A stretch of 64,000 nucleotides of DNA, taken from NCBI GenBank assembly GCA_026400835.1, contig JAPLOA010000077.1:62001-126000 (forward strand), written 5' to 3'. Every line of letters begins with the position of its first letter. Position 1 is the first letter of the stretch. Positions 1 through 64,000 of this stretch are shown here, piece by piece. This DNA comes from Planctomycetales bacterium (GTDB taxonomy: Bacteria; Planctomycetota; Planctomycetia; Planctomycetales; Planctomycetaceae). Both the position numbers and the translations under genes were made by a program. The notes under the pieces are model-generated. The model was given only the letters and a program-made list of their open reading frames with translations. It was not told the origin of the DNA and did no database searches.

Positions 1-1334
1 TTATCAACGGACGGCTCTCCTTCCGCCTCGCCTGCAGTAGGGATTATCAGTTGTTCGGATGGCTCATTTGAAGATTCCGAAGCCAGATTGCCGCCAGATT
101 CTCCGACATCCACATTTCGGATGGCGATTGTCCACTCGTCATCCGACAGTCGTTTTCCACGGAGATTGAATGTGGTCGTCATCCAGCCGCTGGCCGCGCC
201 GCCCTTTGGGTGAATCTGAAACGTGGTGATCAGCCGGATGTCACCATCGACAAATTTCACCTGAAAGGGGTTGGTTCGAGCCAATTCCAGAGTAAACAGG
301 GTGGCCTCCTCAGAGGCTGCAGACCGCAGTGCGGCAACGATGGACATCAGCCGATCGGAAGAAAAAGCCGGACCAGCGTCGGGGCCGTCCTGAGGCAGCT
401 CGATTTTCTGCAGTTGCTTGTCCGTTAGTTTCAACCCCGCCGGAAAATACTGAGTCAGCAAGGACTCAATCGAATCCTCCGAGACAAAGGCAACGACGGA
501 CTCATCACTGCGAAATGCACCCGCTTCCGCCGGGATCGCAGCTACTGCACCGTCGCGGAGACGTGATTGATCAACCGTCCAGACAGAAACGACATCTTTG
601 GTTGATCGCGAACACCAGCGAAGACGAGTACTCCCGAAGATCGTATCAATCTTCCGTTGTGCCATCGTGACATCTTTCTGACGTTGCGAAAAATCTTCGT
701 CGATCAGTCGATTGATTTTGGGCAGGACATCACGAGACACATCTTCTGCCACAGCCTGATTAATCTGCGGAGTACGACGAAGGACTTCATTCCAGGCAAC
801 GCGATCACTCAACGGTCCCAGCAACGGCATGGTCGCGCCGGCAGTACTTAAAACTCGCTGCGGAGTTTGCGAGGCCTGAATTGTTCCGTGGGCCGGAAGC
901 GTCAAAAACGTTTTGCCGTCGAACCAAAGAGGTTTCGTGATTTCAAAATGATGCTGGCCGACACTGTCGACAGTGGCCTGAGAATTAAATCCCGTCGTCT
1001 GACTAGTGACGTCGCCGGAATTCAACAGTTCAAAACGGAGGGTTTTCTCATCGGGCACAATGCGCAGGCGAGTTTCCGTAACGGTCGACTGACTCCCTGT
1101 CACATTCGTATTCATCAGCAGCTTCGAAACGGCTTCCTGCTCATTTCGCGTGCGATGAAATCGTTCTTCCATCAGAGCATTGCGAATAGCGAAGCCAAAC
1201 AGCGGCGTGGCGGTTGGCGTTGATGGGGGCTCCTGAGCAAATGCGAGGCGTGTGATGAAGACATGACAAACCGCCAGCAGCACGACGCATATCGTGGCTT
1301 GAAGGAGATTTAGTCGTAAAGAACGTCCTTGCAT
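1..1334 (-). CDS. Exported hypothetical protein, C-terminal end beyond window
   Basis: A continuous minus-strand frame runs from an ATG at 1334 to the window edge without a stop (444 codons visible). The first ~34 residues form a signal peptide (basic start, hydrophobic VVLLAVCHVFITRLAFA core, then AQE), so the product is exported. The rest has no motif I recognise; it is mixed alpha/beta in character and looks like the large secreted proteins of unknown function common in planctomycetes. No clear Shine-Dalgarno precedes the ATG. It is divergent from the NHL-repeat gene at 1626, leaving about 290 nt between the starts. The frame is confident, the function unknown. Confidence 0.75.
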   Translation of the reverse strand, partial: MQGRSLRLNLLQATICVVLLAVCHVFITRLAFAQEPPSTPTATPLFGFAIRNALMEERFHRTRNEQEAVSKLLMNTNVTGSQSTVTETRLRIVPDEKTLRFELLNSGDVTSQTTGFNSQATVDSVGQHHFEITKPLWFDGKTFLTLPAHGTIQASQTPQRVLSTAGATMPLLGPLSDRVAWNEVLRRTPQINQAVAEDVSRDVLPKINRLIDEDFSQRQKDVTMAQRKIDTIFGSTRLRWCSRSTKDVVSVWTVDQSRLRDGAVAAIPAEAGAFRSDESVVAFVSEDSIESLLTQYFPAGLKLTDKQLQKIELPQDGPDAGPAFSSDRLMSIVAALRSAASEEATLFTLELARTNPFQVKFVDGDIRLITTFQIHPKGGAASGWMTTTFNLRGKRLSDDEWTIAIRNVDVGESGGNLASESSNEPSEQLIIPTAGEAEGEPSVD

Positions 1335-1625
1335 TGCGATGGGGAGCCCTGAGCCGCTTGTTTAACGGATGGTTCCGACCTATTTTGACGTCGTCCGGCA
1401 CAATTTCTACCACCGTTTCCGGAACTTCACCGGCTTCGGCGGGAAAATGACCATGAACGACCTCAGCAAACCCCAATTTGACTGCGGGGACTCTGGAGAT
1501 TGCGCTTCCGCTCCGTTCGCTCTGCTCCCTCCTCGAGCCCCTGTCGGGCTCCGTGCTGAATGTTTCCGGGAAAACCTGCCGCTGAACTGGCTGTCCGACC
1601 TTGTTTTGAATTCGAGGACTCTTCC

Positions 1626-2696
1626 GTGCAAAAACTTGTTTCAACACGTGTCCTTTCAGCGGCTCTGGTCTTTACGTTCTTTGTCTCATCATCATCAGCG
1701 ACGACGAGCGCAGAGGAGGTTGAGTTTGTTATTGGCGACTTTATGGAATCCGAAGGCGGCCAGTGGGACTCTGCAAAAAGCCTGCTGACATCTCCTTTTG
1801 GCGTGGCCTTTAATTCGGCCGGCGACATGTGGATTGTCGAACTCGAAGGCGGAAGAGTTCACAAACTGGACAGCACCGGCAAACTGCACCATTCAGGCGG
1901 TGACGGTTCAAAGAGCTACAAAGGTGATGGCGGACAACTTGCCGATGCAACTTTCAACGGGATGCACAACTGCGACACTTTGCCAAATGGAGATCTTTTG
2001 ATCGGCGACAGTTGGAATCATTGCATTCGCAAGGTTGATGCGAAAACAGGAGTGATTACGACAATTGCAGGCAATGGCAAAAAGGGCTTCAGTGGAGATG
2101 GCGGACCGGCAACAGAAGCCACTTTCGATTTCGTGATGTGCATCACATTGAGTCCGGACAAGAATGTGATTCATGTGGCCGATCTGAATAACCGTCGCAT
2201 TCGCGCTGTCGACCTGAAAAGCGGAATGGTCAGCACCATCGCAGGTAATGGTAAAAAGGATGTTCCGACGAATGGTGCTGCCGCCGTAGACAGCCCTCTG
2301 GTTGATCCTCGAGCAGTTGTTCAGGACTCAAAGGAGAACATCTGGATTCTCGAACGTGGCGGACATGCGCTGCGAGTTGTCCGGCCGGATGGTACGATTC
2401 ATACAATGGCTGGAACAGGTGTTCGAGGCTTCATTGACGGTCCCGGGCTGCAGGCTCAGTTCGGCTCTCCCAAACATCTTTGCATCGACAACGCCGACAA
2501 CATTTATATCGCTGACGACGAGAACGGTGCGATTCGTCGAGTCGATGCGAACAGCGGCGAAGTCACCACGATCCTCGGCAAAGGTCACGGGGATGCTCGA
2601 ATTCGCCTGAGCCATCCGCATGGTGTTACCTGGTACGATGGTTTTCTGTACGTTGTCGATATGGGCAACAATCGCATTGTGCGGATGAAGCTGTAG
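1626..2696 (+). CDS. Secreted NHL-repeat (beta-propeller) protein
   Basis: This 356-residue protein begins at GTG 1626, preceded by GAGG in ttcgaggactcttcc; the frame is open further upstream but the GTG start gives a clean signal peptide (VLSAALVFTFFVSSSSATTSA). The mature part carries repeated NHL-type blades: recurrent TIAGNGKKGFSGDGGPA-like strands, then 'NIYIADDENGAIRRVD' and 'LYVVDMGNNRIVRM' at the end. Such proteins fold as six-bladed propellers and usually bind proteins, glycans or other ligands outside the cytoplasm; no catalytic motif is visible. It stands alone, divergent from the exported protein to its left. Confidence 0.85.
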   Translation: MQKLVSTRVLSAALVFTFFVSSSSATTSAEEVEFVIGDFMESEGGQWDSAKSLLTSPFGVAFNSAGDMWIVELEGGRVHKLDSTGKLHHSGGDGSKSYKGDGGQLADATFNGMHNCDTLPNGDLLIGDSWNHCIRKVDAKTGVITTIAGNGKKGFSGDGGPATEATFDFVMCITLSPDKNVIHVADLNNRRIRAVDLKSGMVSTIAGNGKKDVPTNGAAAVDSPLVDPRAVVQDSKENIWILERGGHALRVVRPDGTIHTMAGTGVRGFIDGPGLQAQFGSPKHLCIDNADNIYIADDENGAIRRVDANSGEVTTILGKGHGDARIRLSHPHGVTWYDGFLYVVDMGNNRIVRMKL

Positions 2697-2856
2697 GCGA
2701 AACTCAGGGCGTTTGGTGTCTTCATCGCTCAGCGTCAAGCTATAGGCCTCGTTTTTGTGATTCGCCTTCAGCTCGCCGTTAAATGAAAACGCTGTATGCG
2801 TGATTAAATCAACAGTCGCCTGCGTCACGGGCTATGTCTCTTCGGGGCCAATAACT

Positions 2857-3144
2857 TCAATAATTGAACAGTTGCTTTTGAGTCCAGACCTTCGAGGTTG
2901 CTCGATTCATCGCACGTTGCACAATGCCTTTGGAGTTAATCGTCAATTCCCGACCCTTCATCGCGCGAGCCACCAGTTTGAAGGTCAGTTGCTCGGCCGA
3001 TGCTTCGACGAGATCTTTTGGTTTCAGATCGTACTGTTGCATCAATTCGACAATCGGCTGAGGGCCTTTGTTGCGTTCGCTGCCTGCGAGGTTATCGACC
3101 TCTTCTGTCTGGCCAGGAACCTCAGCTTGTTCATCATTTGTCAT
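2857..3144 (-). CDS. Small conserved-type hypothetical protein
   Basis: A 95-residue soluble, highly charged protein starting at ATG 3144 (MTNDEQAEVPGQ). The first 25 residues are acidic and probably disordered. The remainder contains 'PQPIVELMQQYDLKPKDLVEASAEQLTFK' in two overlapping helix-rich stretches followed by a basic C-terminus (RAMNRATSKVWTQKQ), which suggests a small helical, possibly nucleic-acid-binding, protein. The frame stays open upstream to 3282, but those extra residues are Cys/Ser-rich and unconvincing. No strong ribosome binding site. I do not recognise the family; composition argues that it is real. Confidence 0.55.
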   Translation of the reverse strand: MTNDEQAEVPGQTEEVDNLAGSERNKGPQPIVELMQQYDLKPKDLVEASAEQLTFKLVARAMKGRELTINSKGIVQRAMNRATSKVWTQKQLFNY

Positions 3145-3330
3145 TGAAAGAGCCGTACACGGTGTGGAGATATTGCGTAATTGGGTCAACAGTCCGGACG
3201 TTTTCGTTGCCGAATTTGCGAAGTGCACTGAGTATCCCCAAAGCGACTCCTCAAGGCAACACTCTGTTGAACCGATTAGCAAACCTTAAAGTCAGTTCTC
3301 ATCTCTCCTCTGGAAAATCCTTACCAGATA

Positions 3331-4135
3331 ATGCCTATGTCTGAAAATACTCTTTGGTCGGTGAAAACTCGTGAGCTGCACAATCATCACTTTGATTCCA
3401 CGATCTGGAATGAATTTCAGTTTCGAGATGATGCATCGTTATCGCGACGTATGCCAAATCCGGCACGACCTCCATGTTCCACCCAAAGAAGTAAAGCTTC
3501 CGTAAGTGGAGGCTCAGACTCATCGGCGTTTTCTGAAGACTCATTTGCCGGTCGATGCGTTAGTGTTTTCGCCGCGAGCCAAATATCTCTATATCGGCCG
3601 AGATGGTCGTGATGTTGTCTGGAGCCTTTACAGCCATCACGCGAATGCGAATCAGTTATGGTACGACGCCCTGAATGAGACTCCCGGCCGAGTTGGTCTG
3701 CCGATCGAGCGACCAACAGAAGATCTGTGCCAGTACTGGCACGACTGGCTTAATCGCGATGGATTTCCGTTATGGTCATTCTGGGACAACGTTCACACAT
3801 GGTGGCAGATTCGAGATCTTCCCAATGTGTGTTTCGTAAACTTCTCGGAACTTAAGCGAGATCTTCGAGGAACGATTCGCCAGATTGCGGAGTTTCTGCA
3901 GATCCGAATCAATGAGTCGCGATGGACGGCCATTCTCGGGCATTGCTCATTCGAGTGGATGAAGAAGAATGCGACGAAGAATGTCCCGCTCGGCGGTTTA
4001 ATCTGGGATGCGGGGGCAGGAATCTTCATCAACAAAGGCGTCAACGGTCGCTGGGCTGATGTTCTGACTCCAGACGAAGCTGCTGGGTACGAACGAATTG
4101 CAATTGAACAACTCGGAGCCGACTGCGCTCCGTAG
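3331..4135 (+). pseudogene. Broken sulfotransferase (PF00685-type)
   Basis: The pieces of one PAPS-dependent sulfotransferase are spread over three frames. The N-terminus (MPMSENTLWSVKTRELHNHH, 3331 onward) is in one frame. The 5'-phosphosulfate-binding loop IVIATYAKSGTT is readable at about 3436-3471 in a second, after one missing base. The sequence then jumps to LHVPPKEVKLP in a third frame, where family members carry about 25-30 more residues, so a deletion is inferred. A TAA stop (3502-3504) interrupts 'KLP-VEAQTHRRF'. From there 209 residues run intact to 4135, including the 3'-phosphate site region IGRDGRDVVWSL and the C-terminal GVNGRW motif. A functional enzyme is very unlikely, although the downstream part remains an open frame from 3506. 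Confidence 0.85.
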
Positions 4136-4201
4136 CTTGCGACAGGCAAAGCCTTAGGCCAGTCGAATCGGCTTCAACCACTTTTGCGTAAGCCATGCAG
4201 A

Positions 4202-5389
4202 TTACGAAATGACACCCACCTTTCGCCCGGCGCGCTGGAAGGCATTGACGGCGAATTCTAATTGCTCGCGAGTATGCGCGGCAGACATCTGAGTTCGGAT
4301 GCGGGCTTCGCCTTTGGGAACAACGGGGAATGAAAATCCGACGACGTAAATGCCCTCTTGCAGCAGTTCGTCGGCAAGTCGAGCGGCCAGCGCGGCGTCG
4401 CCGATCATGACCGGAATGATCGGATGCTCGCCCGGCAGAAGCCGAAAGCCCGCGGCTGTCATCGCGCTGCGGAAGTAGCGTGAGTTCTCCTGAAGTTGAG
4501 TTCTCAGGCTTTGCGACTCATTCAGCAACTCCAATGTTCTGACGGATGCTGCTGCAATTGGCGGTGCGAGAGTATTCGAAAACAGATACGGGCGAGATCG
4601 CTGACGCAGCAGGTCGATCAGCGGTTTGCGGCCACTGGTGTAACCGCCGCTTGCTCCTCCCAGAGCTTTCCCAAGAGTTCCGGTGAGAATATCGATGCGA
4701 TCAGCGACCCCAAAATGTTCGGGGGTGCCTCGTCCCGTTGGTCCCATGAAACCCACCGCGTGTGAATCATCCACCATGACGATCGCGTTGTACTTGTCAG
4801 CCAGAGCACAGATCTCCGGTAGATTGGCCAGATAGCCGTCCATGGAGAACACGCCATCGGTCGCAATCATGCGGAAGCGACAGGACGCTGCAGCCTGAAG
4901 CTGTTCCTCCAGATGGGCCATGTCATTATTGCGATATCGAAACCGCTGCGCTTTGCAGAGTCTGACGCCGTCGATAATGCTGGCATGATTCAGTGAGTCT
5001 GAAATGATTGCGTCCTGGTCGCTGAGCAAAGTCTCGAAGAGGCCGCCGTTTGCATCAAAGCAGGATCCATAGAGAATGGTTTCTTCGGTTCCAAGAAATT
5101 CGCTAAGCTTTGCTTCCAGTGTTCTGTGGATCGTCTGAGTACCGCAGATAAAACGAACGGAGGCCATGCCGTAGCCCCAGCGGTCCAGACCTTCGTGGGC
5201 GGCACGGACAATCTCCGGATGATCGGCCAGCCCCAGATAATTGTTTGCACAAAGATTCAGCATCGAACGCTGATCAAGCAGACGGATGTCGGCCTGCTGT
5301 GGTGAATCAATCGTTCGTTCCGACTTAAACAGTCCCTGACTGCGAATAGATTCCAGTTCTGCGACTGCATGTTCGAGAAGTGTGGACAA
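4202..5389 (-). CDS. kbl: 2-amino-3-ketobutyrate CoA ligase (glycine C-acetyltransferase)
   Basis: PLP-dependent enzyme of the alpha-oxoamine synthase family that cleaves 2-amino-3-ketobutyrate with CoA to glycine and acetyl-CoA in threonine breakdown. The 395-residue product matches the usual Kbl length and carries the family blocks [58 protein letters not shown], the PLP-lysine region [15 protein letters not shown], and [12 protein letters not shown]. Start chosen at TTG 5389: GGAG lies 7 nt upstream, and length matches E. coli Kbl; a start at 5551 would overlap the divergent gene at 5473. The usual partner threonine dehydrogenase is not adjacent. Confidence 0.93.
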
Positions 5390-5472
5390 GAGACGGCTCC
5401 GATTGTCATGATCCGGGAAAGCGTTAGCAAATTCTAGCAGCGAAGGTCGACCGACCCCAGCAAAGGCTCTTG

Positions 5473-6375
5473 ATGATGTCCAAATTTGAACACTCGCCGG
5501 GCGAAATCGCGACCGGGGCCTGCGCTTCATTGCTTGAATCGCCGGCTGCAAAACGAGCGGCCACGCTCAACGCGCAGACCAGAGTTCTGGAGACGTATGA
5601 ACAGCATCGACAGAAGACCATGGAGCTTGTTTCGTTGGCGGCTGATGAATTCGGATCACTCACGGAACAAACCGTGTCCATTCTGGGAGCCGGAAACTGT
5701 ATGGATCTGGATCTGCAGCAACTGGCGACTCTATTCCACAACGTTAGCCTGCTGGACATTGACTGTGATGCCGTGGAATCCGGAGTCAACGCTTCGGAAG
5801 GTCTTCGAACTTCTCGCGTGCAGATAGTTGCCCCGGTTGATCTCGCGACGCCACTGGCCACAACGACGGCAGCCTCTTTGTTGGAGGCTGGTTCGATTGC
5901 ACAGCTCTGCCAGCAGCTTGCAAGTCCGCTCGCAACTCTGCCTGTTGTCCCGGCAGATGTTGTTGTTTCCACGTGTGTTCTGAGTCAGATACTGAGTGCC
6001 CTGAGTCATCTTGTTACAGAAAATCATCCGCAGTTCCTTCCGCTGATTCAGGCGTTGCGTCGAGGTCATCTGGTGCGCATGCTGCAATTGCTGAAGCCCG
6101 GCGGGCGAGGCATCCTGATCAGCGACCTCGTCTCTTCCGAAACTACTCCCGCGCTGGCTTCGATCGATGATGCCGGTCTTCCCAATCTGCTGACTCAGGC
6201 ACTCGCGACGGGCAACTTTTTCTCAGGGCTGCATCCGGGCGTGATGCTGCAGGACCTTGGAGCAGCTCCTGGCGTTGCATCGTCGGTAGATTCTCCCGTC
6301 ATGACCGCTCCCTGGCGCTGGCAGATGGGGCCGCGTACTTATGCTGTATACGCCATTACATTCCGCAAGAAATGA
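5473..6375 (+). CDS. Putative SAM-dependent methyltransferase-like protein
   Basis: A 300-residue cytoplasmic protein with AAAGG just upstream of ATG 5473 (a TTG at 5470 is in frame). The segment [17 protein letters not shown] followed by [14 protein letters not shown] (about residues 69-105) resembles motif I and the acidic end of strand 2 of Rossmann methyltransferases. '[14 protein letters not shown]' fits the post-core KPGG motif of the same fold. The middle is variable. It is divergent from kbl with about 80 nt between starts. Substrate unknown; the fold is an inference from these two motifs. Confidence 0.65.
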
Positions 6376-6622
6376 ATTGCGTTTTCCATTGATAATTTTG
6401 GCGACGTGCTTCAATTGCTGCAGATTTGCGAGCCTGAGAAGCGCTGGCGGAAACGCGTTTCTCTGATTGATCCCACTGTTCACGGTTGAGTCAGACCGTC
6501 ATACTTCCCCACCACTTTGAGTGGAGTTCAGTTGCTGTGCTGATAAGCGTCGATGTGACTTTTACGCAAAGAAGCCGGATCAGTGCCTGCAAAATTCAGT
6601 TTGACGGTGTGAGGGAACTTTA
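6376..6622. other. Intergenic, nothing recognised
   Basis: No convincing reading frame, hairpin terminator or repeat was seen between the methyltransferase-like gene and the adenylate kinase gene. The last 20 nt hold the ribosome binding site (GAGGGAA) of the next gene. Confidence 0.5.
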
Positions 6623-7261
6623 ATGACATCAAGGACAAGATACCGTTGCGTGCCACTGTTTGGTCCTCCGGGTGTCGGAAAAGGGACGCAGGGCGGAATC
6701 CTCGCACATATCCCCGGCTTCTTTCACTTGTCCGTCGGTGATGTTTTTCGATCAATCGATATCGGATCTCCCAACGGTCGCGAAGTCTACAAGCATATTT
6801 CGCGAGGTGAACTTGTTCCGGATGAATTAACCATTCGCATCTGGCGGAAGACGGTCGAAGCTTACGTAGCTCTGTCGCGGTTTAAACCACACGAAGACCT
6901 GCTGATTCTGGACGGGATGCCTCGCAACGTAAATCAGGTTCAACTGATTCAGGAGTACCTGGAGATCGATCGCGTGATTTATCTCAAGTGTTCGGATGAG
7001 GAGGATATGGTGCATCGAATCCGTCGCCGGGCAATTCGAGAAAACCGCACTGACGATGCCAACGACGACATTATTCGGAGGCGATTCGATATTTACCGCG
7101 AAGTCACAGCACCCGTGCTGCAACAGTATGATCCGGCCATCATTCACGAAGTGGATGCGAATGGATCTCCGGCTGAGGTGCTGCGGTCAATTCTGGACTG
7201 CCTGATTCCGATGCAGAACGAGCTGTTTGCGACGAACAAAGTTGAAGAAGACGGTGAGTAG
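6623..7261 (+). CDS. adk: Adenylate kinase-family nucleoside monophosphate kinase
   Basis: A 212-residue kinase that would interconvert ATP + AMP and 2 ADP. It shows the P-loop GPPGVGKGTQ (residues 14-23), the NMP-binding segment LSVGDVFRS, the LDGMPRN motif (a variant of DGFPR), and a short LID without zinc-binding cysteines (RRRAIRENRTDDANDDIIRRRF). The start ATG is preceded by GAGGGAA at good spacing. The sequence is somewhat divergent from canonical Adk (Met for Phe in DGFPR), so it may be a second, specialised NMP kinase. Family membership is certain, the exact substrate less so. Confidence 0.85.
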   Translation: MTSRTRYRCVPLFGPPGVGKGTQGGILAHIPGFFHLSVGDVFRSIDIGSPNGREVYKHISRGELVPDELTIRIWRKTVEAYVALSRFKPHEDLLILDGMPRNVNQVQLIQEYLEIDRVIYLKCSDEEDMVHRIRRRAIRENRTDDANDDIIRRRFDIYREVTAPVLQQYDPAIIHEVDANGSPAEVLRSILDCLIPMQNELFATNKVEEDGE

Positions 7262-7268
7262 CCGGACC

Positions 7269-7991
7269 TTATCGCTCCCTGGGGCGAACAATCAGCAGAT
7301 TGGCATCGTAGGTCAGAATTCCCAGCAGGATCGAACACACAACTCGATCAAGTGACACTTCGTACTTGTAGTTTGTCGAAATCGGATTGGGATGAAACGG
7401 GTCCGCCACAAGCACAGATCGTTCGATTGAATCATATCCGCACAGGACCGCAAAGTGTCCACTGGGAAGCCCAGCGATATCGTCGGGAGTGCTGGTCGCC
7501 GGGATTTCTCTTCGTTCGCGATACAGATAAGTCGCGCTGAGCCCTGTCAGCACCGGAATCGACTGCTTTAGGTACCGGCGAATCAGATTGCCGGTGAGAT
7601 CTTCCATGCGAATCTTACCACCCAGCTTCATGAATTCGATATAAGTCTCGCAGGCGACTCGCAGCTTTTCCTTGGGCTTGGCCTTCATCTGAGCCCGCAG
7701 CTTATCGTCGACGTTCAGGCCTTCCAGCAGATGTCCGTCGGCATTGAACCAGGTAGGATCGAAGACCTGCAGATTAAATGTGAAGATCCGTGCGTCGTAG
7801 CCTCGTCGCAAAGCGTGGCAGCCAAGCATTACGGCCAGAGTTCCACCATCGGCAAAGACGGGAACTTCATCAATTACTTCCTGCAGCGGGAGTTCATCGC
7901 CGTAATAACTATAGACAGCATGCAGGCACGTCGGTCCGCAGGTTGTGTTGTCCGGTTGCTGAAGAAATTCAAACTGCAGTCGAGTGTCCAT
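7269..7991 (-). CDS. C39-like (papain-fold) peptidase domain protein
   Basis: A 240-residue protein starting at ATG 7991 (MDTRLQFEFLQQPDNTTCGP). The features of the C39-like peptidase fold are present: catalytic Cys in NTTCGPTC near residue 17, the His in LPSGHFAVLCGYD, and the Asp in VLVADPF. There is no signal peptide and no ABC-transporter domain, so this is a free-standing predicted cysteine peptidase or glutamine-cleft enzyme. It lies 58 nt downstream of the MFS gene on the same strand, so co-transcription is likely. The frame is open upstream to 8144, but the extra residues overlap the MFS gene and are atypical. Confidence 0.8.
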   Translation of the reverse strand: MDTRLQFEFLQQPDNTTCGPTCLHAVYSYYGDELPLQEVIDEVPVFADGGTLAVMLGCHALRRGYDARIFTFNLQVFDPTWFNADGHLLEGLNVDDKLRAQMKAKPKEKLRVACETYIEFMKLGGKIRMEDLTGNLIRRYLKQSIPVLTGLSATYLYRERREIPATSTPDDIAGLPSGHFAVLCGYDSIERSVLVADPFHPNPISTNYKYEVSLDRVVCSILLGILTYDANLLIVRPRER

Positions 7992-8049
7992 TGGCAGACG
8001 ATTCCTTCCGCATGGCGTACCTGAACCCTGTTTTTTAGCTTCAACCGGA

Positions 8050-9630
8050 TCACTCTCGCGGCCGCAGTTCTTCCATCCCCACGGAATTAACTCGGGCGGG
8101 CAATCGAGCCGTCGACTGACCTTCTCGGCGACGACTGCCACCACTGCCGCCTTCGATGATTCGAGACGACACGGAGGATTCTTCTTTTACGAGTCCGGAA
8201 ACAAGGATGACGGATTCATCATCAGGGTGGCCAGAGTTGTTGGCAGCAACTGCTCGTGCTCCACCAGCCATGGCGGTCGCCGATTTTGACCGGACAACTT
8301 CCACGGCTGATGTCCTGATCCAGCCACGTACCGCGCTATGAGTTGTCCGGACCGCATTGCGGCGACCCGGCAAAGCCAGCAGCGCGGCGAAACGAAAGAA
8401 TCCGGAGGCGACAAAGACCGTAACGTAGGCGTGATGATCTCTCCCCAGTGAATTCAGAATCCACGCGCCAATAAATGTTCCGGCAACCATCGCGGCGGAG
8501 TTTCCAAGGTTATACATCGTCAGGACAGTCACACGCTTTTCACCGGGAATCTGCCGGAAGAACTGCAGCAGCATGGCCAGCTCATAGCAGCCCCAGACGA
8601 GACCGCTCAGGATCTGAACGCCAGCCAAATACCAAATATTCTGAGAGAAAAACCACAACGCACTGATTGGCACAATCCCCGCGCTGCCCACCCATAACAG
8701 GCGGTCAGCACCCCAGCGATTGGCAAAGCGTCCAGCCCAGGCCAGCGACATCATCTTGCCGATGAATCCCAGCGACAGCAGGCCCATGTAGTCGACCCAT
8801 GACATCTTCAGGACCTTCAGCATGAAGGGATTGAAGTAAGGGCCTGAAACATGGACAGCTGTCTGGACAGCCATCAGAAATAAGACAAGGCGTCCGGCCG
8901 TCCCGGGGCGACGCACGACGTTGAGAGCAGCGACAAACTTTTGCCCTGCAGTGACTCGGTCAGGTTTCACATCATCAGCATTAGCGCCAGCGGTTCTGAC
9001 AGAGTGCAGGACTTCTGTTTGCCGTGAGAGCATTGCGGCTGACACAAAGCGTCCGATGGCTCCGACACCAAAAAGAATCGCGAAGACCGCGACGGTCAGT
9101 TCACGAGCAACCGACCAGCGAAGCAGGAGACCTCCTGAAATCAGTCCGAGCAGAACGCCAATGTGACACATACGACTTCGGCGAGCAAAGAAGCCGCTGC
9201 GAATTCGTTGCGGAACGAGTTGCTCAACCCACGTATTCCAGGCAGGTCCAGTTGCAAGTCCCGCCGCCCAATACAACGTGGCCGGAACGAAAACCAGCCA
9301 CGCTGGCAAGTGTTGCATGAATGACATGCCCATCAGCATCAACATGCTGCAGGCCTGAATCGTGGCTGTGGTGACGACGAAGCGTCGATACGAGCCCAGC
9401 TTTTGCAACAGGAACGGCGCGAACAGTTGCAGGATGCTTCCCAACAGAACGGGCACCGTGGCCACCATCGCAGCGGTCAGATCGCCAAGTCCGCGCGCCA
9501 GCACAAAGGCGGGCAGGTAGGATTCGGCAATCCCTACCATAACGCTGAACGAGAAACCGTCCGCGTTCATCGCCCGGAGATTGCGCCTCAGCGTTTTCCG
9601 GCGAGGAACGGTTCGAGCCTGCATGATCAT
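8050..9630 (-). CDS. MFS transporter
   Basis: A 526-residue integral membrane protein with about 12 hydrophobic segments from residue 25 to about 435 (e.g. AAMVATVPVLLGSILQLF, VQILSGLVWGCYELAMLL), a basic first cytoplasmic stretch, and a ~90-residue hydrophilic Ser/Arg/Gly-rich tail that is unusual for the superfamily. The fold is that of MFS_1 permeases, probably an exporter; the substrate cannot be read. It precedes the C39-like peptidase gene, possibly as an operon. No good ribosome binding site is seen; ATG 9624 or 9570 are alternatives. Confidence 0.85.
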   Translation of the reverse strand: MIMQARTVPRRKTLRRNLRAMNADGFSFSVMVGIAESYLPAFVLARGLGDLTAAMVATVPVLLGSILQLFAPFLLQKLGSYRRFVVTTATIQACSMLMLMGMSFMQHLPAWLVFVPATLYWAAGLATGPAWNTWVEQLVPQRIRSGFFARRSRMCHIGVLLGLISGGLLLRWSVARELTVAVFAILFGVGAIGRFVSAAMLSRQTEVLHSVRTAGANADDVKPDRVTAGQKFVAALNVVRRPGTAGRLVLFLMAVQTAVHVSGPYFNPFMLKVLKMSWVDYMGLLSLGFIGKMMSLAWAGRFANRWGADRLLWVGSAGIVPISALWFFSQNIWYLAGVQILSGLVWGCYELAMLLQFFRQIPGEKRVTVLTMYNLGNSAAMVAGTFIGAWILNSLGRDHHAYVTVFVASGFFRFAALLALPGRRNAVRTTHSAVRGWIRTSAVEVVRSKSATAMAGGARAVAANNSGHPDDESVILVSGLVKEESSVSSRIIEGGSGGSRRREGQSTARLPARVNSVGMEELRPRE

Positions 9631-9916
9631 GGGAGCGACAGAAGTCCAGAGAGGTGAGTCAGCGACAATCCGTTTCCTGTATCAGCTTTCACTGATACGG
9701 GCGGGCAATTCGTCATCGAACGGACACCGTTCGATTCGCCTGGGTTCTGACTCTCACCATCAGGATTTCGCTGACATCATTCTGCAGCGGCCGGATGATG
9801 AGGGCGATTCAAAAGAAGATTCTTTTGAACTGGATCTCACCGGCTATTGCCCCGCAGGGAAATTGGTACCCGAACGGCCAATCCCGGACAACGAGTTTTT
9901 CCTCAGTTTTGAATGA
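9629..9916 (+). CDS. Possible small hypothetical protein
   Basis: A 95-residue frame from ATG 9629, head to head with the MFS gene. Its second half (ADIILQRPDDEGDSKEDSF, then ELDLTGYCPAGKLVPERP) has a coding-like acidic composition, ending NEFFLSFE. There is no good ribosome binding site, and its start overlaps the divergent MFS start by a couple of bases. No family recognised. It may be real but unproven. Confidence 0.3.
   Translation: MGATEVQRGESATIRFLYQLSLIRAGNSSSNGHRSIRLGSDSHHQDFADIILQRPDDEGDSKEDSFELDLTGYCPAGKLVPERPIPDNEFFLSFE
9679..9698. repeat. 7-bp inverted repeat (operator or hairpin)
   Basis: GTATCAG (9679-9685) and CTGATAC (9692-9698) are separated by six bases. It lies about 50 nt upstream of the MFS start on the minus strand, where a regulator site could sit, but it is also inside the possible small ORF. 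There is no T-run, so a terminator is unlikely. Confidence 0.35.
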
Positions 9917-10017
9917 CTCTCACACGTTCCCGGTTCGTGGAAGTCGGGAACATGATCGCTTCGCCGATCCCGCCCGGCGACAGGCTGGAATTGCCTGTTA
10001 CCGGACTGATGACTCCT

Positions 10018-11004
10018 CTATTTCATCAGGGCGGCAACTTCTTTGGCGCTGAAACGGTTCTTCATGCGAGCTCCCAACTGACTCACAATTCGCGCGGCGG
10101 CGTGAGAGGCCAGATGTCCGGCCTGCTTCCAACCCATTCCATTCGTGATGCCGTACAACAATGCTCCGGCATACATATCACCAGCACCGGTGGTGTCGAC
10201 AGCGTCGATGGTGACGCCTTCAATCGGAATTGCGGTGCCTTCATGCATTAACAGCGATCCGTTGGCTCCGAGTGTCATCGCAACGTTTTCGCAGTGACGA
10301 TGCAGTTCAGCCGCACACTCAATCGGGTCAGTTTCCCCAGTCAGGCTCTTGGCTTCTTCCTCGTTGCAGAAAAAGAGATCCACAGGTCCTCTCAGGAGTT
10401 CCCAGATTTCGTCTCGGCACATGTTGCAGAGGAACGGATCAGAGGCTGTAAACGCCACCTTGGAACCATACTGCTTGGCGACGTTCATCGCCTTGTACGC
10501 GGCTGCTCGCTGATTTGGGCTGGTCAGCAAATAGCCTTCGACGTAAACGTATTTGGCTCGCTTGATTTCTTCTTCGTTGATGTCGTCCTCTGTCAGAGTC
10601 GCAGAAACACCGAGATTTGTCAGCATTGTTCGCTGTGCGTCTTCGGTGATCAGAACGGCACAAGTTCCAGACTGTCCGCTGGTGGCCGGAGCGACTTCGA
10701 TAGTGACGCCCATCTTTCGCATATCGTGCAGGAAAAACTCACCGACTTCGTCATTCGCAACTTTGCCGACATAAGCGGCTTTGCCACCAAAATCCGCGAC
10801 GCCAACGATCGTGTTGGCCGCCGAGCCACCCGCACAGCGGTTCAGGTTCGTTCCAGCCAGGCGATCCAGGACGGTCTTTTGCTGAGCATCATCGACCAAG
10901 GTCATGATGCCCTTGTCAAATCCGGTGCTGGCCAGCCAGTTGTCGGAAACTCGAGCCTGAATGTCGACCAGTGCGTTGCCTACGCCGTAAACGTCATATT
11001 TCAT
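10018..11004 (-). CDS. PfkB-family kinase, adenosine kinase-like
   Basis: A 328-residue carbohydrate/nucleoside kinase of the ribokinase (PfkB) family. Visible motifs are the N-terminal [13 protein letters not shown], the PfkB signature region [19 protein letters not shown], and near the C-terminus [17 protein letters not shown], containing the anion hole GAGD with the catalytic Asp. Start chosen at ATG 11004 because the beta-strand [11 protein letters not shown] normally starts immediately; the frame is open up to 11064. The sequence style matches planctomycete proteins annotated as adenosine kinase-like, but the substrate could be adenosine or a sugar. It is divergent from thiC. Confidence 0.88.
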
Positions 11005-11300
11005 TGGTAAAATCGGTAGCAGAGATAGTGAAGGGAGTTCGCAATATGTGGGACAGCATATCACAATAGAACGCTGCGACGATCGCGGAGCCCGATGTCT
11101 CCTGAGAATTCGCTCATCCGGAAACAGCCCGTTGCAAATCCTCCGTGCTCCACTACGATTTGCGCCGGAACATCTATTCTCTGCACGGTGTGAATTGAAG
11201 CCGTATTCGCTGGATATCTTTCAGAGGATCGCCTCAATCGTGGCCGCGCTCAGAAAAAACCATTTGCACGAGGCCCGCTGCGCCTCTCCAGGGAAGACTA

Positions 11301-13109
11301 ATGAGCCTGAATCACGCCGAGCGAGTTGCCGAGTTTCTGCCGAAAATTGAAGCGTCAGACCCCAGCAGCAGCCATGCCGGAACCACTCCCGGAAGCTTTG
11401 CCCGAGCCCCCAAAATCGCTCCGGGACGTAAAGGTGCGTTGACGTTTTCGTCGCCTGATACCCCGGGAATGCCTCAGCCTTCTGAGAAGACGGCCTGGGA
11501 CTTTATGCCGTCGGATTGGACGATGAAGCCGGGCTTTGAGAGCAACTACGAACAAGCCGCTGCCTGGCAGACGCCCGCTGGATTTGAACCGAGCACTCAG
11601 CTGGAGTTTGCTCGTCTTGGTAACATCACTCCTGAGATGCATCGCGTCGCGGAAGCTGAACAGCACCTGACGGCCGAACAGATTCGTGATGAAGTCGCCG
11701 CCGGCCGCATGGTGATCCCGGCTAACAAGCAGCATTTGAAATATCAACTGGAGCCAATGTGCATCGGTCGCGCATCGCGGACCAAGATCAATGCCAACAT
11801 GGGAGCATCCCCGGTTTCTTCAGGAACCGATGAAGAAGTCGAAAAGCTTCGCTGGGCTGAGCGCTGGGGTGCTGACACCGTGATGGATCTCTCCACCGGA
11901 GGGGATCTCGATGCGTGTCGCGACGCCATCATTCGCAACAGTACCGTGCCAATCGGAACCGTGCCGATTTATTCGATGATCATCGGTCGCCGAATCGAAT
12001 CTTTGAACATCGAACATGTTTTAGAATCTCTGGAACAACAGGCTCAGCAAGGCGTGGATTATTTCACGATCCATGCGGGTGTATTGAGCGAACATCTGAA
12101 CTATGTTCGTGACCGCTTGATCGGCATCGTAAGCCGCGGTGGTTCGTTGCTGGCCAAGTGGATGATTCATCATCGCCAGCAGAACCTGATGTATACAAAC
12201 TGGGAAGCGATCTGCGACGTTCTGCGTCGTCACGATGTAACCTTCAGCATCGGTGATGGACTGCGCCCGGGTGGTCTGGCTGACGCAACCGATATTGCTC
12301 AGTTATCTGAACTGTCAACTCTGGGCGAACTCACTGAACGTGCCTGGCGCAAAGGTGTGCAGGTAATGATCGAAGGTCCGGGGCACGTGCCGCTGGACCA
12401 GATCGAATTCAACATGAAGCTCCAGCGAACTCTGTGTCACGGGGCTCCGTTCTATGTACTTGGCCCGCTCGTGACGGATATGTTTCCGGGCTATGACCAT
12501 ATCACCAGCTGCATCGGTGCAACCAACGCGGCGTGGCACGGAGCCAGCATGCTTTGCTACGTCACACCGAAAGAACACCTGGGGCTTCCCAAGAAGGATG
12601 ACGTGAAGCAGGGCTGTGTCGCCTACAAGATCGCAGCTCATGCGGCGGACGTTGCTCTGGGTATTCCTGGAACTCGCGATCGCGACGATGAACTCACAAG
12701 GGCTCGCGCGGCGTTGAACTGGCCGAAGCACTTTGAACTGAGCTTCGACCCGGATACCGCTCGTGCTTATCACGACGAAGACCTCGATGTTGATACGGAC
12801 TTCTGTGCCATGTGCGGCCACGACTGGTGCAGTGTTCGCATCAGCAAGGAGATTCAGGAATTCGCGAGCGGCAAGGCTGACGCTTTCCAGTGGGACAAAG
12901 CCAAGGTCACAGAAGCTCTGACGCCGGAGCAGCGCGAAATCCTCGAAAAACGCGGTGTCTTGTCACCGGCCGAAATCCATCGTCTGGCCAGTAAGACTCG
13001 CCGCACCATGGGCGCTGAAGGTGCGAAGGCCGAATGTCACAGTGATCTCGCGGAAGCCGAAACCGCCCGCACAATTCAACTGGTGCAGTTGGGTACGTCA
13101 ACACCGTAG
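11301..13109 (+). CDS. thiC: Phosphomethylpyrimidine synthase ThiC
   Basis: Radical-SAM enzyme that rearranges aminoimidazole ribotide to hydroxymethylpyrimidine phosphate in thiamine synthesis. It is full length (602 residues) and carries the ThiC blocks [63 protein letters not shown] and [18 protein letters not shown]. The C-terminal cluster motif CAMCGHDWC binds the 4Fe-4S cluster. GGGAAG precedes the ATG. A TPP riboswitch would be expected upstream in many bacteria, but I could not find one. The Nudix gene follows after 18 nt, suggesting co-transcription. Confidence 0.96.
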
Positions 13110-13127
13110 GACCGACTGAAAATTCCT

Positions 13128-13691
13128 ATGGCAAAACGTAAAGCAAAATCAGCCAGTCGAACGGTTTCCGGAAAACCTATTCGAAAAGCGTGGAAGTTCT
13201 GCCCTCGCTGTGGAGTCGCCGCGACAAAGACCGGGCGCAATCCTTTCTCCTGTACGGCCTGCGGCTTCACTCACTACTTCGCGCCAGTTTCTGCGGTCGG
13301 AGCAATCGCAACTGATCCTGATGGACAGGTGCTGCTGCTTGTGCGAGCCAAAGATCCGGGCAAAGGCATGTATGGTTTGCCCGGAGGTTTCGTTGATGCG
13401 GGAGAAACCGCTGAAGAAGCATTGCAGCGCGAGGTGCTCGAAGAGGTGCAGTTGAACGTGACCTCTTATCGCTATCTGGTGTCGTATCCCAACGAGTACA
13501 ACTTTAAGGGCTTTGTTCTTCCAGTCACGGATATGTTTTTCGTGATCGAAGTTGAGTCGTTCAACAGTATCTCATTGATGGATGGCGAGATCGATGACTG
13601 GCACTTCTGCCATCCGACTCGTCGAGAACTCAACCGCATGGCGTTCGAATCCAACCGCAAAGCGCTGGAGTTCTTCATGTCGGAAGCCTGA
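13128..13691 (+). CDS. Nudix hydrolase with N-terminal zinc ribbon
   Basis: A 187-residue protein of NudC-like layout: basic N-terminus, zinc ribbon CPRCG...CTACG (about residues 25-46), then a Nudix fold with the full box GGFVDAGETAEEALQREVLEEV (GX5EX7REXXEEXG). It hydrolyses a nucleoside diphosphate linked to another moiety; NADH or another dinucleotide is plausible, but the NudC-specific SQPWPFPxS motif is not seen. It starts 18 nt after thiC and is probably co-transcribed. Confidence 0.9.
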   Translation: MAKRKAKSASRTVSGKPIRKAWKFCPRCGVAATKTGRNPFSCTACGFTHYFAPVSAVGAIATDPDGQVLLLVRAKDPGKGMYGLPGGFVDAGETAEEALQREVLEEVQLNVTSYRYLVSYPNEYNFKGFVLPVTDMFFVIEVESFNSISLMDGEIDDWHFCHPTRRELNRMAFESNRKALEFFMSEA

Positions 13692-13888
13692 GACTTTTAC
13701 AGCGGCCAGACTGTTCGTGAAATTCGAACGGTATCCGGCCGCGAGCGATGCTCCTGGTTATCGTTTCGGGCGTTGTTTGACTTTCGGTGCATTTTTCGTA
13801 AACCTGATACGTGTCATTCTGTTTACTTAGTAGCATTTCAGTGAAGGGGTACTACTTATGATTTCTGCGGACCGAACGGTTTCTGATG

Positions 13889-15175
13889 CACGGCCAGCGC
13901 GCACAATGGGTAAGACAAGGTGTTTTGGTAATATTGCGCATTAGTCTCTGATGTGCTATGACATCCTCGTTGGGATCTTAGATTCTGCATGGAGGAAATG
14001 TCATGGCAAGTCAGACGCAATTGGCGACCCTTGAAGAACTGGTGGCGTGTTTTGAGGATCTCGAAGATCCACGGTCGGAGATCAATCGGAAGCACCCGCT
14101 GGTGAGTGTGGTTGCGATCAGTATGATGGCAGTCCTTGCCGGAGCCGATGGTCCAACTTCGATCCATCGCTGGGCCGGGAGTCTGGAAGAGCAACTGCCG
14201 TCGCTCCTGGACTTGCCGAACGGAATCCCGTCACGTGATGTGATTCGCAGAGTTTTATGTGCCCTCAAGCCGGAAGCCTTTCAGGAGTGCTTTAGTGAGT
14301 GGATCAGTCGACTCATCGGAAGCAGCAACAACGCACAGCGTCATGTTGCTGTTGACGGAAAGACTCTTCGGGGAAGTGGTGACTCCAACAAGGGAATCGG
14401 GCCGCTTCATCTGGTGAGTGCGTGGGCTTCTGAGAGAGGACTCACACTGGCTCAGGTGCCTACCGATCAGAAATCCAACGAAATCACAGCGATTCCTGAA
14501 TTGCTGCGGCTGATCGATTTGAAGAAATCGATCATCACGATCGATGCCATGGGGACCCAGAAGAAGATAGCTCAACAGATCGTGGACGGAGAAGGCAACT
14601 ATATTCTAGCTCTGAAAGCGAATCACGAGACGACCCACGCAGCGGTTATCAATTACGTCGAGGAACATGTCAACAACGACTTTGCCGGGACTCGGCATCA
14701 GCAACTGGATGACACGCCAGCAAAGCCCGGTCACGGCAGAAGTGAATCACGCATCTATATTCAGTTTGAAGTTCCGAAAGACTTTCCGAATCGCAGTCTC
14801 TGGGCAGGACTCACAACAATTGGGCTGGTGGTCTACACGTTCATCAGGGGCGGCAAAGAGCATACTGATATTCGCTATTACATCAGTAGCCTGCCCCTCA
14901 ATGTCGCCGTGTTCGCGAAGTGCGTTCGTAATCACTGGTGCATCGAGAACACTTGCCACTGGAGCCTGGATGTTACCTACAACGAGGATGCATTGAAGTC
15001 CAGAAATCGACTTGGAACAGAGAACATGGCATGGCTCAGACGCTTCACCTTGTCACTGCTCAAACAGCATCCCGGCAAGATGAGCCTTGCCATGAAACGC
15101 AAATCCTGCGGTTGGAACTGGAACTTCCTGTTGCAAGTCCTTGGCATCAAACGGGCTTAGTGTGCGCTGGCCGTG
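13889..15175 (+). mobile_element. ISAs1-family insertion sequence, intact
   Basis: A 1287-bp element with one transposase gene. The terminal inverted repeats are CACGGCCAGCGCGCAC at 13889-13904 and its mirror GTGTGCGCTGGCCGTG at 15160-15175 (one mismatch). It is flanked by a perfect 10-bp direct repeat GTTTCTGATG at 13879-13888 and 15176-15185. The length, terminal repeats and 8-10-bp duplication fit the ISAs1 family. An undamaged duplication and an intact transposase suggest a recent insertion. Confidence 0.92.
14003..15160 (+). CDS. ISAs1-family transposase
   Basis: A 385-residue DDE transposase filling the element. The N-terminal region (LVACFEDLEDPRSEINRKHP, VVAISMMAVLAGADGPTSI) is the DDE_Tnp_1-associated domain; HVAVDGKTLRGS holds the first catalytic Asp, SIITIDAMGTQKKIA the second, and the C-terminal HWCIENTCHWSLDVTYNEDA the terminal Glu region. 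AGGA precedes the ATG. Its TAG is the first base pairs of the right inverted repeat, and the downstream lipoprotein fragment starts only 12 nt later, so translational coupling is possible. Confidence 0.95.
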   Translation: MASQTQLATLEELVACFEDLEDPRSEINRKHPLVSVVAISMMAVLAGADGPTSIHRWAGSLEEQLPSLLDLPNGIPSRDVIRRVLCALKPEAFQECFSEWISRLIGSSNNAQRHVAVDGKTLRGSGDSNKGIGPLHLVSAWASERGLTLAQVPTDQKSNEITAIPELLRLIDLKKSIITIDAMGTQKKIAQQIVDGEGNYILALKANHETTHAAVINYVEEHVNNDFAGTRHQQLDDTPAKPGHGRSESRIYIQFEVPKDFPNRSLWAGLTTIGLVVYTFIRGGKEHTDIRYYISSLPLNVAVFAKCVRNHWCIENTCHWSLDVTYNEDALKSRNRLGTENMAWLRRFTLSLLKQHPGKMSLAMKRKSCGWNWNFLLQVLGIKRA

Positions 15176-15565
15176 GTTTCTGATGTCTTGCGAGTCTTGT
15201 TGATTGTGGCGGTGCTCGGTTGTGCTGAGCCAGCGACGGAACCAAGTGGTTGCACCGTAACTTTTCGAGCGACTCCACAGAATCCCAATAACGAAATGTG
15301 GGTTACGACGGCGCCAGTTGGCTCGCCTGAAGGAGTCACGGGCGGGGCTTTTAAAGCACAACGTGGAGGGCAAATAGGAGATTCAGGCACGTATATCTAT
15401 TCCGTTAATTTGCAGATGTACGCCGGCTATGAGTACACCGCAGTGTTGAGTGAGTGCCCCGAAAACGGAGACCCATGGAACAGCATTCGATCGGTATCCA
15501 CTGAAGCATTTGTGTTTGATGGGCGAACCGAAGATACGTTTGGTGAAATAGAGTTTGGGCCATAG
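15173..15565 (+). CDS. 5'-truncated lipoprotein ORF downstream of the IS
   Basis: The remaining body of the split lipoprotein gene, open from GTG 15173, which is the last codon of the inserted element. It encodes 130 residues: a hydrophobic export segment with lipobox VLGC, then a Thr/Pro-rich linker and a compact beta-rich domain (TYIYSVNLQMYAGYEYTAVL). There is no ribosome binding site of its own, so expression now depends on reading through from the transposase, if it occurs at all. Function unknown. It precedes the DUF1559 gene by 65 nt. Confidence 0.6.
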   Translation: MVSDVLRVLLIVAVLGCAEPATEPSGCTVTFRATPQNPNNEMWVTTAPVGSPEGVTGGAFKAQRGGQIGDSGTYIYSVNLQMYAGYEYTAVLSECPENGDPWNSIRSVSTEAFVFDGRTEDTFGEIEFGP

Positions 15566-15630
15566 GGAATGGGCAATGGCATGGTTCCATTCTTGCTCCG
15601 TGTAAAAGCTACGGTCTGGGGGGTTATTTG

Positions 15631-16662
15631 ATGAGAACTATTAAAGGCGCTGCCTGTCACGAATCCCCGACACTCTTTCGATGTGCCGGGACGCGCGTTG
15701 ACAATATGGGGTTTACCGTAGTCGAACTGTTGCTGTGCCTTGCCGTAATTAGTTTGCTAGTTGCGATACTTCTGCCCGCCATACAGCAATCCCGTGAATC
15801 GGCCAGAACCGTTCAATGCAAATCGAATATGCACCAGATAGGCCTGGGTATACACAATTTTCATAGTGTGCATCAATCCTTGCCACCGGGGCCCTATCCC
15901 TTTGTGGACCTACTGCCCCACGTGGGATACGCGACTCTCTTTGAACAGATCAAACCATTTGCACCCCGGCCAAAAACGCAGTTCAGCAGACGGGTGAAGC
16001 TCTACGAATGTCCGTCGGACCCATTTGTTGAGGTAAATCATCCAAGTCAGGGGCTCAGCTCATATCTACAGTGCAAAGGAACGTACAAGGGAGATGTACC
16101 CGACTGGAATGGCGTCTACGCGCATGGTAGCCAGTTTGCCCCCACTCGATTCGGCGACATCAGGGATGGATTGTCGTCAACAGCACTTGTTGCCGAGTCG
16201 TTACTGAATGCAAGTCCTCCGAGTTCCTGGACGACCCATGCTGCTGGCCAGTCTCTGGCACTAGAATCGCCTCGCCGATTTGCGTGGTATACCGCTTCTA
16301 CATTTCGTGAGTCAGAAATGGAGGCGTTCTCTCAGAGTTGCCTGGATGCTACGCAAAGAGTTTCTGCCGGGCCGCCGTTCCTTATGCCACATATCGGACT
16401 ATATCAGAATGCGCACCGAGGCTACGATCACGTTTTGCCGCCAAATGCGATTAGTTGTGCCAATGGCCCGCCACCGCAGCCCGGGGAGCCGTATAACTCC
16501 ATGGCAAGACTTTCTGCAGTCTCCGCATCGAGCCTTCATGCTGGTTGCGCATTGGTATTGTTTTGTGATGGTAGTGTCCAAACAGTCTCCTCCAGCATTG
16601 ATCTAAGTGTCTGGCGTGCGGTCGGAACGATGTCTGAACAAGATCTGGTGGGGGAATTCTGA
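15631..16662 (+). CDS. DUF1559 pseudopilin-like protein
   Basis: A 343-residue protein of the DUF1559 family, which is expanded in planctomycetes. After a ~25-residue basic leader comes a type IV-pilin-like cleavage/methylation motif, G-FTVVELLLCLAVISLLVAI, with the Glu at +5. The DUF1559 body follows (SNMHQIGLGIHNFHS, YECPSDP), and the C-terminus contains the H-x9-DG signature (HAGCALVLFCDG). It is presumably processed by prepilin peptidase and displayed at the membrane or surface. GGGGGG precedes the ATG; a TTG at 15628 is the alternative start. It overlaps the next gene's leader closely (2 nt gap), hence an operon. Confidence 0.88.
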   Translation: MRTIKGAACHESPTLFRCAGTRVDNMGFTVVELLLCLAVISLLVAILLPAIQQSRESARTVQCKSNMHQIGLGIHNFHSVHQSLPPGPYPFVDLLPHVGYATLFEQIKPFAPRPKTQFSRRVKLYECPSDPFVEVNHPSQGLSSYLQCKGTYKGDVPDWNGVYAHGSQFAPTRFGDIRDGLSSTALVAESLLNASPPSSWTTHAAGQSLALESPRRFAWYTASTFRESEMEAFSQSCLDATQRVSAGPPFLMPHIGLYQNAHRGYDHVLPPNAISCANGPPPQPGEPYNSMARLSAVSASSLHAGCALVLFCDGSVQTVSSSIDLSVWRAVGTMSEQDLVGEF

Positions 16663-16664
16663 TA

Positions 16665-17231
16665 ATGAATCGAAGGAATGCAGCGCAGTTGTTTTTCTTC
16701 GGAAGCATCGGAGTGACATCGTCAGTAATGGTGTTGTCTTCTCTCGGTTGGTTGTGGCCGCAACTGCCGACAGCCGGTGAATTAGTGCCTGCTGATTACA
16801 ATAGTTGTACCGTGCAGAACCTCGTTTTCAATGGGAATAATGTCGCTGCAGGTAGCACGCGGTTAAGAGTGGGGCAGCCGTGTGATGTGGCGTTACAACT
16901 CAAGATTATTGCTGATCGCTGGCAGATTTCCGGATTGACGCCGCGTCGCACAAACGCTGACTACAAAGATCAAAAGCCACTGTTGGAAGTCCGACTAGCA
17001 TTCTACGAGCGGGGTTTCCTCGGCGAGATCGAGCAAGAAAAATGCTGGTTGCAGCCTAAGCTTGGTACGGATGGATGCATGCATTGCCAGAAGAAGTTCT
17101 CCGGAATCAGCCGTAGAGGCCAATATCAAGCACGCGTGGAAGTGGGCGAGATGCCGAAAGGTTATCCCGGGAAGCGCGGCGTTGATTACCCAGTTCATGT
17201 AATCTGCGTGTTTGATCTGGAGGTCGACTAA
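16665..17231 (+). CDS. Single-pass membrane/exported hypothetical protein
   Basis: A 188-residue protein starting two bases after the DUF1559 stop. A hydrophobic N-terminal segment (AAQLFFFGSIGVTSSVMVLSS) anchors or exports it. The rest is beta-rich with four or five cysteines, including CWLQPKLGTDGCMHC, which could bind metal or form disulfides. No family recognised. Its position as the last gene of the lipoprotein/pseudopilin module suggests a shared envelope function. Confidence 0.7.
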   Translation: MNRRNAAQLFFFGSIGVTSSVMVLSSLGWLWPQLPTAGELVPADYNSCTVQNLVFNGNNVAAGSTRLRVGQPCDVALQLKIIADRWQISGLTPRRTNADYKDQKPLLEVRLAFYERGFLGEIEQEKCWLQPKLGTDGCMHCQKKFSGISRRGQYQARVEVGEMPKGYPGKRGVDYPVHVICVFDLEVD

Positions 17232-17306
17232 TTACTGAGAATCAAAATATTAGTTGGTTCCTGACAGTTCACGTTTGGAGATCTGGTAATTGACGACCTG
17301 TTTTGC

Positions 17307-18374
17307 TTATAGCATCCCAACCACAAGGTCGCCCATTTCCGTCGTGCTGATCGATGGGCCTGTGCCAGCGATGTCTTTGGTCCGATGACCAGCCTTGAGA
17401 ACTCGGCTAACGGCTTCTTCGATGGCGTCGGCTTCAGCGTTCATGCTCATGGAATAACGCAGCATCATGGCCGCAGCCAGAATTGTTGCCAGTGGATTCG
17501 CGATGTTCTTGCCGGCGATGTCTGGAGCTGACCCATGGATCGGCTCAAACAACCCCGGGCCGCTGGAACCAATCGATGCGGAAGGCAGCAGACCGAGTGA
17601 ACCCGGCAGCATCGACGCTTCGTCGGTCAGAATGTCGCCGAAGAGATTCTCTGTGACAACAACGTCAAACTCACGAGGCTTCGAAATCAGATGCATCGCC
17701 ATCGAATCAACAAGCACTACGTTGTACTGCAGATCCGGGTACTCTGTCTTGACGACTCGCTCTGAAACCTGTCGCCACAGTCGTGAAGCTTCCAGAACGT
17801 TCGCCTTATCGACCATCGTCAGCTTGCCGCGACGTTTGCGAGCGGCATCGGCAGCGACTCGAACCACGCGTTCGATTTCTCCCGTGGAGTAAATCATTAC
17901 GTTCCAGGCTTCTTCGCCGGATGGATGAGGTTTGCGGCCTGATTCACCGAAATAAATCCCGCCCGTGAGTTCGCGAACGAACAGAATGTCGGTGCCCGCT
18001 ACGATCTCGCGCTTCAACGGGGAAGCATCCAGCAGTTCGTCCCAGGTCTTGGTTGGTCGCAGATTGGCGAAGAGTCCCAACTCTTTGCGAATTCGCAACA
18101 GGCCGGCTTCCGGGCGAGTTTTCGCCTTCGGGTCATCCCACTTCGGTCCACCGACCGCACCCAGCAAGACGGCGTTTGATTTTTTGCAGGCGTTTAAAGT
18201 CTCATCTGGCAGAGGATTGCCGCAGGAGTCGATTGCATTGCCGCCGATGGCGTGTTCCGGCATGTCGAATGTATGGCCGAATCGCTTCGCAATGACTTCA
18301 AGAACTCGCTTGCCCTGAGCCACAATTTCAGGCCCAATACCGTCACCCGGAAGCAGAACAATCGTCGCATGCAT
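17307..18374 (-). CDS. leuB: 3-isopropylmalate dehydrogenase
   Basis: NAD-dependent oxidative decarboxylase of leucine biosynthesis, 355 residues, full length. Key blocks: LLPGDGIGPEIV, VGGPKWDDP, LGLFANLRP, FVRELTGGIYFGE (substrate site), the catalytic Lys/Asp region LTMVDKANVLEASRLWR, VVTENLFGDILTDEAS with metal-binding Asp residues, and the NAD-site EPIHGSAPDIAGKNIANP. GGAG lies 8 nt before ATG 18374. No other leu gene is in the window. Confidence 0.96.
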   Translation of the reverse strand: MHATIVLLPGDGIGPEIVAQGKRVLEVIAKRFGHTFDMPEHAIGGNAIDSCGNPLPDETLNACKKSNAVLLGAVGGPKWDDPKAKTRPEAGLLRIRKELGLFANLRPTKTWDELLDASPLKREIVAGTDILFVRELTGGIYFGESGRKPHPSGEEAWNVMIYSTGEIERVVRVAADAARKRRGKLTMVDKANVLEASRLWRQVSERVVKTEYPDLQYNVVLVDSMAMHLISKPREFDVVVTENLFGDILTDEASMLPGSLGLLPSASIGSSGPGLFEPIHGSAPDIAGKNIANPLATILAAAMMLRYSMSMNAEADAIEEAVSRVLKAGHRTKDIAGTGPSISTTEMGDLVVGML

Positions 18375-18635
18375 CAGAAAAACTCCACAGCCAAAGCTGC
18401 CTCAGAAATCAGTTTTCGGCTCTTCGGCACAGTTTTTTGAAGAGCGCTATAAATTACGAAGCCGTACAGGGTAAACCCTTCTGCCGCTGTTTCAACCTTG
18501 GATGATCGGCGGATCAACGAATTGAGAATGGAAACGTGTTTGAGGACTCTATAACCTGCCGCCGCTTATCTGATCCGGGAAAATTCGGGGGGTTGCCAGG
18601 TTTCACGGGGGGCTTTAGTCTCTGGTGCATCCCGT

Positions 18636-18697
18636 AATGCCGACTTCAGTCGGCATTGGGGCTCGACACTCCAATGAGTTGCTGGCTAAAGCCAGCA
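18636..18697. repeat. Two adjacent short hairpins (REP-like)
   Basis: AATGCCGAC (18636-18644) pairs with GTCGGCATT (18649-18657) around a 4-nt loop. TGCTGGC (18680-18686) pairs with GCCAGCA (18691-18697) around TAAA. Neither is followed by a T-run. The second, with the following CTACGG, has the look of short interspersed palindromes scattered in planctomycete intergenic regions (recollection, not tested). They fill much of the ~390-nt gap between leuB and the ATP-grasp gene. Confidence 0.6.
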
Positions 18698-18762
18698 CTA
18701 CGGACTGAATGGCGATTAACTCACCGGATGGCTTGCGCCATGCCGCTTTGAAGAAGGACAAC

Positions 18763-19635
18763 ATGTCACGCATTGCATTCCTGACCATGGACAGCCTGGA
18801 AGGCTTCGTCTCCTACGACTATCTCGTTCGCGACATTCTGCAGCAGCGAGGTCTTCGTGTGGATGAGGTCTCGTGGCGAGATCCGCGTGCCGATTGGGAT
18901 CAATACGAGCTCGTTGTGATTCGGTCTCCGTGGGACTATCAGCAGTCATGTTCTCAGTTCCTTGATGTGCTGGCCCGGATCGATGCGTCCCGCGCGAACC
19001 TTCAAAATCCGCTCAATGTCGTGCGGTGGAATGTGGAAAAAACGTATCTGCGAGACCTGCAGGATTCCGGAGTCACGATTGTTCCAACGGCGTGGTTGCA
19101 GAGTCCTCAGGTGGCCGATCTGACGAATCTCTTTCAACAATTGAAAGCTGATCAGGTCGTTGTAAAGCCATTCATCGGCGCTGGGGCGACGGATACCTTC
19201 TGGTTGAATTTGGATAGCTCGCCGGAGTTGTTACAGTCGATCGAAACACTTTATCAGGGACGTCTGGCACTTGCTCAGCCGTTTATTGAAAGCGTACTTT
19301 CGTATGGGGAGATTTCGCTGACGTTCTTTGGCGGTGAGTACAGTCACACGGTTTTGAAGACTCCGAAGTCCGGCGACTTTCGAGTTCAGGAGGAGCACGG
19401 CGGGATCATTCAGCCCATCGATCCGGATCCCGAGGTCATTGCTTTTGCGCGACGAAGCCTTGCGGCTGTTCAGTCAGACCTGTTGTATGCTCGAGTGGAC
19501 TTAGTGTTCCTTGAGAATCAGCAGCCCGCGATTATGGAACTGGAGCTGATTGAGCCTTCGCTTTATTTGTCGTATGACGATGAATCTCCCCGGCGTTTTG
19601 CGGATACGATTCAGGCGAGGCTGTTAGACGGCTGA
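18763..19635 (+). CDS. ATP-grasp domain protein (DcsG-like)
   Basis: A 290-residue protein starting at ATG 18763 with AAGGA 5 nt upstream. The layout resembles ATP-grasp ligases related to the cycloserine ligase DcsG: an N-terminal preATP domain with VVIRSPWDYQQS, then KADQVVVKPFIGAGATDTF (ATP lysine), AQPFIESVLSYGEISLTFF, and the metal-binding end IMELELIEPSLYL. It probably joins a carboxylate to an amine using ATP; the actual substrate is unknown. It is a lone gene facing the terminator of the metallopeptidase operon. Confidence 0.85.
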   Translation: MSRIAFLTMDSLEGFVSYDYLVRDILQQRGLRVDEVSWRDPRADWDQYELVVIRSPWDYQQSCSQFLDVLARIDASRANLQNPLNVVRWNVEKTYLRDLQDSGVTIVPTAWLQSPQVADLTNLFQQLKADQVVVKPFIGAGATDTFWLNLDSSPELLQSIETLYQGRLALAQPFIESVLSYGEISLTFFGGEYSHTVLKTPKSGDFRVQEEHGGIIQPIDPDPEVIAFARRSLAAVQSDLLYARVDLVFLENQQPAIMELELIEPSLYLSYDDESPRRFADTIQARLLDG

Positions 19636-19690
19636 TGGTTACCTCAATTATTGCGGAACGGCGCGAGCCGTCCGGTGAGTTCCTGAACAG

Positions 19691-19747
19691 AAAAAACCCG
19701 TCGGCGGAGCGACGGGTGTACGATACGCCCGTCGCTCCGTCGACGGG
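19691..19747 (-). terminator. Strong intrinsic terminator for the metallopeptidase gene
   Basis: A 20-bp inverted repeat (19697-19716 against 19728-19747, one mismatch, 11-nt loop) begins one base beyond the stop codon at 19749-19751. Read on the minus strand it is followed by six T residues (AAAAAA at 19691-19696 on +). It therefore closes the 22630-to-19749 transcription unit. The stem is GC-rich (CCCGTCGxCGGAGCGACGGG). Confidence 0.85.
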
Positions 19748-19748
19748 A

Positions 19749-21158
19749 TTACTGTATCCGGATCTCGACGCTTGCAGACCCCGAGTTATCACTTCGGCTG
19801 TTTGCAGAATCGTTAACCTGCAGCCAGAGCTCCGAATCCACTTCCGCATTGATTGATCCTTCCCGGCCGATCGGAATCCGCCCGGAACAAACGCTGCCAC
19901 CCGGCGCGACAAGCATGGCGGTGATCTCACCAAGCGGTCTGCTGTAGGCATAATCGATCGTAATGCCCTGAGGCTCCGAGATCCACGGTCGTGGTTTATT
20001 GTGGACCGAATAGCGGCCCATGCAGTTCAGTCGGACTGTTGCACCACGTTTGATCAATACTCCGGTGGCCTGCCATTCTTTGCCGGACTGCAACTCCAAC
20101 TTTTCTGACGCTGGTGATTTCGACGCGGCGACGTTGAGCGGCGGAAATGAATGTTCGACTTCAAATCCTTCTGTCAGGCTGGCGAGAAACAATGGCCAGA
20201 GAACTGCCAGTCTTTGCCAGACTTCTGCGGGCACTGACTTTTCGACGTCTCGGAATTCCCCGCGAGTTCGTGCCTTACTCATCGGAGAAAAATGGGGCTT
20301 CAGTTCCGGATGATTGCGAATCAGCCAGACCAGAGCCCACGCCTGAGCATACTGCAGATCACTGGCAAAGTTGAGGTCTTTGGGGTTGCGAACACATTCG
20401 AGAGACATCAGCGACTGCCATTGAGTCGGTTTGTTTGTCAGCTCTGTCATGTTCGTTTGGATCTCGGCGATTCTTCCCCAGCCCTCAAAGCCGTTGAGTG
20501 TTGCCGGGAGAATGCCGAAGCGAGAGGACTTGATGTCCTCCGACAGCTCATGCGTCGCAAGGCACTCCGCAATTCCTTCGGTGTACCACAGAGGAGGGAT
20601 GTCAGCCATGCCATGTTCACACATCATGAAGCAATGAATGAACTCATGCAGCAGCAGATGCCTTCGATAGTAAGGTGATGACTGATTGTTCATCCAGAAT
20701 TGGTAACCAATATGGCGACCATGTCGGATGACGACGCTTTCCGGCGGCAACACGTCGGCTTCTTCGAATCGCTCTTTGGCGCCAATCACGTAGCCCGTCA
20801 GCTGAAAATCCCTGCGATTGAGGTCCGGTTTCAGTGAACCGAGTTGTCGCTGAAGTTCAACGAAAAGAGCGTCGGCCAATACTGGCAGATCCTGAACTTC
20901 GGCCAATGGAGCATCCGTGACCAGAATCAAATGCTTCGATTCGAGCACACTGAGTCCGCAGGATTCCAGTTTGTCTCGATCCAGCACAGGACGATCGTCC
21001 GGCAGGCGGAATTCGTCAGCGAAGATCATCCCGCAATTGACGACTCCGGGGTCAGGCATCAGCGCAATGAGAAACAGCGCCAGAATTCTGGCGCTGTCTC
21101 GAACTGCACGAAGTGTGCTGCAAAGCCAATCGGCAGGGTAGTCGAATCGTGGCGACAT
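19749..21158 (-). CDS. Secreted HExxH zinc metallopeptidase-like protein
   Basis: A 469-residue protein with an N-terminal hydrophobic export segment (ARILALFLIALMPDPG). A gluzincin-type zinc site HEFIH lies near residue 170 in RRHLLLHEFIHCFMM, followed about 22 residues later by WYTEGIAECLA, where the Glu of E-G-x-A would be the third ligand. The C-terminal ~110 residues are beta-rich (GVLIKRGATVRLNCMGRYSV, ITIDYAYSRPLGEITAMLV) and resemble PA-I lectin-type domains. It may act on a surface protein or peptidoglycan-linked substrate. It starts 17 nt downstream of the MFS gene, so the two form an operon. Confidence 0.8.
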   Translation of the reverse strand: MSPRFDYPADWLCSTLRAVRDSARILALFLIALMPDPGVVNCGMIFADEFRLPDDRPVLDRDKLESCGLSVLESKHLILVTDAPLAEVQDLPVLADALFVELQRQLGSLKPDLNRRDFQLTGYVIGAKERFEEADVLPPESVVIRHGRHIGYQFWMNNQSSPYYRRHLLLHEFIHCFMMCEHGMADIPPLWYTEGIAECLATHELSEDIKSSRFGILPATLNGFEGWGRIAEIQTNMTELTNKPTQWQSLMSLECVRNPKDLNFASDLQYAQAWALVWLIRNHPELKPHFSPMSKARTRGEFRDVEKSVPAEVWQRLAVLWPLFLASLTEGFEVEHSFPPLNVAASKSPASEKLELQSGKEWQATGVLIKRGATVRLNCMGRYSVHNKPRPWISEPQGITIDYAYSRPLGEITAMLVAPGGSVCSGRIPIGREGSINAEVDSELWLQVNDSANSRSDNSGSASVEIRIQ

Positions 21159-21175
21159 AACCGTTCCCGTGATGG

Positions 21176-22630
21176 TTACTCTGGCAGCGGTTTATCCTTG
21201 GTCTCCGGTGCAAACGGCAAAGCAATGAGGCCAATCAGAAAAATCGCACACATTGTGACACCGGCATAGCGGAATGAGGTAGCTCCTTCAAAGCCCGGAC
21301 CGGAGTACACATTCCGAATCAGCTTGCCCAGTGTAAACGGGCCGAGAGCGGCTACGAAACGTCCGACGTTATAGCAGAACGAGGTTCCGGTACTGCGAAG
21401 TCGCGTCGGGAACAATTCCGGGAAGTAGACCGCATAACCTCCGAAGATCGACAACTGGAAGAAGCCCATCAGAGGAACCATCCAGAAGATGTCATACACG
21501 CCGTTGAACTTGCCGAGATTCCAGAACACGTTCATCGTGGCAAACATGGCACCGATCAGGCAGAGCGCAAACGTCGGGCGACGTCCAAGATACTGGCTCA
21601 CGTGGCTGAACATGTAGATACCGAAAAATGCCCCACAGTTAAGAACCAGCGATGTAATGCCGGACCACTTTTTGAGAGTTGCATCCAGTTCCGGACCTTT
21701 CAAGCCCTCAGCCTCAAACACAGGCTTAAAGACCTCGCGTTGCAGATCCGGAGTAAAGAATCCGATGCCCCACAAACCAATTACTCCGGCGCTGGCCAGC
21801 AAAAGACCGATGAGTGCTCGATAACGCAGTTCAGGATCTCCGAACAGCTCACTGTACGATCCCAGTTGTTTCTTGACGCCATCCGTTGTCGATGCAGACT
21901 GCCAGCGTTCTGGTTCTTTCAGACGACGCCGGACAACAAGAGACAACAATGCCGGAGCGGTACCGATCAGGAACATCGTTTGCCAGGACGTACCGGCCAT
22001 TCCGATCAGAGCTGCGGTGATATTGCCCACGGCCGAAAGAGCCTGCAGCAAACCGAGCGCATGAGGTCTGGCGCGCGACGGCATCACTTCCGCCACCAGC
22101 GAAACACCGACCGCAAACTCACCTCCCACACCGAGTCCTGTCAGAAATCTCCAGAAGCAAAAGTCCCAGAATCCCCTGGAGAACGCACTGATTCCGGTAA
22201 ACACGGAGTACACGATGATCGTTATGAGCATCGTTTTCACACGTCCCCAGCGGTCTCCAAGCACACCGAAGATCAGCCCACCGGTGGCCCATCCAATCAG
22301 AAAGATTGATGTTGCGTATCCGCCGTGCTCTTTGCGCGTCGCACTGAGTTCATCGTTCCGTGCCTTTTCCCAGGCCGCAATTCGTTCTCTGTGCTTGTCT
22401 TCAGCTTCTCCGGGCTCAGCCGCTGGCGGGTCGGCTGGTTCAAGCTGAATCAAGTCAATCATGGCCAGCGGTCGAGCCAGCGTAAAAAGTTGCTGGTCCA
22501 TCGTGTCAAACAGCCACCCGAGGGCGGCGACGACAAAAACGAACCAGTGATAACTGTTCAGTTCCCTATACCATGGTCCAGTGGCTTTTGAGGAAGGCTC
22601 ATCGTTGGAAGGAGGAATGTCGGCGTGCAA
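21176..22630 (-). CDS. MFS transporter, sugar/organic acid porter-like
   Basis: A ~484-residue permease with 12 membrane segments and clear MFS signatures: GVLGDRWGRVKTM (motif A), RFLTGLGVGGEFAVGVSLVAE, and PELFPTRLRSTG in the second half. An unusual ~45-residue hydrophilic insert rich in Glu/Ala lies between helices 1 and 2. Start taken as TTG 22630, which has GGGAG 8 nt upstream; the frame continues to a TTG at 22747 with a poorer site. It resembles the metabolite:proton symporter/SV2-like group. Co-transcribed with the metallopeptidase downstream. Confidence 0.85.
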   Translation of the reverse strand: MHADIPPSNDEPSSKATGPWYRELNSYHWFVFVVAALGWLFDTMDQQLFTLARPLAMIDLIQLEPADPPAAEPGEAEDKHRERIAAWEKARNDELSATRKEHGGYATSIFLIGWATGGLIFGVLGDRWGRVKTMLITIIVYSVFTGISAFSRGFWDFCFWRFLTGLGVGGEFAVGVSLVAEVMPSRARPHALGLLQALSAVGNITAALIGMAGTSWQTMFLIGTAPALLSLVVRRRLKEPERWQSASTTDGVKKQLGSYSELFGDPELRYRALIGLLLASAGVIGLWGIGFFTPDLQREVFKPVFEAEGLKGPELDATLKKWSGITSLVLNCGAFFGIYMFSHVSQYLGRRPTFALCLIGAMFATMNVFWNLGKFNGVYDIFWMVPLMGFFQLSIFGGYAVYFPELFPTRLRSTGTSFCYNVGRFVAALGPFTLGKLIRNVYSGPGFEGATSFRYAGVTMCAIFLIGLIALPFAPETKDKPLPE

Positions 22631-22848
22631 GGATCGGTCTCCCGAAGACGGCCAGAGGCCATCTGCTTGTGCAGGGGTCGCAGAAATCAGGGCAGAGGAT
22701 GCTCGATCTTCCTTGAAAGGAATGCCGAACGCCCCGCACTCTGTCAAATCAGGCGACCTGGTTCAACCGACACAGGGCATTCCCGGACCATGCGGCGATA
22801 ATTTGATGGGCGGAGCAGTCCTTTCTTCGCAGAACTACACGCTCTCCA

Positions 22849-23775
22849 TTACTTGCCTGGCGAAAGCCCCCGCCGTAGCAGCAATTCCGGGTAATCCACT
22901 TTGACCAGATACAGCCCTTCAGCTGGCGCCGTGATTCCAGCCTGAGCACGGTTCTGTGACTGAATGATTTGCCCGACAAACTGCGGCTCATACTTGCGGC
23001 GGCCGACTTCCATCAGCGTGCCCACGATGGCTCGAACCATGTTGTACAGGAATCCATCAGCCATGACTTCGAACACGATTAACGGGCGATCAAAGTTTTG
23101 ATAGGGGCGGCCGTGGACAGGGTTCCAGTCATGAGGCGATGACCATGGTTGCCAGCCTTCGACACGCTGGATAGTCGCCTCCATAATGTTTCGTACACTG
23201 CTCGACTTGTTCGGATATTGAGTTTCAAAGCAGCGGAAATCATGAGTGCCCAGAAGGTATTGAGTTGCCTCGGCCATCAGATCCACGTCCAGATGAAATC
23301 GGCATCGATGAACGAAGCGGTTCAGAAACGGCGGCGCGACATCACTGTCACAGATAACATAGCGGTAGCGTTTCCTGACCGCTGAATACGTTGCATGAAA
23401 TGCTGACTCAACGTCTGCGACACTGACGATCGTGATATCTTCCGGCAGATAACATTGCAGGCCTCGTCGGACATTCTCAATGGGAATGTTGCAATCCGTA
23501 TGGAAATTGGCCACCTGTCCAATCGCATGAACGCCAGAGTCTGTTCGTCCCGCGCAGTAGACGCGAGGAGATTCCCCGGTCAGACGCTGGACAGCTCGTT
23601 CAACACATTCCTGAACTGATAGTCCGTTGGGTTGAACCTGCCAGCCGCGATAGGCCGTTCCGTCGTAAGCAATAGTCAACATGATATTGCGTCGAGCTGA
23701 CGGGTTCTCTTCTGGCTGCGTAGTTCCGGAATTGACTTCGTCATCGCAGTCCGGATTGATTGGAAACATAGACAT
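22849..23775 (-). CDS. truA: tRNA pseudouridine(38-40) synthase TruA
   Basis: Converts uridines 38-40 of the tRNA anticodon arm to pseudouridine. The protein shows LTIAYDGTAYRGWQVQPN, the catalytic-Asp motif CAGRTDSGVHAIGQVANF, FHATYSAVRKRYRYVI, GTHDFRCFE and the C-terminal DGFLYNMVRAIVGTLMEVG. An N-terminal extension of ~30 residues is present; ATG 23775 is preferred, but no ribosome binding site is clear and ATG 23769 or TTG 23790 are possible. Monocistronic as far as can be seen. Confidence 0.94.
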   Translation of the reverse strand: MSMFPINPDCDDEVNSGTTQPEENPSARRNIMLTIAYDGTAYRGWQVQPNGLSVQECVERAVQRLTGESPRVYCAGRTDSGVHAIGQVANFHTDCNIPIENVRRGLQCYLPEDITIVSVADVESAFHATYSAVRKRYRYVICDSDVAPPFLNRFVHRCRFHLDVDLMAEATQYLLGTHDFRCFETQYPNKSSSVRNIMEATIQRVEGWQPWSSPHDWNPVHGRPYQNFDRPLIVFEVMADGFLYNMVRAIVGTLMEVGRRKYEPQFVGQIIQSQNRAQAGITAPAEGLYLVKVDYPELLLRRGLSPGK

Positions 23776-23892
23776 CAGAAAACGAGCCAATCACAACAGG
23801 CCAAAAGAAATCATGATTTGAATGTTCGGTTTAACAATATTCGAGAGTCAGCCGCAGAGAAGTCAGGTTGTCGCCGCCTGAATTGTTGTTTA

Positions 23893-24204
23893 TCACAGAG
23901 AAGACTTTTGTCGGAGAATGCCGCCGAGTGTACACGAATTCTGAACGCCCGAAGCATCAGCGTCCAGCTCCCGGCAGATTATGCCGCTCTGCAAATTCAC
24001 AGACAACGCCTGAAATGAATCTGCGGGTTGAGCAACGAATTCGAATTCTGTTTGTTGCTCCGTAAGCTGTTTCCGAATGATTCTCTTTTTCTCATCGGCT
24101 CGGCGGCAGGCGGCGTCTCGTGAGACTCGATCGCCGAAGACACTACGGAGACCTGTCTCTAATGCCGCCAATTCACGGTACGTACTCGACAGGTCAAGGT
24201 TCAT
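23893..24204 (-). CDS. Possible small hypothetical protein, divergent from TolC-like gene
   Basis: A 103-residue frame from ATG 24204 with a charged, coiled-coil-like N-terminal half (STYRELAALETGLRS, RRADEKKRIIRKQLTEQQTE). Codon choice looks like the neighbouring genes. The start lies 26 nt from the TolC-like gene start on the other strand, which would leave very little promoter space, and the ribosome binding site is poor. No family recognised. Confidence 0.4.
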   Translation of the reverse strand: MNLDLSSTYRELAALETGLRSVFGDRVSRDAACRRADEKKRIIRKQLTEQQTEFEFVAQPADSFQALSVNLQSGIICRELDADASGVQNSCTLGGILRQKSSL

Positions 24205-24230
24205 TGCCCACTCTGATTCAGAGCACACGG

Positions 24231-26198
24231 ATGTCGCTCAACATCATCGCAATACGACGCTGCGTCTGGCGACTTGATCGCCGGGTGGCAGTCTGCACGA
24301 CTTGCCCACACCGAGCAAAGTTGGCGGTGTTGCTTGCCGTGTTGATGTTGAGCCCTGGCTGCTCTTCAAACTATCACTGGCGAAAGACGGTGGCTAATGA
24401 TACTTCCGTGGTCAATTCCATCTCCAGGAAGGTAGATGAGCCGCAGGTGGAGATCATGCAGGCGGCTTTGACATCCGCTCCGATCACCATGCGAGATCGG
24501 GATCGCCTGGAGTCGCTGGTCTATATGGAGTTAACGCTCCGACAGACGCTCGAAATCGCGATGCAGAACTCACAGGTTCTCCGCGAACTTGGTGGTGTCG
24601 CCCTGAAGAACCCCGACACGATTTCAACGAAATACGATAGCGCGCTCTGGCAGACTGATCCTCGTTACGGTAGGGAGGCTGCTCTGAGTGCCTTTGATGC
24701 ACAGCTGGCGGCGACGGCTTATTTCAACAATAAAGATCAGACGTTCAACAACCCATTCTTCTCCGGCGGAACAAATACGTTTCAGCAGGACTTAAATGAT
24801 TACTCAATGGAGTTGAGCAAACGGACGGTGACTGGCTCCCGTCTCGCGCTTCGAGGCATCAGCACTTACGACGCCAACAATGCACCCAGCAATACGTTCC
24901 CGAGTGCGTGGGATAGTTATGTCGAAGGCGAAATCCGGCAACCATTGCTCCAAGGTGGTGGCATGGAGTTCAATCGAATTGCCGGCCCTGGGGCGACTCC
25001 CGGCGTCTATAACGGTCTCCTGATTGCTCGTGTCAACAATGATATTTCTCAGACAGAGTTTGAAATCGCGGTGCGTGATTATGTCAGCAACGTGGTTAAT
25101 GCTTACTGGGATCTCTACTTCGCCTATCGAGATCTCGATGCTCGCAGCGAGGCGATGAAGCGATCACTGATTGCCTGGAATCAGCTTAAGGCCCGAGCAG
25201 AAAACGATCTGGAGTCCGACGCAAGAGTTGCGCTCGCCAGCGAGCAATACTATCGCTTCAAAGCCGAAGTCGACGATGCCCTGACGGGGCGGGTGATTCA
25301 GGGGACTCAGAACAGAAACGGAAGCACCGGAGGAACTCTGCGTGGGTCCAGCGGCGTGCAGGTCGCAGAACGTCGTCTGCGACTTCTGATTGGCATGCAA
25401 ATCAACGGTGATGAACTGATCCGCCCGGCCGAGGAACCTTCCGAGGCAGAGGTTATTTTCTACTGGGATACCGTAATGCAGGAAGCTCTGATGCGGCGGC
25501 CTGAATTGCGTCGCCAACAGTTGACGATTCATAAAAGTCAGATGGAACTCCTGGCGGCTCGGAACTTTCTGAATCCACAGCTTGACACGGTCGGTCGTTA
25601 TCGGTTTCGTGGCTTTGGAGATGACCTGCTGGCTTCGTCCGGGCAGTCTTCATCGGTCGGGAATATGGCTGATGGAAAAAATCAGGAGTGGTATGTTGGA
25701 CTCGAATACACCGTTCCGCTGGGATATCGCAAAGGTCACCTGGCAGTTTCAAACGCTGAGATGTTGCTGACGCGAGACCGTGCAATTCTGCAGGCGCAGG
25801 AGCGTGAGGTAGTTCACGACCTCAGTAACGCCATCGCCGATGCGGCGCGAGCTTACGAGGCTGTCAGGAATGCCGAGAACCGGCTCAATGCCGCGAGCAA
25901 TGTTCTGACAGCCTACGAAACACAGGAACAGAACGATATGGATGTTGACATCGACCGCCAGTTGGATGCTCAGCGTCGAGTTGTCGAGGCGGAGATACGC
26001 TACTACCAGACCAAAGCTGAGTACGCAGTTGCACTCAAGAATGTGCATCTCGAAAAAGGCAGCCTCATGGGCTATACCGAGTTGCACATCCTTGACGGCG
26101 TTGTTCCCGTCATTAGAGAACAGGTCACGGTTGCGAAGACTGAAAGCAGCTCGGAATCACCAGAGGCCGAGACTTCTGAAGTCGTGCCAGTTCCATAG
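24231..26198 (+). CDS. TolC-family outer-membrane lipoprotein
   Basis: A 655-residue protein with a lipoprotein signal (AVLLAVLMLSPGC). The two-fold OEP repeat of TolC proteins is recognisable: MELTLRQTLEIAMQNSQVLRE in the first half and MQEALMRRPELRRQQLTIHKSQMELLAARNFLNPQL in the second, the latter the standard 'RPEL...A.....P.L' motif. Long amphipathic coils follow (AYEAVRNAENRLNAASNVLTAYE). It would be the outer-membrane channel of an efflux or secretion complex. No inner-membrane or adaptor partner is adjacent. Start ATG 24231 is chosen to give the signal peptide; the frame is open further upstream. Confidence 0.88.
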   Translation: MSLNIIAIRRCVWRLDRRVAVCTTCPHRAKLAVLLAVLMLSPGCSSNYHWRKTVANDTSVVNSISRKVDEPQVEIMQAALTSAPITMRDRDRLESLVYMELTLRQTLEIAMQNSQVLRELGGVALKNPDTISTKYDSALWQTDPRYGREAALSAFDAQLAATAYFNNKDQTFNNPFFSGGTNTFQQDLNDYSMELSKRTVTGSRLALRGISTYDANNAPSNTFPSAWDSYVEGEIRQPLLQGGGMEFNRIAGPGATPGVYNGLLIARVNNDISQTEFEIAVRDYVSNVVNAYWDLYFAYRDLDARSEAMKRSLIAWNQLKARAENDLESDARVALASEQYYRFKAEVDDALTGRVIQGTQNRNGSTGGTLRGSSGVQVAERRLRLLIGMQINGDELIRPAEEPSEAEVIFYWDTVMQEALMRRPELRRQQLTIHKSQMELLAARNFLNPQLDTVGRYRFRGFGDDLLASSGQSSSVGNMADGKNQEWYVGLEYTVPLGYRKGHLAVSNAEMLLTRDRAILQAQEREVVHDLSNAIADAARAYEAVRNAENRLNAASNVLTAYETQEQNDMDVDIDRQLDAQRRVVEAEIRYYQTKAEYAVALKNVHLEKGSLMGYTELHILDGVVPVIREQVTVAKTESSSESPEAETSEVVPVP

Positions 26199-26240
26199 TG
26201 CCAGTTCCCTAAAGCTCTCCGCGCCTGCTCTCATCTGTGA

Positions 26241-26600
26241 TATGCCTCGCCTGAGGTCATTGATTTGGCGAACTACGAGCTGACGTTCCGCATGCAGACG
26301 GCGGCGATGGACCTGATTCGCATTGACAATGAAGCTGCGGCGACTCGGGAATTGCATGGCGTCGACAAAGAACCGACGGCCAGGTTCTGGCGCATGTGCC
26401 TGCCTGCCCGCCGCATTGCGGACAGAGGCGTGCGTCAAAGGTGGCCAGGCCAACGGCTCTACAGACGAACTGGGTGCTCGTGCTTTAGAGAGAAAAGTCC
26501 GCGGGCATGATCTGCACCACATGATGCTGGCCTTACCAGGTTTTGATAACACTGACGCAGTGGGGAAGCACCCCCGGAGACCGTGGAATATTTCGATGAA
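26241..26600 (+). pseudogene. Remnant of a DUF1501 gene
   Basis: Two blocks of the DUF1501 family are present in different frames. LANYELTFRMQTAAMDL ... GVDKEPTARFWRMCLPARRIADRGVR lies at about 26265-26432. VKGGQANGSTDELGARAL ... KVRGHDLHHMMLALPGFDNT lies at about 26434-26560. Comparison with the intact DUF1501 protein at 33935-35377 in this window shows the two blocks are normally separated by about 88 residues, which are missing, together with the whole N-terminal half. It follows the TolC-like gene directly. A non-functional relic. Confidence 0.8.
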
Positions 26601-26642
26601 CTGAATGCGCAAGAATGAACGCTTCTTCACCCCCGCGAACTT

Positions 26643-26852
26643 CTACTTCACATCGGCAGGGTCTGGTGGGTTCTGCTTCATAGCTTCGATCTTCGCCTTG
26701 CTCTCATCGGTGGATTTCTGAATCGCTTCAAGTTTCTTCTCGACCTCAGCCGTGGTCTTCCGGCTTTTCTCAATCACTTCTTGAGGATCAGGGGAACTTT
26801 CAGCACATCCCGTGACACACAGCAACATGATTACGCAGGAATATCGGATCAT
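26643..26852 (-). CDS. Small lipoprotein with coiled coil
   Basis: A 69-residue protein from ATG 26852 (GAGAAA just upstream). The signal peptide with lipobox is CVIMLLCVTGC, cut before Cys17. The mature part is a single charged amphipathic helix (PQEVIEKSRKTTAEVEKKLE, AIQKSTDESKAKIEAMKQ) ending in a Pro-rich tail. It is similar in style to small Lpp-like outer-membrane tethers, but lacks the terminal Lys/Arg peptidoglycan-linking pattern in classical form (it ends ADVK). It lies 100 nt downstream of the PanB-like gene on the same strand. Confidence 0.7.
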   Translation of the reverse strand: MIRYSCVIMLLCVTGCAESSPDPQEVIEKSRKTTAEVEKKLEAIQKSTDESKAKIEAMKQNPPDPADVK

Positions 26853-26952
26853 ACTTTTCTCAAATATCTCGTGAGTGGTTTCGTGTATTCGCTTGAGAGG
26901 ACAGGGTTGCTCCTCCGTTTTCACCGTTCTGGCGTTTCGCGTCGTTCTGAAG

Positions 26953-27876
26953 TTACTCGACCCCGTTACCATCCACTGCGGACAGGAACTGATTGATCAA
27001 TCCTTCCGGAGCGTTGACGATGTGTTGTGGGCCTGGAAACGTACCGCTCTTCACATCGTCGATATAGTCCCGGAAACCATTGACTCGCTCTACCTGGATC
27101 GCCTGCTCCATCGCATAGAGATTTCGATACTGTTTTGTGTGTCGAGGATAGGGAGGAGCATGACAGCCGAGGATGTCTTCGGCGAACATGAACTGAATGT
27201 CACCGCCGCTGCCTGCACCAATCGACGAGGTGACAAGTCGCGTGCGTTTGGAGATTTCCGCAAGCAACTGAGCAGGCACAACTTCAACTTCAACGGCCCA
27301 TGCTCCTGCTTCTTCGAATGACTTAATCTGCTCGAAGATCCACATCGCTTCTTCAATCGTTTTGCCGACTGCCCTGAGGCCTCCTGTCCAGGTGCTCAGT
27401 CGAGGTACCAGACCCGCGTGAGCTTCCACGGGAATGCCGGCATCAGAAACAGCCCGAATCAGTTTTGGTCCCCATTGACACATGATTCCATCGGCACCAG
27501 CCTCCATCGCGATGTAGCCAGCTCGGACCGCTTCGTCCGCAGTCGCAATCTTTGTCAGCCCGATGCAGAACGTCATGAACGTATGGGGTGCTGCTTTTCG
27601 CATCGCGATTGCGTCGGCTGGATTCGCTGGATCGAACTTAACCTTCAGCGTATCGATGCCCGCCTCTTCGGCGGCCACGGCCTCCCTGGTTGTGAAGGGC
27701 ATTGTTTCAGTGAGAATGGTTTTGCCCTTCAAATCCTGAAGATGTTTAACCGTGTAGTTGCGGGTTGCGTATTCTCCACCCAGAGTCATCGTTCGGTGGA
27801 GTCCTCGCTTGTGCGCGTCTCTGGGTGCCAGGGCGCCAAATGGGTGTTCGTCAGATTTCATGGGTTTCGCAGGCAT
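26953..27876 (-). CDS. panB: PanB-like ketopantoate hydroxymethyltransferase family protein
   Basis: A ~307-residue TIM-barrel protein of the PEP mutase/PanB superfamily. The second half aligns well with PanB: IPVEAHAGLVPRLSTWTGG, SFEEAGAWAVEVEVVPAQLL (catalytic Glu position of LxLExVP kept), TSSIGAGSGGDIQFMFAEDILG. The N-terminal half is divergent: the canonical VGDSLG metal-binding motif is replaced (GIDTLKVKFDPANPADA). It may be the pathway enzyme for pantothenate or a paralogue with a different reaction. Start ATG 27876 is preferred by length; ATG 27861 is close behind; neither has a strong ribosome binding site. Confidence 0.65.
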   Translation of the reverse strand: MPAKPMKSDEHPFGALAPRDAHKRGLHRTMTLGGEYATRNYTVKHLQDLKGKTILTETMPFTTREAVAAEEAGIDTLKVKFDPANPADAIAMRKAAPHTFMTFCIGLTKIATADEAVRAGYIAMEAGADGIMCQWGPKLIRAVSDAGIPVEAHAGLVPRLSTWTGGLRAVGKTIEEAMWIFEQIKSFEEAGAWAVEVEVVPAQLLAEISKRTRLVTSSIGAGSGGDIQFMFAEDILGCHAPPYPRHTKQYRNLYAMEQAIQVERVNGFRDYIDDVKSGTFPGPQHIVNAPEGLINQFLSAVDGNGVE

Positions 27877-28033
27877 GGAGACAGTGTGGAAAGACTTGTG
27901 TCGGCAGTGAGATTCTCGAATCGTCTGCGCAATTTCAACCAAGACAGCCCACCAGCCCCTCCAAAAAAGGAACCTGTTTGTTCGCCACATCTCCAGAACA
28001 GATGACTCATGCGATTGCTTTAACCTACATTGG

Positions 28034-28192
28034 TCATATCGCCTGAGGTCGCGCGAGTGTGTCGAATCGGAGCAGTGAAGCACTCGCCAGTTTCTCACTC
28101 CGGTTGTGACCACCGGGGTGGCGAGAAATGGAATCGAACGCCACCTCTTCCGGTGTGATCGGAGGAGTACGCGGATATGAATAACTGCGCAT
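28034..28192 (-). CDS. Possible 52-residue hypothetical protein
   Basis: A short frame from ATG 28192 with GGGAGA 8 nt upstream, reading MRSYSYPRTPPITPEEVAFD and ending LARPQAI. The combination of a good ribosome binding site and non-random composition makes it plausible. No family recognised. Confidence 0.4.
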   Translation of the reverse strand: MRSYSYPRTPPITPEEVAFDSISRHPGGHNRSEKLASASLLRFDTLARPQAI

Positions 28193-28786
28193 CGGATCGT
28201 CTCCCTGGGCTCGATGCAATTTTGTGAAGCGTTATGTTGAGGAGACAGTTTGCTCCATGGAGGATTCGTATGTGCCATTGCAATCGCCCCCTGTTCTGCA
28301 GCCGCGATAACCGCCAGCCTTTGATTTATCCTTCAAGTAAACTCCGGAAATGACCAATTGTCGATTCGGGCGGCGGACCCAGGAGCATCTTTGGTCATTG
28401 CTGATGATAAGCGCGCGGTGAGTGTTGAGTTTTCTGGCCTGACGGCTGCTGACTCCTTTTAATCGGCCCGCCTCATCTGGAAAACCTCGGAAAGAGTCGA
28501 ACAGCAACGCTGCCCATGTGGATGATTGTTGCGAGCATGTCCGGAAAAAGTGCTGTCCTGGTTATGCGACTTGGAAATCTGATCGAGTCTGCGGATTGAA
28601 CCGTTGCGAGTTTGAAATTCGAAGCAATCGAATTCTCCCGGTGGCGTATTCCCGACTAACTGGCGTACAATCTTTACAGAATTCACGGTGTGACTGGAAC
28701 ATGCTCCCGGGCATCATTACTCTGGCGTTTCACTGGTGAATTTTTCGACCTCATGGCCGCGTTTTCTGGGAAGGGTTGCGTTGTCT
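28193..28786. other. Intergenic before the sulfatase pair
   Basis: About 590 nt in which I see no convincing gene, repeat or terminator; it should contain the promoter of the first sulfatase. The frame of that gene remains open back to a GTG at 28736. Confidence 0.4.
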
Positions 28787-31123
28787 ATGCGTTTCTTCTG
28801 TTTGACAGCGATTGCACTTTTTATTGCCGTCCCCGCCTTTGGGCAGTCGGTTGAGCAGCCGAATCGTGTGAACCTGCCGATCGCAGATCCTGCGTTTAAA
28901 GGAAAGATCGGGGAGGCGTTCCGTGATTCTGTCCCGAGCTTCCCGCAGCCTCTGAGAGCTCCCGAGGGGAGTCCGAATGTCCTGTTGATTCTTCTGGACG
29001 ATGTTGGCTTCGGGATGTGTTCGACCTTTGGTGGTCCCGTAGCCACGCCACATCTCGATCAGCTGGCCGACAATGGACTGAAGTACAACCGTTTCCATAC
29101 GACGGCGCTTTGTAGTCCGACTCGCGGAGCACTGTTGGCGGGACGCAATCATCATTCCGTCGCGACCGGAGTCATCATTGAGATGGGAACCGGCTATCCC
29201 GGGTACACTGGAATCATCCCGAAGAGCACAGCGCTGGTGTCAGAGACTCTGCGTGACAATGGTTACGCAACTGCGATGTTCGGCAAGTGGCACAACACGC
29301 CCGAGCCTGACATTAGTCCGGCTGGTCCGTTCGATCGATGGCCCACTGGCCTTGGATTCGACTATTTCTATGGCTTCAATCAGGGCGAAACGCATCAGTA
29401 CTATCCGACAATCTACCGCAATACAACGTGGGTTCCTCAGCCGAAGTCCCCGGAAGCGGGGTATCATTTCACAGCTGACATGACTGATGAGGCCATCGCA
29501 TGGACTCGAAATATCCGTGCGGCCAGCCCGGACAAACCCTGGTTCAATTATTTCAGCACCTCCGGCATCCATGCGCCGCATCATGCTCCGAAGGATTGGC
29601 GAGATAAGTTTGTCGGGATGTTTGATCACGGCTGGGATAAGCAACGTGAGCTCACTCATGTAAAGCAGCTGGAAATCGGCATCATCCCGAAGTCGACCAA
29701 ACTGACGCCGCGTCCTGAAAGTGTTCCCTCGTGGGACAGTCAGCCGGCGGATGCACGCAAGGTGTATTGCCGACTGATGGAGAATTACGCGGCCTACATG
29801 GCTTACACGGATCACGAAGTTGGGCGACTGCTCGACAGCCTGCGATCGTCAGGCGAACTCGACAACACTCTCGTCATGTACATCGTCGGCGACAACGGTG
29901 CGAGCGCTGAGGGTGGGCTGGAAGGTACGTTCAGTGAGATTGCCAGCTTGCTGGGCGTTCAGTTGGGACTGCAGAGTTCCATCGAACGCATTGATGAGAT
30001 CGGTGGACCAGCCAGTGAACCTCATGTTCCTGTGGGCTGGGCCTGGGCGATGAACGCACCGTTTCAGTGGACGAAGCAGGTTGCATCCCACTTCGGGGGA
30101 ACTCGCAATCCCATGGTGATTCATTGGCCCAAGGGCATTAAGGCCAAGGGGGAACTGCGTGAGCAGTTCCATCATGTCATCGACGTCGTTCCAACTATTC
30201 TGGAGGCCGCCGGAATTCCCGAGCCGACTTCAGTCAACGGGATTCCTCAAAAGCCAATCGAAGGCGTCTCCATGATATATTCCTTTGATGATGGCAAAGC
30301 TGAAGATCGCCGCAAGACTCAGTACTTCGAGATGGCGACTAATCGAGCCATCTATCATGACGGCTGGGTCGCTTGCAGCAAGTATGGTTTGCCCTGGGAA
30401 ACAGCCGGGCGAGGCGATGGCTTCATGACCGCGCCGTGGGAACTCTACAACGTCGATGAGGATTTCAGTGAGGCGAATGATTTGGCGAAGCAGTTTCCCG
30501 ACAAGCTGAAGGAGCTGCAGCAGACATTTGCAGAGCAGGCGAAACTCTATGACGTGTTTCCTCTGGATCCACGTTTTTCTGAGAGAATGGATCCTTCGCT
30601 TCGTGTCTCGGGCAAACCTGTGACGAGCTGGAACTATTTTGGCAACGAAGTCTGGTTGCCAGAACCGATCGGTCCAAAGCTGTTTCCGCGTGCTCATGCC
30701 GTGTCGGCGGATTTGGAGATTCCGAAAGGCGGAGCCGAAGGTGTTGTAACCTGCGTGGGAGCATTCTCCTGCGGCTGGTCGCTTTATGTGAAGGACAGCA
30801 AACCAACATTCCGTTACACGTACTTTGATATCGCCGATGTTACAATTCATGGCACAGAAGAACTACCGGAAGGCAAAGTGACTCTTCGAACCGAGTTCGT
30901 GCCGGATGGAACTCCTGTCGGCAGCGGTACATTAACGATGTTTGTGAACGGAAAAGCGGCTGGCGAAGGAAAGATCAAACGCTCAAGCTTTCGTCATGGT
31001 CTGGAACCCTTTGAGGTTGGCCGTGACTCGATCACCCCTATTGATCCAGCTTACAAGGATCACGGGACGTTTCCGTTTACCGGAACGATTGAAAAAGTTG
31101 CTTTTGAGCTAACTCGAAGTTAA
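28787..31123 (+). CDS. Secreted sulfatase (arylsulfatase type), copy 1
   Basis: A 778-residue formylglycine-dependent sulfatase that would remove sulfate esters from an organic substrate outside the cytoplasm. Signal peptide FFCLTAIALFIAVPAFGQ; NVLLILLDDVGFG holds the metal-binding Asp pair; the modification motif CSPTR (Cys109 from this start) lies in TTALCSPTRGALLAGRNHH; later metal/active-site blocks are MFGKWHNT, SGIHAPHH and VGDNGASAEGG. The C-terminal ~160 residues are a beta-sandwich (LamG/jelly-roll-like). The GRNHH context and length are those of long bacterial arylsulfatases. It is a tandem paralogue of the next gene. Confidence 0.93.
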   Translation: MRFFCLTAIALFIAVPAFGQSVEQPNRVNLPIADPAFKGKIGEAFRDSVPSFPQPLRAPEGSPNVLLILLDDVGFGMCSTFGGPVATPHLDQLADNGLKYNRFHTTALCSPTRGALLAGRNHHSVATGVIIEMGTGYPGYTGIIPKSTALVSETLRDNGYATAMFGKWHNTPEPDISPAGPFDRWPTGLGFDYFYGFNQGETHQYYPTIYRNTTWVPQPKSPEAGYHFTADMTDEAIAWTRNIRAASPDKPWFNYFSTSGIHAPHHAPKDWRDKFVGMFDHGWDKQRELTHVKQLEIGIIPKSTKLTPRPESVPSWDSQPADARKVYCRLMENYAAYMAYTDHEVGRLLDSLRSSGELDNTLVMYIVGDNGASAEGGLEGTFSEIASLLGVQLGLQSSIERIDEIGGPASEPHVPVGWAWAMNAPFQWTKQVASHFGGTRNPMVIHWPKGIKAKGELREQFHHVIDVVPTILEAAGIPEPTSVNGIPQKPIEGVSMIYSFDDGKAEDRRKTQYFEMATNRAIYHDGWVACSKYGLPWETAGRGDGFMTAPWELYNVDEDFSEANDLAKQFPDKLKELQQTFAEQAKLYDVFPLDPRFSERMDPSLRVSGKPVTSWNYFGNEVWLPEPIGPKLFPRAHAVSADLEIPKGGAEGVVTCVGAFSCGWSLYVKDSKPTFRYTYFDIADVTIHGTEELPEGKVTLRTEFVPDGTPVGSGTLTMFVNGKAAGEGKIKRSSFRHGLEPFEVGRDSITPIDPAYKDHGTFPFTGTIEKVAFELTRS

Positions 31124-31308
31124 CGTCTCGAGGAAGAAACCAAATTGAACAGGAGCAAACATAGGTAATGGAGAAAACGCAGTCAGTTTCTGCGATTCTG
31201 TGTTGAACTCTGTTTACTGTGTTCCCTCCTGGCAAAAAATCACAAACAAAAAATCTGTTGTACTGCTCTCCGAATTTAACACGCTCTCAAACTCTCTGGA
31301 GATTAACC

Positions 31309-33639
31309 TTGAACCGAGGCCGCTCTGTTTCTTTTGTCGCGATCATGTTGAGCGTTCACTTAAGTTCGGCAGCGTTTGCTCAGGATGTGCTGCCACGTCC
31401 TCCGCAGCCATTCAAGGGCACGGTGAACCTTCGAGCGAAGGAGTCAAAGTCGGACTTTCCTCAACCGATCAAGGCACCGGTGGGAGCTCCGAATGTTCTG
31501 CTGGTTCTGCTCGATGACGTGGGCTTCGGCGCGACGAGTACCTTTGGCGGTCCCTGTAACACGCCTACCTTCCAGATGCTGGCTGACAACGGCCTGAAGT
31601 TCAACCACTTCCACACCACAGCGCTGTGCAGTCCAACTCGAGCAGCCCTGATCACCGGGCGGAATCATCACTCGGTGCATACGGGCGTCATCACCGAAGC
31701 CGCTACCGGTTTCCCGGGATACGACTCCGTAATGCAAAAGGATACGGCAACCGTTGCTGAAGTGTTAAAGCAGAATGGTTACGGCACGGCGTGGTTTGGG
31801 AAGAATCACAATGTTCCCGACTGGCAGACCAGCCAGGCTGGCCCGTTTGATCTGTGGCCGACCGGTCTTGGCTTCGATCACTTTTACGGTTTTCTTGGTG
31901 GAGACACGAGCCAATGGCGACCAGCGGTGACCGAAGGAACCAAGCCGATTGATCCTTATCTTGGAAATCCTGACTATAACTTTGACTACGACATCGCCGA
32001 TCAGGCCATTAAATGGATCGGCATGCAGAAAGCTGTTGCTCCGGAAAAGCCGTTCTTCTGTTATTACGCGCCAGGAGCCACTCACGCTCCGCACCATCCG
32101 AAGAAGGAATGGGTCGAGAAATACAAAGGCAAGTTTGATCAGGGCTGGGACAAGATTCGCGAAGAGACGTTTGCTCGCCAGAAGACGATGGGCATCATTC
32201 CACAGGATGCTGTACTGACACCACTCGCGCCGGGGATTCAAACCTGGGATTCATGCTCGGCAAACGAGAAAAAGGCGTATGCGCGTTTCATGGAGGTCTA
32301 CGCAGGGTTCCTTGAACAGACTGACTACAACGTCGGCCGTGTGATCGATTCCATTCGCAAACGAGGCGAGCTAGACAACACCATGGTGATCTTTATCGCC
32401 GGCGACAACGGAGCCAGCGCGGAAGGTAGCCGTCAGGGACTGCTCAATGAGATGACCTTCTTCAACGGTGTCAAGGAAAACATCGACGATGTTCTCGCCC
32501 GCACTGATGAGATTGGATCCTGGAAGACGTACAACCATTATCCCGTCGGCTGGGCACACGCAATGTGTACGCCGTTCCAATGGACGAAGCAGATCGCGAG
32601 CCACTTTGGAGGAACTCGCAATGGTATGGTGATTTCGTGGCCAAAAGGCATAGCAGCCAGGGGAGAATTGAGAACTCAGTTCCATCACTGCATTGATGTC
32701 GTGCCTACAATTCTGGAAGCTTGCCACGTGACGATGCCGTCGTCGGTGAACGGTGTTACCCAAAAGCCAATCGAAGGCGTCAGTCTGGCTTACACTTTTG
32801 CTGAAGCGAACGCAAAAGATCAACGAACAAAGCAGTACTTTGAACTGCTGGCGAATCGAGCAATCTACTCGGACGGTTGGGTTGCCTGCACGACGCCGGT
32901 CGGTGCTCCCTGGGATTCCGCCGGCGCCAAGGTGGACGAAATCACTGGCTACAAGTGGGAACTTTATGACACGAATAAAGACTTCTCACAGGCGCATGAT
33001 CTGGCTGCAGAGATGCCGGACAAGCTGAAGGATCTGCAACTGCTGTTTTATTCGGAAGCGGCGAGCTACAACGTACTGCCGATTGATAACAGCAAGACGG
33101 AGCGACTGGATCCGGCGATCCGACCAAGTCTGACTCGAGGACGCAAATCTTTCAGTTACACAGAAGGAATGGTTCGAATTCCGGAAGGAGCCAGCCCGGA
33201 CATCAAGAACAAGTCCTGGTCGATCAAGGCTGATGTAGAAGTCAAAGAGAATGCCTCCGGGATCATCGTCACTCAGGGCGGGCTGTTCGGCGGCTGGGGT
33301 TTATACCTGAACCAGGGTAAGCCCGTGTTTCATTACAACTTTGTGGATGTCGCTCACTTTGATGTCGCCGGAAAGGACTCGCTGACCCCGGGCAAACACA
33401 CGATCGAAATGCAGTTTGCCTACGACGGCGGTGGAATTGGTCGGGGCGGTGTGGCGACTGTCAGTGTTGACGGTTCTCCCGTCGCCAAAGGTCGCGTCGA
33501 ACGCACGATCCCGATACGTATTACGCTCGACGAGACACTGGACATCGGCGAGGATTGCGGAACCCCGGTCAATCTGACCTACGATGTGCCATTCCGATTC
33601 GAAGGCGATATTGAGGGCGTGACGATCGAACTTCCGTAA
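31309..33639 (+). CDS. Secreted sulfatase (arylsulfatase type), copy 2
   Basis: A 776-residue paralogue of the preceding sulfatase. Start chosen at TTG 31309, with GGAG exactly 7 nt upstream and a signal peptide (VSFVAIMLSVHLSSAAFAQ) directly after; the frame is open back to 31219. Motifs: VLLVLLDDVGFGATSTFGG, the modification site ALCSPTRAALITGRNHH (Cys107), WFGKNHNVPDW, PGATHAPHHPKKEW and IAGDNGASAEGS. One difference from copy 1: MFGKWHNT becomes WFGKNHNV next to the active site, so substrate preference may differ. The C-terminal sandwich domain is retained. No maturation enzyme (formylglycine-generating) is nearby. Confidence 0.93.
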   Translation: MNRGRSVSFVAIMLSVHLSSAAFAQDVLPRPPQPFKGTVNLRAKESKSDFPQPIKAPVGAPNVLLVLLDDVGFGATSTFGGPCNTPTFQMLADNGLKFNHFHTTALCSPTRAALITGRNHHSVHTGVITEAATGFPGYDSVMQKDTATVAEVLKQNGYGTAWFGKNHNVPDWQTSQAGPFDLWPTGLGFDHFYGFLGGDTSQWRPAVTEGTKPIDPYLGNPDYNFDYDIADQAIKWIGMQKAVAPEKPFFCYYAPGATHAPHHPKKEWVEKYKGKFDQGWDKIREETFARQKTMGIIPQDAVLTPLAPGIQTWDSCSANEKKAYARFMEVYAGFLEQTDYNVGRVIDSIRKRGELDNTMVIFIAGDNGASAEGSRQGLLNEMTFFNGVKENIDDVLARTDEIGSWKTYNHYPVGWAHAMCTPFQWTKQIASHFGGTRNGMVISWPKGIAARGELRTQFHHCIDVVPTILEACHVTMPSSVNGVTQKPIEGVSLAYTFAEANAKDQRTKQYFELLANRAIYSDGWVACTTPVGAPWDSAGAKVDEITGYKWELYDTNKDFSQAHDLAAEMPDKLKDLQLLFYSEAASYNVLPIDNSKTERLDPAIRPSLTRGRKSFSYTEGMVRIPEGASPDIKNKSWSIKADVEVKENASGIIVTQGGLFGGWGLYLNQGKPVFHYNFVDVAHFDVAGKDSLTPGKHTIEMQFAYDGGGIGRGGVATVSVDGSPVAKGRVERTIPIRITLDETLDIGEDCGTPVNLTYDVPFRFEGDIEGVTIELP

Positions 33640-33934
33640 CAGGAAAAGTCCGTCTCTGCCTTCGACAAGAGCTTTCTGTGTTGTGAGGCAGCCGTTGGCT
33701 ACGCGCAGGAAATTGAACACGGGGATTTGGATCAGGCTGGCTTTGTTCGAAAGTCGCAAGCATGATTCAGAATCCACTGTGGTCAGTTGTCAGCCTCATG
33801 TTGCGTTTGTTTTTAGTGTTGTCGGTAGACGCACATCAGGTCGTGCCGTTTCCGCCCGCGCCGTCGTGCTTCGACGGCCGGGAGCAGCGAAGGGATCTTC
33901 TGTTCCGGGTAATGTTCACGCATAGGGAACTGGT
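33640..33934. other. Convergent intergenic stretch
   Basis: The gap between the + strand sulfatase and the - strand DUF1501 gene. An open frame at 33762-33950 (62 residues) exists but has no support beyond being open. No clear bidirectional terminator was seen. Confidence 0.4.
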
Positions 33935-35377
33935 TCAGGAGATAATCTGACTGATCACTTTCCCATGCACGTCCGTCAGTCGATAGTCGCGACCACTGTA
34001 ACGATACGTGAGTCGTTCGTGGTCGAGTCCCATCAAATGAAGAATGGTCGCGTGCAGATCATGGACATGCACACGGTCCTCCACAGCCGTCAGACCAAAC
34101 TCATCCGTTGATCCGTAACTGATACCGCCTTTCACGCCGCCGCCAGCCATCCACGTGGTGAAGCCGTAGTGATCGTGATCACGTCCCTTCTGGCCTTCTG
34201 ATGTCGGAGCCCTTCCGAATTCACCGCCCCAGACCACAAGCGTCTCTTCAAACAGGCCGCGCTGTTTAAGGTCTTGAATCAGAGCCGCGATGCCCTGATC
34301 GCAGGCCAAAGCCAATCGGCGATGTCCGTCAACAATGTTTTCATGGCCTGTGTCCCACGCGATATCGTAACCATCGATGGAGAGTGACAGCTGAACCATG
34401 CGGACACCGCGTTCGACAAGTCGGCGAGCCAGCAGGCACCCCTTGGCGTATTCGCTGGCACCGTACATCTCAAGCGTCTCTTTCGATTCCTTGCTCGTAT
34501 CAAACGCGTCCGGAACAGCGAACTGCATGCGGAAGGCCATCTCCATGGTCTCAATACTGGCCTCCAGTTGCGGATCATGTTGCTGCCTTTGCAGATCCAG
34601 CTGGTTGAGTCGCGTCAGCAGGTTGGCCTGCTGTCGCTGGTCCACTTTGGGCAACCAATTGTTCTTCAGGTCCTGCATAATATGATCGGGCTTCATCTCG
34701 TGAATATTCACGTAGGTTCCGGTATAAGCCCCGGGCAGAAACGCGTTACCCCAGTTGGCCAGCTTATTCCGAGGCTGCGCGCGAGGACTCATAGCGATGA
34801 AGCCGGGCAAATCCTGGTTCTCGGTGCCCAGGCCATAAGTCAACCACGATCCCATGCTGGGACGAGTCGGCTGCAGATGCCCGACGTTCATCATCATCAT
34901 CGCACTGGCATGTTCCGGCGTGTCGGTATGCATCGAATGGATGAGGCAGAGATCATCGACCATTTCTGCTACATGAGGAAAAATCTCGCTGACCCATCGG
35001 CCGCACTGACCATGTTGCCGAAACGCATACGGCGATGGCATCAGTCCCATTTTTGTGTTTCGCAAAGACTTACGATCGACAGACTCCGGTCGCTGACCCG
35101 CGTGTTTTGCAATTTCCGGTTTGTAGTCGAACGTGTCGACCTGCGACGGCCCTCCCGGCATAAACAACTGAATCACGTGCTTCGCCTTCGGGGCGAAATG
35201 CGGAGGTCGCGGAGCCAGGGGAGAGTCTGAATTGCTCACCATGTCTGCATGAGCAACGCCGGAACTTGTATCTGACTGCGCCAGCACACTCGCGAGACCC
35301 AGCGTTCCAAAACCGGCTCCAAGTTGCCGCAGGGCGTCACGACGATCAATCGGGCGCGGAGGATTTCGATGAAACAT
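33935..35377 (-). CDS. DUF1501 protein (Tat-exported)
   Basis: A 480-residue DUF1501 protein, a family related to alkaline phosphatase/sulfatase-like folds and almost always paired with PSD1 cytochrome genes in planctomycetes. A twin-arginine signal is seen at residues ~12-35 (DRRDALRQLGAGFGTLGLAS). Conserved blocks: HVIQLFMPGGPSQVDTFDYK, LIHSMHTDTPEHASAMMMM, LLARRLVERGVRMVQL, VVWGGEFGRAPTSE, GRDHDHYGFTTWMAGGGVKG, HVHDLHATILHLMGLDH. GAGG precedes ATG 35377 at 7 nt. It starts 5 nt after the stop of the PSD1 gene, so the two are one operon. The precise reaction is not established for the family. Confidence 0.92.
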   Translation of the reverse strand: MFHRNPPRPIDRRDALRQLGAGFGTLGLASVLAQSDTSSGVAHADMVSNSDSPLAPRPPHFAPKAKHVIQLFMPGGPSQVDTFDYKPEIAKHAGQRPESVDRKSLRNTKMGLMPSPYAFRQHGQCGRWVSEIFPHVAEMVDDLCLIHSMHTDTPEHASAMMMMNVGHLQPTRPSMGSWLTYGLGTENQDLPGFIAMSPRAQPRNKLANWGNAFLPGAYTGTYVNIHEMKPDHIMQDLKNNWLPKVDQRQQANLLTRLNQLDLQRQQHDPQLEASIETMEMAFRMQFAVPDAFDTSKESKETLEMYGASEYAKGCLLARRLVERGVRMVQLSLSIDGYDIAWDTGHENIVDGHRRLALACDQGIAALIQDLKQRGLFEETLVVWGGEFGRAPTSEGQKGRDHDHYGFTTWMAGGGVKGGISYGSTDEFGLTAVEDRVHVHDLHATILHLMGLDHERLTYRYSGRDYRLTDVHGKVISQIIS

Positions 35378-35382
35378 GGCGA

Positions 35383-37788
35383 TTACCTCACGAACATGAA
35401 TTCGTTGGAACTTAATAACACCTGAGCGTAGCGGTCCCAACTGGACAACTCGCTCCCATCACTGGCCGTGCTGACAAAACTCAATCCAATCTCCAGCTCC
35501 GCTGGCTCCGGATCGCGAGCATACAGCAGCTCATACGCGTGTTTAATGCGGTCTTCATTGGAATCACTCAGCGTACGCAATCGAGCGACCAGCGCTTTGG
35601 CTCGGTCGAACATAAACGGACTGTTCATGAAGAACAAAAACTGCTGCGGCACGATGCTGCTGGGGCGTTGCTCAACCGTCGATCGCATCAGCGGAAAATC
35701 AAACAGACGCAGAAACACATCAGATCCGAAAGCATCTCCGTTGCGTCCCACTTTCGCATACAACGTCCGACGTTTTGTTTCTGTAATGTTGTGATGAGAA
35801 GGACCGCCAAGCGATGAATCCAGCTCACCCGTCACAAATAACAAAGAGTCTCGCCAGGCTTCCACGTCCATACGGCGAGGACTCATCCGCCACAGCAGGC
35901 GATTGTCACCGTCCGTTTTGTAAGACTGTTCGTTGTAGTCTCCACTTAATTGATACGTGGCCGAACACATGATTTGGCGATGCAAAGATTTCAGCGACCA
36001 GCCGTTGGCGATAAATTCACTAGCCAGCCAGTCCAGTAATTCCGGATGAGTCGGGCTCTCCCCCAGCGTTCCGAAGTTACTCGGAGTTCGCACAAGTCCG
36101 GCACCAAAATGATGCTGCCAGATTCGATTCACGAACACTCGAACGGTGAGCGGATTCTGAGGATCCACGATCGAGGCCGCCAATTCTTCACGACCGCTGC
36201 CTTTCGTATAACCTGCCGGCTCAGCTCCCGAGAGGATTCGCAGAAAACGACGCGGAGCCACGTCACCGGTCTTCAACAGATTGCCGCGGAGAGCGACTTT
36301 CATGTCGTCGTGACCGGTTTCGTGCAGGGTATGAGCAGTCTCCAGAGCAGGCGGAGCATTCTTTTGCAGCTCAGCCAGCTCGGCTTTCCATTGGTCCAGC
36401 TGTGTCTGTTCTTCGGGAGTCGCTTCTTCCTGAGTGGCCTCTTCAGCTGCGGGATTCTTCTCATTCCTCGACCGCTTAGGGAACGTCTTGATTCTCCTGC
36501 TCAACTCCTCGACCGCATGTTGGTGATCGTGGAATCGCTTAACGACATCCACTGCTGCCAGCGGCAAATCGTGAGTCGCTGAGTTGTTAAAGATGCCAGC
36601 CAGAGAATAAAAATCCTGCTGAGGTATCGGATCGAACTTGTGATCATGGCAGCGAGCACATGAGCCCGTAATCCCCAGCAGTCCCCGCGTCAAAATGTCG
36701 ACTCGATCATCAAGCGTTTCTGCTCGTGACTGTGCAATACTGTCCGGGTCACCTCCGTCAGACTGATACGTCGGCCCCAGCGCAAAGAAGCCGGTCGCAA
36801 CGGCCTGCGAGGGATCTCCACTTAAGTCACCGGCTATCTGTTGGCGGATGAATTCATTGATCGGCAGATCGCGATTAAAGGCATCCACGACCCAGTCCCG
36901 ATATCGCCAGGCGTCGTCCAAAGCTTTGTCGCCCTCCAGGAATCCACCTCGTCCATCGCTGAACCGAGCCACATCCAGCCAATGCCGTGCCCACCGCTGA
37001 CCGTATTCGGGTGAGTTAAGCAATTCATCGACAAGCGACTCAACCGCCTTCTGTCGATCAATCGCAGCAGCCGTAGCGAACGATCGAACTTGTTCCGGAG
37101 TTGGAGGGATTCCGAGCAGATCAATAAAGATCCTTCGCACCAGGATATGCGTGGCCGCTGGCTCAACAGCCTGAAGCCCGGCCTGCGTTCGATGATCCAT
37201 CACAAAGTTGTCGATGGTGTTAATCACTTCTTTCGAAAATTGTACGGCACTCACTACGGGCACTTCCGGCCGCCGAACTGGCTGCCATGCCCAATGACTT
37301 TGTTGAGCTTTCGCCCAGTCGAACTTCGACCAATCCTTACGCGATTCCGCTGCGGGAACTCCGGGAGATGATGTCGCTTCTGGCCACGGCGCACCCATCT
37401 CAACCCACTTCGTAAGAGCCTCAATCTGGCGTTGCTCAAGCTTTCGATCGGGCGGCATTTCAATGCCGTTGTATTTGACCGCCGAGATCAGCAGACTTTC
37501 CGCTGGCTTGCCAACGATTACTGCTGTCCCCGATTCACCACCCTTGATCATGGCTTCGCGGCTGTCCACGTAGAGCCCCGCCTGTAATTCAGCCGCATCA
37601 GTGCTGTGGCAATCGTAACAATGCTGAACCAGAACTGGCCGAATCTCAGCTTCGAAGAATTCAATCTGCTCAGCTGTAAATGTTGGCTTATCTACAACGG
37701 CAGGAGTCTCATCAACCGCGGAAGCAACTTCACCGATCGCGATCGCAACAACAAAGCCCCCGATCATGATGAACAGTTTTGGGATCAT
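35383..37788 (-). CDS. PSD1 cytochrome c-type protein (DUF1549/DUF1553)
   Basis: An 801-residue secreted protein: signal peptide, then a planctomycete cytochrome C domain with a heme site CYDCH (about residues 57-61) and MPPDRKL as possible axial Met region. DUF1549 follows (HILVRRIFIDLLGIPPTPEQ, YGQRWARHWLDVARFSD), with a second CxxCH in SCARCHDHKFDPI. A Glu/Gln-rich linker (PAAEEATQEEATPEEQTQLD) comes next, then DUF1553 (VRVFVNRIWQHHFGAGLVRT, LFDFPLMRSTVEQRPSSIVP). First gene of the operon with DUF1501. A periplasmic redox or carbohydrate-related role is usually guessed; it is not proven. Confidence 0.93.
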   Translation of the reverse strand: MIPKLFIMIGGFVVAIAIGEVASAVDETPAVVDKPTFTAEQIEFFEAEIRPVLVQHCYDCHSTDAAELQAGLYVDSREAMIKGGESGTAVIVGKPAESLLISAVKYNGIEMPPDRKLEQRQIEALTKWVEMGAPWPEATSSPGVPAAESRKDWSKFDWAKAQQSHWAWQPVRRPEVPVVSAVQFSKEVINTIDNFVMDHRTQAGLQAVEPAATHILVRRIFIDLLGIPPTPEQVRSFATAAAIDRQKAVESLVDELLNSPEYGQRWARHWLDVARFSDGRGGFLEGDKALDDAWRYRDWVVDAFNRDLPINEFIRQQIAGDLSGDPSQAVATGFFALGPTYQSDGGDPDSIAQSRAETLDDRVDILTRGLLGITGSCARCHDHKFDPIPQQDFYSLAGIFNNSATHDLPLAAVDVVKRFHDHQHAVEELSRRIKTFPKRSRNEKNPAAEEATQEEATPEEQTQLDQWKAELAELQKNAPPALETAHTLHETGHDDMKVALRGNLLKTGDVAPRRFLRILSGAEPAGYTKGSGREELAASIVDPQNPLTVRVFVNRIWQHHFGAGLVRTPSNFGTLGESPTHPELLDWLASEFIANGWSLKSLHRQIMCSATYQLSGDYNEQSYKTDGDNRLLWRMSPRRMDVEAWRDSLLFVTGELDSSLGGPSHHNITETKRRTLYAKVGRNGDAFGSDVFLRLFDFPLMRSTVEQRPSSIVPQQFLFFMNSPFMFDRAKALVARLRTLSDSNEDRIKHAYELLYARDPEPAELEIGLSFVSTASDGSELSSWDRYAQVLLSSNEFMFVR

Positions 37789-38073
37789 AGGATTTGTCGC
37801 AGCAAAACAGGTCGGCGGGAAATCGGGGCGGGAGTGATCGAGGATCAGAAAAGTTTCCGGATCGACATTGAACAGTGTTTCACTAATTCATCTTATTCGG
37901 CCTGCAAATCGATTCCAAGACGCATCATGGGAATTGGCCAACATCCGCATCTGGATTGTGACGACCGAAATCAGCTGAACATTCAGGGAACCTTCTGTGA
38001 TGAAATCCAATATGTCCGAGCAAATCAAGCTTGCTCAGTAGAACTTGATAGAGCCGTTAGTCACCGTCCCTGA

Positions 38074-40431
38074 TCAGCGACTTGTAAACTCGACCCCGAC
38101 GACTGCATAACGATATTGGGCCTCGGAAGAAATTTCACGGCCGCCTCCTTCGGGAAGTGCCACACCAAATTCATCAGCGCCGACGCGGCCAAATGTTTCC
38201 GACACTACGATTGCTGCGCTCTTTAAATTGTCGGAACCTGGTTTCAGTTCAGTAAGCATGGCATTCAAAGCTCGATTTTTGGCATCGTATTCGAAAGAGA
38301 TGCGATAGGTTTGTTTTGCAGTGAGCCCCTCCGGGAGCTCGACTGGAGTCTTCGATGGCCTGCCGTTTGCGTGGCATACGAGAGCGATTTCATCCTGGCC
38401 TTCGATTTGTAGCGAAATCGAATGATCATTGATCGACCGTTCACTGTGAAACAGACCCAGAACCATTGGATTCGTTTCATTTGTTCCAAATTGATCGATT
38501 CGAAAGTCGATGATAGCCCGAAAGTCACCTTGCGTTGCGTCCCGACTTAGCGGGCGTACAAATCGCCTTCGCTGGCCACTCATACGGGGTGAGTTCTCTC
38601 CCAAAACGTGAAGTTCCGCAGCACTCTTGTCCCAGCGATACGGAATCGAATCGACACTCATGACAGCGGCTTCATGGTCAGGATCTGCCTTGCGTCCGAT
38701 GGCCAGCATATCAAAATCAAAGTGCCACCCGCGCTGCATCGGATCTGTTGTGAAGGTTTCTGCAAAGCTGGCTGTGGTGTCGCTTTTGGTATTGAATGTT
38801 TGATTGTTGAGCGACGCCAGGAACGGATTCAATTCCGTCAGGTTTGGCTGTCCATACTTCGTATGTTCCGACCAAACCCAGACATACTCGTCTGTATAGG
38901 CCAGAGCTAAAGAGAGATTGGACCAAAGCGAGGCCTTGCCCCCACTCGGCCAACCATCAGGCAGGTTCCATGGATGATCCTCGACCCACGCAGCCATCCC
39001 GACCTCGACAAAGCTGTCGTACTTCTCCGGGTCGTCACTTAGAGATCGCCATCCAAGAATGTCTGATCGTGCCGAAGCGTATCGATTGCGGTCGCCCGGA
39101 AATCCATTTTCAGTCGCATAGGTATGAGTCGTACCTTTTGCATGACCAAAATAAAACGTGTTTTCGTGACCGTGAACAATCCTTGCTGGCGACTCGATCC
39201 CGGCAAGAACTCCATCAAGGAATGGAATGACACCTGTGAGCGGACCGTAGCCATTGGAATCGGGCGACCATGCAAACGTCGTGATAATGATCACTTCGGG
39301 AAACTCGGATTGAATTGCCTTAATCCATTGTGAGCCCCTGTGTTGCAGCACTTCCGGCGTATCCTTACCCAACGGGAAATGAAGCCCCTGTGGCTTGTCA
39401 GGATCAAACTCTGGCATTCCGGATTCAGTTCGCCAGCGATAATAACCATACTGCTCCGTATCGAGCCAAATCCCTTTCAGCCTGCCTGCACGGCAAATAC
39501 GGCCGACCAGCTTCGCGTTATGCTCGATAATGGCCCAGTCGTCATCATCTGTGAGATCCGGAGTTTTTAAGCCACGCGCTCCATCGACCATTCCACAGAT
39601 CAGAAAATTGTCGGTAAGACTGCCACGCCGCATCGACTTCAAGTCGGCCAGCGTTTGTTCAACAGCTTTGTCTGGAATGCGTATTGAGTTCCACAGCAGC
39701 TCATTCAGAAAGGCAGGTCGCCACGGCATCCCCATTTTGGTCAGCCCCAGACTTTCCACCCATTCGGACGATAGAGATGCCGGGATGACGATCCCGTCGA
39801 ACGGGTATGAGTCAACGAATTCGGGATGCCTCGCAATAAACCCCGGAGTTATGGCCGTCTCTTCGCCGTAGACTGTATAGAGACCGCCACCAATCATCTT
39901 TTTATGTCGCAATTCTCGAGGAGCCGCCCATTTCTCCGGAGGTAACTCAATGTGCGAATCGACTCGTATCCATGCCAGCGTTACTTTGCCGGCCGTACTG
40001 CCCGGATCAAAACGCAGACGCGTCCCCGGCCCCGATGATGGAAACGTGATTTGGTACTCATGCCACATGTCATCGTTGATGACTTCGAAACTGCGACTAT
40101 TTGTTTCCGTGAATGACCGGCCAAAATAAATCTGGCCTGTCTTGCTGCTGGTCGATCTCATCCGCATTGAGACAGTGACGAACTGGCCGGTCGGACAGTC
40201 CACCCCGGGACTTGTCAGGAATGGATCGGGAGCCTCAACCTTCATGATCAAACCGTCCCCGGAGTGTCGAGCATCAACTACGAGAGAATTTGCCTTCCAT
40301 CCCTGCATGTCATGTGAAAACTCCCAGAATGCAACATTTTCAGCACGAACGGCTCTCTCAGGCCCGCCACAGACGACGATAGCGATCGTGCAATAAAAAA
40401 GAAGGCGGGCGGAACAAGTGGCGATTTGCAT
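38074..40431 (-). CDS. Large secreted protein, possible TIM-barrel glycosidase-like
   Basis: A 785-residue exported protein (signal peptide LLFYCTIAIVVCGGPERAVRA). Residues ~30-165 look like a carbohydrate-binding/jelly-roll sandwich (VAFWEFSHDMQGWKANSLVV ... VTLAWIRVDSH). A central region with alternating strands and helices and acidic strand ends (LKGIWLDTEQYGYYRW, VIIITTFAWSPDSN) resembles a glycoside-hydrolase barrel, and a C-terminal ~180-residue beta domain follows. No family was recognised with certainty. Lying beside sulfatases and the DUF1501/PSD1 pair, it fits a role in sulfated or complex polysaccharide use, which is inference. Confidence 0.75.
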   Translation of the reverse strand: MQIATCSARLLFYCTIAIVVCGGPERAVRAENVAFWEFSHDMQGWKANSLVVDARHSGDGLIMKVEAPDPFLTSPGVDCPTGQFVTVSMRMRSTSSKTGQIYFGRSFTETNSRSFEVINDDMWHEYQITFPSSGPGTRLRFDPGSTAGKVTLAWIRVDSHIELPPEKWAAPRELRHKKMIGGGLYTVYGEETAITPGFIARHPEFVDSYPFDGIVIPASLSSEWVESLGLTKMGMPWRPAFLNELLWNSIRIPDKAVEQTLADLKSMRRGSLTDNFLICGMVDGARGLKTPDLTDDDDWAIIEHNAKLVGRICRAGRLKGIWLDTEQYGYYRWRTESGMPEFDPDKPQGLHFPLGKDTPEVLQHRGSQWIKAIQSEFPEVIIITTFAWSPDSNGYGPLTGVIPFLDGVLAGIESPARIVHGHENTFYFGHAKGTTHTYATENGFPGDRNRYASARSDILGWRSLSDDPEKYDSFVEVGMAAWVEDHPWNLPDGWPSGGKASLWSNLSLALAYTDEYVWVWSEHTKYGQPNLTELNPFLASLNNQTFNTKSDTTASFAETFTTDPMQRGWHFDFDMLAIGRKADPDHEAAVMSVDSIPYRWDKSAAELHVLGENSPRMSGQRRRFVRPLSRDATQGDFRAIIDFRIDQFGTNETNPMVLGLFHSERSINDHSISLQIEGQDEIALVCHANGRPSKTPVELPEGLTAKQTYRISFEYDAKNRALNAMLTELKPGSDNLKSAAIVVSETFGRVGADEFGVALPEGGGREISSEAQYRYAVVGVEFTSR

Positions 40432-41224
40432 GATTTACTCGGCGGGCTGTCTCTTAGGGGGAATCGCTCAGGGTTGAGCTGATCAGAAAACGCGTCACTG
40501 AAGCGTAACAGTTCTGCAGTTTTGCGGCATCGCCTCAAGATCTCTATCAGCAAAACCCATCAATACGTAACCGGAAACAGAAGTGCCGTTACAAATGGAT
40601 TCATGTTGACGTACTTCCGTATCCTCGAACAGGTACGTAGCTGGGGCTGCATCACTCTGGTGGAGTAATCACGAGGTTAGCGACACCGCATCGCTACCCA
40701 GCCATCGATGCAAACCATCAAATACTTTCTCCGCGCCATCGGAATGAATTGAGGCAAAGTCGACGACATGCGAAAGCAGCCGCGGCAGAGGATAAGTTCC
40801 CGTATGTAAGCGACACTACAATCGTTGGGTTCTTTCGGGAGTTGAAAAGGAGTCGTTTGAGAGTTTCCACCGTGGCAACACGACGCTCCAGGCCGCTTTG
40901 GTGAAATCGACGCAACTTTTCGGTCAGCCGCCCGCTGCTCCGATCGCATCGGCCGACGCAATGAATGGTTGTTATTGTTCAGCGTCGATGATTGTGAATG
41001 AGTATGAGTGGAGGCTGCGTACGAAGGCGTCAGTTGGCAAGTGTCTTTCTATTATCTCGGAAGCGAGCGCTCAGCAGCGAATGCGAACGGGTGGTCTCAA
41101 TGAAGTGACGTGGTCCTCGTGCATGATACTTGCCAGGACGCTTCGAAGGAACCATCATGCCGCGAGTGCTCTCTGCATGCAACAGGCCGGCATGGCTCTG
41201 ATTTGATCACGAGCGTATGTGACG
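40432..41224. other. Gene-poor stretch left of the IS3 element
   Basis: Nearly 800 nt with only short overlapping open frames in several phases, none with a ribosome binding site or recognisable motif. An open frame at 40898-41206 (+) shows no family resemblance. This may be decayed sequence. I found no trace here of the missing N-terminal part of the Fis-domain remnant on the other side of the element. Confidence 0.4.
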
Positions 41225-41274
41225 TGCCCCCAATTTCTGTCCATGTGTTATGCGAGTAATGGTTAGGGAAGTAG

Positions 41275-42150
41275 TCAGGAGTCGCTGTGCTGCTGGAGGG
41301 CAGGCGCAGCCGGACCGGAAGCAGCACAGCGACGCACGAATTCCGATGGGGCCAGACCGCCCAGAGAACTGTGCGGGCGATAGTCGTTGTAATCTTCTCG
41401 CCATGCAGCGCCGCACGCTCGGGCATGACTGAGGTTCTCAAACTCCGTTACCCTTGGCAACTCGTCACGGAACCGGCTGGGGAAGCTTTCCGCGAAGCCA
41501 TTCTCCCACGGACTACCGGGCTCAACGTAAAGCGTTCCCACATCGAGTTTCAACACCCACGTTGGAAGCGACTTCGAGATGAACTCGGGGCCGTTGTCGC
41601 TCCGAATCTGCTTCGGGGCTCCATACATCACAAACAACTCCGACATCCGATTGATGAGGTCCTCTGAGCGAATACTCTGCGAGACATCCAGGCAGATGCA
41701 ACGGCGTGTGTACTCATCGACGATCGACAGCCATTTCAAAGACTGACCATGAACCGTTCGATCAAAGATGAAATCCCAACACCAGACGTCGTTCGGCCCG
41801 GCGGCACGACGAACGTGACATGCATGGCTGCTGTTGCCAAAAGCCCGCTTTTTCCTGATTCTTTTCGGCAACCTCAGCCCTTCGCTTAACCACTGACGAG
41901 ACACCCGTTTCACATTCACACGGTAGCCTTCTCGCTGAAGTAAAACCGCGATCCGGCGATAACCGAATCGAGGACGCTGACGGGCCAGCTCCAGCATCCG
42001 ACTTCGAATCGATAACTCATCAGCTCGAATCTTTCGCTTGTAACGAAGCGTGCTTCGCCTGAACTCCAGCGCCTGACACGCCCGACGTTCGGAAACAGAA
42101 AAAGATTGCTGAACTCGGGCAACTGTTTCTCGCTTCTCCGTCGGGCTCAA
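41275..42150 (-). CDS. IS3-family transposase OrfB
   Basis: A 291-residue integrase-core transposase. An N-terminal HTH_21-type segment (MLELARQRPRFGYRRIAVLL) is followed by the rve core with catalytic residues: Asp in NDVWCWDFIFD, Asp in IRSDNGPEF, and Glu in SPWENGFAESF. TTG start at 42150 overlaps the orfA stop (TTGA), so it is made by re-initiation or as an OrfAB frameshift fusion. The frame appears complete and ends inside the left inverted-repeat region. Presumed active. Confidence 0.93.
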   Translation of the reverse strand: MSPTEKRETVARVQQSFSVSERRACQALEFRRSTLRYKRKIRADELSIRSRMLELARQRPRFGYRRIAVLLQREGYRVNVKRVSRQWLSEGLRLPKRIRKKRAFGNSSHACHVRRAAGPNDVWCWDFIFDRTVHGQSLKWLSIVDEYTRRCICLDVSQSIRSEDLINRMSELFVMYGAPKQIRSDNGPEFISKSLPTWVLKLDVGTLYVEPGSPWENGFAESFPSRFRDELPRVTEFENLSHARACGAAWREDYNDYRPHSSLGGLAPSEFVRRCAASGPAAPALQQHSDS

Positions 42151-42431
42151 CCGTTTCCCCGAAGCGTCTCTTTCAGGATCGCTTTATCAAGCTCCGCCTC
42201 TGCAAGCAGACGCTTCAGGCGAGCATTCTCGATGTCCAGCTCCCTGAGTTTTTTGGCCTCTTCGCTCTTCATGCCACCAAACTGATTTCGCCAGCGGTGA
42301 TAGGTGGCTTCGCAGACCTCAAGGGTCTGTAACACGGCCGCCAAGTCCTTGCCCGAATTCAACATGACCTCGGCATCCCGAAGCTTCGCAACGATCTGCT
42401 CCGGGCTATGACGTTTACGCTTTTTGCTCAT
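42147..42431 (-). CDS. IS3-family transposase OrfA
   Basis: A 94-residue helix-turn-helix protein (MSKKRKRHSPEQIVAKLRDA, CEATYHRWRNQFGGMKSEEA) with a leucine-zipper tail (LRELDIENARLKRLLAEAEL). It binds the element ends and partners OrfB. The arrangement of OrfA followed by a 4-nt overlap with OrfB is typical of the family. GAGAGG lies just upstream of the ATG. Confidence 0.93.
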   Translation of the reverse strand: MSKKRKRHSPEQIVAKLRDAEVMLNSGKDLAAVLQTLEVCEATYHRWRNQFGGMKSEEAKKLRELDIENARLKRLLAEAELDKAILKETLRGNG

Positions 42432-42502
42432 GGGAAAGTCCTCTCACCTCGAACTGAGGCTCTGGAATCTCATATCACATGGACCAAATCCCGGGGAGCA
42501 AA

Positions 42503-42712
42503 CCAGATCGTCTGCTTGCTGGTTCCGAATCCATCTATGATGACTCGCAAAAACTGATGGAACGACTCGTAATTGCGCTCGTGCTGCAGTACACCAACGG
42601 GAATCAACTGCAGGCCGCATAATTGCTGGATGTTTCCAGAGCAACTCTGCGTACCAGGTGCAGACAGCATGGTATCACCATTGATAAAGTGGTGGACTTC
42701 GGTGATTCGTAG
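42503..42712 (+). pseudogene. C-terminal Fis-domain remnant of an NtrC-type regulator
   Basis: From two bases inside the right flank of the IS3 element a frame reads RLLAGSESIYDDSQKLMERL, VIALVLQYTNGNQLQAA-stop-LL, then DVSRATLRTRCRQHGITID and a final TAG at 42710-42712. This is the Fis-type helix-turn-helix that ends sigma-54 activators (compare GNRTEAARILGVDRKTLYRR in the intact regulator at 44200). One TAA replaces the usual Lys codon inside it. No receiver or AAA+ part is found on the far side of the element, so the rest of the gene has been lost. Confidence 0.78.
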
Positions 42713-42733
42713 TCAGTCGGCAGTGGCCTTCTT

Positions 42734-44203
42734 ATGAAACTTACTCTAAAGATCATACTGCTGTTTCTGGTGGTTTCCTGCGGGCTGATCGGGGTCAGTG
42801 GGTATTTGTCCGTGCAGCGAGAAATCGCGTTCTTTGAAGAGGAAATGACGGCTCGCCACGGGCGACTTGTGGCCGCCGTCGAACCAATGCTGCTGGACGC
42901 ATGGAGATCCGCGGGGCCGGGTGGACTTCTGAGGTTTGTCGCCAACATCGAAGGTGATGAGCGTCAGGTGCGAATCCGTTGGGTTTGGCTTGATGTCTCC
43001 GCCGCCGACCTGGCAAGTCCCGTCGCTTCGCAAGCGGCTTTGGCGAAAATTCCGATGGGGCAGCTATCGTCCATCGCTGTTCGTACAGCCGACGGAGCCG
43101 GACTGTACTGCTCCTATTTTCCATTTGAACTCGGCGATGGTCGACGTGGTGCCCTGGAGATGGCCGAATCCCTGGCTCGGCGCGATCAATACACACGCAA
43201 TACCATCCAGCGCACGGCTGCGTTGCTGGTCGCAATGTTGTTGGCTGCTTTGTTGCTCGTTGCGATATTCGGGCTGAGATTGATTGGTCAGCCGCTGCAG
43301 GCCTTGTTGTTGAAGACTCAACAGATTGCCGAGGGCGACCTGCGGACTCCGGTGATTGTGCCTGGCTCCGACGAACTGGCGACACTTGCCACCGCACTGA
43401 ATGAGATGAGTGAAAAGCTGGATTCGTCGCAAAAAGCGATCCTGAAAGAATCGTCTCAGCGAATTGAAGCGATGGAGCAGCTTCGGCATGGCGATCGATT
43501 GCGAACGGTCGGCCGTCTTGCGTCCGGGCTCGCTCATGAACTCGGAACTCCTCTCAATGTTGTCAGCGGCCGCGCGGGATTAATTCTTGGAGGAAAACTG
43601 TCCGGCGAAGACGTTCTTCAAAGTGCTCAGACGATCAAGTCCGAAGCAACTCGCATGACAACGATCGTGCAACAGCTGCTGAATTTTGCTCGGCGGTCTC
43701 CTCCGAATCGAGTCCCTTGTCATCTGAATACTGTGATCGATCAAACGGTCAGCCTGATGGAATCGATGGTCCGCAAAAAGGACGCGGTGGTTCAGGTTGA
43801 GCTGCAATCCACTGCGGATGTGATGGTTCAAGCGGACGCGGCTCAACTCCAGCAGGTGCTTTCGAATCTGTTGATGAATTCGATGCTTGCGAAAGATGCG
43901 CCGGTTCATATCCTGATCCGTGCCGAACAGTGTTCTGGCACACACCCGGATTCGGCAGATCGACGATCGATCAAGTGCGTCAAGGTGTCGGTGATTGATG
44001 ACGGCGATGGGATCTCGGAGGCCAACCTGCCGCATGTCTTTGAGCCGTTCTTTACGACACGTGATGTTGGCCAGGGAACCGGATTGGGGCTATCGATCGT
44101 GCATGGAATTATTGCGGAGCATGGCGGCTGGATGTCTGTGCAGAGTACGCCTGGAAAAGGAACCACGTTTGCCTTCTTACTGCCGCTGGAGGAACAGTCG
44201 TGA
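42734..44203 (+). CDS. Membrane sensor histidine kinase
   Basis: A 489-residue kinase: membrane helix at ~7-27, a ~130-residue periplasmic sensor, second helix at ~162-184, HAMP (~185-237), then HisKA with phosphorylated His268 in LASGLAHELGTPLNVVSGR, and HATPase_c with N box (QQVLSNLLMNSM), G1 (DDGDGIS), F box (FEPFFTTRDVGQGTGLGLSI). The GLAHELGTPL H-box is that of NtrB/ZraS-like kinases. Its stop overlaps the GTG of the response regulator by 4 nt. With that gene and the sigma-54 promoter of the protease it forms an apparent envelope-stress sensor. Confidence 0.94.
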   Translation: MKLTLKIILLFLVVSCGLIGVSGYLSVQREIAFFEEEMTARHGRLVAAVEPMLLDAWRSAGPGGLLRFVANIEGDERQVRIRWVWLDVSAADLASPVASQAALAKIPMGQLSSIAVRTADGAGLYCSYFPFELGDGRRGALEMAESLARRDQYTRNTIQRTAALLVAMLLAALLLVAIFGLRLIGQPLQALLLKTQQIAEGDLRTPVIVPGSDELATLATALNEMSEKLDSSQKAILKESSQRIEAMEQLRHGDRLRTVGRLASGLAHELGTPLNVVSGRAGLILGGKLSGEDVLQSAQTIKSEATRMTTIVQQLLNFARRSPPNRVPCHLNTVIDQTVSLMESMVRKKDAVVQVELQSTADVMVQADAAQLQQVLSNLLMNSMLAKDAPVHILIRAEQCSGTHPDSADRRSIKCVKVSVIDDGDGISEANLPHVFEPFFTTRDVGQGTGLGLSIVHGIIAEHGGWMSVQSTPGKGTTFAFLLPLEEQS

Positions 44204-45558
44204 GCGGTTCGGTTCTGGTTATTGATGATGAACGCAGCATGGTTGAACTGCTGCAGGCTGATCTCGCTCTGCGCGGGTTTAAAGTCATTGGTTTCACGTC
44301 GGCGGCGGAGGCTCTGGCGGCATTGCCGGCGAGCGACGTGCAGGTCGTCTTGACCGATCTCAACATGCCGGGGTTCAACGGACTCCAGTTGTGTGAACGA
44401 GTGGTGGCGAACCGGCCTGATATTCCGGTCGTGGTGATGACGGCCTTCGGCAGCATGGAAACCGCCATCGCTGCAATCCGTGCCGGGGCCTGGGATTTTG
44501 TGACGAAGCCGGTCGAAATGGAACTGCTGGCTGTCGTTTTGGATCGAGCTATCAAACATCACAATCTGCAGGAAGAAGTCCGTCGACTGAGCGATAAGAA
44601 TCCGGTCGCGGATCACTTTGAGGAACTGACTGGCTCAAGTCCGGTGATGCAGAAATTGTTTGACCAAATTCTCCGCATTGCGCCGACCTCGGCCAACGTC
44701 CTGATCATTGGTGAAAGTGGAACGGGCAAGGAACTCGTGGCGCGGGCCATCCACAAGAACAGCAGTCGCAGTGCGGGGCCATTCGTCGCCATTAACTGCG
44801 CGGCGATTCCGGAGAACCTCCTGGAGAGCGAACTGTTCGGTCATGCCAAAGGCGCCTTCACTGATGCGCGGGCCGATCGGAAAGGACTGTTTCAACAGGC
44901 GCAGGGCGGAACAATTTTGTTGGATGAAATTGGTGATTTTCCGCTGGGGCTACAGGCAAAACTCCTGCGAGCGATGGAACAACGCACCGTTCGGCCCGTT
45001 GGTGGTGACAAAGAAATTCCGTTCGACGCAAGAATCCTCACGGCCACAAATCGAGATCTGGAGGCGGCTGTCGAGGAAGGCCGGTATCGAGAAGATTTCT
45101 ATTTCCGGATTAACGTCATTCAGCTGGATCTGCCTCCCCTGCGGGCTCGAGGAACCGATGTGCTGTTGATCGCTCGCCGGCTGTTGGATTTGTTTGCTCG
45201 CGAGATGAACAAACGCGTGACGGATTTTTTGCCATCTGTGGCCGAGCGGCTGCTGAACTATGACTGGCCCGGGAATGTTCGTGAGCTGCGAAACGTCATG
45301 GAACGTGCCGTCGCTTTGACGGAGTTTGAAAAGTTGATCGTGGATGATTTGCCCGAGCGAATCCGCAACTACCGCCAATCGACGTTTCGCATCGACACGT
45401 CCAATCCTGCCGAACTACAAACCCTGGAAGCCGTTGAACAGCAATACATCCGACGAGTCATGGAGAGTGTGCAGGGGAATCGCACCGAAGCCGCCAGGAT
45501 CCTCGGCGTTGATCGCAAAACACTTTATCGTCGCCTGAAGCAGGATGAGAATAGTTGA
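44200..45558 (+). CDS. NtrC-family sigma-54-dependent response regulator
   Basis: A 452-residue activator: receiver domain with phospho-acceptor Asp53 (VLTDLNMPG) and KP at 103-104; AAA+ domain with Walker A GESGTGKE (171-178), sigma-54 contact loop GAFTDA (218-223; usual form GAFTGA), Walker B GGTILLDEIGDF, and R-finger region; and a Fis-type HTH at the C-terminus (GNRTEAARILGVDRKTLYRR). It starts with GTG overlapping the kinase stop. The tandem palindromes right after its stop codon are its probable binding sites, and the protease gene its probable target. Confidence 0.95.
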   Translation: MSGSVLVIDDERSMVELLQADLALRGFKVIGFTSAAEALAALPASDVQVVLTDLNMPGFNGLQLCERVVANRPDIPVVVMTAFGSMETAIAAIRAGAWDFVTKPVEMELLAVVLDRAIKHHNLQEEVRRLSDKNPVADHFEELTGSSPVMQKLFDQILRIAPTSANVLIIGESGTGKELVARAIHKNSSRSAGPFVAINCAAIPENLLESELFGHAKGAFTDARADRKGLFQQAQGGTILLDEIGDFPLGLQAKLLRAMEQRTVRPVGGDKEIPFDARILTATNRDLEAAVEEGRYREDFYFRINVIQLDLPPLRARGTDVLLIARRLLDLFAREMNKRVTDFLPSVAERLLNYDWPGNVRELRNVMERAVALTEFEKLIVDDLPERIRNYRQSTFRIDTSNPAELQTLEAVEQQYIRRVMESVQGNRTEAARILGVDRKTLYRRLKQDENS

Positions 45559-45592
45559 TGGGGCAGAACGCCCCGTGGGGCAATTTGCCCCG
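45559..45592. promoter_or_regulatory. Two tandem 17-bp palindromes, probable activator sites (UAS)
   Basis: TGGGGCAGAACGCCCCG (45559-45575) and TGGGGCAATTTGCCCCG (45576-45592) follow each other without a gap. Both have the form TGGGGCA-n-GCCCCG; the second contains a 15-bp perfect palindrome. Centres are 17 bp apart. They begin one base after the regulator's stop codon and end 64 bp before the -24 element of the sigma-54 promoter, a normal distance for enhancer sites. Reading them as hairpin terminators is possible but weaker, since no uninterrupted T-run follows. Confidence 0.75.
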
Positions 45593-45655
45593 CGAGTTTT
45601 CGTCGCAAACACGAAAAAAATCAGCGATAAAGCTCACGAATCGATCTTACCAACG

Positions 45656-45671
45656 CGGCACACCACTTGCT
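45656..45671 (+). promoter_or_regulatory. Sigma-54 (-24/-12) promoter of the protease gene
   Basis: CGGCACACCACTTGCT matches the consensus TGGCACR-N4-TTGCW at every conserved position except the first T. The invariant GG and GC are separated by exactly 10 bp. It lies about 100 nt upstream of ATG 45772, so transcription would begin near 45682. With the upstream palindromes and the adjacent NtrC-type regulator the assignment is well supported. Confidence 0.82.
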
Positions 45672-45771
45672 TTTCTGGTCACCGTGTTCAGCATCAGACA
45701 GGAAACGATTTCGCTCGGCAGTTGCAGTGCGGTTTGTTGTCTGAGCTTTCCGCTGAACAGGGAGAGTCAGC

Positions 45772-47301
45772 ATGAAACTCACATCATTTCAATGGATGGC
45801 AGCAGGTTTAATGCTGTCAGCAGCCGGAGTTGGGGCCAGCATCCATTATGGATCATCGCCAGCCATTGCTGGAACGACGATCAAATGGACGGATACAACG
45901 GCCAGACAAAAAGAAGTCGGCGATCACGCAGTTTCACACAACTACGCGAAGTCACTTTCGGGGGCCTTTCGAGAAGCCTCGGAAGCAGTGATGCCATCGG
46001 TTGTCACTATTCAGTCGATGTCGTCGAAACCTGCGGGGATGGGCCAACACGGCCGGATCCCGGAGGAACTTAAAGACAATCCGCTGTTCAAACAGTTCTT
46101 CGACAACATGCCACAAGAACAGTCGGAAGGGAAGAGTGAACCTCAGCGAACTGGCATGGGCTCCGGAGTCATCGTCGATTCAAGTGGCATCATTCTGACC
46201 AATAACCATGTGGTCAAAGATGCGGACAAGCTCCTGATCAAATTGCATGACGGGCGAGAATTCGAAGCGACGGAATGGAAGACAGATCCGAAGACAGACA
46301 TCGCTGTGGTTCGAATCGACACCAAAGACAGTTTGCCAGCCGCCGTTATTGGCAACAGTGATCAGCTCAACGTCGGCGACTGGGTGATTGCTGTCGGAGC
46401 ACCTTTCGGACTTGATGAAACCGTCACCGCCGGCATCATCAGCGCGAAGGCTCGTGGAATTGGTATCACGGCTCGTGAAGAGTTCCTGCAAACCGATGCG
46501 GCGATCAATCCTGGTAACAGTGGTGGACCGCTGGTGAATCTGGATGGGCAGGTGATCGGTATCAACACAGCGATTTCCAGTACAAGTGGCGGATATCAGG
46601 GCATTGGTTTTGCTGTTCCCGTCAACCTGGCTCGCTGGGTGGGAGATGAATTGATGGCTCACGGAACCGTTCAGCGAGCGTTTCTCGGAGTCGGAATTCA
46701 ATCGATCGACAGTACTCTGTCAAAACAACTGGGACTGGATACCGTCCGAGGAGCAGTCGTTACGGATGTCAGAGCCGGGAGTCCTGCGGCCAATGCCGGA
46801 CTACTTAGCGGAGACGTGATTCTGGAGTTTGATGGGACGTCGATCACGAAACCAGCAGATCTTCAGGGACGCGTTGAACGAGCTTCACTGAAGGATGTTC
46901 ACAAGGTTGTGGTTCTGCGAGATGGCAAGAAGATGTCGATTGACGTTCGAGTCGAAGCAATGCCAACAACGGTGTCTGCTGCGGAACCAACGAAGGCTGA
47001 GAAATCAACATCTTCAGAGTTCAATGGACTGGGACTTCAGTTGTCTGATCTCACGCCAGATGTCGCAAGTCAATTGGGAATGTCCGATGTCAATGGAGTC
47101 GTGATCACCGGTATTAAGCCAGGTAGTCCGGCCGCCAATGCTGGACTCGAAGATGGCATGGTAATCCGCAAGGTTGGCAAGACATCAGTTAAGTCGGTCA
47201 CCGAGTTTGGTGATGCCGTGAAGGAGTTCAAACCTGAAGATGGAGTGCTGATGCTCGTGCAGGCCGGCGAGAGTTCTCGATTTGTGGTGGTGCAAGGGTA
47301 A
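45772..47301 (+). CDS. degP: Periplasmic serine protease, DegP/HtrA (Do) family
   Basis: A 509-residue protease/chaperone of envelope quality control. Signal/anchor segment at the N-terminus (WMAAGLMLSAAGVGASI); trypsin-like domain with catalytic triad His146 (LTNNHVV), Asp176 (KTDIAVV) and Ser250 (NPGNSGGPL); two PDZ domains (from about residue 305, and from about 415 with GVVITGIKPGSPAANAGL). The gap between PDZ domains is Ala/Lys/Ser-rich. GGGAGAG precedes the ATG. Expression is probably driven by the sigma-54 promoter at 45656 under the neighbouring two-component system. Confidence 0.95.
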   Translation: MKLTSFQWMAAGLMLSAAGVGASIHYGSSPAIAGTTIKWTDTTARQKEVGDHAVSHNYAKSLSGAFREASEAVMPSVVTIQSMSSKPAGMGQHGRIPEELKDNPLFKQFFDNMPQEQSEGKSEPQRTGMGSGVIVDSSGIILTNNHVVKDADKLLIKLHDGREFEATEWKTDPKTDIAVVRIDTKDSLPAAVIGNSDQLNVGDWVIAVGAPFGLDETVTAGIISAKARGIGITAREEFLQTDAAINPGNSGGPLVNLDGQVIGINTAISSTSGGYQGIGFAVPVNLARWVGDELMAHGTVQRAFLGVGIQSIDSTLSKQLGLDTVRGAVVTDVRAGSPAANAGLLSGDVILEFDGTSITKPADLQGRVERASLKDVHKVVVLRDGKKMSIDVRVEAMPTTVSAAEPTKAEKSTSSEFNGLGLQLSDLTPDVASQLGMSDVNGVVITGIKPGSPAANAGLEDGMVIRKVGKTSVKSVTEFGDAVKEFKPEDGVLMLVQAGESSRFVVVQG

Positions 47302-47433
47302 CTGTTTCCCGAACAAGAAATCTGTTAGCCTCAATCAGGGTCGGCACTGAGTTTCTTTCCAGGGATCGGTGCTGGCAATTTCCGGATGACTGATCTGATA
47401 ACCTGCAGGACCCGCCCGCGGGTTCGTTGATAA

Positions 47434-47484
47434 GTAAGCCGACATGATGGACGCCGCAGGGCGTTTCGTCACGTCGGCTTTTTT
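47434..47484 (+). promoter_or_regulatory. Leader hairpin family, copy A (before the P-type ATPase)
   Basis: GTAAGCCGAC (47434-47443) pairs with GTCGGCTT (47473-47480), followed by six T residues starting at 47479. The inner stem GACGCC/GGCGTT continues the hairpin. It ends about 57 nt before the ATPase start at 47541 and more than 130 nt after the protease stop, so it belongs to the leader of the ATPase rather than to the end of the protease transcript. The 60 nt upstream share blocks with copy C (GGCAAT...CGGATGACT). Confidence 0.65.
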
Positions 47485-47540
47485 GTTGGCCGTATCTTGC
47501 TGCGTTTGCGAATTCACCAGCTCTTTTCAGGGACAAAACA

Positions 47541-50207
47541 TTGACCGGCTCCACACTGTTCCCGAAAAGATTATTTGCCTCGATCCGTCGCGAGAAGCCG
47601 CAAGTCGACGCGTCGCAGAGATTAATCGAAGCCGCGACGCTGGATGCCGAAGGAACCTGCCGGCTGCTGAAGACCAGCACCAGTGGACTCAGCGAACATG
47701 CGGCGCGATTCAGGCTCAAGCAATATGGCCCCAATATCCTCGCGGCTGACGCTCAGGGCGGATTTGGCAGGATTCTGCGTCACGCGGTCTTCAATCCGCT
47801 CGTGATGCTGCTGGCATCGCTGGTGCTGGTTTCGTTTATCACGGGCGATATTCGAGCCGCCACAGTGATGTCGGCGATGATCGTGCTCGGTGTCGGTCTT
47901 AATCTGCTGCAGGAAGGTCGAGCCAGCAAGGCCGCAGCAAAACTGAAGGCCATGATTTCGCTCACAGCGACCGTCGTCCGAAACGGGCAGCCGCAGGAGA
48001 TTTCGATCTCTCAATTGGTGCCCGGAGACATCGTGCAGTTGGCCGCTGGAGATATGGTTCCCGCCGATCTTCGCCTGCTGGTCGCGAAAGATCTGTTTGT
48101 CATGCAGAGCTCTCTCACGGGCGAAAGTTTACCGGTCGAGAAATTCGAAACGGAGAAGGCGATCGCAAGTCATGTCGCAGTCGAACTCACTTGCGTTGCC
48201 TTTCTTGGCACCAGCGTGGAAAGTGGCTCGGCGACCGGTGTCGTTGTCGCGACCGGGAAAGACACGTATCTCGGCGGTATGGCCGAAACATTGTCGGAAC
48301 AGCCGGAAGAAAGTGCCTTCGACAAAGGCATTGCAAAATTCACGTGGCTGATACTGCGATTTGTTCTCGTGATGGTTCCGCTGGTGTTCTTCATCAACGG
48401 ATTTACCAAAGGAAACTGGTCGGAGGCCTTCTTCTTCGCGATCGCAGTAGCCGTCGGCCTGACGCCGGAAATGCTGCCGATGATCGTTACCGTCTGCCTG
48501 TCTCAGGGTGCGTTAGCCATGAGCCGTCAGAAGGTGATCGTGAAGCGACTCAATGCGATTCAGAACCTTGGAGCGATGGATGTGTTGTGCACCGACAAGA
48601 CCGGGACACTCACCATGGACCAGGTGATTCTTGAACGCCACTGCGATATCGTGCTGAAGGAGAGTGATGATGTCCTGGCTCTGGCCTACATGAACAGCCA
48701 TTTTCAAACCGGCCTGAAAAACATCCTCGACCGCGCTGTGCTGGCCCACGTGGAAACTCACGATCATGCCAGAATTCCGGAATACACCAAGGTCGACGAG
48801 ATCCCGTTCGACTTTCAGCGTCGCATCATGTCCGTTGTCGTGCGAACTCCTGAGAACAAGGACCGCATCATCAGCAAAGGCGCGCCGGAAGCCATCTTTC
48901 CTCGGTGTGCCGAGTTCGAACTGGCCGGGCAGCGGCTGCCGATGGACCATGCTCATATCGAAGAGCTGAAGAAGGAGTACGAACGACTCTCGGCTGATGG
49001 ATTCCGAGTTCTCGCGATTGCCAGCAAAGACATCGCTCCACGAGGTATCGTCGCCGGGGATTCAACGCCTTACACGAAAGACGATGAAGCCAGTCTGACG
49101 TTGAAGGGTTACGTGGCGTTTCTTGATCCGCCGAAAGATTCTGCCAACGCGGCCCTCAAAGCTCTGCAGGCCCACGGGATCTCGGTGAAGGTCGTCACCG
49201 GGGACAATGAACTCGTTGCAAAGAAGATCTGCAAAGAGGTTGGACTGGCCACCGATTTTGTTCTGCTGGGCAGCGATGTCGAAGCCATGTCCGACGTGCA
49301 GCTTGCGGATGTTGCGTGGAAGACAACGTTGTTTGCTCGTGTTTCCCCGACGCACAAACAGCGAATCATCAAGGCTCTGCAATCTCAGAAGCATATCGTC
49401 GGCTTCATGGGAGATGGCATCAACGATGCTCCGGCGCTGCGAACGGCCGATGTCGGGATCAGTGTCGACACCGCTGTGGATATTGCCAAAGAATCGGCCG
49501 ATCTGATCCTGCTGGAAAAATCCCTGATGGTTCTGGAGGCTGGCGTCGTCGAAGGTCGCAAAGTCTTCGCCAACATACTGAAGTACGTTCGCATGGGAGC
49601 CAGCAGCAACTTCGGCAATATGTTCAGTGTGCTCGGGGCGAGTATTTTTGTGCCGTTCCTGCCGATGTCTCCGATTCAGATTCTTGCGAACAATTTGCTG
49701 TACGACATCAGCCAGACCGCGATCCCAACTGACAACGTGGATGCCGAGCAGATCACGAAGCCACGGCCGTGGGACATGCAGCAGCTGACTCGATTCATCG
49801 TGTTCATCGGGCCTTGTTCGTCGTTGTTCGATTTCACGACGTTCTTCATCATGCTCTACGTCTTCAAATGCTGGGATACGAGCACACCCGAAGCTGCGGT
49901 TCACAGCACTCGGCTGTTTCAGACCGGCTGGTTTGTTGAGAGCCTGTTAACTCAGACGTTGATCATTCACATCATCCGGACGAACAAGATCCCGTTCCTG
50001 CAGAGCTGGCCTTCCTGGCCGCTGCTTGTCATGTCCGCAACCATTATGGCCATCGGAGTTGCCATCCCCTTCACCGTGCTCGGCGACTATCTCGGTTTTA
50101 CTCAACTTCCCACGCTCTACTGGCCTTTATTGGCCATATCACTTCTTGCCTACATCGTGATCACGCAGTTGCTGAAAATGTGGCTGTTGAAGAGAAGCTG
50201 GATTTGA
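47541..50207 (+). CDS. mgtA: P-type ATPase, MgtA-like (magnesium importer type)
   Basis: An 888-residue P3B-type ATPase. Order: N-terminal cation ATPase domain; actuator motif LTGES; DKTGTLT phosphorylation site with the catalytic Asp at about residue 350; KGAPEAIF in the N domain; TGDN; and MGDGINDAPALRTADVGISV hinge, with about ten membrane helices. MgtA-type landmarks include GLTPEMLPMIV in helix 4 and DNVDAEQITKPRPWD near the C-terminus. TTG start at 47541 with AGGGA upstream. The leader carries hairpin copy A. A role in Mg uptake under stress fits the neighbours, but ion specificity is inferred. Confidence 0.9.
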   Translation: MTGSTLFPKRLFASIRREKPQVDASQRLIEAATLDAEGTCRLLKTSTSGLSEHAARFRLKQYGPNILAADAQGGFGRILRHAVFNPLVMLLASLVLVSFITGDIRAATVMSAMIVLGVGLNLLQEGRASKAAAKLKAMISLTATVVRNGQPQEISISQLVPGDIVQLAAGDMVPADLRLLVAKDLFVMQSSLTGESLPVEKFETEKAIASHVAVELTCVAFLGTSVESGSATGVVVATGKDTYLGGMAETLSEQPEESAFDKGIAKFTWLILRFVLVMVPLVFFINGFTKGNWSEAFFFAIAVAVGLTPEMLPMIVTVCLSQGALAMSRQKVIVKRLNAIQNLGAMDVLCTDKTGTLTMDQVILERHCDIVLKESDDVLALAYMNSHFQTGLKNILDRAVLAHVETHDHARIPEYTKVDEIPFDFQRRIMSVVVRTPENKDRIISKGAPEAIFPRCAEFELAGQRLPMDHAHIEELKKEYERLSADGFRVLAIASKDIAPRGIVAGDSTPYTKDDEASLTLKGYVAFLDPPKDSANAALKALQAHGISVKVVTGDNELVAKKICKEVGLATDFVLLGSDVEAMSDVQLADVAWKTTLFARVSPTHKQRIIKALQSQKHIVGFMGDGINDAPALRTADVGISVDTAVDIAKESADLILLEKSLMVLEAGVVEGRKVFANILKYVRMGASSNFGNMFSVLGASIFVPFLPMSPIQILANNLLYDISQTAIPTDNVDAEQITKPRPWDMQQLTRFIVFIGPCSSLFDFTTFFIMLYVFKCWDTSTPEAAVHSTRLFQTGWFVESLLTQTLIIHIIRTNKIPFLQSWPSWPLLVMSATIMAIGVAIPFTVLGDYLGFTQLPTLYWPLLAISLLAYIVITQLLKMWLLKRSWI

Positions 50208-50498
50208 ACCTCAAACAGACCGGAACAGGAGATCTTAATTATCGGTTGTCTAATCCTGGAGATTCGCTGACACCACAACTGCCGTCACTGCGACGCGTTT
50301 AAACCTTTCGAGAAACTCTCGACGGCAATCTGTGAATTACCCACAATTCCAGCAGATGGTGCTCATTGGTGTTGCTAATCTTGCTCATATCGTGAAGATC
50401 GGACCGTCACAGCAGCACATCGTGTTTGGTGACAATATCTCAGGTCGTCGGACGACCCCAGAAATGGCAGTTCAAATGTGAGCCGCCAGTTTTCAGGT
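50208..50498. other. Long leader/intergenic stretch before the stress membrane protein
   Basis: About 290 nt with no gene. It includes a small hairpin CGAGAAACTCTCG at about 50319 and GTCGTCGGACGAC at about 50444, the latter a possible partner of the GCCGAC arm of the following leader hairpin. No sigma-54 site found. Confidence 0.4.
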
Positions 50499-50548
50499 AA
50501 GCCGACGTGATCGAATACTTTCGAGTATTCGGTCACGTCGGCTTTTTT
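50499..50548 (+). promoter_or_regulatory. Leader hairpin family, copy B
   Basis: AAGCCGACGTGA (50499-50510) pairs with TCACGTCGGCTT (50533-50544); the inner stem CGAATACT/AGTATTCG closes on a TTCG tetraloop, giving about 20 bp in all, then a run of T. It ends about 27 nt before ATG 50575. Outer arms are identical to copies A and C over 8 bp; inner arms differ in sequence but pair. As an intrinsic terminator it would be very strong, yet it lies about 290 nt past the previous gene. Confidence 0.75.
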
Positions 50549-50574
50549 TATGCCCCAAAGAAAGACGTGTTCTG

Positions 50575-51138
50575 ATGAAAAAGCCAAACGTAAAGATCGA
50601 CCGCCACATGAATAGTGTGATCGCGACGTTCAGTACTCACACGTTGGCCGAGGATGCTGTCAAACATCTGGCAGACGCCGGCTTTGATATGAAGCTGCTG
50701 TCCATCATTGGCAAAGGATATCACTCCGAAGAAAACGTCGTGGGCTATTACAACGCCGGCGATCGCATGTTGTACTGGGGCACCCAGGGAGCCTTCTGGG
50801 GCGGATTCTGGGCGCTGTTGTTTGGGTCAGGATTCTTTATTGTGCCGGGAATTGGACCGCTGCTTGTGGCTGGTCCCTTCGTGGCTGCACTCGTCGGAGC
50901 CCTCGAAAGCGCGGCGGTGGTGGGTGGATTGAGTGCTCTCGGAGCGGCGTTGGTCAGTGTCGGGATTCCGAATAACAGCATGGTGCAGTACGAAGGCTGC
51001 ATCAAGTCCGGACAGTTTCTGATGGTGGCTCATGGAACTCCGGAAGAAGTCGAACGAGCAAAGGAACTGCTGAGCACTTCCGGGGCGACCAAAGCGGAAT
51101 TGTTTCTGGTTGAGGAACCTGCCGTGGCGGTAGCCTGA
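50575..51138 (+). CDS. General stress protein 17M-like membrane protein
   Basis: A 187-residue protein. The N-terminal ~60 residues (VIATFSTHTLAEDAVKHLAD, AGFDMKLLSIIGKGYHSEE) form the YflT/GSP17M-type ferredoxin-like domain, followed by two glycine-rich membrane helices (ALLFGSGFFIVPGIGPLLVA, FVAALVGALESAAVVGGLSA) and a C-terminal domain. Homologues are typically induced by general stress. It is preceded by leader hairpin B and followed by dps. Family call from domain layout. Confidence 0.75.
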   Translation: MKKPNVKIDRHMNSVIATFSTHTLAEDAVKHLADAGFDMKLLSIIGKGYHSEENVVGYYNAGDRMLYWGTQGAFWGGFWALLFGSGFFIVPGIGPLLVAGPFVAALVGALESAAVVGGLSALGAALVSVGIPNNSMVQYEGCIKSGQFLMVAHGTPEEVERAKELLSTSGATKAELFLVEEPAVAVA

Positions 51139-51144
51139 TACTTT

Positions 51145-51217
51145 GTCAGGACAGGAATCGTACGTTGGACATTCTTGTCCGACGTCCATGCGACGGGCAG
51201 GAATGCCCATCCTGACC
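51145..51217. repeat. Short inverted-repeat cluster
   Basis: GTCAGGACAGGAAT (51145-51158) and a mirrored CATCCTGAC near 51217 enclose GGACattcttGTCC (51167-51180) and GGGCAGGAATGCCC (51195-51208). Several overlapping palindromes built of GGACA/TGTCC units resemble small interspersed repeats. There is no T-run; it sits just after the stress-protein gene. Confidence 0.5.
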
Positions 51218-51331
51218 AATGCTGACGAAGCACAAGTCAGCAACCGGATTTCATTGGGTTTACGCCAAATAGAGCCGCCTGTGGCTTGCCGTTAAACAAG
51301 TTCATTTCATCTCTTTAAAGAATTTTCTCGT

Positions 51332-51853
51332 ATGAACACATCTATCTCTATTGTGGCTGATCCCAATCAGATGTACGAAACGGAGAATGATATTCCGCTT
51401 TTGCGTCGTACGGCTTTGAACGTGCTGATGAACCAGCGATTGGCGTCGGCTATCGATCTGCAATTGCAGTTGAAGCAGGCTCACTGGAATGTCAAAGGTC
51501 CAAACTTTATCGGCCTGCATGAATTGTTCGACAAGGTCAGTGAAGCGATCGAACCGTATGTGGACATGATTGCCGAACGTATCGTGCAGCTGGGAGGAAC
51601 AGCCGAAGGAACGATTCGAGGCGCTGCGAATCGTTCAAGGCTGACCGAGTATCCTTCGAGCATTGGCGATGGTTCCGCTCACGTCGATGCGGTGGCTCAT
51701 GCGTTGTCAACGTTTGCTTATGAATCCCGCAACACGATTACTGAAGCCGATGAACTGGAAGACGCCGTGACGGCCGACCTGTTTACCGAGGTAACTCGGG
51801 GCATTGATAAGTGGCTGTGGTTTGTAGAAGCTCATCATCAGGCCACGAAGTAG
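51332..51853 (+). CDS. dps: Dps-family DNA-binding ferritin-like protein
   Basis: A 173-residue Dps: dodecameric ferroxidase that stores iron and protects DNA in starvation or peroxide stress. The ferroxidase signature spans QLKQAHWNVKGPNFIGLHEL then FDKVSEAIEPYVDMIAERI, with the His, Asp and Glu ligands of the inter-subunit site. The N-terminal tail is short. It sits between the stress membrane protein and the decayed exporter. A terminator-like hairpin follows at 51926. Confidence 0.95.
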   Translation: MNTSISIVADPNQMYETENDIPLLRRTALNVLMNQRLASAIDLQLQLKQAHWNVKGPNFIGLHELFDKVSEAIEPYVDMIAERIVQLGGTAEGTIRGAANRSRLTEYPSSIGDGSAHVDAVAHALSTFAYESRNTITEADELEDAVTADLFTEVTRGIDKWLWFVEAHHQATK

Positions 51854-51925
51854 GTTGTGGTCGGCTGCGATTCGGTTTAACGGCAAGCTGAAGCCGTCAG
51901 TGTCTCGCCTTGTTGAGCAAATCAG

Positions 51926-51950
51926 CCGGAACGCGTTAGCGTCCGGTTTT
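51926..51950 (+). terminator. Probable terminator after dps
   Basis: CCGGAACGC (51926-51934) and GCGTCCGG (51939-51946) form a GC-rich stem with one bulge around GTTA, followed by TTTT. It is located about 70 nt after the dps stop. Confidence 0.6.
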
Positions 51951-52045
51951 CGCTGCAAAAATTCTGCAAAAAAATCGGGGCCAACGCACTGCGGCTGATG
52001 AATCGCTAAACGATGATAGCCGTCCTCAAAGATCTCACGACATGA

Positions 52046-52424
52046 CTCAAGGGCAGCTATTTGGCACTCGCCGTCGGTACGTTGATCGTTGTGATGTTCT
52101 CGACGGGCTTTGGGCTGTTCGCTTCGACATTCACAAAAAGCCGGATTGCGGCACTCTTTGCAACGATTTTCGGAACGATGATTCCGACCGTTCAGTTTGC
52201 CGGACTGATCAACCCTGTTTCGTCACTTGAAGGTGTTGGTGCGATCATTGGTCGCATGTATCCGGCGTCTCATTTTCTGATCATCAGTCGTGGCGTGTTC
52301 AACAAGTCGCTCGGATTTTTCAGTCTCAGCTCATCATTTCGGCCCATGATGCTGGCCCATGATGCTGGCCGTGCCAGTAATTCTTGGTGTGTCTGTTCTG
52401 TTGCAGAAGAAACAGGAGACGTAA
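52046..52424 (+). pseudogene. C-terminal remnant of an RbbA-type ABC exporter
   Basis: The frame from about 52050 reads YLALAVGTLIVVMFSTGFGL, FASTFTKSRIAALFATIFGT, MIPTVQFAGLINPVSSLEG and HFLIISRGVFNKSLGF, which is the final membrane portion of RbbA-type (ABC-2) proteins. The ATP-binding domains and the rest of the gene are missing. A 13-bp tandem duplication (GGCCCATGATGCT at 52341-52353 and 52354-52366) shifts the frame; without it the protein would end MMLAVPVILGVSVLLLQKKQET at TAA 52424. The next gene's ATG lies 5 nt beyond, as in intact operons. Confidence 0.85.
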
Positions 52425-52428
52425 CCTC

Positions 52429-53547
52429 ATGTCACGCGCGAGCAACATCGATCGACTGGGCACGAAAGAACTACGGAGCCTCACAGGAGATCCGATCCTG
52501 CTTAGTCTGATCGTCTACACGTTCAACTTCTCGATTTGCATTTCCGCCACCGCCAAACCAGAAACTCTGCATAACGCGCCGATTGCGATCGTGGATGAGG
52601 GTGATTCACCATTGTCGGCCATTATGATTTCGGCATTCTGCCCGCCGCGATTCAAGTCGCCCCGGATGATCACTCAGGCCATGATTGATGGCGGAATGGA
52701 TACCGGAGACTTTACGTTTGTGGTGGACATTCCCCCGGGACTTCCAACGTGATGTTCTGGCGGGCAAGTCCCCGGCGATTCCATTGAACGTGGATGCGAC
52801 AGGAATGAGTCAGGCCTTTGTCGGCAGCAGCGACATCCAGCAAATGGCGATGGATGAAGTCAATGAGTTCACTCAGCGAGGCAAAGGTACGACACCGGCC
52901 GCCATAGGGCTGGCACTTCGGGCTCGCTTCAATCCCAATCTCGAGCAGGCCTGGTTCGGCTCACTCATGGAAATCATCAACGTAACAATGTTGTCGATCA
53001 TCCTGACAGGAGCCGCGCTGATTCGGGAACGCGAACACGGAACCATTGAGCATCTGCTGGTCATGCCGGTCACTCCTGCAGAAATCATGCTGGCGAAGGT
53101 TTGGTCGATGGGGACGGTGGTGCTGCTGGCCGCCGGGCTTTCGCTGGTCTTTGTTGTGCAGGGGCTCATCCGAGTTCCGATCGAGGGCTCTGTCAGTCTT
53201 TTTCTTGTCGGGACGGCCCAGCATTTGTTTGCGACCACCTCTCCGGGAATCTTTATGGCGACGCAGGCGAACTCCATGCCGCAGTTCGGAATCCTCGCCG
53301 TTCTCGTGATGATGCCACTCCAGCTATTGTCAGGCAACGCGACACGTCGCGAAAGCACGCCGGACTTTATTCAGAATTTGATGCTCATCGCACCAACGAC
53401 GCATTTTGTGGCGATCGGTCAGGCCATTCTTTTTCGAGGAGCCGGGTTTGCCGTCGTCTGGCCATCATTCGTCGCGCTGCTGCTCATTGGCGGGGCTTTC
53501 TTATTGCCCTGAATCGGTTCCGCAAGTCTATCAGTCAGATGACCTGA
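52429..53547 (+). pseudogene. YhhJ-type ABC-2 permease with two frameshifts
   Basis: Starts at ATG 52429 (MSRASNIDRLGTKELRSLTG) and is homologous throughout to YhhJ-type ABC-2 permeases. The first frame breaks at 'DIPPGLPT-stop' (52752). One extra C in the CCCCC run near 52735 explains it, because the next frame continues PRDFQRDVLAGKSPAIPLNV, then LTGAALIREREHGTIEHLLV and LMLIAPTTHFVAIGQAILF. A second break near 53500 (one missing base) turns the expected tail IALNRFRKSISQMT into a premature stop at 53512. Two small indels could be sequencing errors, but with the damaged partner gene decay is likelier. Confidence 0.85.
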
Positions 53548-53920
53548 TCGAATGGTCTGCATCGGTTCTGCTCGAGCAGATCGGTGGCAACGGTAAGACT
53601 TCAACTCTCGGCCAGCCGTAGACGAATGGATTATCGTCAGAGTCAGGCAAGCTCGCTCGCCATTTTTCAACAGTGTTTATGAAGCGTAGTTATGAAAGAC
53701 ATTTAGGTCGGGAGATGAAGCTGTTCATCATCAGAATAAGCTTCACTATTACTTATTATGATTAAGTCGAAGAATACAATGCAGAGTCGGGTTGTTAATG
53801 TTTCGACGGCGGTTACTATGCAGGACCGAGATGAGTGGCGAGTACCACTTATCGCGGGCAATAATTTCGGATGACTAAATAAATCGCAAACCAGTTCTCT
53901 GCTGGCGGGCGAATTTACGA
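53548..53920. other. Intergenic/leader stretch before hairpin copy C
   Basis: No gene seen. An AT-rich patch (53735-53790) and the blocks GGGCAAT...CGGATGACT (53857-53876) shared with the leader of copy A are present. Confidence 0.4.
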
Positions 53921-53976
53921 GTAAGCCGACATGGACTGAATCTTCAATTGAGGATTTAGTTCATGTCGGCTTTTTT
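53921..53976 (+). promoter_or_regulatory. Leader hairpin family, copy C
   Basis: GTAAGCCGACATG (53921-53933) pairs with CATGTCGGCTT (53962-53972), followed by six T residues in total. The inner stem ACTGAATC/GATTTAGT holds with one G-U pair. It ends about 48 nt before GTG 54024 and over 370 nt past the previous gene. The outer 8 bp are identical to copies A and B; the inner stem is different but paired. Confidence 0.7.
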
Positions 53977-54023
53977 CGTTGCGCTTCGCATCAGCGTGGC
54001 CATCGAATGAAAGGAACTCTCTC

Positions 54024-54284
54024 GTGAGTCAGATTTCTACGTGGATTGGTCGCTGGTGGGCTTGGCCCGAAAAGACATTGACCAGACGCAACGCGCAGCC
54101 GTTCGCTTTTCGCCTGCGAGTGGATCCAACGCTGATGAATCCGGGTGCCCCAGGCATGAGCTGCACGGCACTGGAATTCAGGCGGATCAGAGAAAGCAAT
54201 GGTACTGAGCCTGCGACGAGGACTCTTGTTCGCTCATGCGTGGCCGGCCACACCGTGAAGATTTTGCTCCTGAAGCATGCATGA
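54024..54284 (+). CDS. Small hypothetical protein behind leader hairpin C
   Basis: An 86-residue frame from GTG 54024 with AAAGGAA 8 nt upstream, reading MSQISTWIGRWWAWPEKTLT. The N-terminus is Trp-rich and amphipathic; the C-terminus is basic. No family recognised. The good ribosome binding site and the leader support translation. It lies 93 nt upstream of csrA. Confidence 0.45.
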   Translation: MSQISTWIGRWWAWPEKTLTRRNAQPFAFRLRVDPTLMNPGAPGMSCTALEFRRIRESNGTEPATRTLVRSCVAGHTVKILLLKHA

Positions 54285-54377
54285 GGCCGCAAGGGAATTG
54301 GTTGAAACAGGGCTGAACAATGCAGCTCACTGTAAACCAGAGGTTAGGGCGTTGCTCACTTAAACAGGGAGGTTGAG

Positions 54378-54581
54378 ATGTTAGTTTTGACACGGAAGAA
54401 AGCGGAATCGATCGTCGTCTTTCGTTCAGACGGCCACGACTCCGGGATCAGAATTGTTGTGCTGGAGATCTCAAAGGGAATCGCAAAGCTGGGGATCGAA
54501 GCTCCTCCCGATGTTTCTATTCATCGAATGGAAGTTTGGGAACGAATCAAAGAATCCCACGCGGCCTTAAAGGCGTCGTGA
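54378..54581 (+). CDS. csrA: Carbon storage regulator CsrA
   Basis: A 67-residue RNA-binding translational regulator: MLVLTRKKAESIVVF, then IRIVVLEISKGIAKLGIEAP with the RNA-contact Leu/Val residues, and VSIHRMEVWERI. The loop between strands 1 and 2 is a few residues longer than in E. coli CsrA (FRSDGHDSGIRI). GGAGG is ideally placed 6 nt before the ATG. CsrA binds GGA motifs in mRNA leaders; targets are not known here. Confidence 0.93.
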   Translation: MLVLTRKKAESIVVFRSDGHDSGIRIVVLEISKGIAKLGIEAPPDVSIHRMEVWERIKESHAALKAS

Positions 54582-54687
54582 AGAGTTATCAGGCGATGAT
54601 TCTCCGGAACGCGCTGCTGTCTGATCGTTGGCATATTTGATTGTTCAATTGTGATGAAGTTTTGTAGCTATTTAGAGGAGTTAAAGA

Positions 54688-55101
54688 ATGTTTGGAATTC
54701 GTTTATCGCTGGCAGTCCTTGGTACGGCTTTTGTTCTGGGTTCGACAGCGTCAGAAGCGGAAGCGCGTCATTGTCGACACCAGCGGCACCATCGCCACCA
54801 CGGACAGCGTGGCTGTTGTGATCAGGGATACACACAAGGGCATCATCAATCCGGATATGCCTGTTCCGGAAACATGAACTTGGGATGGAGCGGCCAACAC
54901 CATGGGCATCACGGGCAGCATGAAAATGCTGGTCAGTGTTGTGGGACTGTGAGCTGGCAGCAGGGTGGCGGATATCAGAACACTGAAGTTTACGGTGCGA
55001 CTTCTGCCGGAGCGTCTCCTGCAGTGACCAGCGTACCGGCGGTCACGACTCCTCCGCAACCGGCGATCAGTCAGGTCGTCGCTCCGACACCGGGAATCTA
55101 G
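54688..55101 (+). CDS. Exported His-rich protein
   Basis: A 137-residue protein with a signal peptide (RLSLAVLGTAFVLGSTASEAEA). The mature N-terminus is extremely rich in His, Cys and Gln (RHCRHQRHHRHHGQRGCC, GQHHGHHGQHENAGQCC), a typical metal-chelating composition, followed by an Ala/Thr/Pro tail. GAGGAG precedes the ATG. A periplasmic metal buffer is inferred; no family recognised. Confidence 0.75.
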   Translation: MFGIRLSLAVLGTAFVLGSTASEAEARHCRHQRHHRHHGQRGCCDQGYTQGHHQSGYACSGNMNLGWSGQHHGHHGQHENAGQCCGTVSWQQGGGYQNTEVYGATSAGASPAVTSVPAVTTPPQPAISQVVAPTPGI

Positions 55102-55392
55102 ATCTCCAGACTGCAGGTCTTGCAGAACGGAGCGATCCGTCCGCGAGGCTTGCAGCTTCGATTCTGTGGCACACCATTTCCTGACGAGGCTACGCCACCG
55201 GGAGAAACCTGGTGGGAAGAATAGTTGTTTGAGGACGATTCTCCGGCGAGCACAACACGTGTCGGGAAATATCCCGGGCTGCTGCAGGCCGACCACATTT
55301 TGCCTTTGGGTGACTTCTCACTGATGTGAAGAGTGACTTCCAACTTCCTTCTCCGTGTAGATCGCGCCCCGCGATCCCGGAAAGAACCGATC
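55102..55392. other. Intergenic, nothing recognised
   Basis: About 290 nt without a convincing gene. The stretch GGGAGAAACCTGGTGGGAAG hints at a decayed ribosome binding region but leads to no frame. Confidence 0.4.
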
Positions 55393-56472
55393 ATGATCTC
55401 GAAATTGTTTTTGTCTGGCACGGCTCTGGTAGGCGGAGTGTTGTTTGCCGCTGCGGTCGATGAAGTGGCCCCGCCACAGCAACTTCAGAAAATCAAGACA
55501 TCAGCGATGCCAAAGGAGCACTCTGCAACTCCGGCAGACGATGCACAGAAGCTTGCGGAGGAAGAGGCGGAGAGTGCTGAGACTGCGGAACGCAGGATAT
55601 CTCCGGACGAGGAGGCGATACGACTGGTCGACGACAGCTTTGTGAAGGCCTATGAAGCTGGGAACGCAATGGCCGTCGCAGAGCACTTCACGACAGATGC
55701 TGAATACGTCGATGAGACAGGCACTGTTTTTGAAGGAAGAGCTGCTATAGAAGCATCGATGAAAGAATTCTTTGAGGAATCTCCAGCTTGTAAGCTGCAG
55801 ATTAGCGCCGAGTCCATTCGCACAATTAGTCCGGGGGTCGTTGTTCAGGATGGCTCGACTCTGATCACGCGAGGTGAAGAGTCAGCTCCTTGCGAGTGTC
55901 AGTACACGACAGTTTATGTCAAGGTTGACGGCAAGTGGCTGATTGCAAGTGTCCGCGACAGTGCACCACGCGACCTGCGTGAACATTCGGTGCATTTGCA
56001 GCAATTGGGATGGCTGAAGGGCGACTGGATCGATGAAGGAGACGACTCAATCGTCAACTTTTCGTGTGAAGCTGCGGATAACGGCAACTTCCTGATGCGG
56101 AAGTTCACGATCGTCATCGGTGGTGAAGAGGCCATGAGTGGAACTCAGCGGATTGGCTGGGATCCTTTGACCGGAAAACTTCGGACCTGGATTTTCGATT
56201 CCGAAGGCGGTTATGGTGAAGGTCTTTGGCATCGCGATGAAGAGAATGACCGCTGGGTTCTGAAGACAACGGGTGTCACAGCGGATGGAGAGACTGCTTC
56301 GAGCACAAGCCTTTACACATTCGTCAACGATCACACAATGACATGGCAATCGGTTGATCATGAGATCACCGGAGTTCAGCAGCCAGACAGCGACATCATC
56401 ACCATCGTACGACATTCGGCAGGTCCTGCACCTGCCATTGCCGCCGACCAAAATGCACCAGCGGGACGCTGA
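55393..56472 (+). CDS. Exported SnoaL-like (SgcJ/EcaC-type) protein
   Basis: A 359-residue protein from ATG 55393 (GGAAAG upstream) with a signal peptide (FLSGTALVGGVLFAAA) and an acidic linker. Residues ~75-200 are a SnoaL/DUF4440-like cone domain: IRLVDDSFVKAYEAGNAMAV, HFTTDAEYVDETGTVFEGRA, QYTTVYVKVDGKWLIASVRD. The last ~150 residues (LGWLKGDWIDEGDDSIVNF) form a second beta-rich domain with an LxxLxGxW motif found in DUF1579-like proteins. Role unknown; a secreted stress-related protein by context. Confidence 0.8.
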   Translation: MISKLFLSGTALVGGVLFAAAVDEVAPPQQLQKIKTSAMPKEHSATPADDAQKLAEEEAESAETAERRISPDEEAIRLVDDSFVKAYEAGNAMAVAEHFTTDAEYVDETGTVFEGRAAIEASMKEFFEESPACKLQISAESIRTISPGVVVQDGSTLITRGEESAPCECQYTTVYVKVDGKWLIASVRDSAPRDLREHSVHLQQLGWLKGDWIDEGDDSIVNFSCEAADNGNFLMRKFTIVIGGEEAMSGTQRIGWDPLTGKLRTWIFDSEGGYGEGLWHRDEENDRWVLKTTGVTADGETASSTSLYTFVNDHTMTWQSVDHEITGVQQPDSDIITIVRHSAGPAPAIAADQNAPAGR

Positions 56473-56569
56473 TCAGCATAGCAGTGTTCATGGCGATTCG
56501 AACTGCGACGAGGCCCGAACTCCGTCTGGGCTTCCGCTTCGCGCAGCCTCAAACCTCAAGGATCATTCA

Positions 56570-58447
56570 ATGAAAAGTAATTTTTGGAAGACCGCAATCT
56601 CGTGCGGCTTAGCTTTCTGTCTTGGTTCCAATCTTTCGGGAGCGGAAGTAAATCCAGAAGTTGATGATACGGACACGTTGCTGGCTCAAGCCGGCCGCGG
56701 AGGACAAAAAGGTGGTGGTGGTGGTCAGAGAGGTGGCGGCGGTCATCAGGGTGGAGGTCGCCCCGGTAGTGGCTCAAATTCTGGTCGAGGCAATGCCGGC
56801 GATGGTTTCAGTGGTCGCGGGGCAATTCACGCACCGTCAATGAATGGACCGCGACTGGGAGGTGTTCGTCCGGGAAATGGCCGAGGTGGCTCAGTTTCAG
56901 GGGCGAATCACTCGCCCTCATTCAGTCGTCCTTCGGTGCGCACAGGAAGCGGAAATGCGATAAGAAACTCGATTGCAGGTCGCCAGCATCGTGGGCCGGT
57001 ACTGTCGCCTGGAGCCGGAGCCGCGCGATCCGCTCCTTCTTTCAATGGTCGAAGCATCGGGCTGAATCGTCTTCCCCGAGTCAACAACGTGGGTCGGCAG
57101 ATCAATAATGCTCGGATTGGAAACCGACCGTTTCAGGGGAACTCGATCAACTTCAATAATCGAGCTTTCAACGTTGGGAGCAGCCACTATCAACCTTCGC
57201 ATTATCGCCATAGTGGCTACCACGGCTACTGGAATGGGAATCGAGGAGCGAGTACCAGGAATAACGTTCTCTCAGCCGTGGCTTATGGTTTGGGTAGTGG
57301 CCTCGGTAATGGAAATTATGGCTTCGGAAACTACGGCTATGGAAACTACCGTGGATACAACAACTACCACGGCTACGGGAATGGCTGGGGTTGGGGGTTT
57401 GGTGACGGGTATCGTGGAGGACGCGGATACCGAAGCTACAGCGGCTATGGTTATCGGCCTCTGGGATGGGGACTTGGCGGATGGGGCCTTGGCTCGCTGA
57501 TCTATAACAGTGGTTATCTGGGTTATTCAAATCCGTATTATGTAAACTCCGGAACTGCTGTTTATAACTACACGCAGCCGATTCCGGTTTCGTACAACAC
57601 TGAGGTCGCCGTCAACGAGACCGATTCGACATCGGCCGATACGGTGCTGAACGAGGCTGTCGAGGCTTTTCGTCAGAAAGATTACGATCAGTCACTTGAT
57701 ATCACCAACAAAGGGATTGCTCAGTATTCCGACGACGCGGTCCTGCATGAGTTTCGTTCTTTGGTGCTTTTCGCCAAGCAGGACTTTCAGCAGTCGGCGG
57801 CCACGATCCATTCGGTGTTGGCTGTTGGTCCGGGCTGGGACTGGACGACCATGAGCGGCATGTACTCAAACGCCGAACTGTACACAGCCCAGTTGAGAGC
57901 ACTCGAGAGTTTTACGAAATCTAATCCTCAGGACGCAGCGTCTCAGTTTCTGCTGGCCTATCACTACATGACTTGTGGACATCCCGACGCGGCGGCTCGC
58001 CAGTTGCAGACGGTTGTTGCATTGATGCCGAATGATCGCGTTGCTGTCGATCTCCTGAGAATGCTGGCTCCACCGAAGGCGGAGTCTGCAGCTGATCCGC
58101 TCACGACCGCGTCTTCAACACGTCCGGCTGATCAGCCGGACGAAGTCGCACCGAAGCCGATCGATCCCAAAACGCTCGTAGGCAAATGGGCTTCATCCCG
58201 AGCCGACGGCTCGGAATTCAAGCTTGATCTGACGAACGATGCGAAATTCACCTGGAGCTTTACGCCAAAGGATCAGGCCGCTCAGGAGTTTGGCGGAACA
58301 TACAAGGTCGAAGACAACGTAATCGTACTGGAGCGAAAAGATGGCGGTTCGCTGATTGCAGAAGTCTCACCTGTTGACGCCGGGAAATTCAACTTCCGAT
58401 TGTTCGGAGCGGCGGAAGATGACAAGGGTCTGGACTTCAGCAAGTAG
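56570..58447 (+). CDS. Secreted Gly/Asn/Tyr-rich TPR protein
   Basis: A 625-residue protein from ATG 56570 (AAGGA 7 nt upstream): signal peptide; a ~300-residue low-complexity region of Gly, Asn, Arg, Ser and later Tyr/Gly (GGQKGGGGGQRGGGGHQGGG, YGFGNYGYGNYRGYNNYHGY); a TPR segment (VEAFRQKDYDQSLDITNKGI ... HPDAAARQLQTVVALMPNDR); and a C-terminal ~100-residue lipocalin-like domain (LVGKWASSRADGSEFKLDLT). Similar multi-part exported TPR proteins are common in planctomycetes. The low-complexity part may drive assembly at the surface. Confidence 0.85.
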   Translation: MKSNFWKTAISCGLAFCLGSNLSGAEVNPEVDDTDTLLAQAGRGGQKGGGGGQRGGGGHQGGGRPGSGSNSGRGNAGDGFSGRGAIHAPSMNGPRLGGVRPGNGRGGSVSGANHSPSFSRPSVRTGSGNAIRNSIAGRQHRGPVLSPGAGAARSAPSFNGRSIGLNRLPRVNNVGRQINNARIGNRPFQGNSINFNNRAFNVGSSHYQPSHYRHSGYHGYWNGNRGASTRNNVLSAVAYGLGSGLGNGNYGFGNYGYGNYRGYNNYHGYGNGWGWGFGDGYRGGRGYRSYSGYGYRPLGWGLGGWGLGSLIYNSGYLGYSNPYYVNSGTAVYNYTQPIPVSYNTEVAVNETDSTSADTVLNEAVEAFRQKDYDQSLDITNKGIAQYSDDAVLHEFRSLVLFAKQDFQQSAATIHSVLAVGPGWDWTTMSGMYSNAELYTAQLRALESFTKSNPQDAASQFLLAYHYMTCGHPDAAARQLQTVVALMPNDRVAVDLLRMLAPPKAESAADPLTTASSTRPADQPDEVAPKPIDPKTLVGKWASSRADGSEFKLDLTNDAKFTWSFTPKDQAAQEFGGTYKVEDNVIVLERKDGGSLIAEVSPVDAGKFNFRLFGAAEDDKGLDFSK

Positions 58448-58503
58448 AACGTTCGAAGCCGGAAGCATGGCTAGGGTTGTGAGTCTTTACAGGAGAAGAA
58501 TCG

Positions 58504-58707
58504 ATGAACTGGGATCAGATCAAAGGCGACTGGAAACAGATGACCGGTAAAGTCAAAGAGAAGTGGGGGAAGCTCACTGATAACGAACTGACGGTTATTG
58601 CCGGCCAACGAGAACAGCTTGTTGGAGTTCTACAGGAACGCTATGGCTATGAAAGAGACCGAGCAGAGAAAGAAGTCAACGACTTCACGCACGGGCTGAA
58701 GCCTTAA
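58504..58707 (+). CDS. CsbD-family stress protein
   Basis: A 67-residue protein with the CsbD signature MNWDQIKGDWKQMTGKVKEK and WGKLTDNELTVIAGQREQLV. Homologues are induced by general stress; the molecular function is unsettled. AGGAGAAG precedes the ATG. A stem-loop (58722-58731 with 58744-58753) lies just after the stop. Confidence 0.95.
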   Translation: MNWDQIKGDWKQMTGKVKEKWGKLTDNELTVIAGQREQLVGVLQERYGYERDRAEKEVNDFTHGLKP

Positions 58708-58827
58708 GAGGCTCAAACGAAATGGTGGGACGGACATCACGCTGTCCCGCCATCGTGGCCTCGTCAACGCAACGAGTCAGCAGTTTGCTGGCTTGCCGAC
58801 TGAAACACATGAAATAAGGACCAGAAC

Positions 58828-59253
58828 ATGTCGACTTCTACAGTGATCCCGGGCGTCAAAAGAGAAGATTGGACTCAGGCAACTGATAAGGCGAAGGAAG
58901 TTGTCGCTTCCGTCGGTGAGATGGCCAGTCATGCTGTTTCGGCAGCGGGTGGTATCGCATCGCAGGCCGCTTGCGACGTGGGAAACAAAGTTGATCAACT
59001 GACGGCTCGTGCAGGGACCGGCATCCATGAGATGGGGGATTGCATGGGACGCAGCCTTCCGCACTCGGGGATCGTCGGAAACGCGTCGCAATCTCTGGCC
59101 GGTGCTGTGCAGCACAGCGGTGAGTATCTGGAAGACCAGAAGTTGAGCGGCATGGCGAAAGATGTCACCTGCCTGATTCGCCGGAATCCAATTCCGTCGG
59201 TGTTGATCTCCATCGGCATTGGCTGGTTTGTGGCTCGCAGGATGTGGAAGTGA
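58828..59253 (+). CDS. YqjD/DUF883-like membrane-anchored protein
   Basis: A 141-residue protein with an Ala/Val-rich amphipathic helical body (ATDKAKEVVASVGEMASHAV) and a C-terminal membrane anchor followed by Arg/Lys (IPSVLISIGIGWFVARRMWK), the layout of ElaB/YqjD/DUF883 proteins, some of which tether ribosomes to the membrane in stationary phase. AAGGA lies upstream. It is followed after 3 nt by the YqjE-like gene, as in the enterobacterial yqjDE pair; the parallel is inference from layout. Confidence 0.75.
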   Translation: MSTSTVIPGVKREDWTQATDKAKEVVASVGEMASHAVSAAGGIASQAACDVGNKVDQLTARAGTGIHEMGDCMGRSLPHSGIVGNASQSLAGAVQHSGEYLEDQKLSGMAKDVTCLIRRNPIPSVLISIGIGWFVARRMWK

Positions 59254-59256
59254 CTT

Positions 59257-59715
59257 ATGGGCGTCGAAACCAAAGCTCCGCCGCTGAAAACTGCGGCGTC
59301 ACTGGTCACGGATGTTTTGAGCGACCTGCAATTACTCATTGAACAACAGTTCCAGTTGACTCGCTGTGAAATTGAGGACGAATTCCGACAGCGAGTCTTC
59401 GCGGCGGCGATCTTCGGAGCTGGTTTAGCGAATTGGCTGGTCAGTCTCATGCTGGCCAGTCTGGCGGCCGCTAACGGCATATACCTGGCAATGTTGCCGA
59501 ACCCCAAACATAGCGGAGAGCTGCCTCTGTGGGGATGTCAATTGGGAGTCGCAGGCGTTCTGTGCGTTGTCGGAGCATTGCTGATCACACGTGGACGCAG
59601 ACGATTTCGTGAAGTCATCTCCAGCCGGAATCCAGCCACACAACTTTTCCGAGAAGCTAAACAATGGACAACACCGTCAGCAGTAACAGGGTCGGCAGCG
59701 ATCGGGCCGCGATGA
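59257..59715 (+). CDS. YqjE/holin-X-like membrane protein
   Basis: A 152-residue protein: amphipathic N-terminus (SLVTDVLSDLQLLIEQQFQL, TRCEIEDEFRQRV), two membrane helices (~47-75 and ~92-112), and a short basic tail. This is the pattern of Putative Actinobacterial/Phage holin X (YqjE) proteins. It starts 3 nt after the YqjD-like gene and overlaps the next gene by 52 nt, so all three are translated from one mRNA. Confidence 0.75.
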   Translation: MGVETKAPPLKTAASLVTDVLSDLQLLIEQQFQLTRCEIEDEFRQRVFAAAIFGAGLANWLVSLMLASLAAANGIYLAMLPNPKHSGELPLWGCQLGVAGVLCVVGALLITRGRRRFREVISSRNPATQLFREAKQWTTPSAVTGSAAIGPR

Positions 59716-60314
59716 TTCGTCAAAGCATGGAACAGACCAAACGCCGACTGACTCAGTCGCTGGCGACGCTGGAAACTCAGGTCACGGAGAAAGTCCAACA
59801 CGCCGGTACAGCAGTGAACGCCACAGCGGAAGCGGTTCAGGAAGCCGTGCATTCTGTCGGCAAAGCATTCGACATGGAGCGACAGTTTCGGCGGCATCCA
59901 TGGCTGTTCGTGGGTGGTTCAATGGCGATCGGATATGTGGCCACGGAATTGCTGCGAAACGGGAACTCAAATCACTCTGTGGTGACTATGCCGACGAGCA
60001 GCACTGGCACAAACGGAGCGTGTGGACAGACGTCGGATCAGCCCGAGAAGGCTCACGAAGCGAACGGTGCGACAGGCACGGCGCAGGCAGCGATGGCTTC
60101 AGCCGGCGAGGTGAAGAATGGAGTTGCTCACCCGAATGGAAGTTCGATTGGAAGCGAATTGCGACGAGTTGCCATGGGAGCCTTCAGCGGAATTGCTCAG
60201 GATCTGGTTGCTCGCTCGGTGCCTCAGGTGATGGAGTATTTTCGTCACACGCCTCCTGCAGAACATCTCTCAGAGGAACGTCGTCTGGATTCTGTTTCGT
60301 CTGAAAACATCTGA
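59664..60314 (+). CDS. DUF3618-like membrane-associated protein
   Basis: A 216-residue protein. The N-terminal third is an Arg/Gln-rich amphipathic helix of DUF3618 type (RQSMEQTKRRLTQSLATLET), followed by a hydrophobic segment near 80-97 (HPWLFVGGSMAIGYVATELL) and a long hydrophilic tail. It starts inside the YqjE-like gene in another frame (52-nt overlap). It is the third member of the YqjD/YqjE/DUF3618 operon. Confidence 0.7.
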   Translation: MDNTVSSNRVGSDRAAMIRQSMEQTKRRLTQSLATLETQVTEKVQHAGTAVNATAEAVQEAVHSVGKAFDMERQFRRHPWLFVGGSMAIGYVATELLRNGNSNHSVVTMPTSSTGTNGACGQTSDQPEKAHEANGATGTAQAAMASAGEVKNGVAHPNGSSIGSELRRVAMGAFSGIAQDLVARSVPQVMEYFRHTPPAEHLSEERRLDSVSSENI

Positions 60315-60384
60315 GTTGCAGATTGATGACGGCACTTTGCCATCATTACAGGTTCCGGAAAACTCGCAGGGAAGGGAATTGAAA

Positions 60385-60717
60385 ATGTCAAAGATCACCG
60401 TCGACAAAAAGGCGTCATCAGCAAACGCCGTCTGCTCGGACGCAGGTTCGGCAACGTGCTCCTTTGAAGGAAAGTTTGTCAGCATCGCTGGCAGCCGTCT
60501 GGTTGTGGAGAGCGACCATGATGCCAAAACCACTTATGCACTTGCCTCGAACGCGTTGATGACATGCGATGGAAAAGTTGGCAAAGAAGAGACGCTGAAA
60601 GCCGGACGCAGGATTCGAGTCACCGCGGAAAAAGGGAACTCCAATATGGTGATCGGGATCGAATGGCTCAACAGGAATACGAGCTTTCCAGCATTGAAAA
60701 CAGCGGCCGCGAAATAG
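60385..60717 (+). CDS. Small single-repeat protein, paralogue of the next gene
   Basis: A 110-residue protein from ATG 60385 with AGGGAA upstream. It contains one copy of a ~75-residue beta-rich unit: FEGKFVSIAGSRLVVES, then LMTCDGKVGKEETLKAGRRI and RVTAEKGNSNMVIGIE. The same unit occurs twice in the exported protein encoded at 60858. This copy lacks a signal peptide and is presumably cytoplasmic. No family name is assigned. Confidence 0.75.
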   Translation: MSKITVDKKASSANAVCSDAGSATCSFEGKFVSIAGSRLVVESDHDAKTTYALASNALMTCDGKVGKEETLKAGRRIRVTAEKGNSNMVIGIEWLNRNTSFPALKTAAAK

Positions 60718-60857
60718 TCCGCGTGGCTCAGGATCGGGCAGCCGCTCGCAGCAGGAACGAGAGTCGTACGCATCGCTGGCTGAATCAGACAGTGACAGTG
60801 ATTGCATGTTGCCGTCACGAAGTGATTCTCAGGTGTTAAGGATGAGGGACGAGAACT

Positions 60858-61418
60858 ATGAATTATCAAACGATTTCAGCCGGAGCCATGGCTTTGGCAC
60901 TGTTCGCGGGAAGCATTGCTGCATTTGCGGCGGAAGACGCGAAAGAAGCCACTCATGATGGGACCGTCGTGAAGATTTCTTCGAGCGAACTGGTGATGAA
61001 CACCAAAGAGAACAAGGAACACACTCACACGCTGTCAGACAAGACGACAATGACTCTGGATGGCAGGAGTGTCAAAGCTGCGGATCTAAAAGCAGGGCTG
61101 AAGATTCGCGTGACAACGATTGCGGCCGACAAGAAAGCTGTCAGCCATATCGAAGCCATCAGCAGCCACAAGACGTTTGCTCATACTCACGACGGAACCG
61201 TCGTGACGAGCACCGGCACGAAGCTTGTGATGATGAATGAGGAAGGCAAGGAACATTCTCACTCAGTCACCTCAGAGACGAAGATTACCTGCGACGGCAA
61301 GGTCTGCAAGGCTTCTGATCTGAAAGCCAAAATGAAGATCAGAGTAACCACAAAGAAGACTGACGAAGGCGCTGCGACTGTCATCGAAGCAATCGACAGG
61401 AATACGGACTTTGCATAG
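60858..61418 (+). CDS. Exported protein with two copies of a ~75-residue repeat
   Basis: A 186-residue protein with a signal peptide (GAMALALFAGSIAAFA). Two tandem units follow: HDGTVVKISSSELVM ... HTHTLSDKTTMTLDGRSVKA ... LKIRVTT, and HDGTVVTSTGTKLVM ... HSHSVTSETKITCDGKVCKA ... MKIRVTT. The HTHT/HSHS positions could bind metal. Its cytoplasmic single-unit paralogue lies just upstream. No function assigned. Confidence 0.8.
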   Translation: MNYQTISAGAMALALFAGSIAAFAAEDAKEATHDGTVVKISSSELVMNTKENKEHTHTLSDKTTMTLDGRSVKAADLKAGLKIRVTTIAADKKAVSHIEAISSHKTFAHTHDGTVVTSTGTKLVMMNEEGKEHSHSVTSETKITCDGKVCKASDLKAKMKIRVTTKKTDEGAATVIEAIDRNTDFA

Positions 61419-61568
61419 TCCGCTCTGAAACGCCTCGACATTTCGTGTCCCTGGCGGATACGAAATGTTCGTGGTCTTTCCATCGTGAACATTCTTTACT
61501 GACGGCAGAAACGCGGGCCGTGAAAATCGATCAACAATGGCGTCCAGTGGCGGAAAAAAGGCGAAACT

Positions 61569-61733
61569 ATGCTCGGAACGATTTTGATCATCCTGCTTGT
61601 GCTCATGCTGCTGGGGACCGTCCCCAAATGGCCATACAACCGGCATTGGAGCTACTACCCGAGTGGTGGTGTCAGCCTGCTGCTGTTGATTCTGGTCATC
61701 CTGATTCTCCGCGGTGGCCTGCACCTTCCCTGA
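61569..61733 (+). CDS. DUF3309-type mini membrane protein
   Basis: A 54-residue membrane protein: helix LGTILIILLVLMLLGTVPKW, a short WPYNRHWSYYPSGG linker, then LLLLILVILILRGG. This matches the DUF3309 layout (two helices joined by a Trp/Pro/Ser-Gly-Gly loop). AAGGCG lies upstream. Such proteins cluster with stress and membrane genes in many bacteria; function unknown. Confidence 0.8.
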   Translation: MLGTILIILLVLMLLGTVPKWPYNRHWSYYPSGGVSLLLLILVILILRGGLHLP

Positions 61734-61817
61734 GCGACCTGACAGCTGGATCGATCTCTGCCGTTTCCACTGAGACTGATCGCTCGCAAATGTCTCAATC
61801 AACTAAGGAGAAAAGTC

Positions 61818-62198
61818 ATGCATACGGATTATCAAACAACGACTATCGATCCTGAAGTTACGCCTTATGGCAAGATCTTCGGCGTCGTCAAATATCGCTA
61901 TCAATTGAAATTACTGTGTGAGTCACTCGCTGCCATTGACGTGCGCGAGGTCGAGATTCTGGATGGACGTCAGGGGCTGCAGCAATTGCAGGCCTGGCAG
62001 GAAAACTTCTCTCATTACTTTCTGGGCCAGAGAGAAGCCGATCTGTTGTCGCACTACCTCGACGCGGTCAGAAGCGACTTCATCGTTTTCACGGCCGTCG
62101 TCCAGTCGGGAGCAGAAAACGCCGCGGCGGAACTCGCGAAGTCACGAGGAGCAACTCGACTTTCACATTTTGGTGACTTTGTCGTGACGAGTTACTAA
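61818..62198 (+). CDS. Hypothetical cytoplasmic protein
   Basis: A 126-residue protein with AAGGAG upstream of the ATG. It reads as an alpha/beta ferredoxin-like fold (FGVVKYRYQLKLLCESLAAI, DVREVEILDGRQGLQQLQAW, DFIVFTAVVQSGAENAAAEL), reminiscent of the N-terminal domain of the GSP17M-like protein at 50575. Similarity in pattern only; no family confirmed. Confidence 0.7.
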   Translation: MHTDYQTTTIDPEVTPYGKIFGVVKYRYQLKLLCESLAAIDVREVEILDGRQGLQQLQAWQENFSHYFLGQREADLLSHYLDAVRSDFIVFTAVVQSGAENAAAELAKSRGATRLSHFGDFVVTSY

Positions 62199-62303
62199 CC
62201 GGAGATCAATTCGTCCGCGTTGCGATGCGCGAAACAAGCAGAAGTCCAAATGAGGAGCCAGAGAATTCTCTCGGGTTCGGTCAACTCGAAGCAGGAAGAA
62301 AAC

Positions 62304-63053
62304 ATGAAACGTTTTATCGGTATTGCCGGATTGTTCACAGTCGTCGCTCTGACGGGCTGCGGTGAAAGCAAACCCGGCGGACCCGGCGTGACAGATACCA
62401 CGGTCAAGAAGCCGGTTTACGGCCAGAAGGAAGACACCTTCAATCTGAGTGTGCCGTTGATGGCCACTTCGCTTCAACAGGGAGCAACACTTGAAACCCA
62501 AGTGGGAATTGAACGTGCGAAGAATTTTGGAGAAGACGTCTCACTGAAGTTCTCTGATCTGCCGAAGGGCGTGACGGTGACTCCATCCGGTCCGATCATT
62601 AAGCACGGTGATGAAAATGTAAAAATCACATTTACCGCCGACGCCACTGCCGCGAAGGGCGAACATCACGTGAAAGTTTTCGGGCATCCTCAAAAGGGGC
62701 CAGATGCTGAGATTGAGTTCAAGCTCAATATCGAGGCGATGGATTCGTTTTCACTGAGTGTTCCGCTGCTGTCAACTTCGATCAAACAGAACGAGACAAA
62801 GGCTGTTTCGATCGGCATTAGTCGCGACAAGACTTTCGCGAGCGATGTGACGCTGAGTTTCGGTGAGCTTCCTCCGGGAATCACCATGGAACCTTCGGAG
62901 TTCATCATTATGCATGGAGCCGACGAAGCAAAGGTCAATCTGACTGCCGCCGCCGATGCCGCTCTGGGCGACTTTACTATCAGGATGGCTGGTCATTCTG
63001 CAACCGGACTTGATGCATCCAAAGAGCTGAAAGTAACGGTCGTCAAAGAGTAG
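62304..63053 (+). CDS. Lipoprotein with two Ig-like repeats
   Basis: A 249-residue lipoprotein (signal with lipobox VVALTGC, Cys18) starting at ATG 62304 with AGGAAG upstream. After a Gly/Pro linker come two ~95-residue repeats: DTFNLSVPLMATSLQQGATL ... DLPKGVTVTPSGPIIKHGDE, and DSFSLSVPLLSTSIKQNETK ... ELPPGITMEPSEFIIMHGAD. Each ends in a KVFGHPQKG/RMAGHSATG strand. They resemble bacterial Ig-like (cadherin/CARDB-type) domains exposed in the periplasm or on the outer membrane. Confidence 0.8.
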   Translation: MKRFIGIAGLFTVVALTGCGESKPGGPGVTDTTVKKPVYGQKEDTFNLSVPLMATSLQQGATLETQVGIERAKNFGEDVSLKFSDLPKGVTVTPSGPIIKHGDENVKITFTADATAAKGEHHVKVFGHPQKGPDAEIEFKLNIEAMDSFSLSVPLLSTSIKQNETKAVSIGISRDKTFASDVTLSFGELPPGITMEPSEFIIMHGADEAKVNLTAAADAALGDFTIRMAGHSATGLDASKELKVTVVKE

Positions 63054-63156
63054 GTTCACGACAAACAACTGGGTGAGCGGACCGGCGCTAGCCACTGGTG
63101 AGTGTTTCCGGAAGCACAGTGAAATACCGGTGGTTACCGGGCTGTTGATCGAATCA

Positions 63157-63410
63157 TAACCCGAGGCGTCAGTTTTGAAGTTGCGCGTTTCGGCGCCGAG
63201 GTTGTTCACTTGCGGAGAAACACTGGGATTTATCACAACCCGAGGCGTCAGCGAGGGATTCCCGGCAACCCTGCGTCAACCGCGAAACGCAATCCCTCGC
63301 TGACGCAGCGGGTTGGGATAGACACAAACGCGCAACTTCAAAAGGCGTAAGCGAGGGATCCAGATTACAAAAGCGATGTAAGCTGGTCTCTCACTGACGT
63401 TTCGGGTTGT
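63157..63410. repeat. Mosaic of interspersed inverted repeats (REP/MITE-like)
   Basis: The motif AACCCGAGGCGTCAG occurs at 63158-63172 and 63237-63251, the second followed by CGAGGGATT. Related inverted copies are AATCCCTCGCTGACG (63291-63305) and CTCACTGACGTTTCGGGTTGT (63389-63409); a degenerate copy GGCGTAAGCGAGGGATC ends at 63360. An 18-bp perfect inverted repeat TTTTGAAGTTGCGCGTTT (63173-63190) / AAACGCGCAACTTCAAAA (63326-63343) encloses the inner copies. No gene lies in the segment. Confidence 0.85.
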
Positions 63411-63516
63411 GAAAAACGTGGTAAGCCGACAACCCAATAGCACCACTCACAGATGAAGCCACGAGATTTCCTCTGGCTGTCTATTCAACTTAAGTCTTCA
63501 ACAAAAGGGCACGCTC

Positions 63517-63666
63517 ATGCTTTGGACTATCTTCGTCATACTTCTTTTTCTTTGGGTACTGGGCATGGTGACATCGACCACTCTGGGCGGATTTATTCAC
63601 CTGCTACTGCTGATTGCCGTTGCCGTCGTGCTGATTCGAATCATTCAGGGCCGGCCGGTTGTGTAG
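63517..63666 (+). CDS. lmo0937-type mini membrane protein
   Basis: A 49-residue protein, MLWTIFVILLFLWVLGMVTS then TLGGFIHLLLLIAVAVVLIR. This matches the short lmo0937-type (DUF5670) two-helix membrane protein pattern. AAGGG lies upstream. Function unknown; such genes often accompany CsbD, DUF3309 and Dps genes. Confidence 0.8.
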   Translation: MLWTIFVILLFLWVLGMVTSTTLGGFIHLLLLIAVAVVLIRIIQGRPVV

Positions 63667-63768
63667 CCCGAATGGGTTGTTCTGTGTCGTTCGTATTTCT
63701 TTGCCGCGATGCATCGCAGCCATGCTGTGTATTTTCGGTCAGCCGTTGAATCGAAGGAGTCTGATCAC

Positions 63769-64000
63769 ATGCGAAGCACGGCCATGTTTGTAACAGGTAT
63801 TGTTCTGATCGCCGCTGGAACTCTGTTAGTTGCCTTTCGAGGCATTCCTTACACGAGTCGCGAAGTGATACTCAAAGTCGGAGCCTTGAATGCCACGGCC
63901 GAAACAGAGAAGACAAAACAAGTACCTCCAATTGTTACTGGTTCAATCATCGCCGGAGGAATCCTGCTTGTGATCGTGGGAGCAAGAAGGAGCCATGGCT
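63769..64000 (+). CDS. Small two-helix membrane protein, cut by window end
   Basis: An open frame from ATG 63769 with AAGGAG at 9 nt; 77 codons are visible. Helix FVTGIVLIAAGTLLVAFRGI, a periplasmic or cytoplasmic loop (YTSREVILKVGALNATAET), then helix IVTGSIIAGGILLVIVGA. The pattern resembles DUF3185-type small membrane proteins. The C-terminus lies outside the window. Confidence 0.7.
   Translation, partial: MRSTAMFVTGIVLIAAGTLLVAFRGIPYTSREVILKVGALNATAETEKTKQVPPIVTGSIIAGGILLVIVGARRSHG

Follow-up and report, generated by a model that had tools for sequence, protein, structure and literature searches.

A two-hairpin leader RNA that recurs in planctomycetes as a probable transcription attenuator

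The closest described systems are found among leader RNAs and their protein partners. The RAT hairpin of the BglG/LicT system measures about 30 nt, contains purine internal loops, and at its 3' base runs into an intrinsic terminator, whose 5' arm it overlaps. ANTAR-responsive leaders comprise two hairpins, of which the second overlaps a terminator, and are recognized by a hexaloop signature. Transcriptional riboswitches likewise occupy leaders and form alternative pairings, and tandem ones exist. A 2017 study is said to have covered 224 candidate RNAs. To our knowledge, the way in which planctomycetes switch their stress genes is largely open. From Planctomycetes themselves, the accessible text of one survey (Weinberg et al. 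2010, PMC2864571) presents Rhodopirellula-1 as a candidate RNA that is probably cis-regulatory and has no Rfam accession; the same text grades its RNA status as ambiguous and names Proteobacteria as well. The accessible text of PMC2965389 contains nothing on planctomycetes.

In the window, that is, the whole 64,000-nt stretch of planctomycete DNA analysed here, a preliminary description had reported three hairpins with a common outer stem and a T-run. All three are present, with the outer-stem arms AAGCCGAC/GTCGGCTT at 47436-47443/47473-47480 (copy A), 50499-50506/50537-50544 (copy B) and 53923-53930/53965-53972 (copy C). The window contains 10 instances of the arm octamer, compared with a shuffle mean of 2.3, and none of 100 shuffles reaches 10. 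We found that each of these hairpins forms the 3' half of a two-hairpin RNA of about 114 nt. Its layout starts with uCGG-AnG-ACU, continues through a hairpin (P1-P4) whose purine internal loops are conserved, and closes with AGU-AAG-CCGAC, which leads into a long terminator and a U-run. The inner stems of the terminator hairpins differ in sequence, as had been noted, but pair mostly rather than fully in all three copies. The sequence blocks seen upstream of A and C are real, but they are not confined to these two: they mark the start of the second conserved hairpin, which copy B also has. The reported distances to start codons (TTG 47541, 57 nt past the hairpin; ATG 50575, 27 nt; GTG 54024, 48 nt) and the remoteness of the preceding stops (at the ORF ends 47301, 50207 and 53512) both stood. 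The features are listed below; R1 denotes a covariance model trained on six copies from the window's own genome.

47374..47486, + strand: copy A leader RNA, model positions 1-114, 5' of a cation P-type ATPase (R1 match 88.5 bits, E 9e-22; R1 training copy)
47382..47391, + strand: copy A putative antiterminator 5' arm (CCGG), AnG loop and P1 5' strand (ACT), by sequence reading
47389..47435, + strand: copy A upstream hairpin P1-P4 (ACT...AGT)
47436..47484, + strand: copy A terminator hairpin and T-run, the 5' arm doubling as predicted antiterminator strand
47541..50207, + strand: P-type cation ATPase, first gene past copy A (Pfam E1-E2_ATPase 1.1e-43)
50366..50393, + strand: copy B candidate promoter TTGGTG-N16-TATCGT, found by eye and absent from the strict consensus scan
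50440..50550, + strand: copy B leader RNA, 5' of a YflT/GSP17M-like gene (R1 match 101.8 bits, E 2e-25; training copy)
50448..50451, + strand: copy B UCGG, putative antiterminator 5' arm; partner CCGA 50502-50505
50499..50549, + strand: copy B terminator hairpin and T-run
50575..51138, + strand: YflT-domain (GSP17M-like) stress protein (Pfam YflT 1.4e-07)
53792..53819, + strand: copy C candidate promoter TTGTTA-N16-TACTAT, found by eye and absent from the strict consensus scan
53859..53978, + strand: copy C leader RNA, 5' of a small ORF and csrA (R1 match 96.1 bits, E 7e-24; training copy)
53867..53870, + strand: copy C UCGG, putative antiterminator 5' arm; partner CCGA 53926-53929
53923..53976, + strand: copy C terminator hairpin and T-run
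54024..54284, + strand: 86-aa ORF between copy C and csrA (from the ORF list; no Pfam match)
54378..54581, + strand: csrA (Pfam CsrA 5.5e-19)

The element resembles the RAT in its purine-loop hairpin and in the overlap with the terminator, but is about 114 nt long. The CAT_RBD domain of BglG/LicT antitermination was detected in 0/170 genomes of the window's family, whereas 4/14 control genomes were positive, and we set this system aside. The two-hairpin arrangement with an overlapping terminator recalls ANTAR leaders, but the element's loops are variable and lack the hexaloop signature. We rejected ANTAR antitermination as well, since only 2/12 element-bearing genomes contained the domain, both as strong hits; 0/14 controls were positive, so that the sensitivity of this search rests on those two. 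With riboswitches the element shares leader position, alternative pairing and tandem copies; it differs in that its downstream genes share no single metabolite pathway and in lacking an Rfam match, both in the window and in 12 copy-bearing loci. Rfam 15 gave 0 matches within the window and, at E<=1 in the 12 loci, three microRNA hits, all under gathering scores; known Rfam families were set aside on this basis. Rhodopirellula-1, like the element, is probably cis-regulatory and occurs in Planctomycetes; compared by the accessible description only, it differs from the element, which covaries strongly and of whose matched stretches in an all-species scan 118/119 carry planctomycete names, among the matches listed. 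Our literature search recognised no description of this element. We appear to be dealing with a large planctomycete family of probable RNA switches without earlier description, which may or may not coincide with Rhodopirellula-1.

The pattern AAGCCGAC-N25..45-GTCGGCTT occurs at six places genome-wide (each on both strands; the backwards control gave 0), and the upstream hairpin is present at every one of them, with at most 3 of its 11 pairs missing. The covariance model added a seventh copy, 384 bases past the window end, for a total of 7. Covariance model searches recovered the element in 52/170 genomes of the window's family, 94/397 of a class sample and 14/392 of a phylum sample, and eight genomes carry 7-26 copies each, among the matches listed. 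Per-genome match numbers in the family and class searches may include opposite-strand matches; the genome counts are given as obtained. Because the terminator is nearly palindromic, weak matches also appear on the opposite strand (for example at window 50493-50595, 40.5 bits). A set of 206 distinct copies was drawn from 225 matches above 50 bits. The cut-off matches L068, L108 and L177 were left out, as were nine rows below 50 bits, mostly opposite-strand but with at least one real copy among them (L096:5182-5300, also an exact-pattern match). The eight-genome set holds at least 110 copies (rows above 53 bits); weaker rows, including two possible real copies in G165, were not used.

Selection on the RNA structure, proposed earlier from the three hairpins, is well supported by the substitution pattern in both a six-copy and a 61-copy set. 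Both members of a pair change together at 15/29 pairs in the six copies from the window's genome, in an unfitted alignment, and at 29/34 pairs among 61 copies in an alignment fitted to the model; 0/500 shuffles reached any of five covariation measures in either alignment. In the model-fitted set, 89.8% of cells are paired, compared with 75.6% after shuffling and 30-42% when slid. Both hairpins covary. Among the 61 copies, two-sided changes are lacking at the terminator's three CCG pairs, whereas the pairs at columns 97-98 and 102-105 have 3-9 each, as is expected for a strand common to two helices.

The second helix is suggested by folding predictions, in which the conserved 5' CGG pairs with the CCG of the terminator 5' arm. 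Both triplets are 95-100% conserved in 150 copies, and UCGG-CCGA is paired in 93.4% of cells in 61 copies. The predicted antiterminator exceeds a probability of 0.5 in 98% of 150 nascent RNAs, against about 0 in the slid control. When the terminator 3' arm is completed, its modelled probability drops from 0.99 to 0.03 (80 copies, equilibrium folding), in line with an exchange of the two pairings. The outermost pair is lost in 18/150 copies, and in copy A the CCGG can form 3/4 pairs with CCGA 47439-47442. Folding thus predicts a conserved alternative pairing that would exclude the terminator, though two-sided changes in it are nearly absent: none in 61 copies, and one in 150 (C-G once versus U-A 123 times).

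The surroundings of the copies indicate where the element sits in a transcript. In 136/194 copies a -10-like box is found 46-85 nt upstream, versus 17/194 at -180 to -141, although a strict consensus promoter scan of the window returned none at the copies and no overall excess (3 vs 4.1). Since a first, loose start-codon test (145/206) was only moderately above chance when compared with controls, we preferred a stricter one: in 87/183 copies, a Shine-Dalgarno-preceded start that opens a frame of at least 100 codons follows within 200 nt (median distance 70 nt), and controls gave 23/176 upstream and 6/170 on the other strand. The other 96/183 copies have no strict start within 200 nt; a looser Shine-Dalgarno test is moderately above chance (143/199 vs 107 +/- 8 in shuffles). 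A terminator within the 5' leader is accordingly found at the level of the family as a group rather than copy by copy. Genes that recur downstream encode MpsC, PAS kinases, P-type ATPases, BON proteins and CsrA. The earlier label of stress genes fits many of the downstream genes but not all, since for many of their products no role has been assigned.

The promoter-like boxes upstream, the long ORFs downstream and the conserved alternative pairing make a leader attenuator the best reading, as the closeness of terminator and start had suggested: the copies are probably cis-acting transcription attenuators in 5' leaders of genes or operons, often stress genes. The terminated leader may also give rise to a small RNA as a by-product. 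Transcription is predicted to start about 40-70 nt 5' of the element. The nascent RNA would fold into the long P1-P4 hairpin with its purine internal loops, and pairing of UCGG with the CCGA of the terminator 5' arm would lengthen the hairpin base into an antiterminator. Once the terminator 3' arm is made, the far more stable terminator would reclaim CCGA, and polymerase would halt before the gene. Most likely, a stress-linked factor, either a protein or a small molecule, binds the extended hairpin at its purine loops; the antiterminator would then be held and the gene turned on. Our searches returned no ligand or protein partner.

CsrA itself might be such a factor, although we think this rather unlikely. 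It would bind the exposed CGGAnG 5' of P1 and block UCGG-CCGA, leading to termination, so as to repress the operons and its own gene until its activity is lost under stress and they open. The csrA gene recurs near the copies: a window-like CsrA ORF occurs in 17/146 loci (0.99 Mb), in 17/17 on the same strand downstream of the element, and its open frame begins within 500 nt in 13/17. Among the matches listed in eight whole genomes, 6/97 CsrA matches have a copy within 2 kb, to which all six are downstream on the same strand, where about 0.2 would be expected; yet the other 91/97 do not, and CsrA is encoded in 170/170 family genomes, compared with 52 that carry the element. CsrA sites are GGA in hairpin loops, usually several, and their consensus has a GGA-containing core with A at -2. 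The element's GGAnG resembles that core, but position -2 is U in 131/150 copies, the predicted hairpin loops in the leader upstream show no enrichment of GGA (8/143 vs 10.0 +/- 3.1 in shuffles), and the pairing together with the AnG loop already accounts for the element's GGA. A test for a canonical CsrA site in the leader hairpin gave no support; the single conserved GGA sits at a helix base. A CsrA-responsive leader would itself be a special form of the attenuator explanation.

The remaining alternatives dispense with control of the adjacent gene. The terminated leaders could be multi-copy trans-acting small RNAs of about 170 nt, provided that the predicted starts hold, with neighbouring genes using other promoters. 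Promoter-like boxes, a stable structure and an own terminator agree with this, as do the 7-26 copies per genome among the matches listed in eight genomes and the roughly half of copies without a strict start within 200 nt. Yet a median of 70 nt to strict starts leaves in many cases little space for a second promoter, and neither tandem units spaced 1-10 nt apart nor the conserved terminator/antiterminator overlap is expected of a plain small RNA; we regard it as improbable. That the copies are ordinary gene-end terminators, or a dispersed repeat without regulatory role, is hardly credible. Such a reading would account for the strong hairpin and U-run, the up to 26 copies in one genome (among the matches listed), the clustering of copies, and the 51/206 copies that begin less than 100 nt past the end of an ORF of 100 codons or more on their own strand. 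It does not account for the conserved, covarying upstream hairpin, its presence at 6/6 genome-wide stem-pattern sites, the boxes upstream or the long ORFs opening downstream. Close pairs argue against it as well: 9 are divergent, 4 tandem and 0 convergent (110 copies in eight genomes, among the matches listed), and matches scattered after gene ends without upstream structure, which the preliminary description had named as evidence for this alternative, were not what we found.

Taking the leader attenuator as the preferred reading, we tentatively propose, while holding it somewhat doubtful, that one attenuator senses a single stress signal across the Planctomycetota through a new aptamer or antitermination protein. 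With up to about 26 copies per genome (among the matches listed), tandem stacks and an occurrence on a phage contig too, it would co-regulate MpsC, KaiC-like proteins, PAS kinases, ion pumps, Dps-like proteins and a linked csrA paralogue, the last adding a second RNA-based layer. Through csrA, transcription attenuation would be connected with post-transcriptional control. The shared leader defines an immediate candidate regulon, to which any gene that follows a copy may belong, many unknown proteins included, and it offers a concrete target in the search for a new riboswitch ligand or antitermination protein.

Compared with dinucleotide shuffles, a variable hairpin 5' of UCGG folds more favourably (mean z -1.4, 203 leaders); we left it out of the core because close tandems leave no space for it in their second units. 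In the relative L060, an ORF similar to the 86-aa ORF likewise lies 3' of an element copy.

The preliminary description placed three hairpins in the window, all with the same outer stem; each is present in the sequence where it had been located. The pattern AAGCCGAC-N25..45-GTCGGCTT occurs at six sites in the 7.58-Mb genome of the source organism, and its backwards control at none. All six sites share a second hairpin 5′ of the terminator, which begins with uCGGAnGACU (with variants) and ends with AGU or a paired variant immediately before AAGCCGAC. When the six copies were aligned with MAFFT, unfitted to any model, 15 of the 29 pairs displayed two-sided changes, and 0 of 500 shuffles reached any of five measures.

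A covariance model built from these six copies (R1) recovered a seventh in the same genome and, at E≤0.1, a threshold that admits weak matches, matched 24 of 59 genomes, the source genome counted. A second model (R2), trained on 61 R1 matches with E≤2e-11 from 40 sources, found the leader RNA at E≤1e-6 in 94 of 397 genomes of a class sample and in 6 of 18 genomes of the window's own genus, and at E≤1e-5 in 14 of 392 genomes of a phylum sample. The search of planctomycete genomes that had been proposed as a check on the hairpin family bore it out, returning matches with two-sided changes; R2 detected the element in 52 of the 170 family genomes (E≤1e-6), with up to 22 matches per genome. Its distribution is patchy. 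A strict DNA pattern returned at least 119 stretches from species-representative genomes; among the matches listed, 118 of 119 records carry planctomycete names, the remaining one being named just ‘bacterium’. Rfam gave no matches, either for the window or for 12 loci with leader copies.

Across the 61 copies, two-sided changes occur at 29 of 34 pairs, and 89.8% of cells are paired, compared with 30–42% in slid controls, in an alignment of related rows, fitted to the model, that therefore leans towards structure; the six-copy alignment serves as the unfitted check. Conservation was read from the best 150 of 162 matches, which are distinct copies from 100 of 142 loci. In this set, the conserved unpaired bases are purines of internal loops: an AnG/AAG loop, an A-G mismatch (119 of 150) and an A/G-rich 2x2 loop. 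Because the eight model positions 5′ of UCGG carry just 0.05–0.30 bits each (150 copies), conservation begins sharply at UCGG.

Across the AnG/AAG loop, UCGG lies opposite CCGA, which belongs to the 5′ arm of the terminator (93.4% of cells paired). In 150 nascent RNAs ending right after CCGAC, this putative antiterminator pairing has a median probability of 0.9985 and exceeds 0.5 in 98%, against a slid control of about 0. In the full-length RNA, folding of the 150 copies lets the terminator outcompete it. By equilibrium rather than kinetic folding of 80 copies at increasing lengths, its probability remains higher than 0.9 through most of the terminator's 3′ arm and falls to 0.78, 0.51 and finally 0.03 only as that arm nears completion. 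The terminator's three CCG pairs show no two-sided changes in the 61 copies, compared with 3–9 each at columns 97–98 and 102–105; the case for the putative UCGG-CCGA pairing mostly comes from invariance rather than double changes, which is its weak point. Mean folding energies are -27 for the hairpin part and -56 for the whole RNA. The upstream hairpin could form first, and the complete RNA with its terminator is predicted to be far more stable; for this reason OFF would be the likely default, and the gene would be ON only when some factor holds the upstream hairpin. Two candidates for this factor were rejected: a CAT_RBD protein was found in 0 of 170 family genomes, and an ANTAR protein, considered as a general factor, was detected in just 2 of 12 element-bearing genomes.

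Ligand-sensing leaders are known to occur as tandem copies. Like tandem riboswitches, the leader RNA can be set head to tail as two complete units, 1–10 nt apart:
Genome G154, contig C210, 1309-1543: two complete units
Genome G155, contig C133, 14194-14432: two complete units
Genome G059, contig C2, 216260-216492: two complete units
Locus L162, 7195-7427: two complete units
An additional, sequence-variable hairpin is predicted 5′ of UCGG (mean z -1.4, 203 leaders), for which close tandems leave no room.

In a literature search, with most subscription journals beyond reach, we recognized no published description of the leader RNA. The nearest lead, by its Table 1 description, is ‘Rhodopirellula-1’ (PMC2864571), listed there as ambiguous as an RNA, probably cis-regulatory, without Rfam accession and reported from Proteobacteria and Planctomycetes. 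If the two were the same, discovery of the motif would belong to those authors, and the additions here would be the switch, the regulon and the distribution.

As a group, the copies are placed as leaders would be. Among 198 copies with sufficient upstream sequence, TAnnnT, counted in 10-nt bins relative to GGA, occurs 48, 50 and 63 times in the three bins covering -80 to -51 and 7–24 times in the others. A high-scoring -10-like box occurs between -85 and -46 in 136 of 194 copies versus 17 of 194 between -180 and -141; adding a -35 gives 91 versus 4, with a usual spacing of 16–17 nt. The -35-like TTG upstream of 136 copies has a T-rich stretch on its 3′ side. Since the boxes were picked by score, this stretch is the sole unbiased promoter feature in that comparison, and it may point to one specific sigma factor or to an activator common to the regulon. 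A strict consensus promoter scan of the window found none at copies A, B and C and no excess (3 versus 4.1). Downstream, 87 of 183 copies are followed within 200 nt (median 70 nt) by a start codon that has an SD before it and an open frame of 100 codons or more; the counts are 23 of 176 in an upstream control and 6 of 170 on the opposite strand. A less strict start-codon test gave 143 of 199 versus 107 ± 8 in shuffles. Neighbouring copies less than 1 kb apart are divergent in 9 cases, tandem in 4 and convergent in none (110 copies listed, eight genomes).

In the window, the copies precede genes for a P-type ATPase, a YflT protein and a small ORF with csrA; 5′ of copy C, at 52061-53512, an ABC-2-type membrane protein region is, by eye, divided among several frames that overlap, and resembles one or more disrupted genes. 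Elsewhere in the genome they precede a zinc-binding oxidoreductase, a PAS hybrid kinase, a cysteine-rich protein without Pfam match and, 166 nt away, an ArsR-type regulator gene together with what we take to be a rhodanese-thioredoxin operon. At locus L053, a Dps-like gene directly follows a copy; the window's homologue has a ferritin domain. From 206 copies we drew 152 candidate first downstream ORFs, chosen by length and therefore including some wrong frames, and scanned 134, excluding 18 that exceeded about 1200 aa, were cut by contig ends, were near-duplicates or bore Ns. Among the families listed (25 of 115 matched), these 134 include MpsC (16), response regulator domains (9), histidine kinase domains (7), zinc-binding dehydrogenases (6), BON (5), P-type ATPase (5), KaiC (4), OmpA (4) and ice-binding (3).

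Wherever a locus was found to contain csrA (17 of 17), the gene is downstream of a copy and shares its strand, yet just 6 of 97 CsrA matches in eight genomes fall within 2 kb of a copy; csrA is therefore a candidate regulon member, not a proven regulator. CsrA matches occur in all 170 family genomes, 3 to 17 apiece, which seems many. For MpsC, 26 of 36 matches in eight genomes have a copy less than 2 kb away; 14 of these matches are downstream of it, 10 divergent from it and 2 upstream. A copy with an MpsC gene is also found on a phage contig:
Locus L210, 2306-2943, minus strand: leader copy and MpsC gene on IMG/VR contig IMGVR_UViG_3300032397_001619
This contig encodes a terminase large subunit (4.7e-90), a portal protein (7.4e-33) and an integrase (6.2e-39), and bears a full leader copy (93.2 bits) followed by the MpsC gene (8.8e-34). 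The phage is probably temperate and seems to carry the MpsC gene together with its RNA switch.
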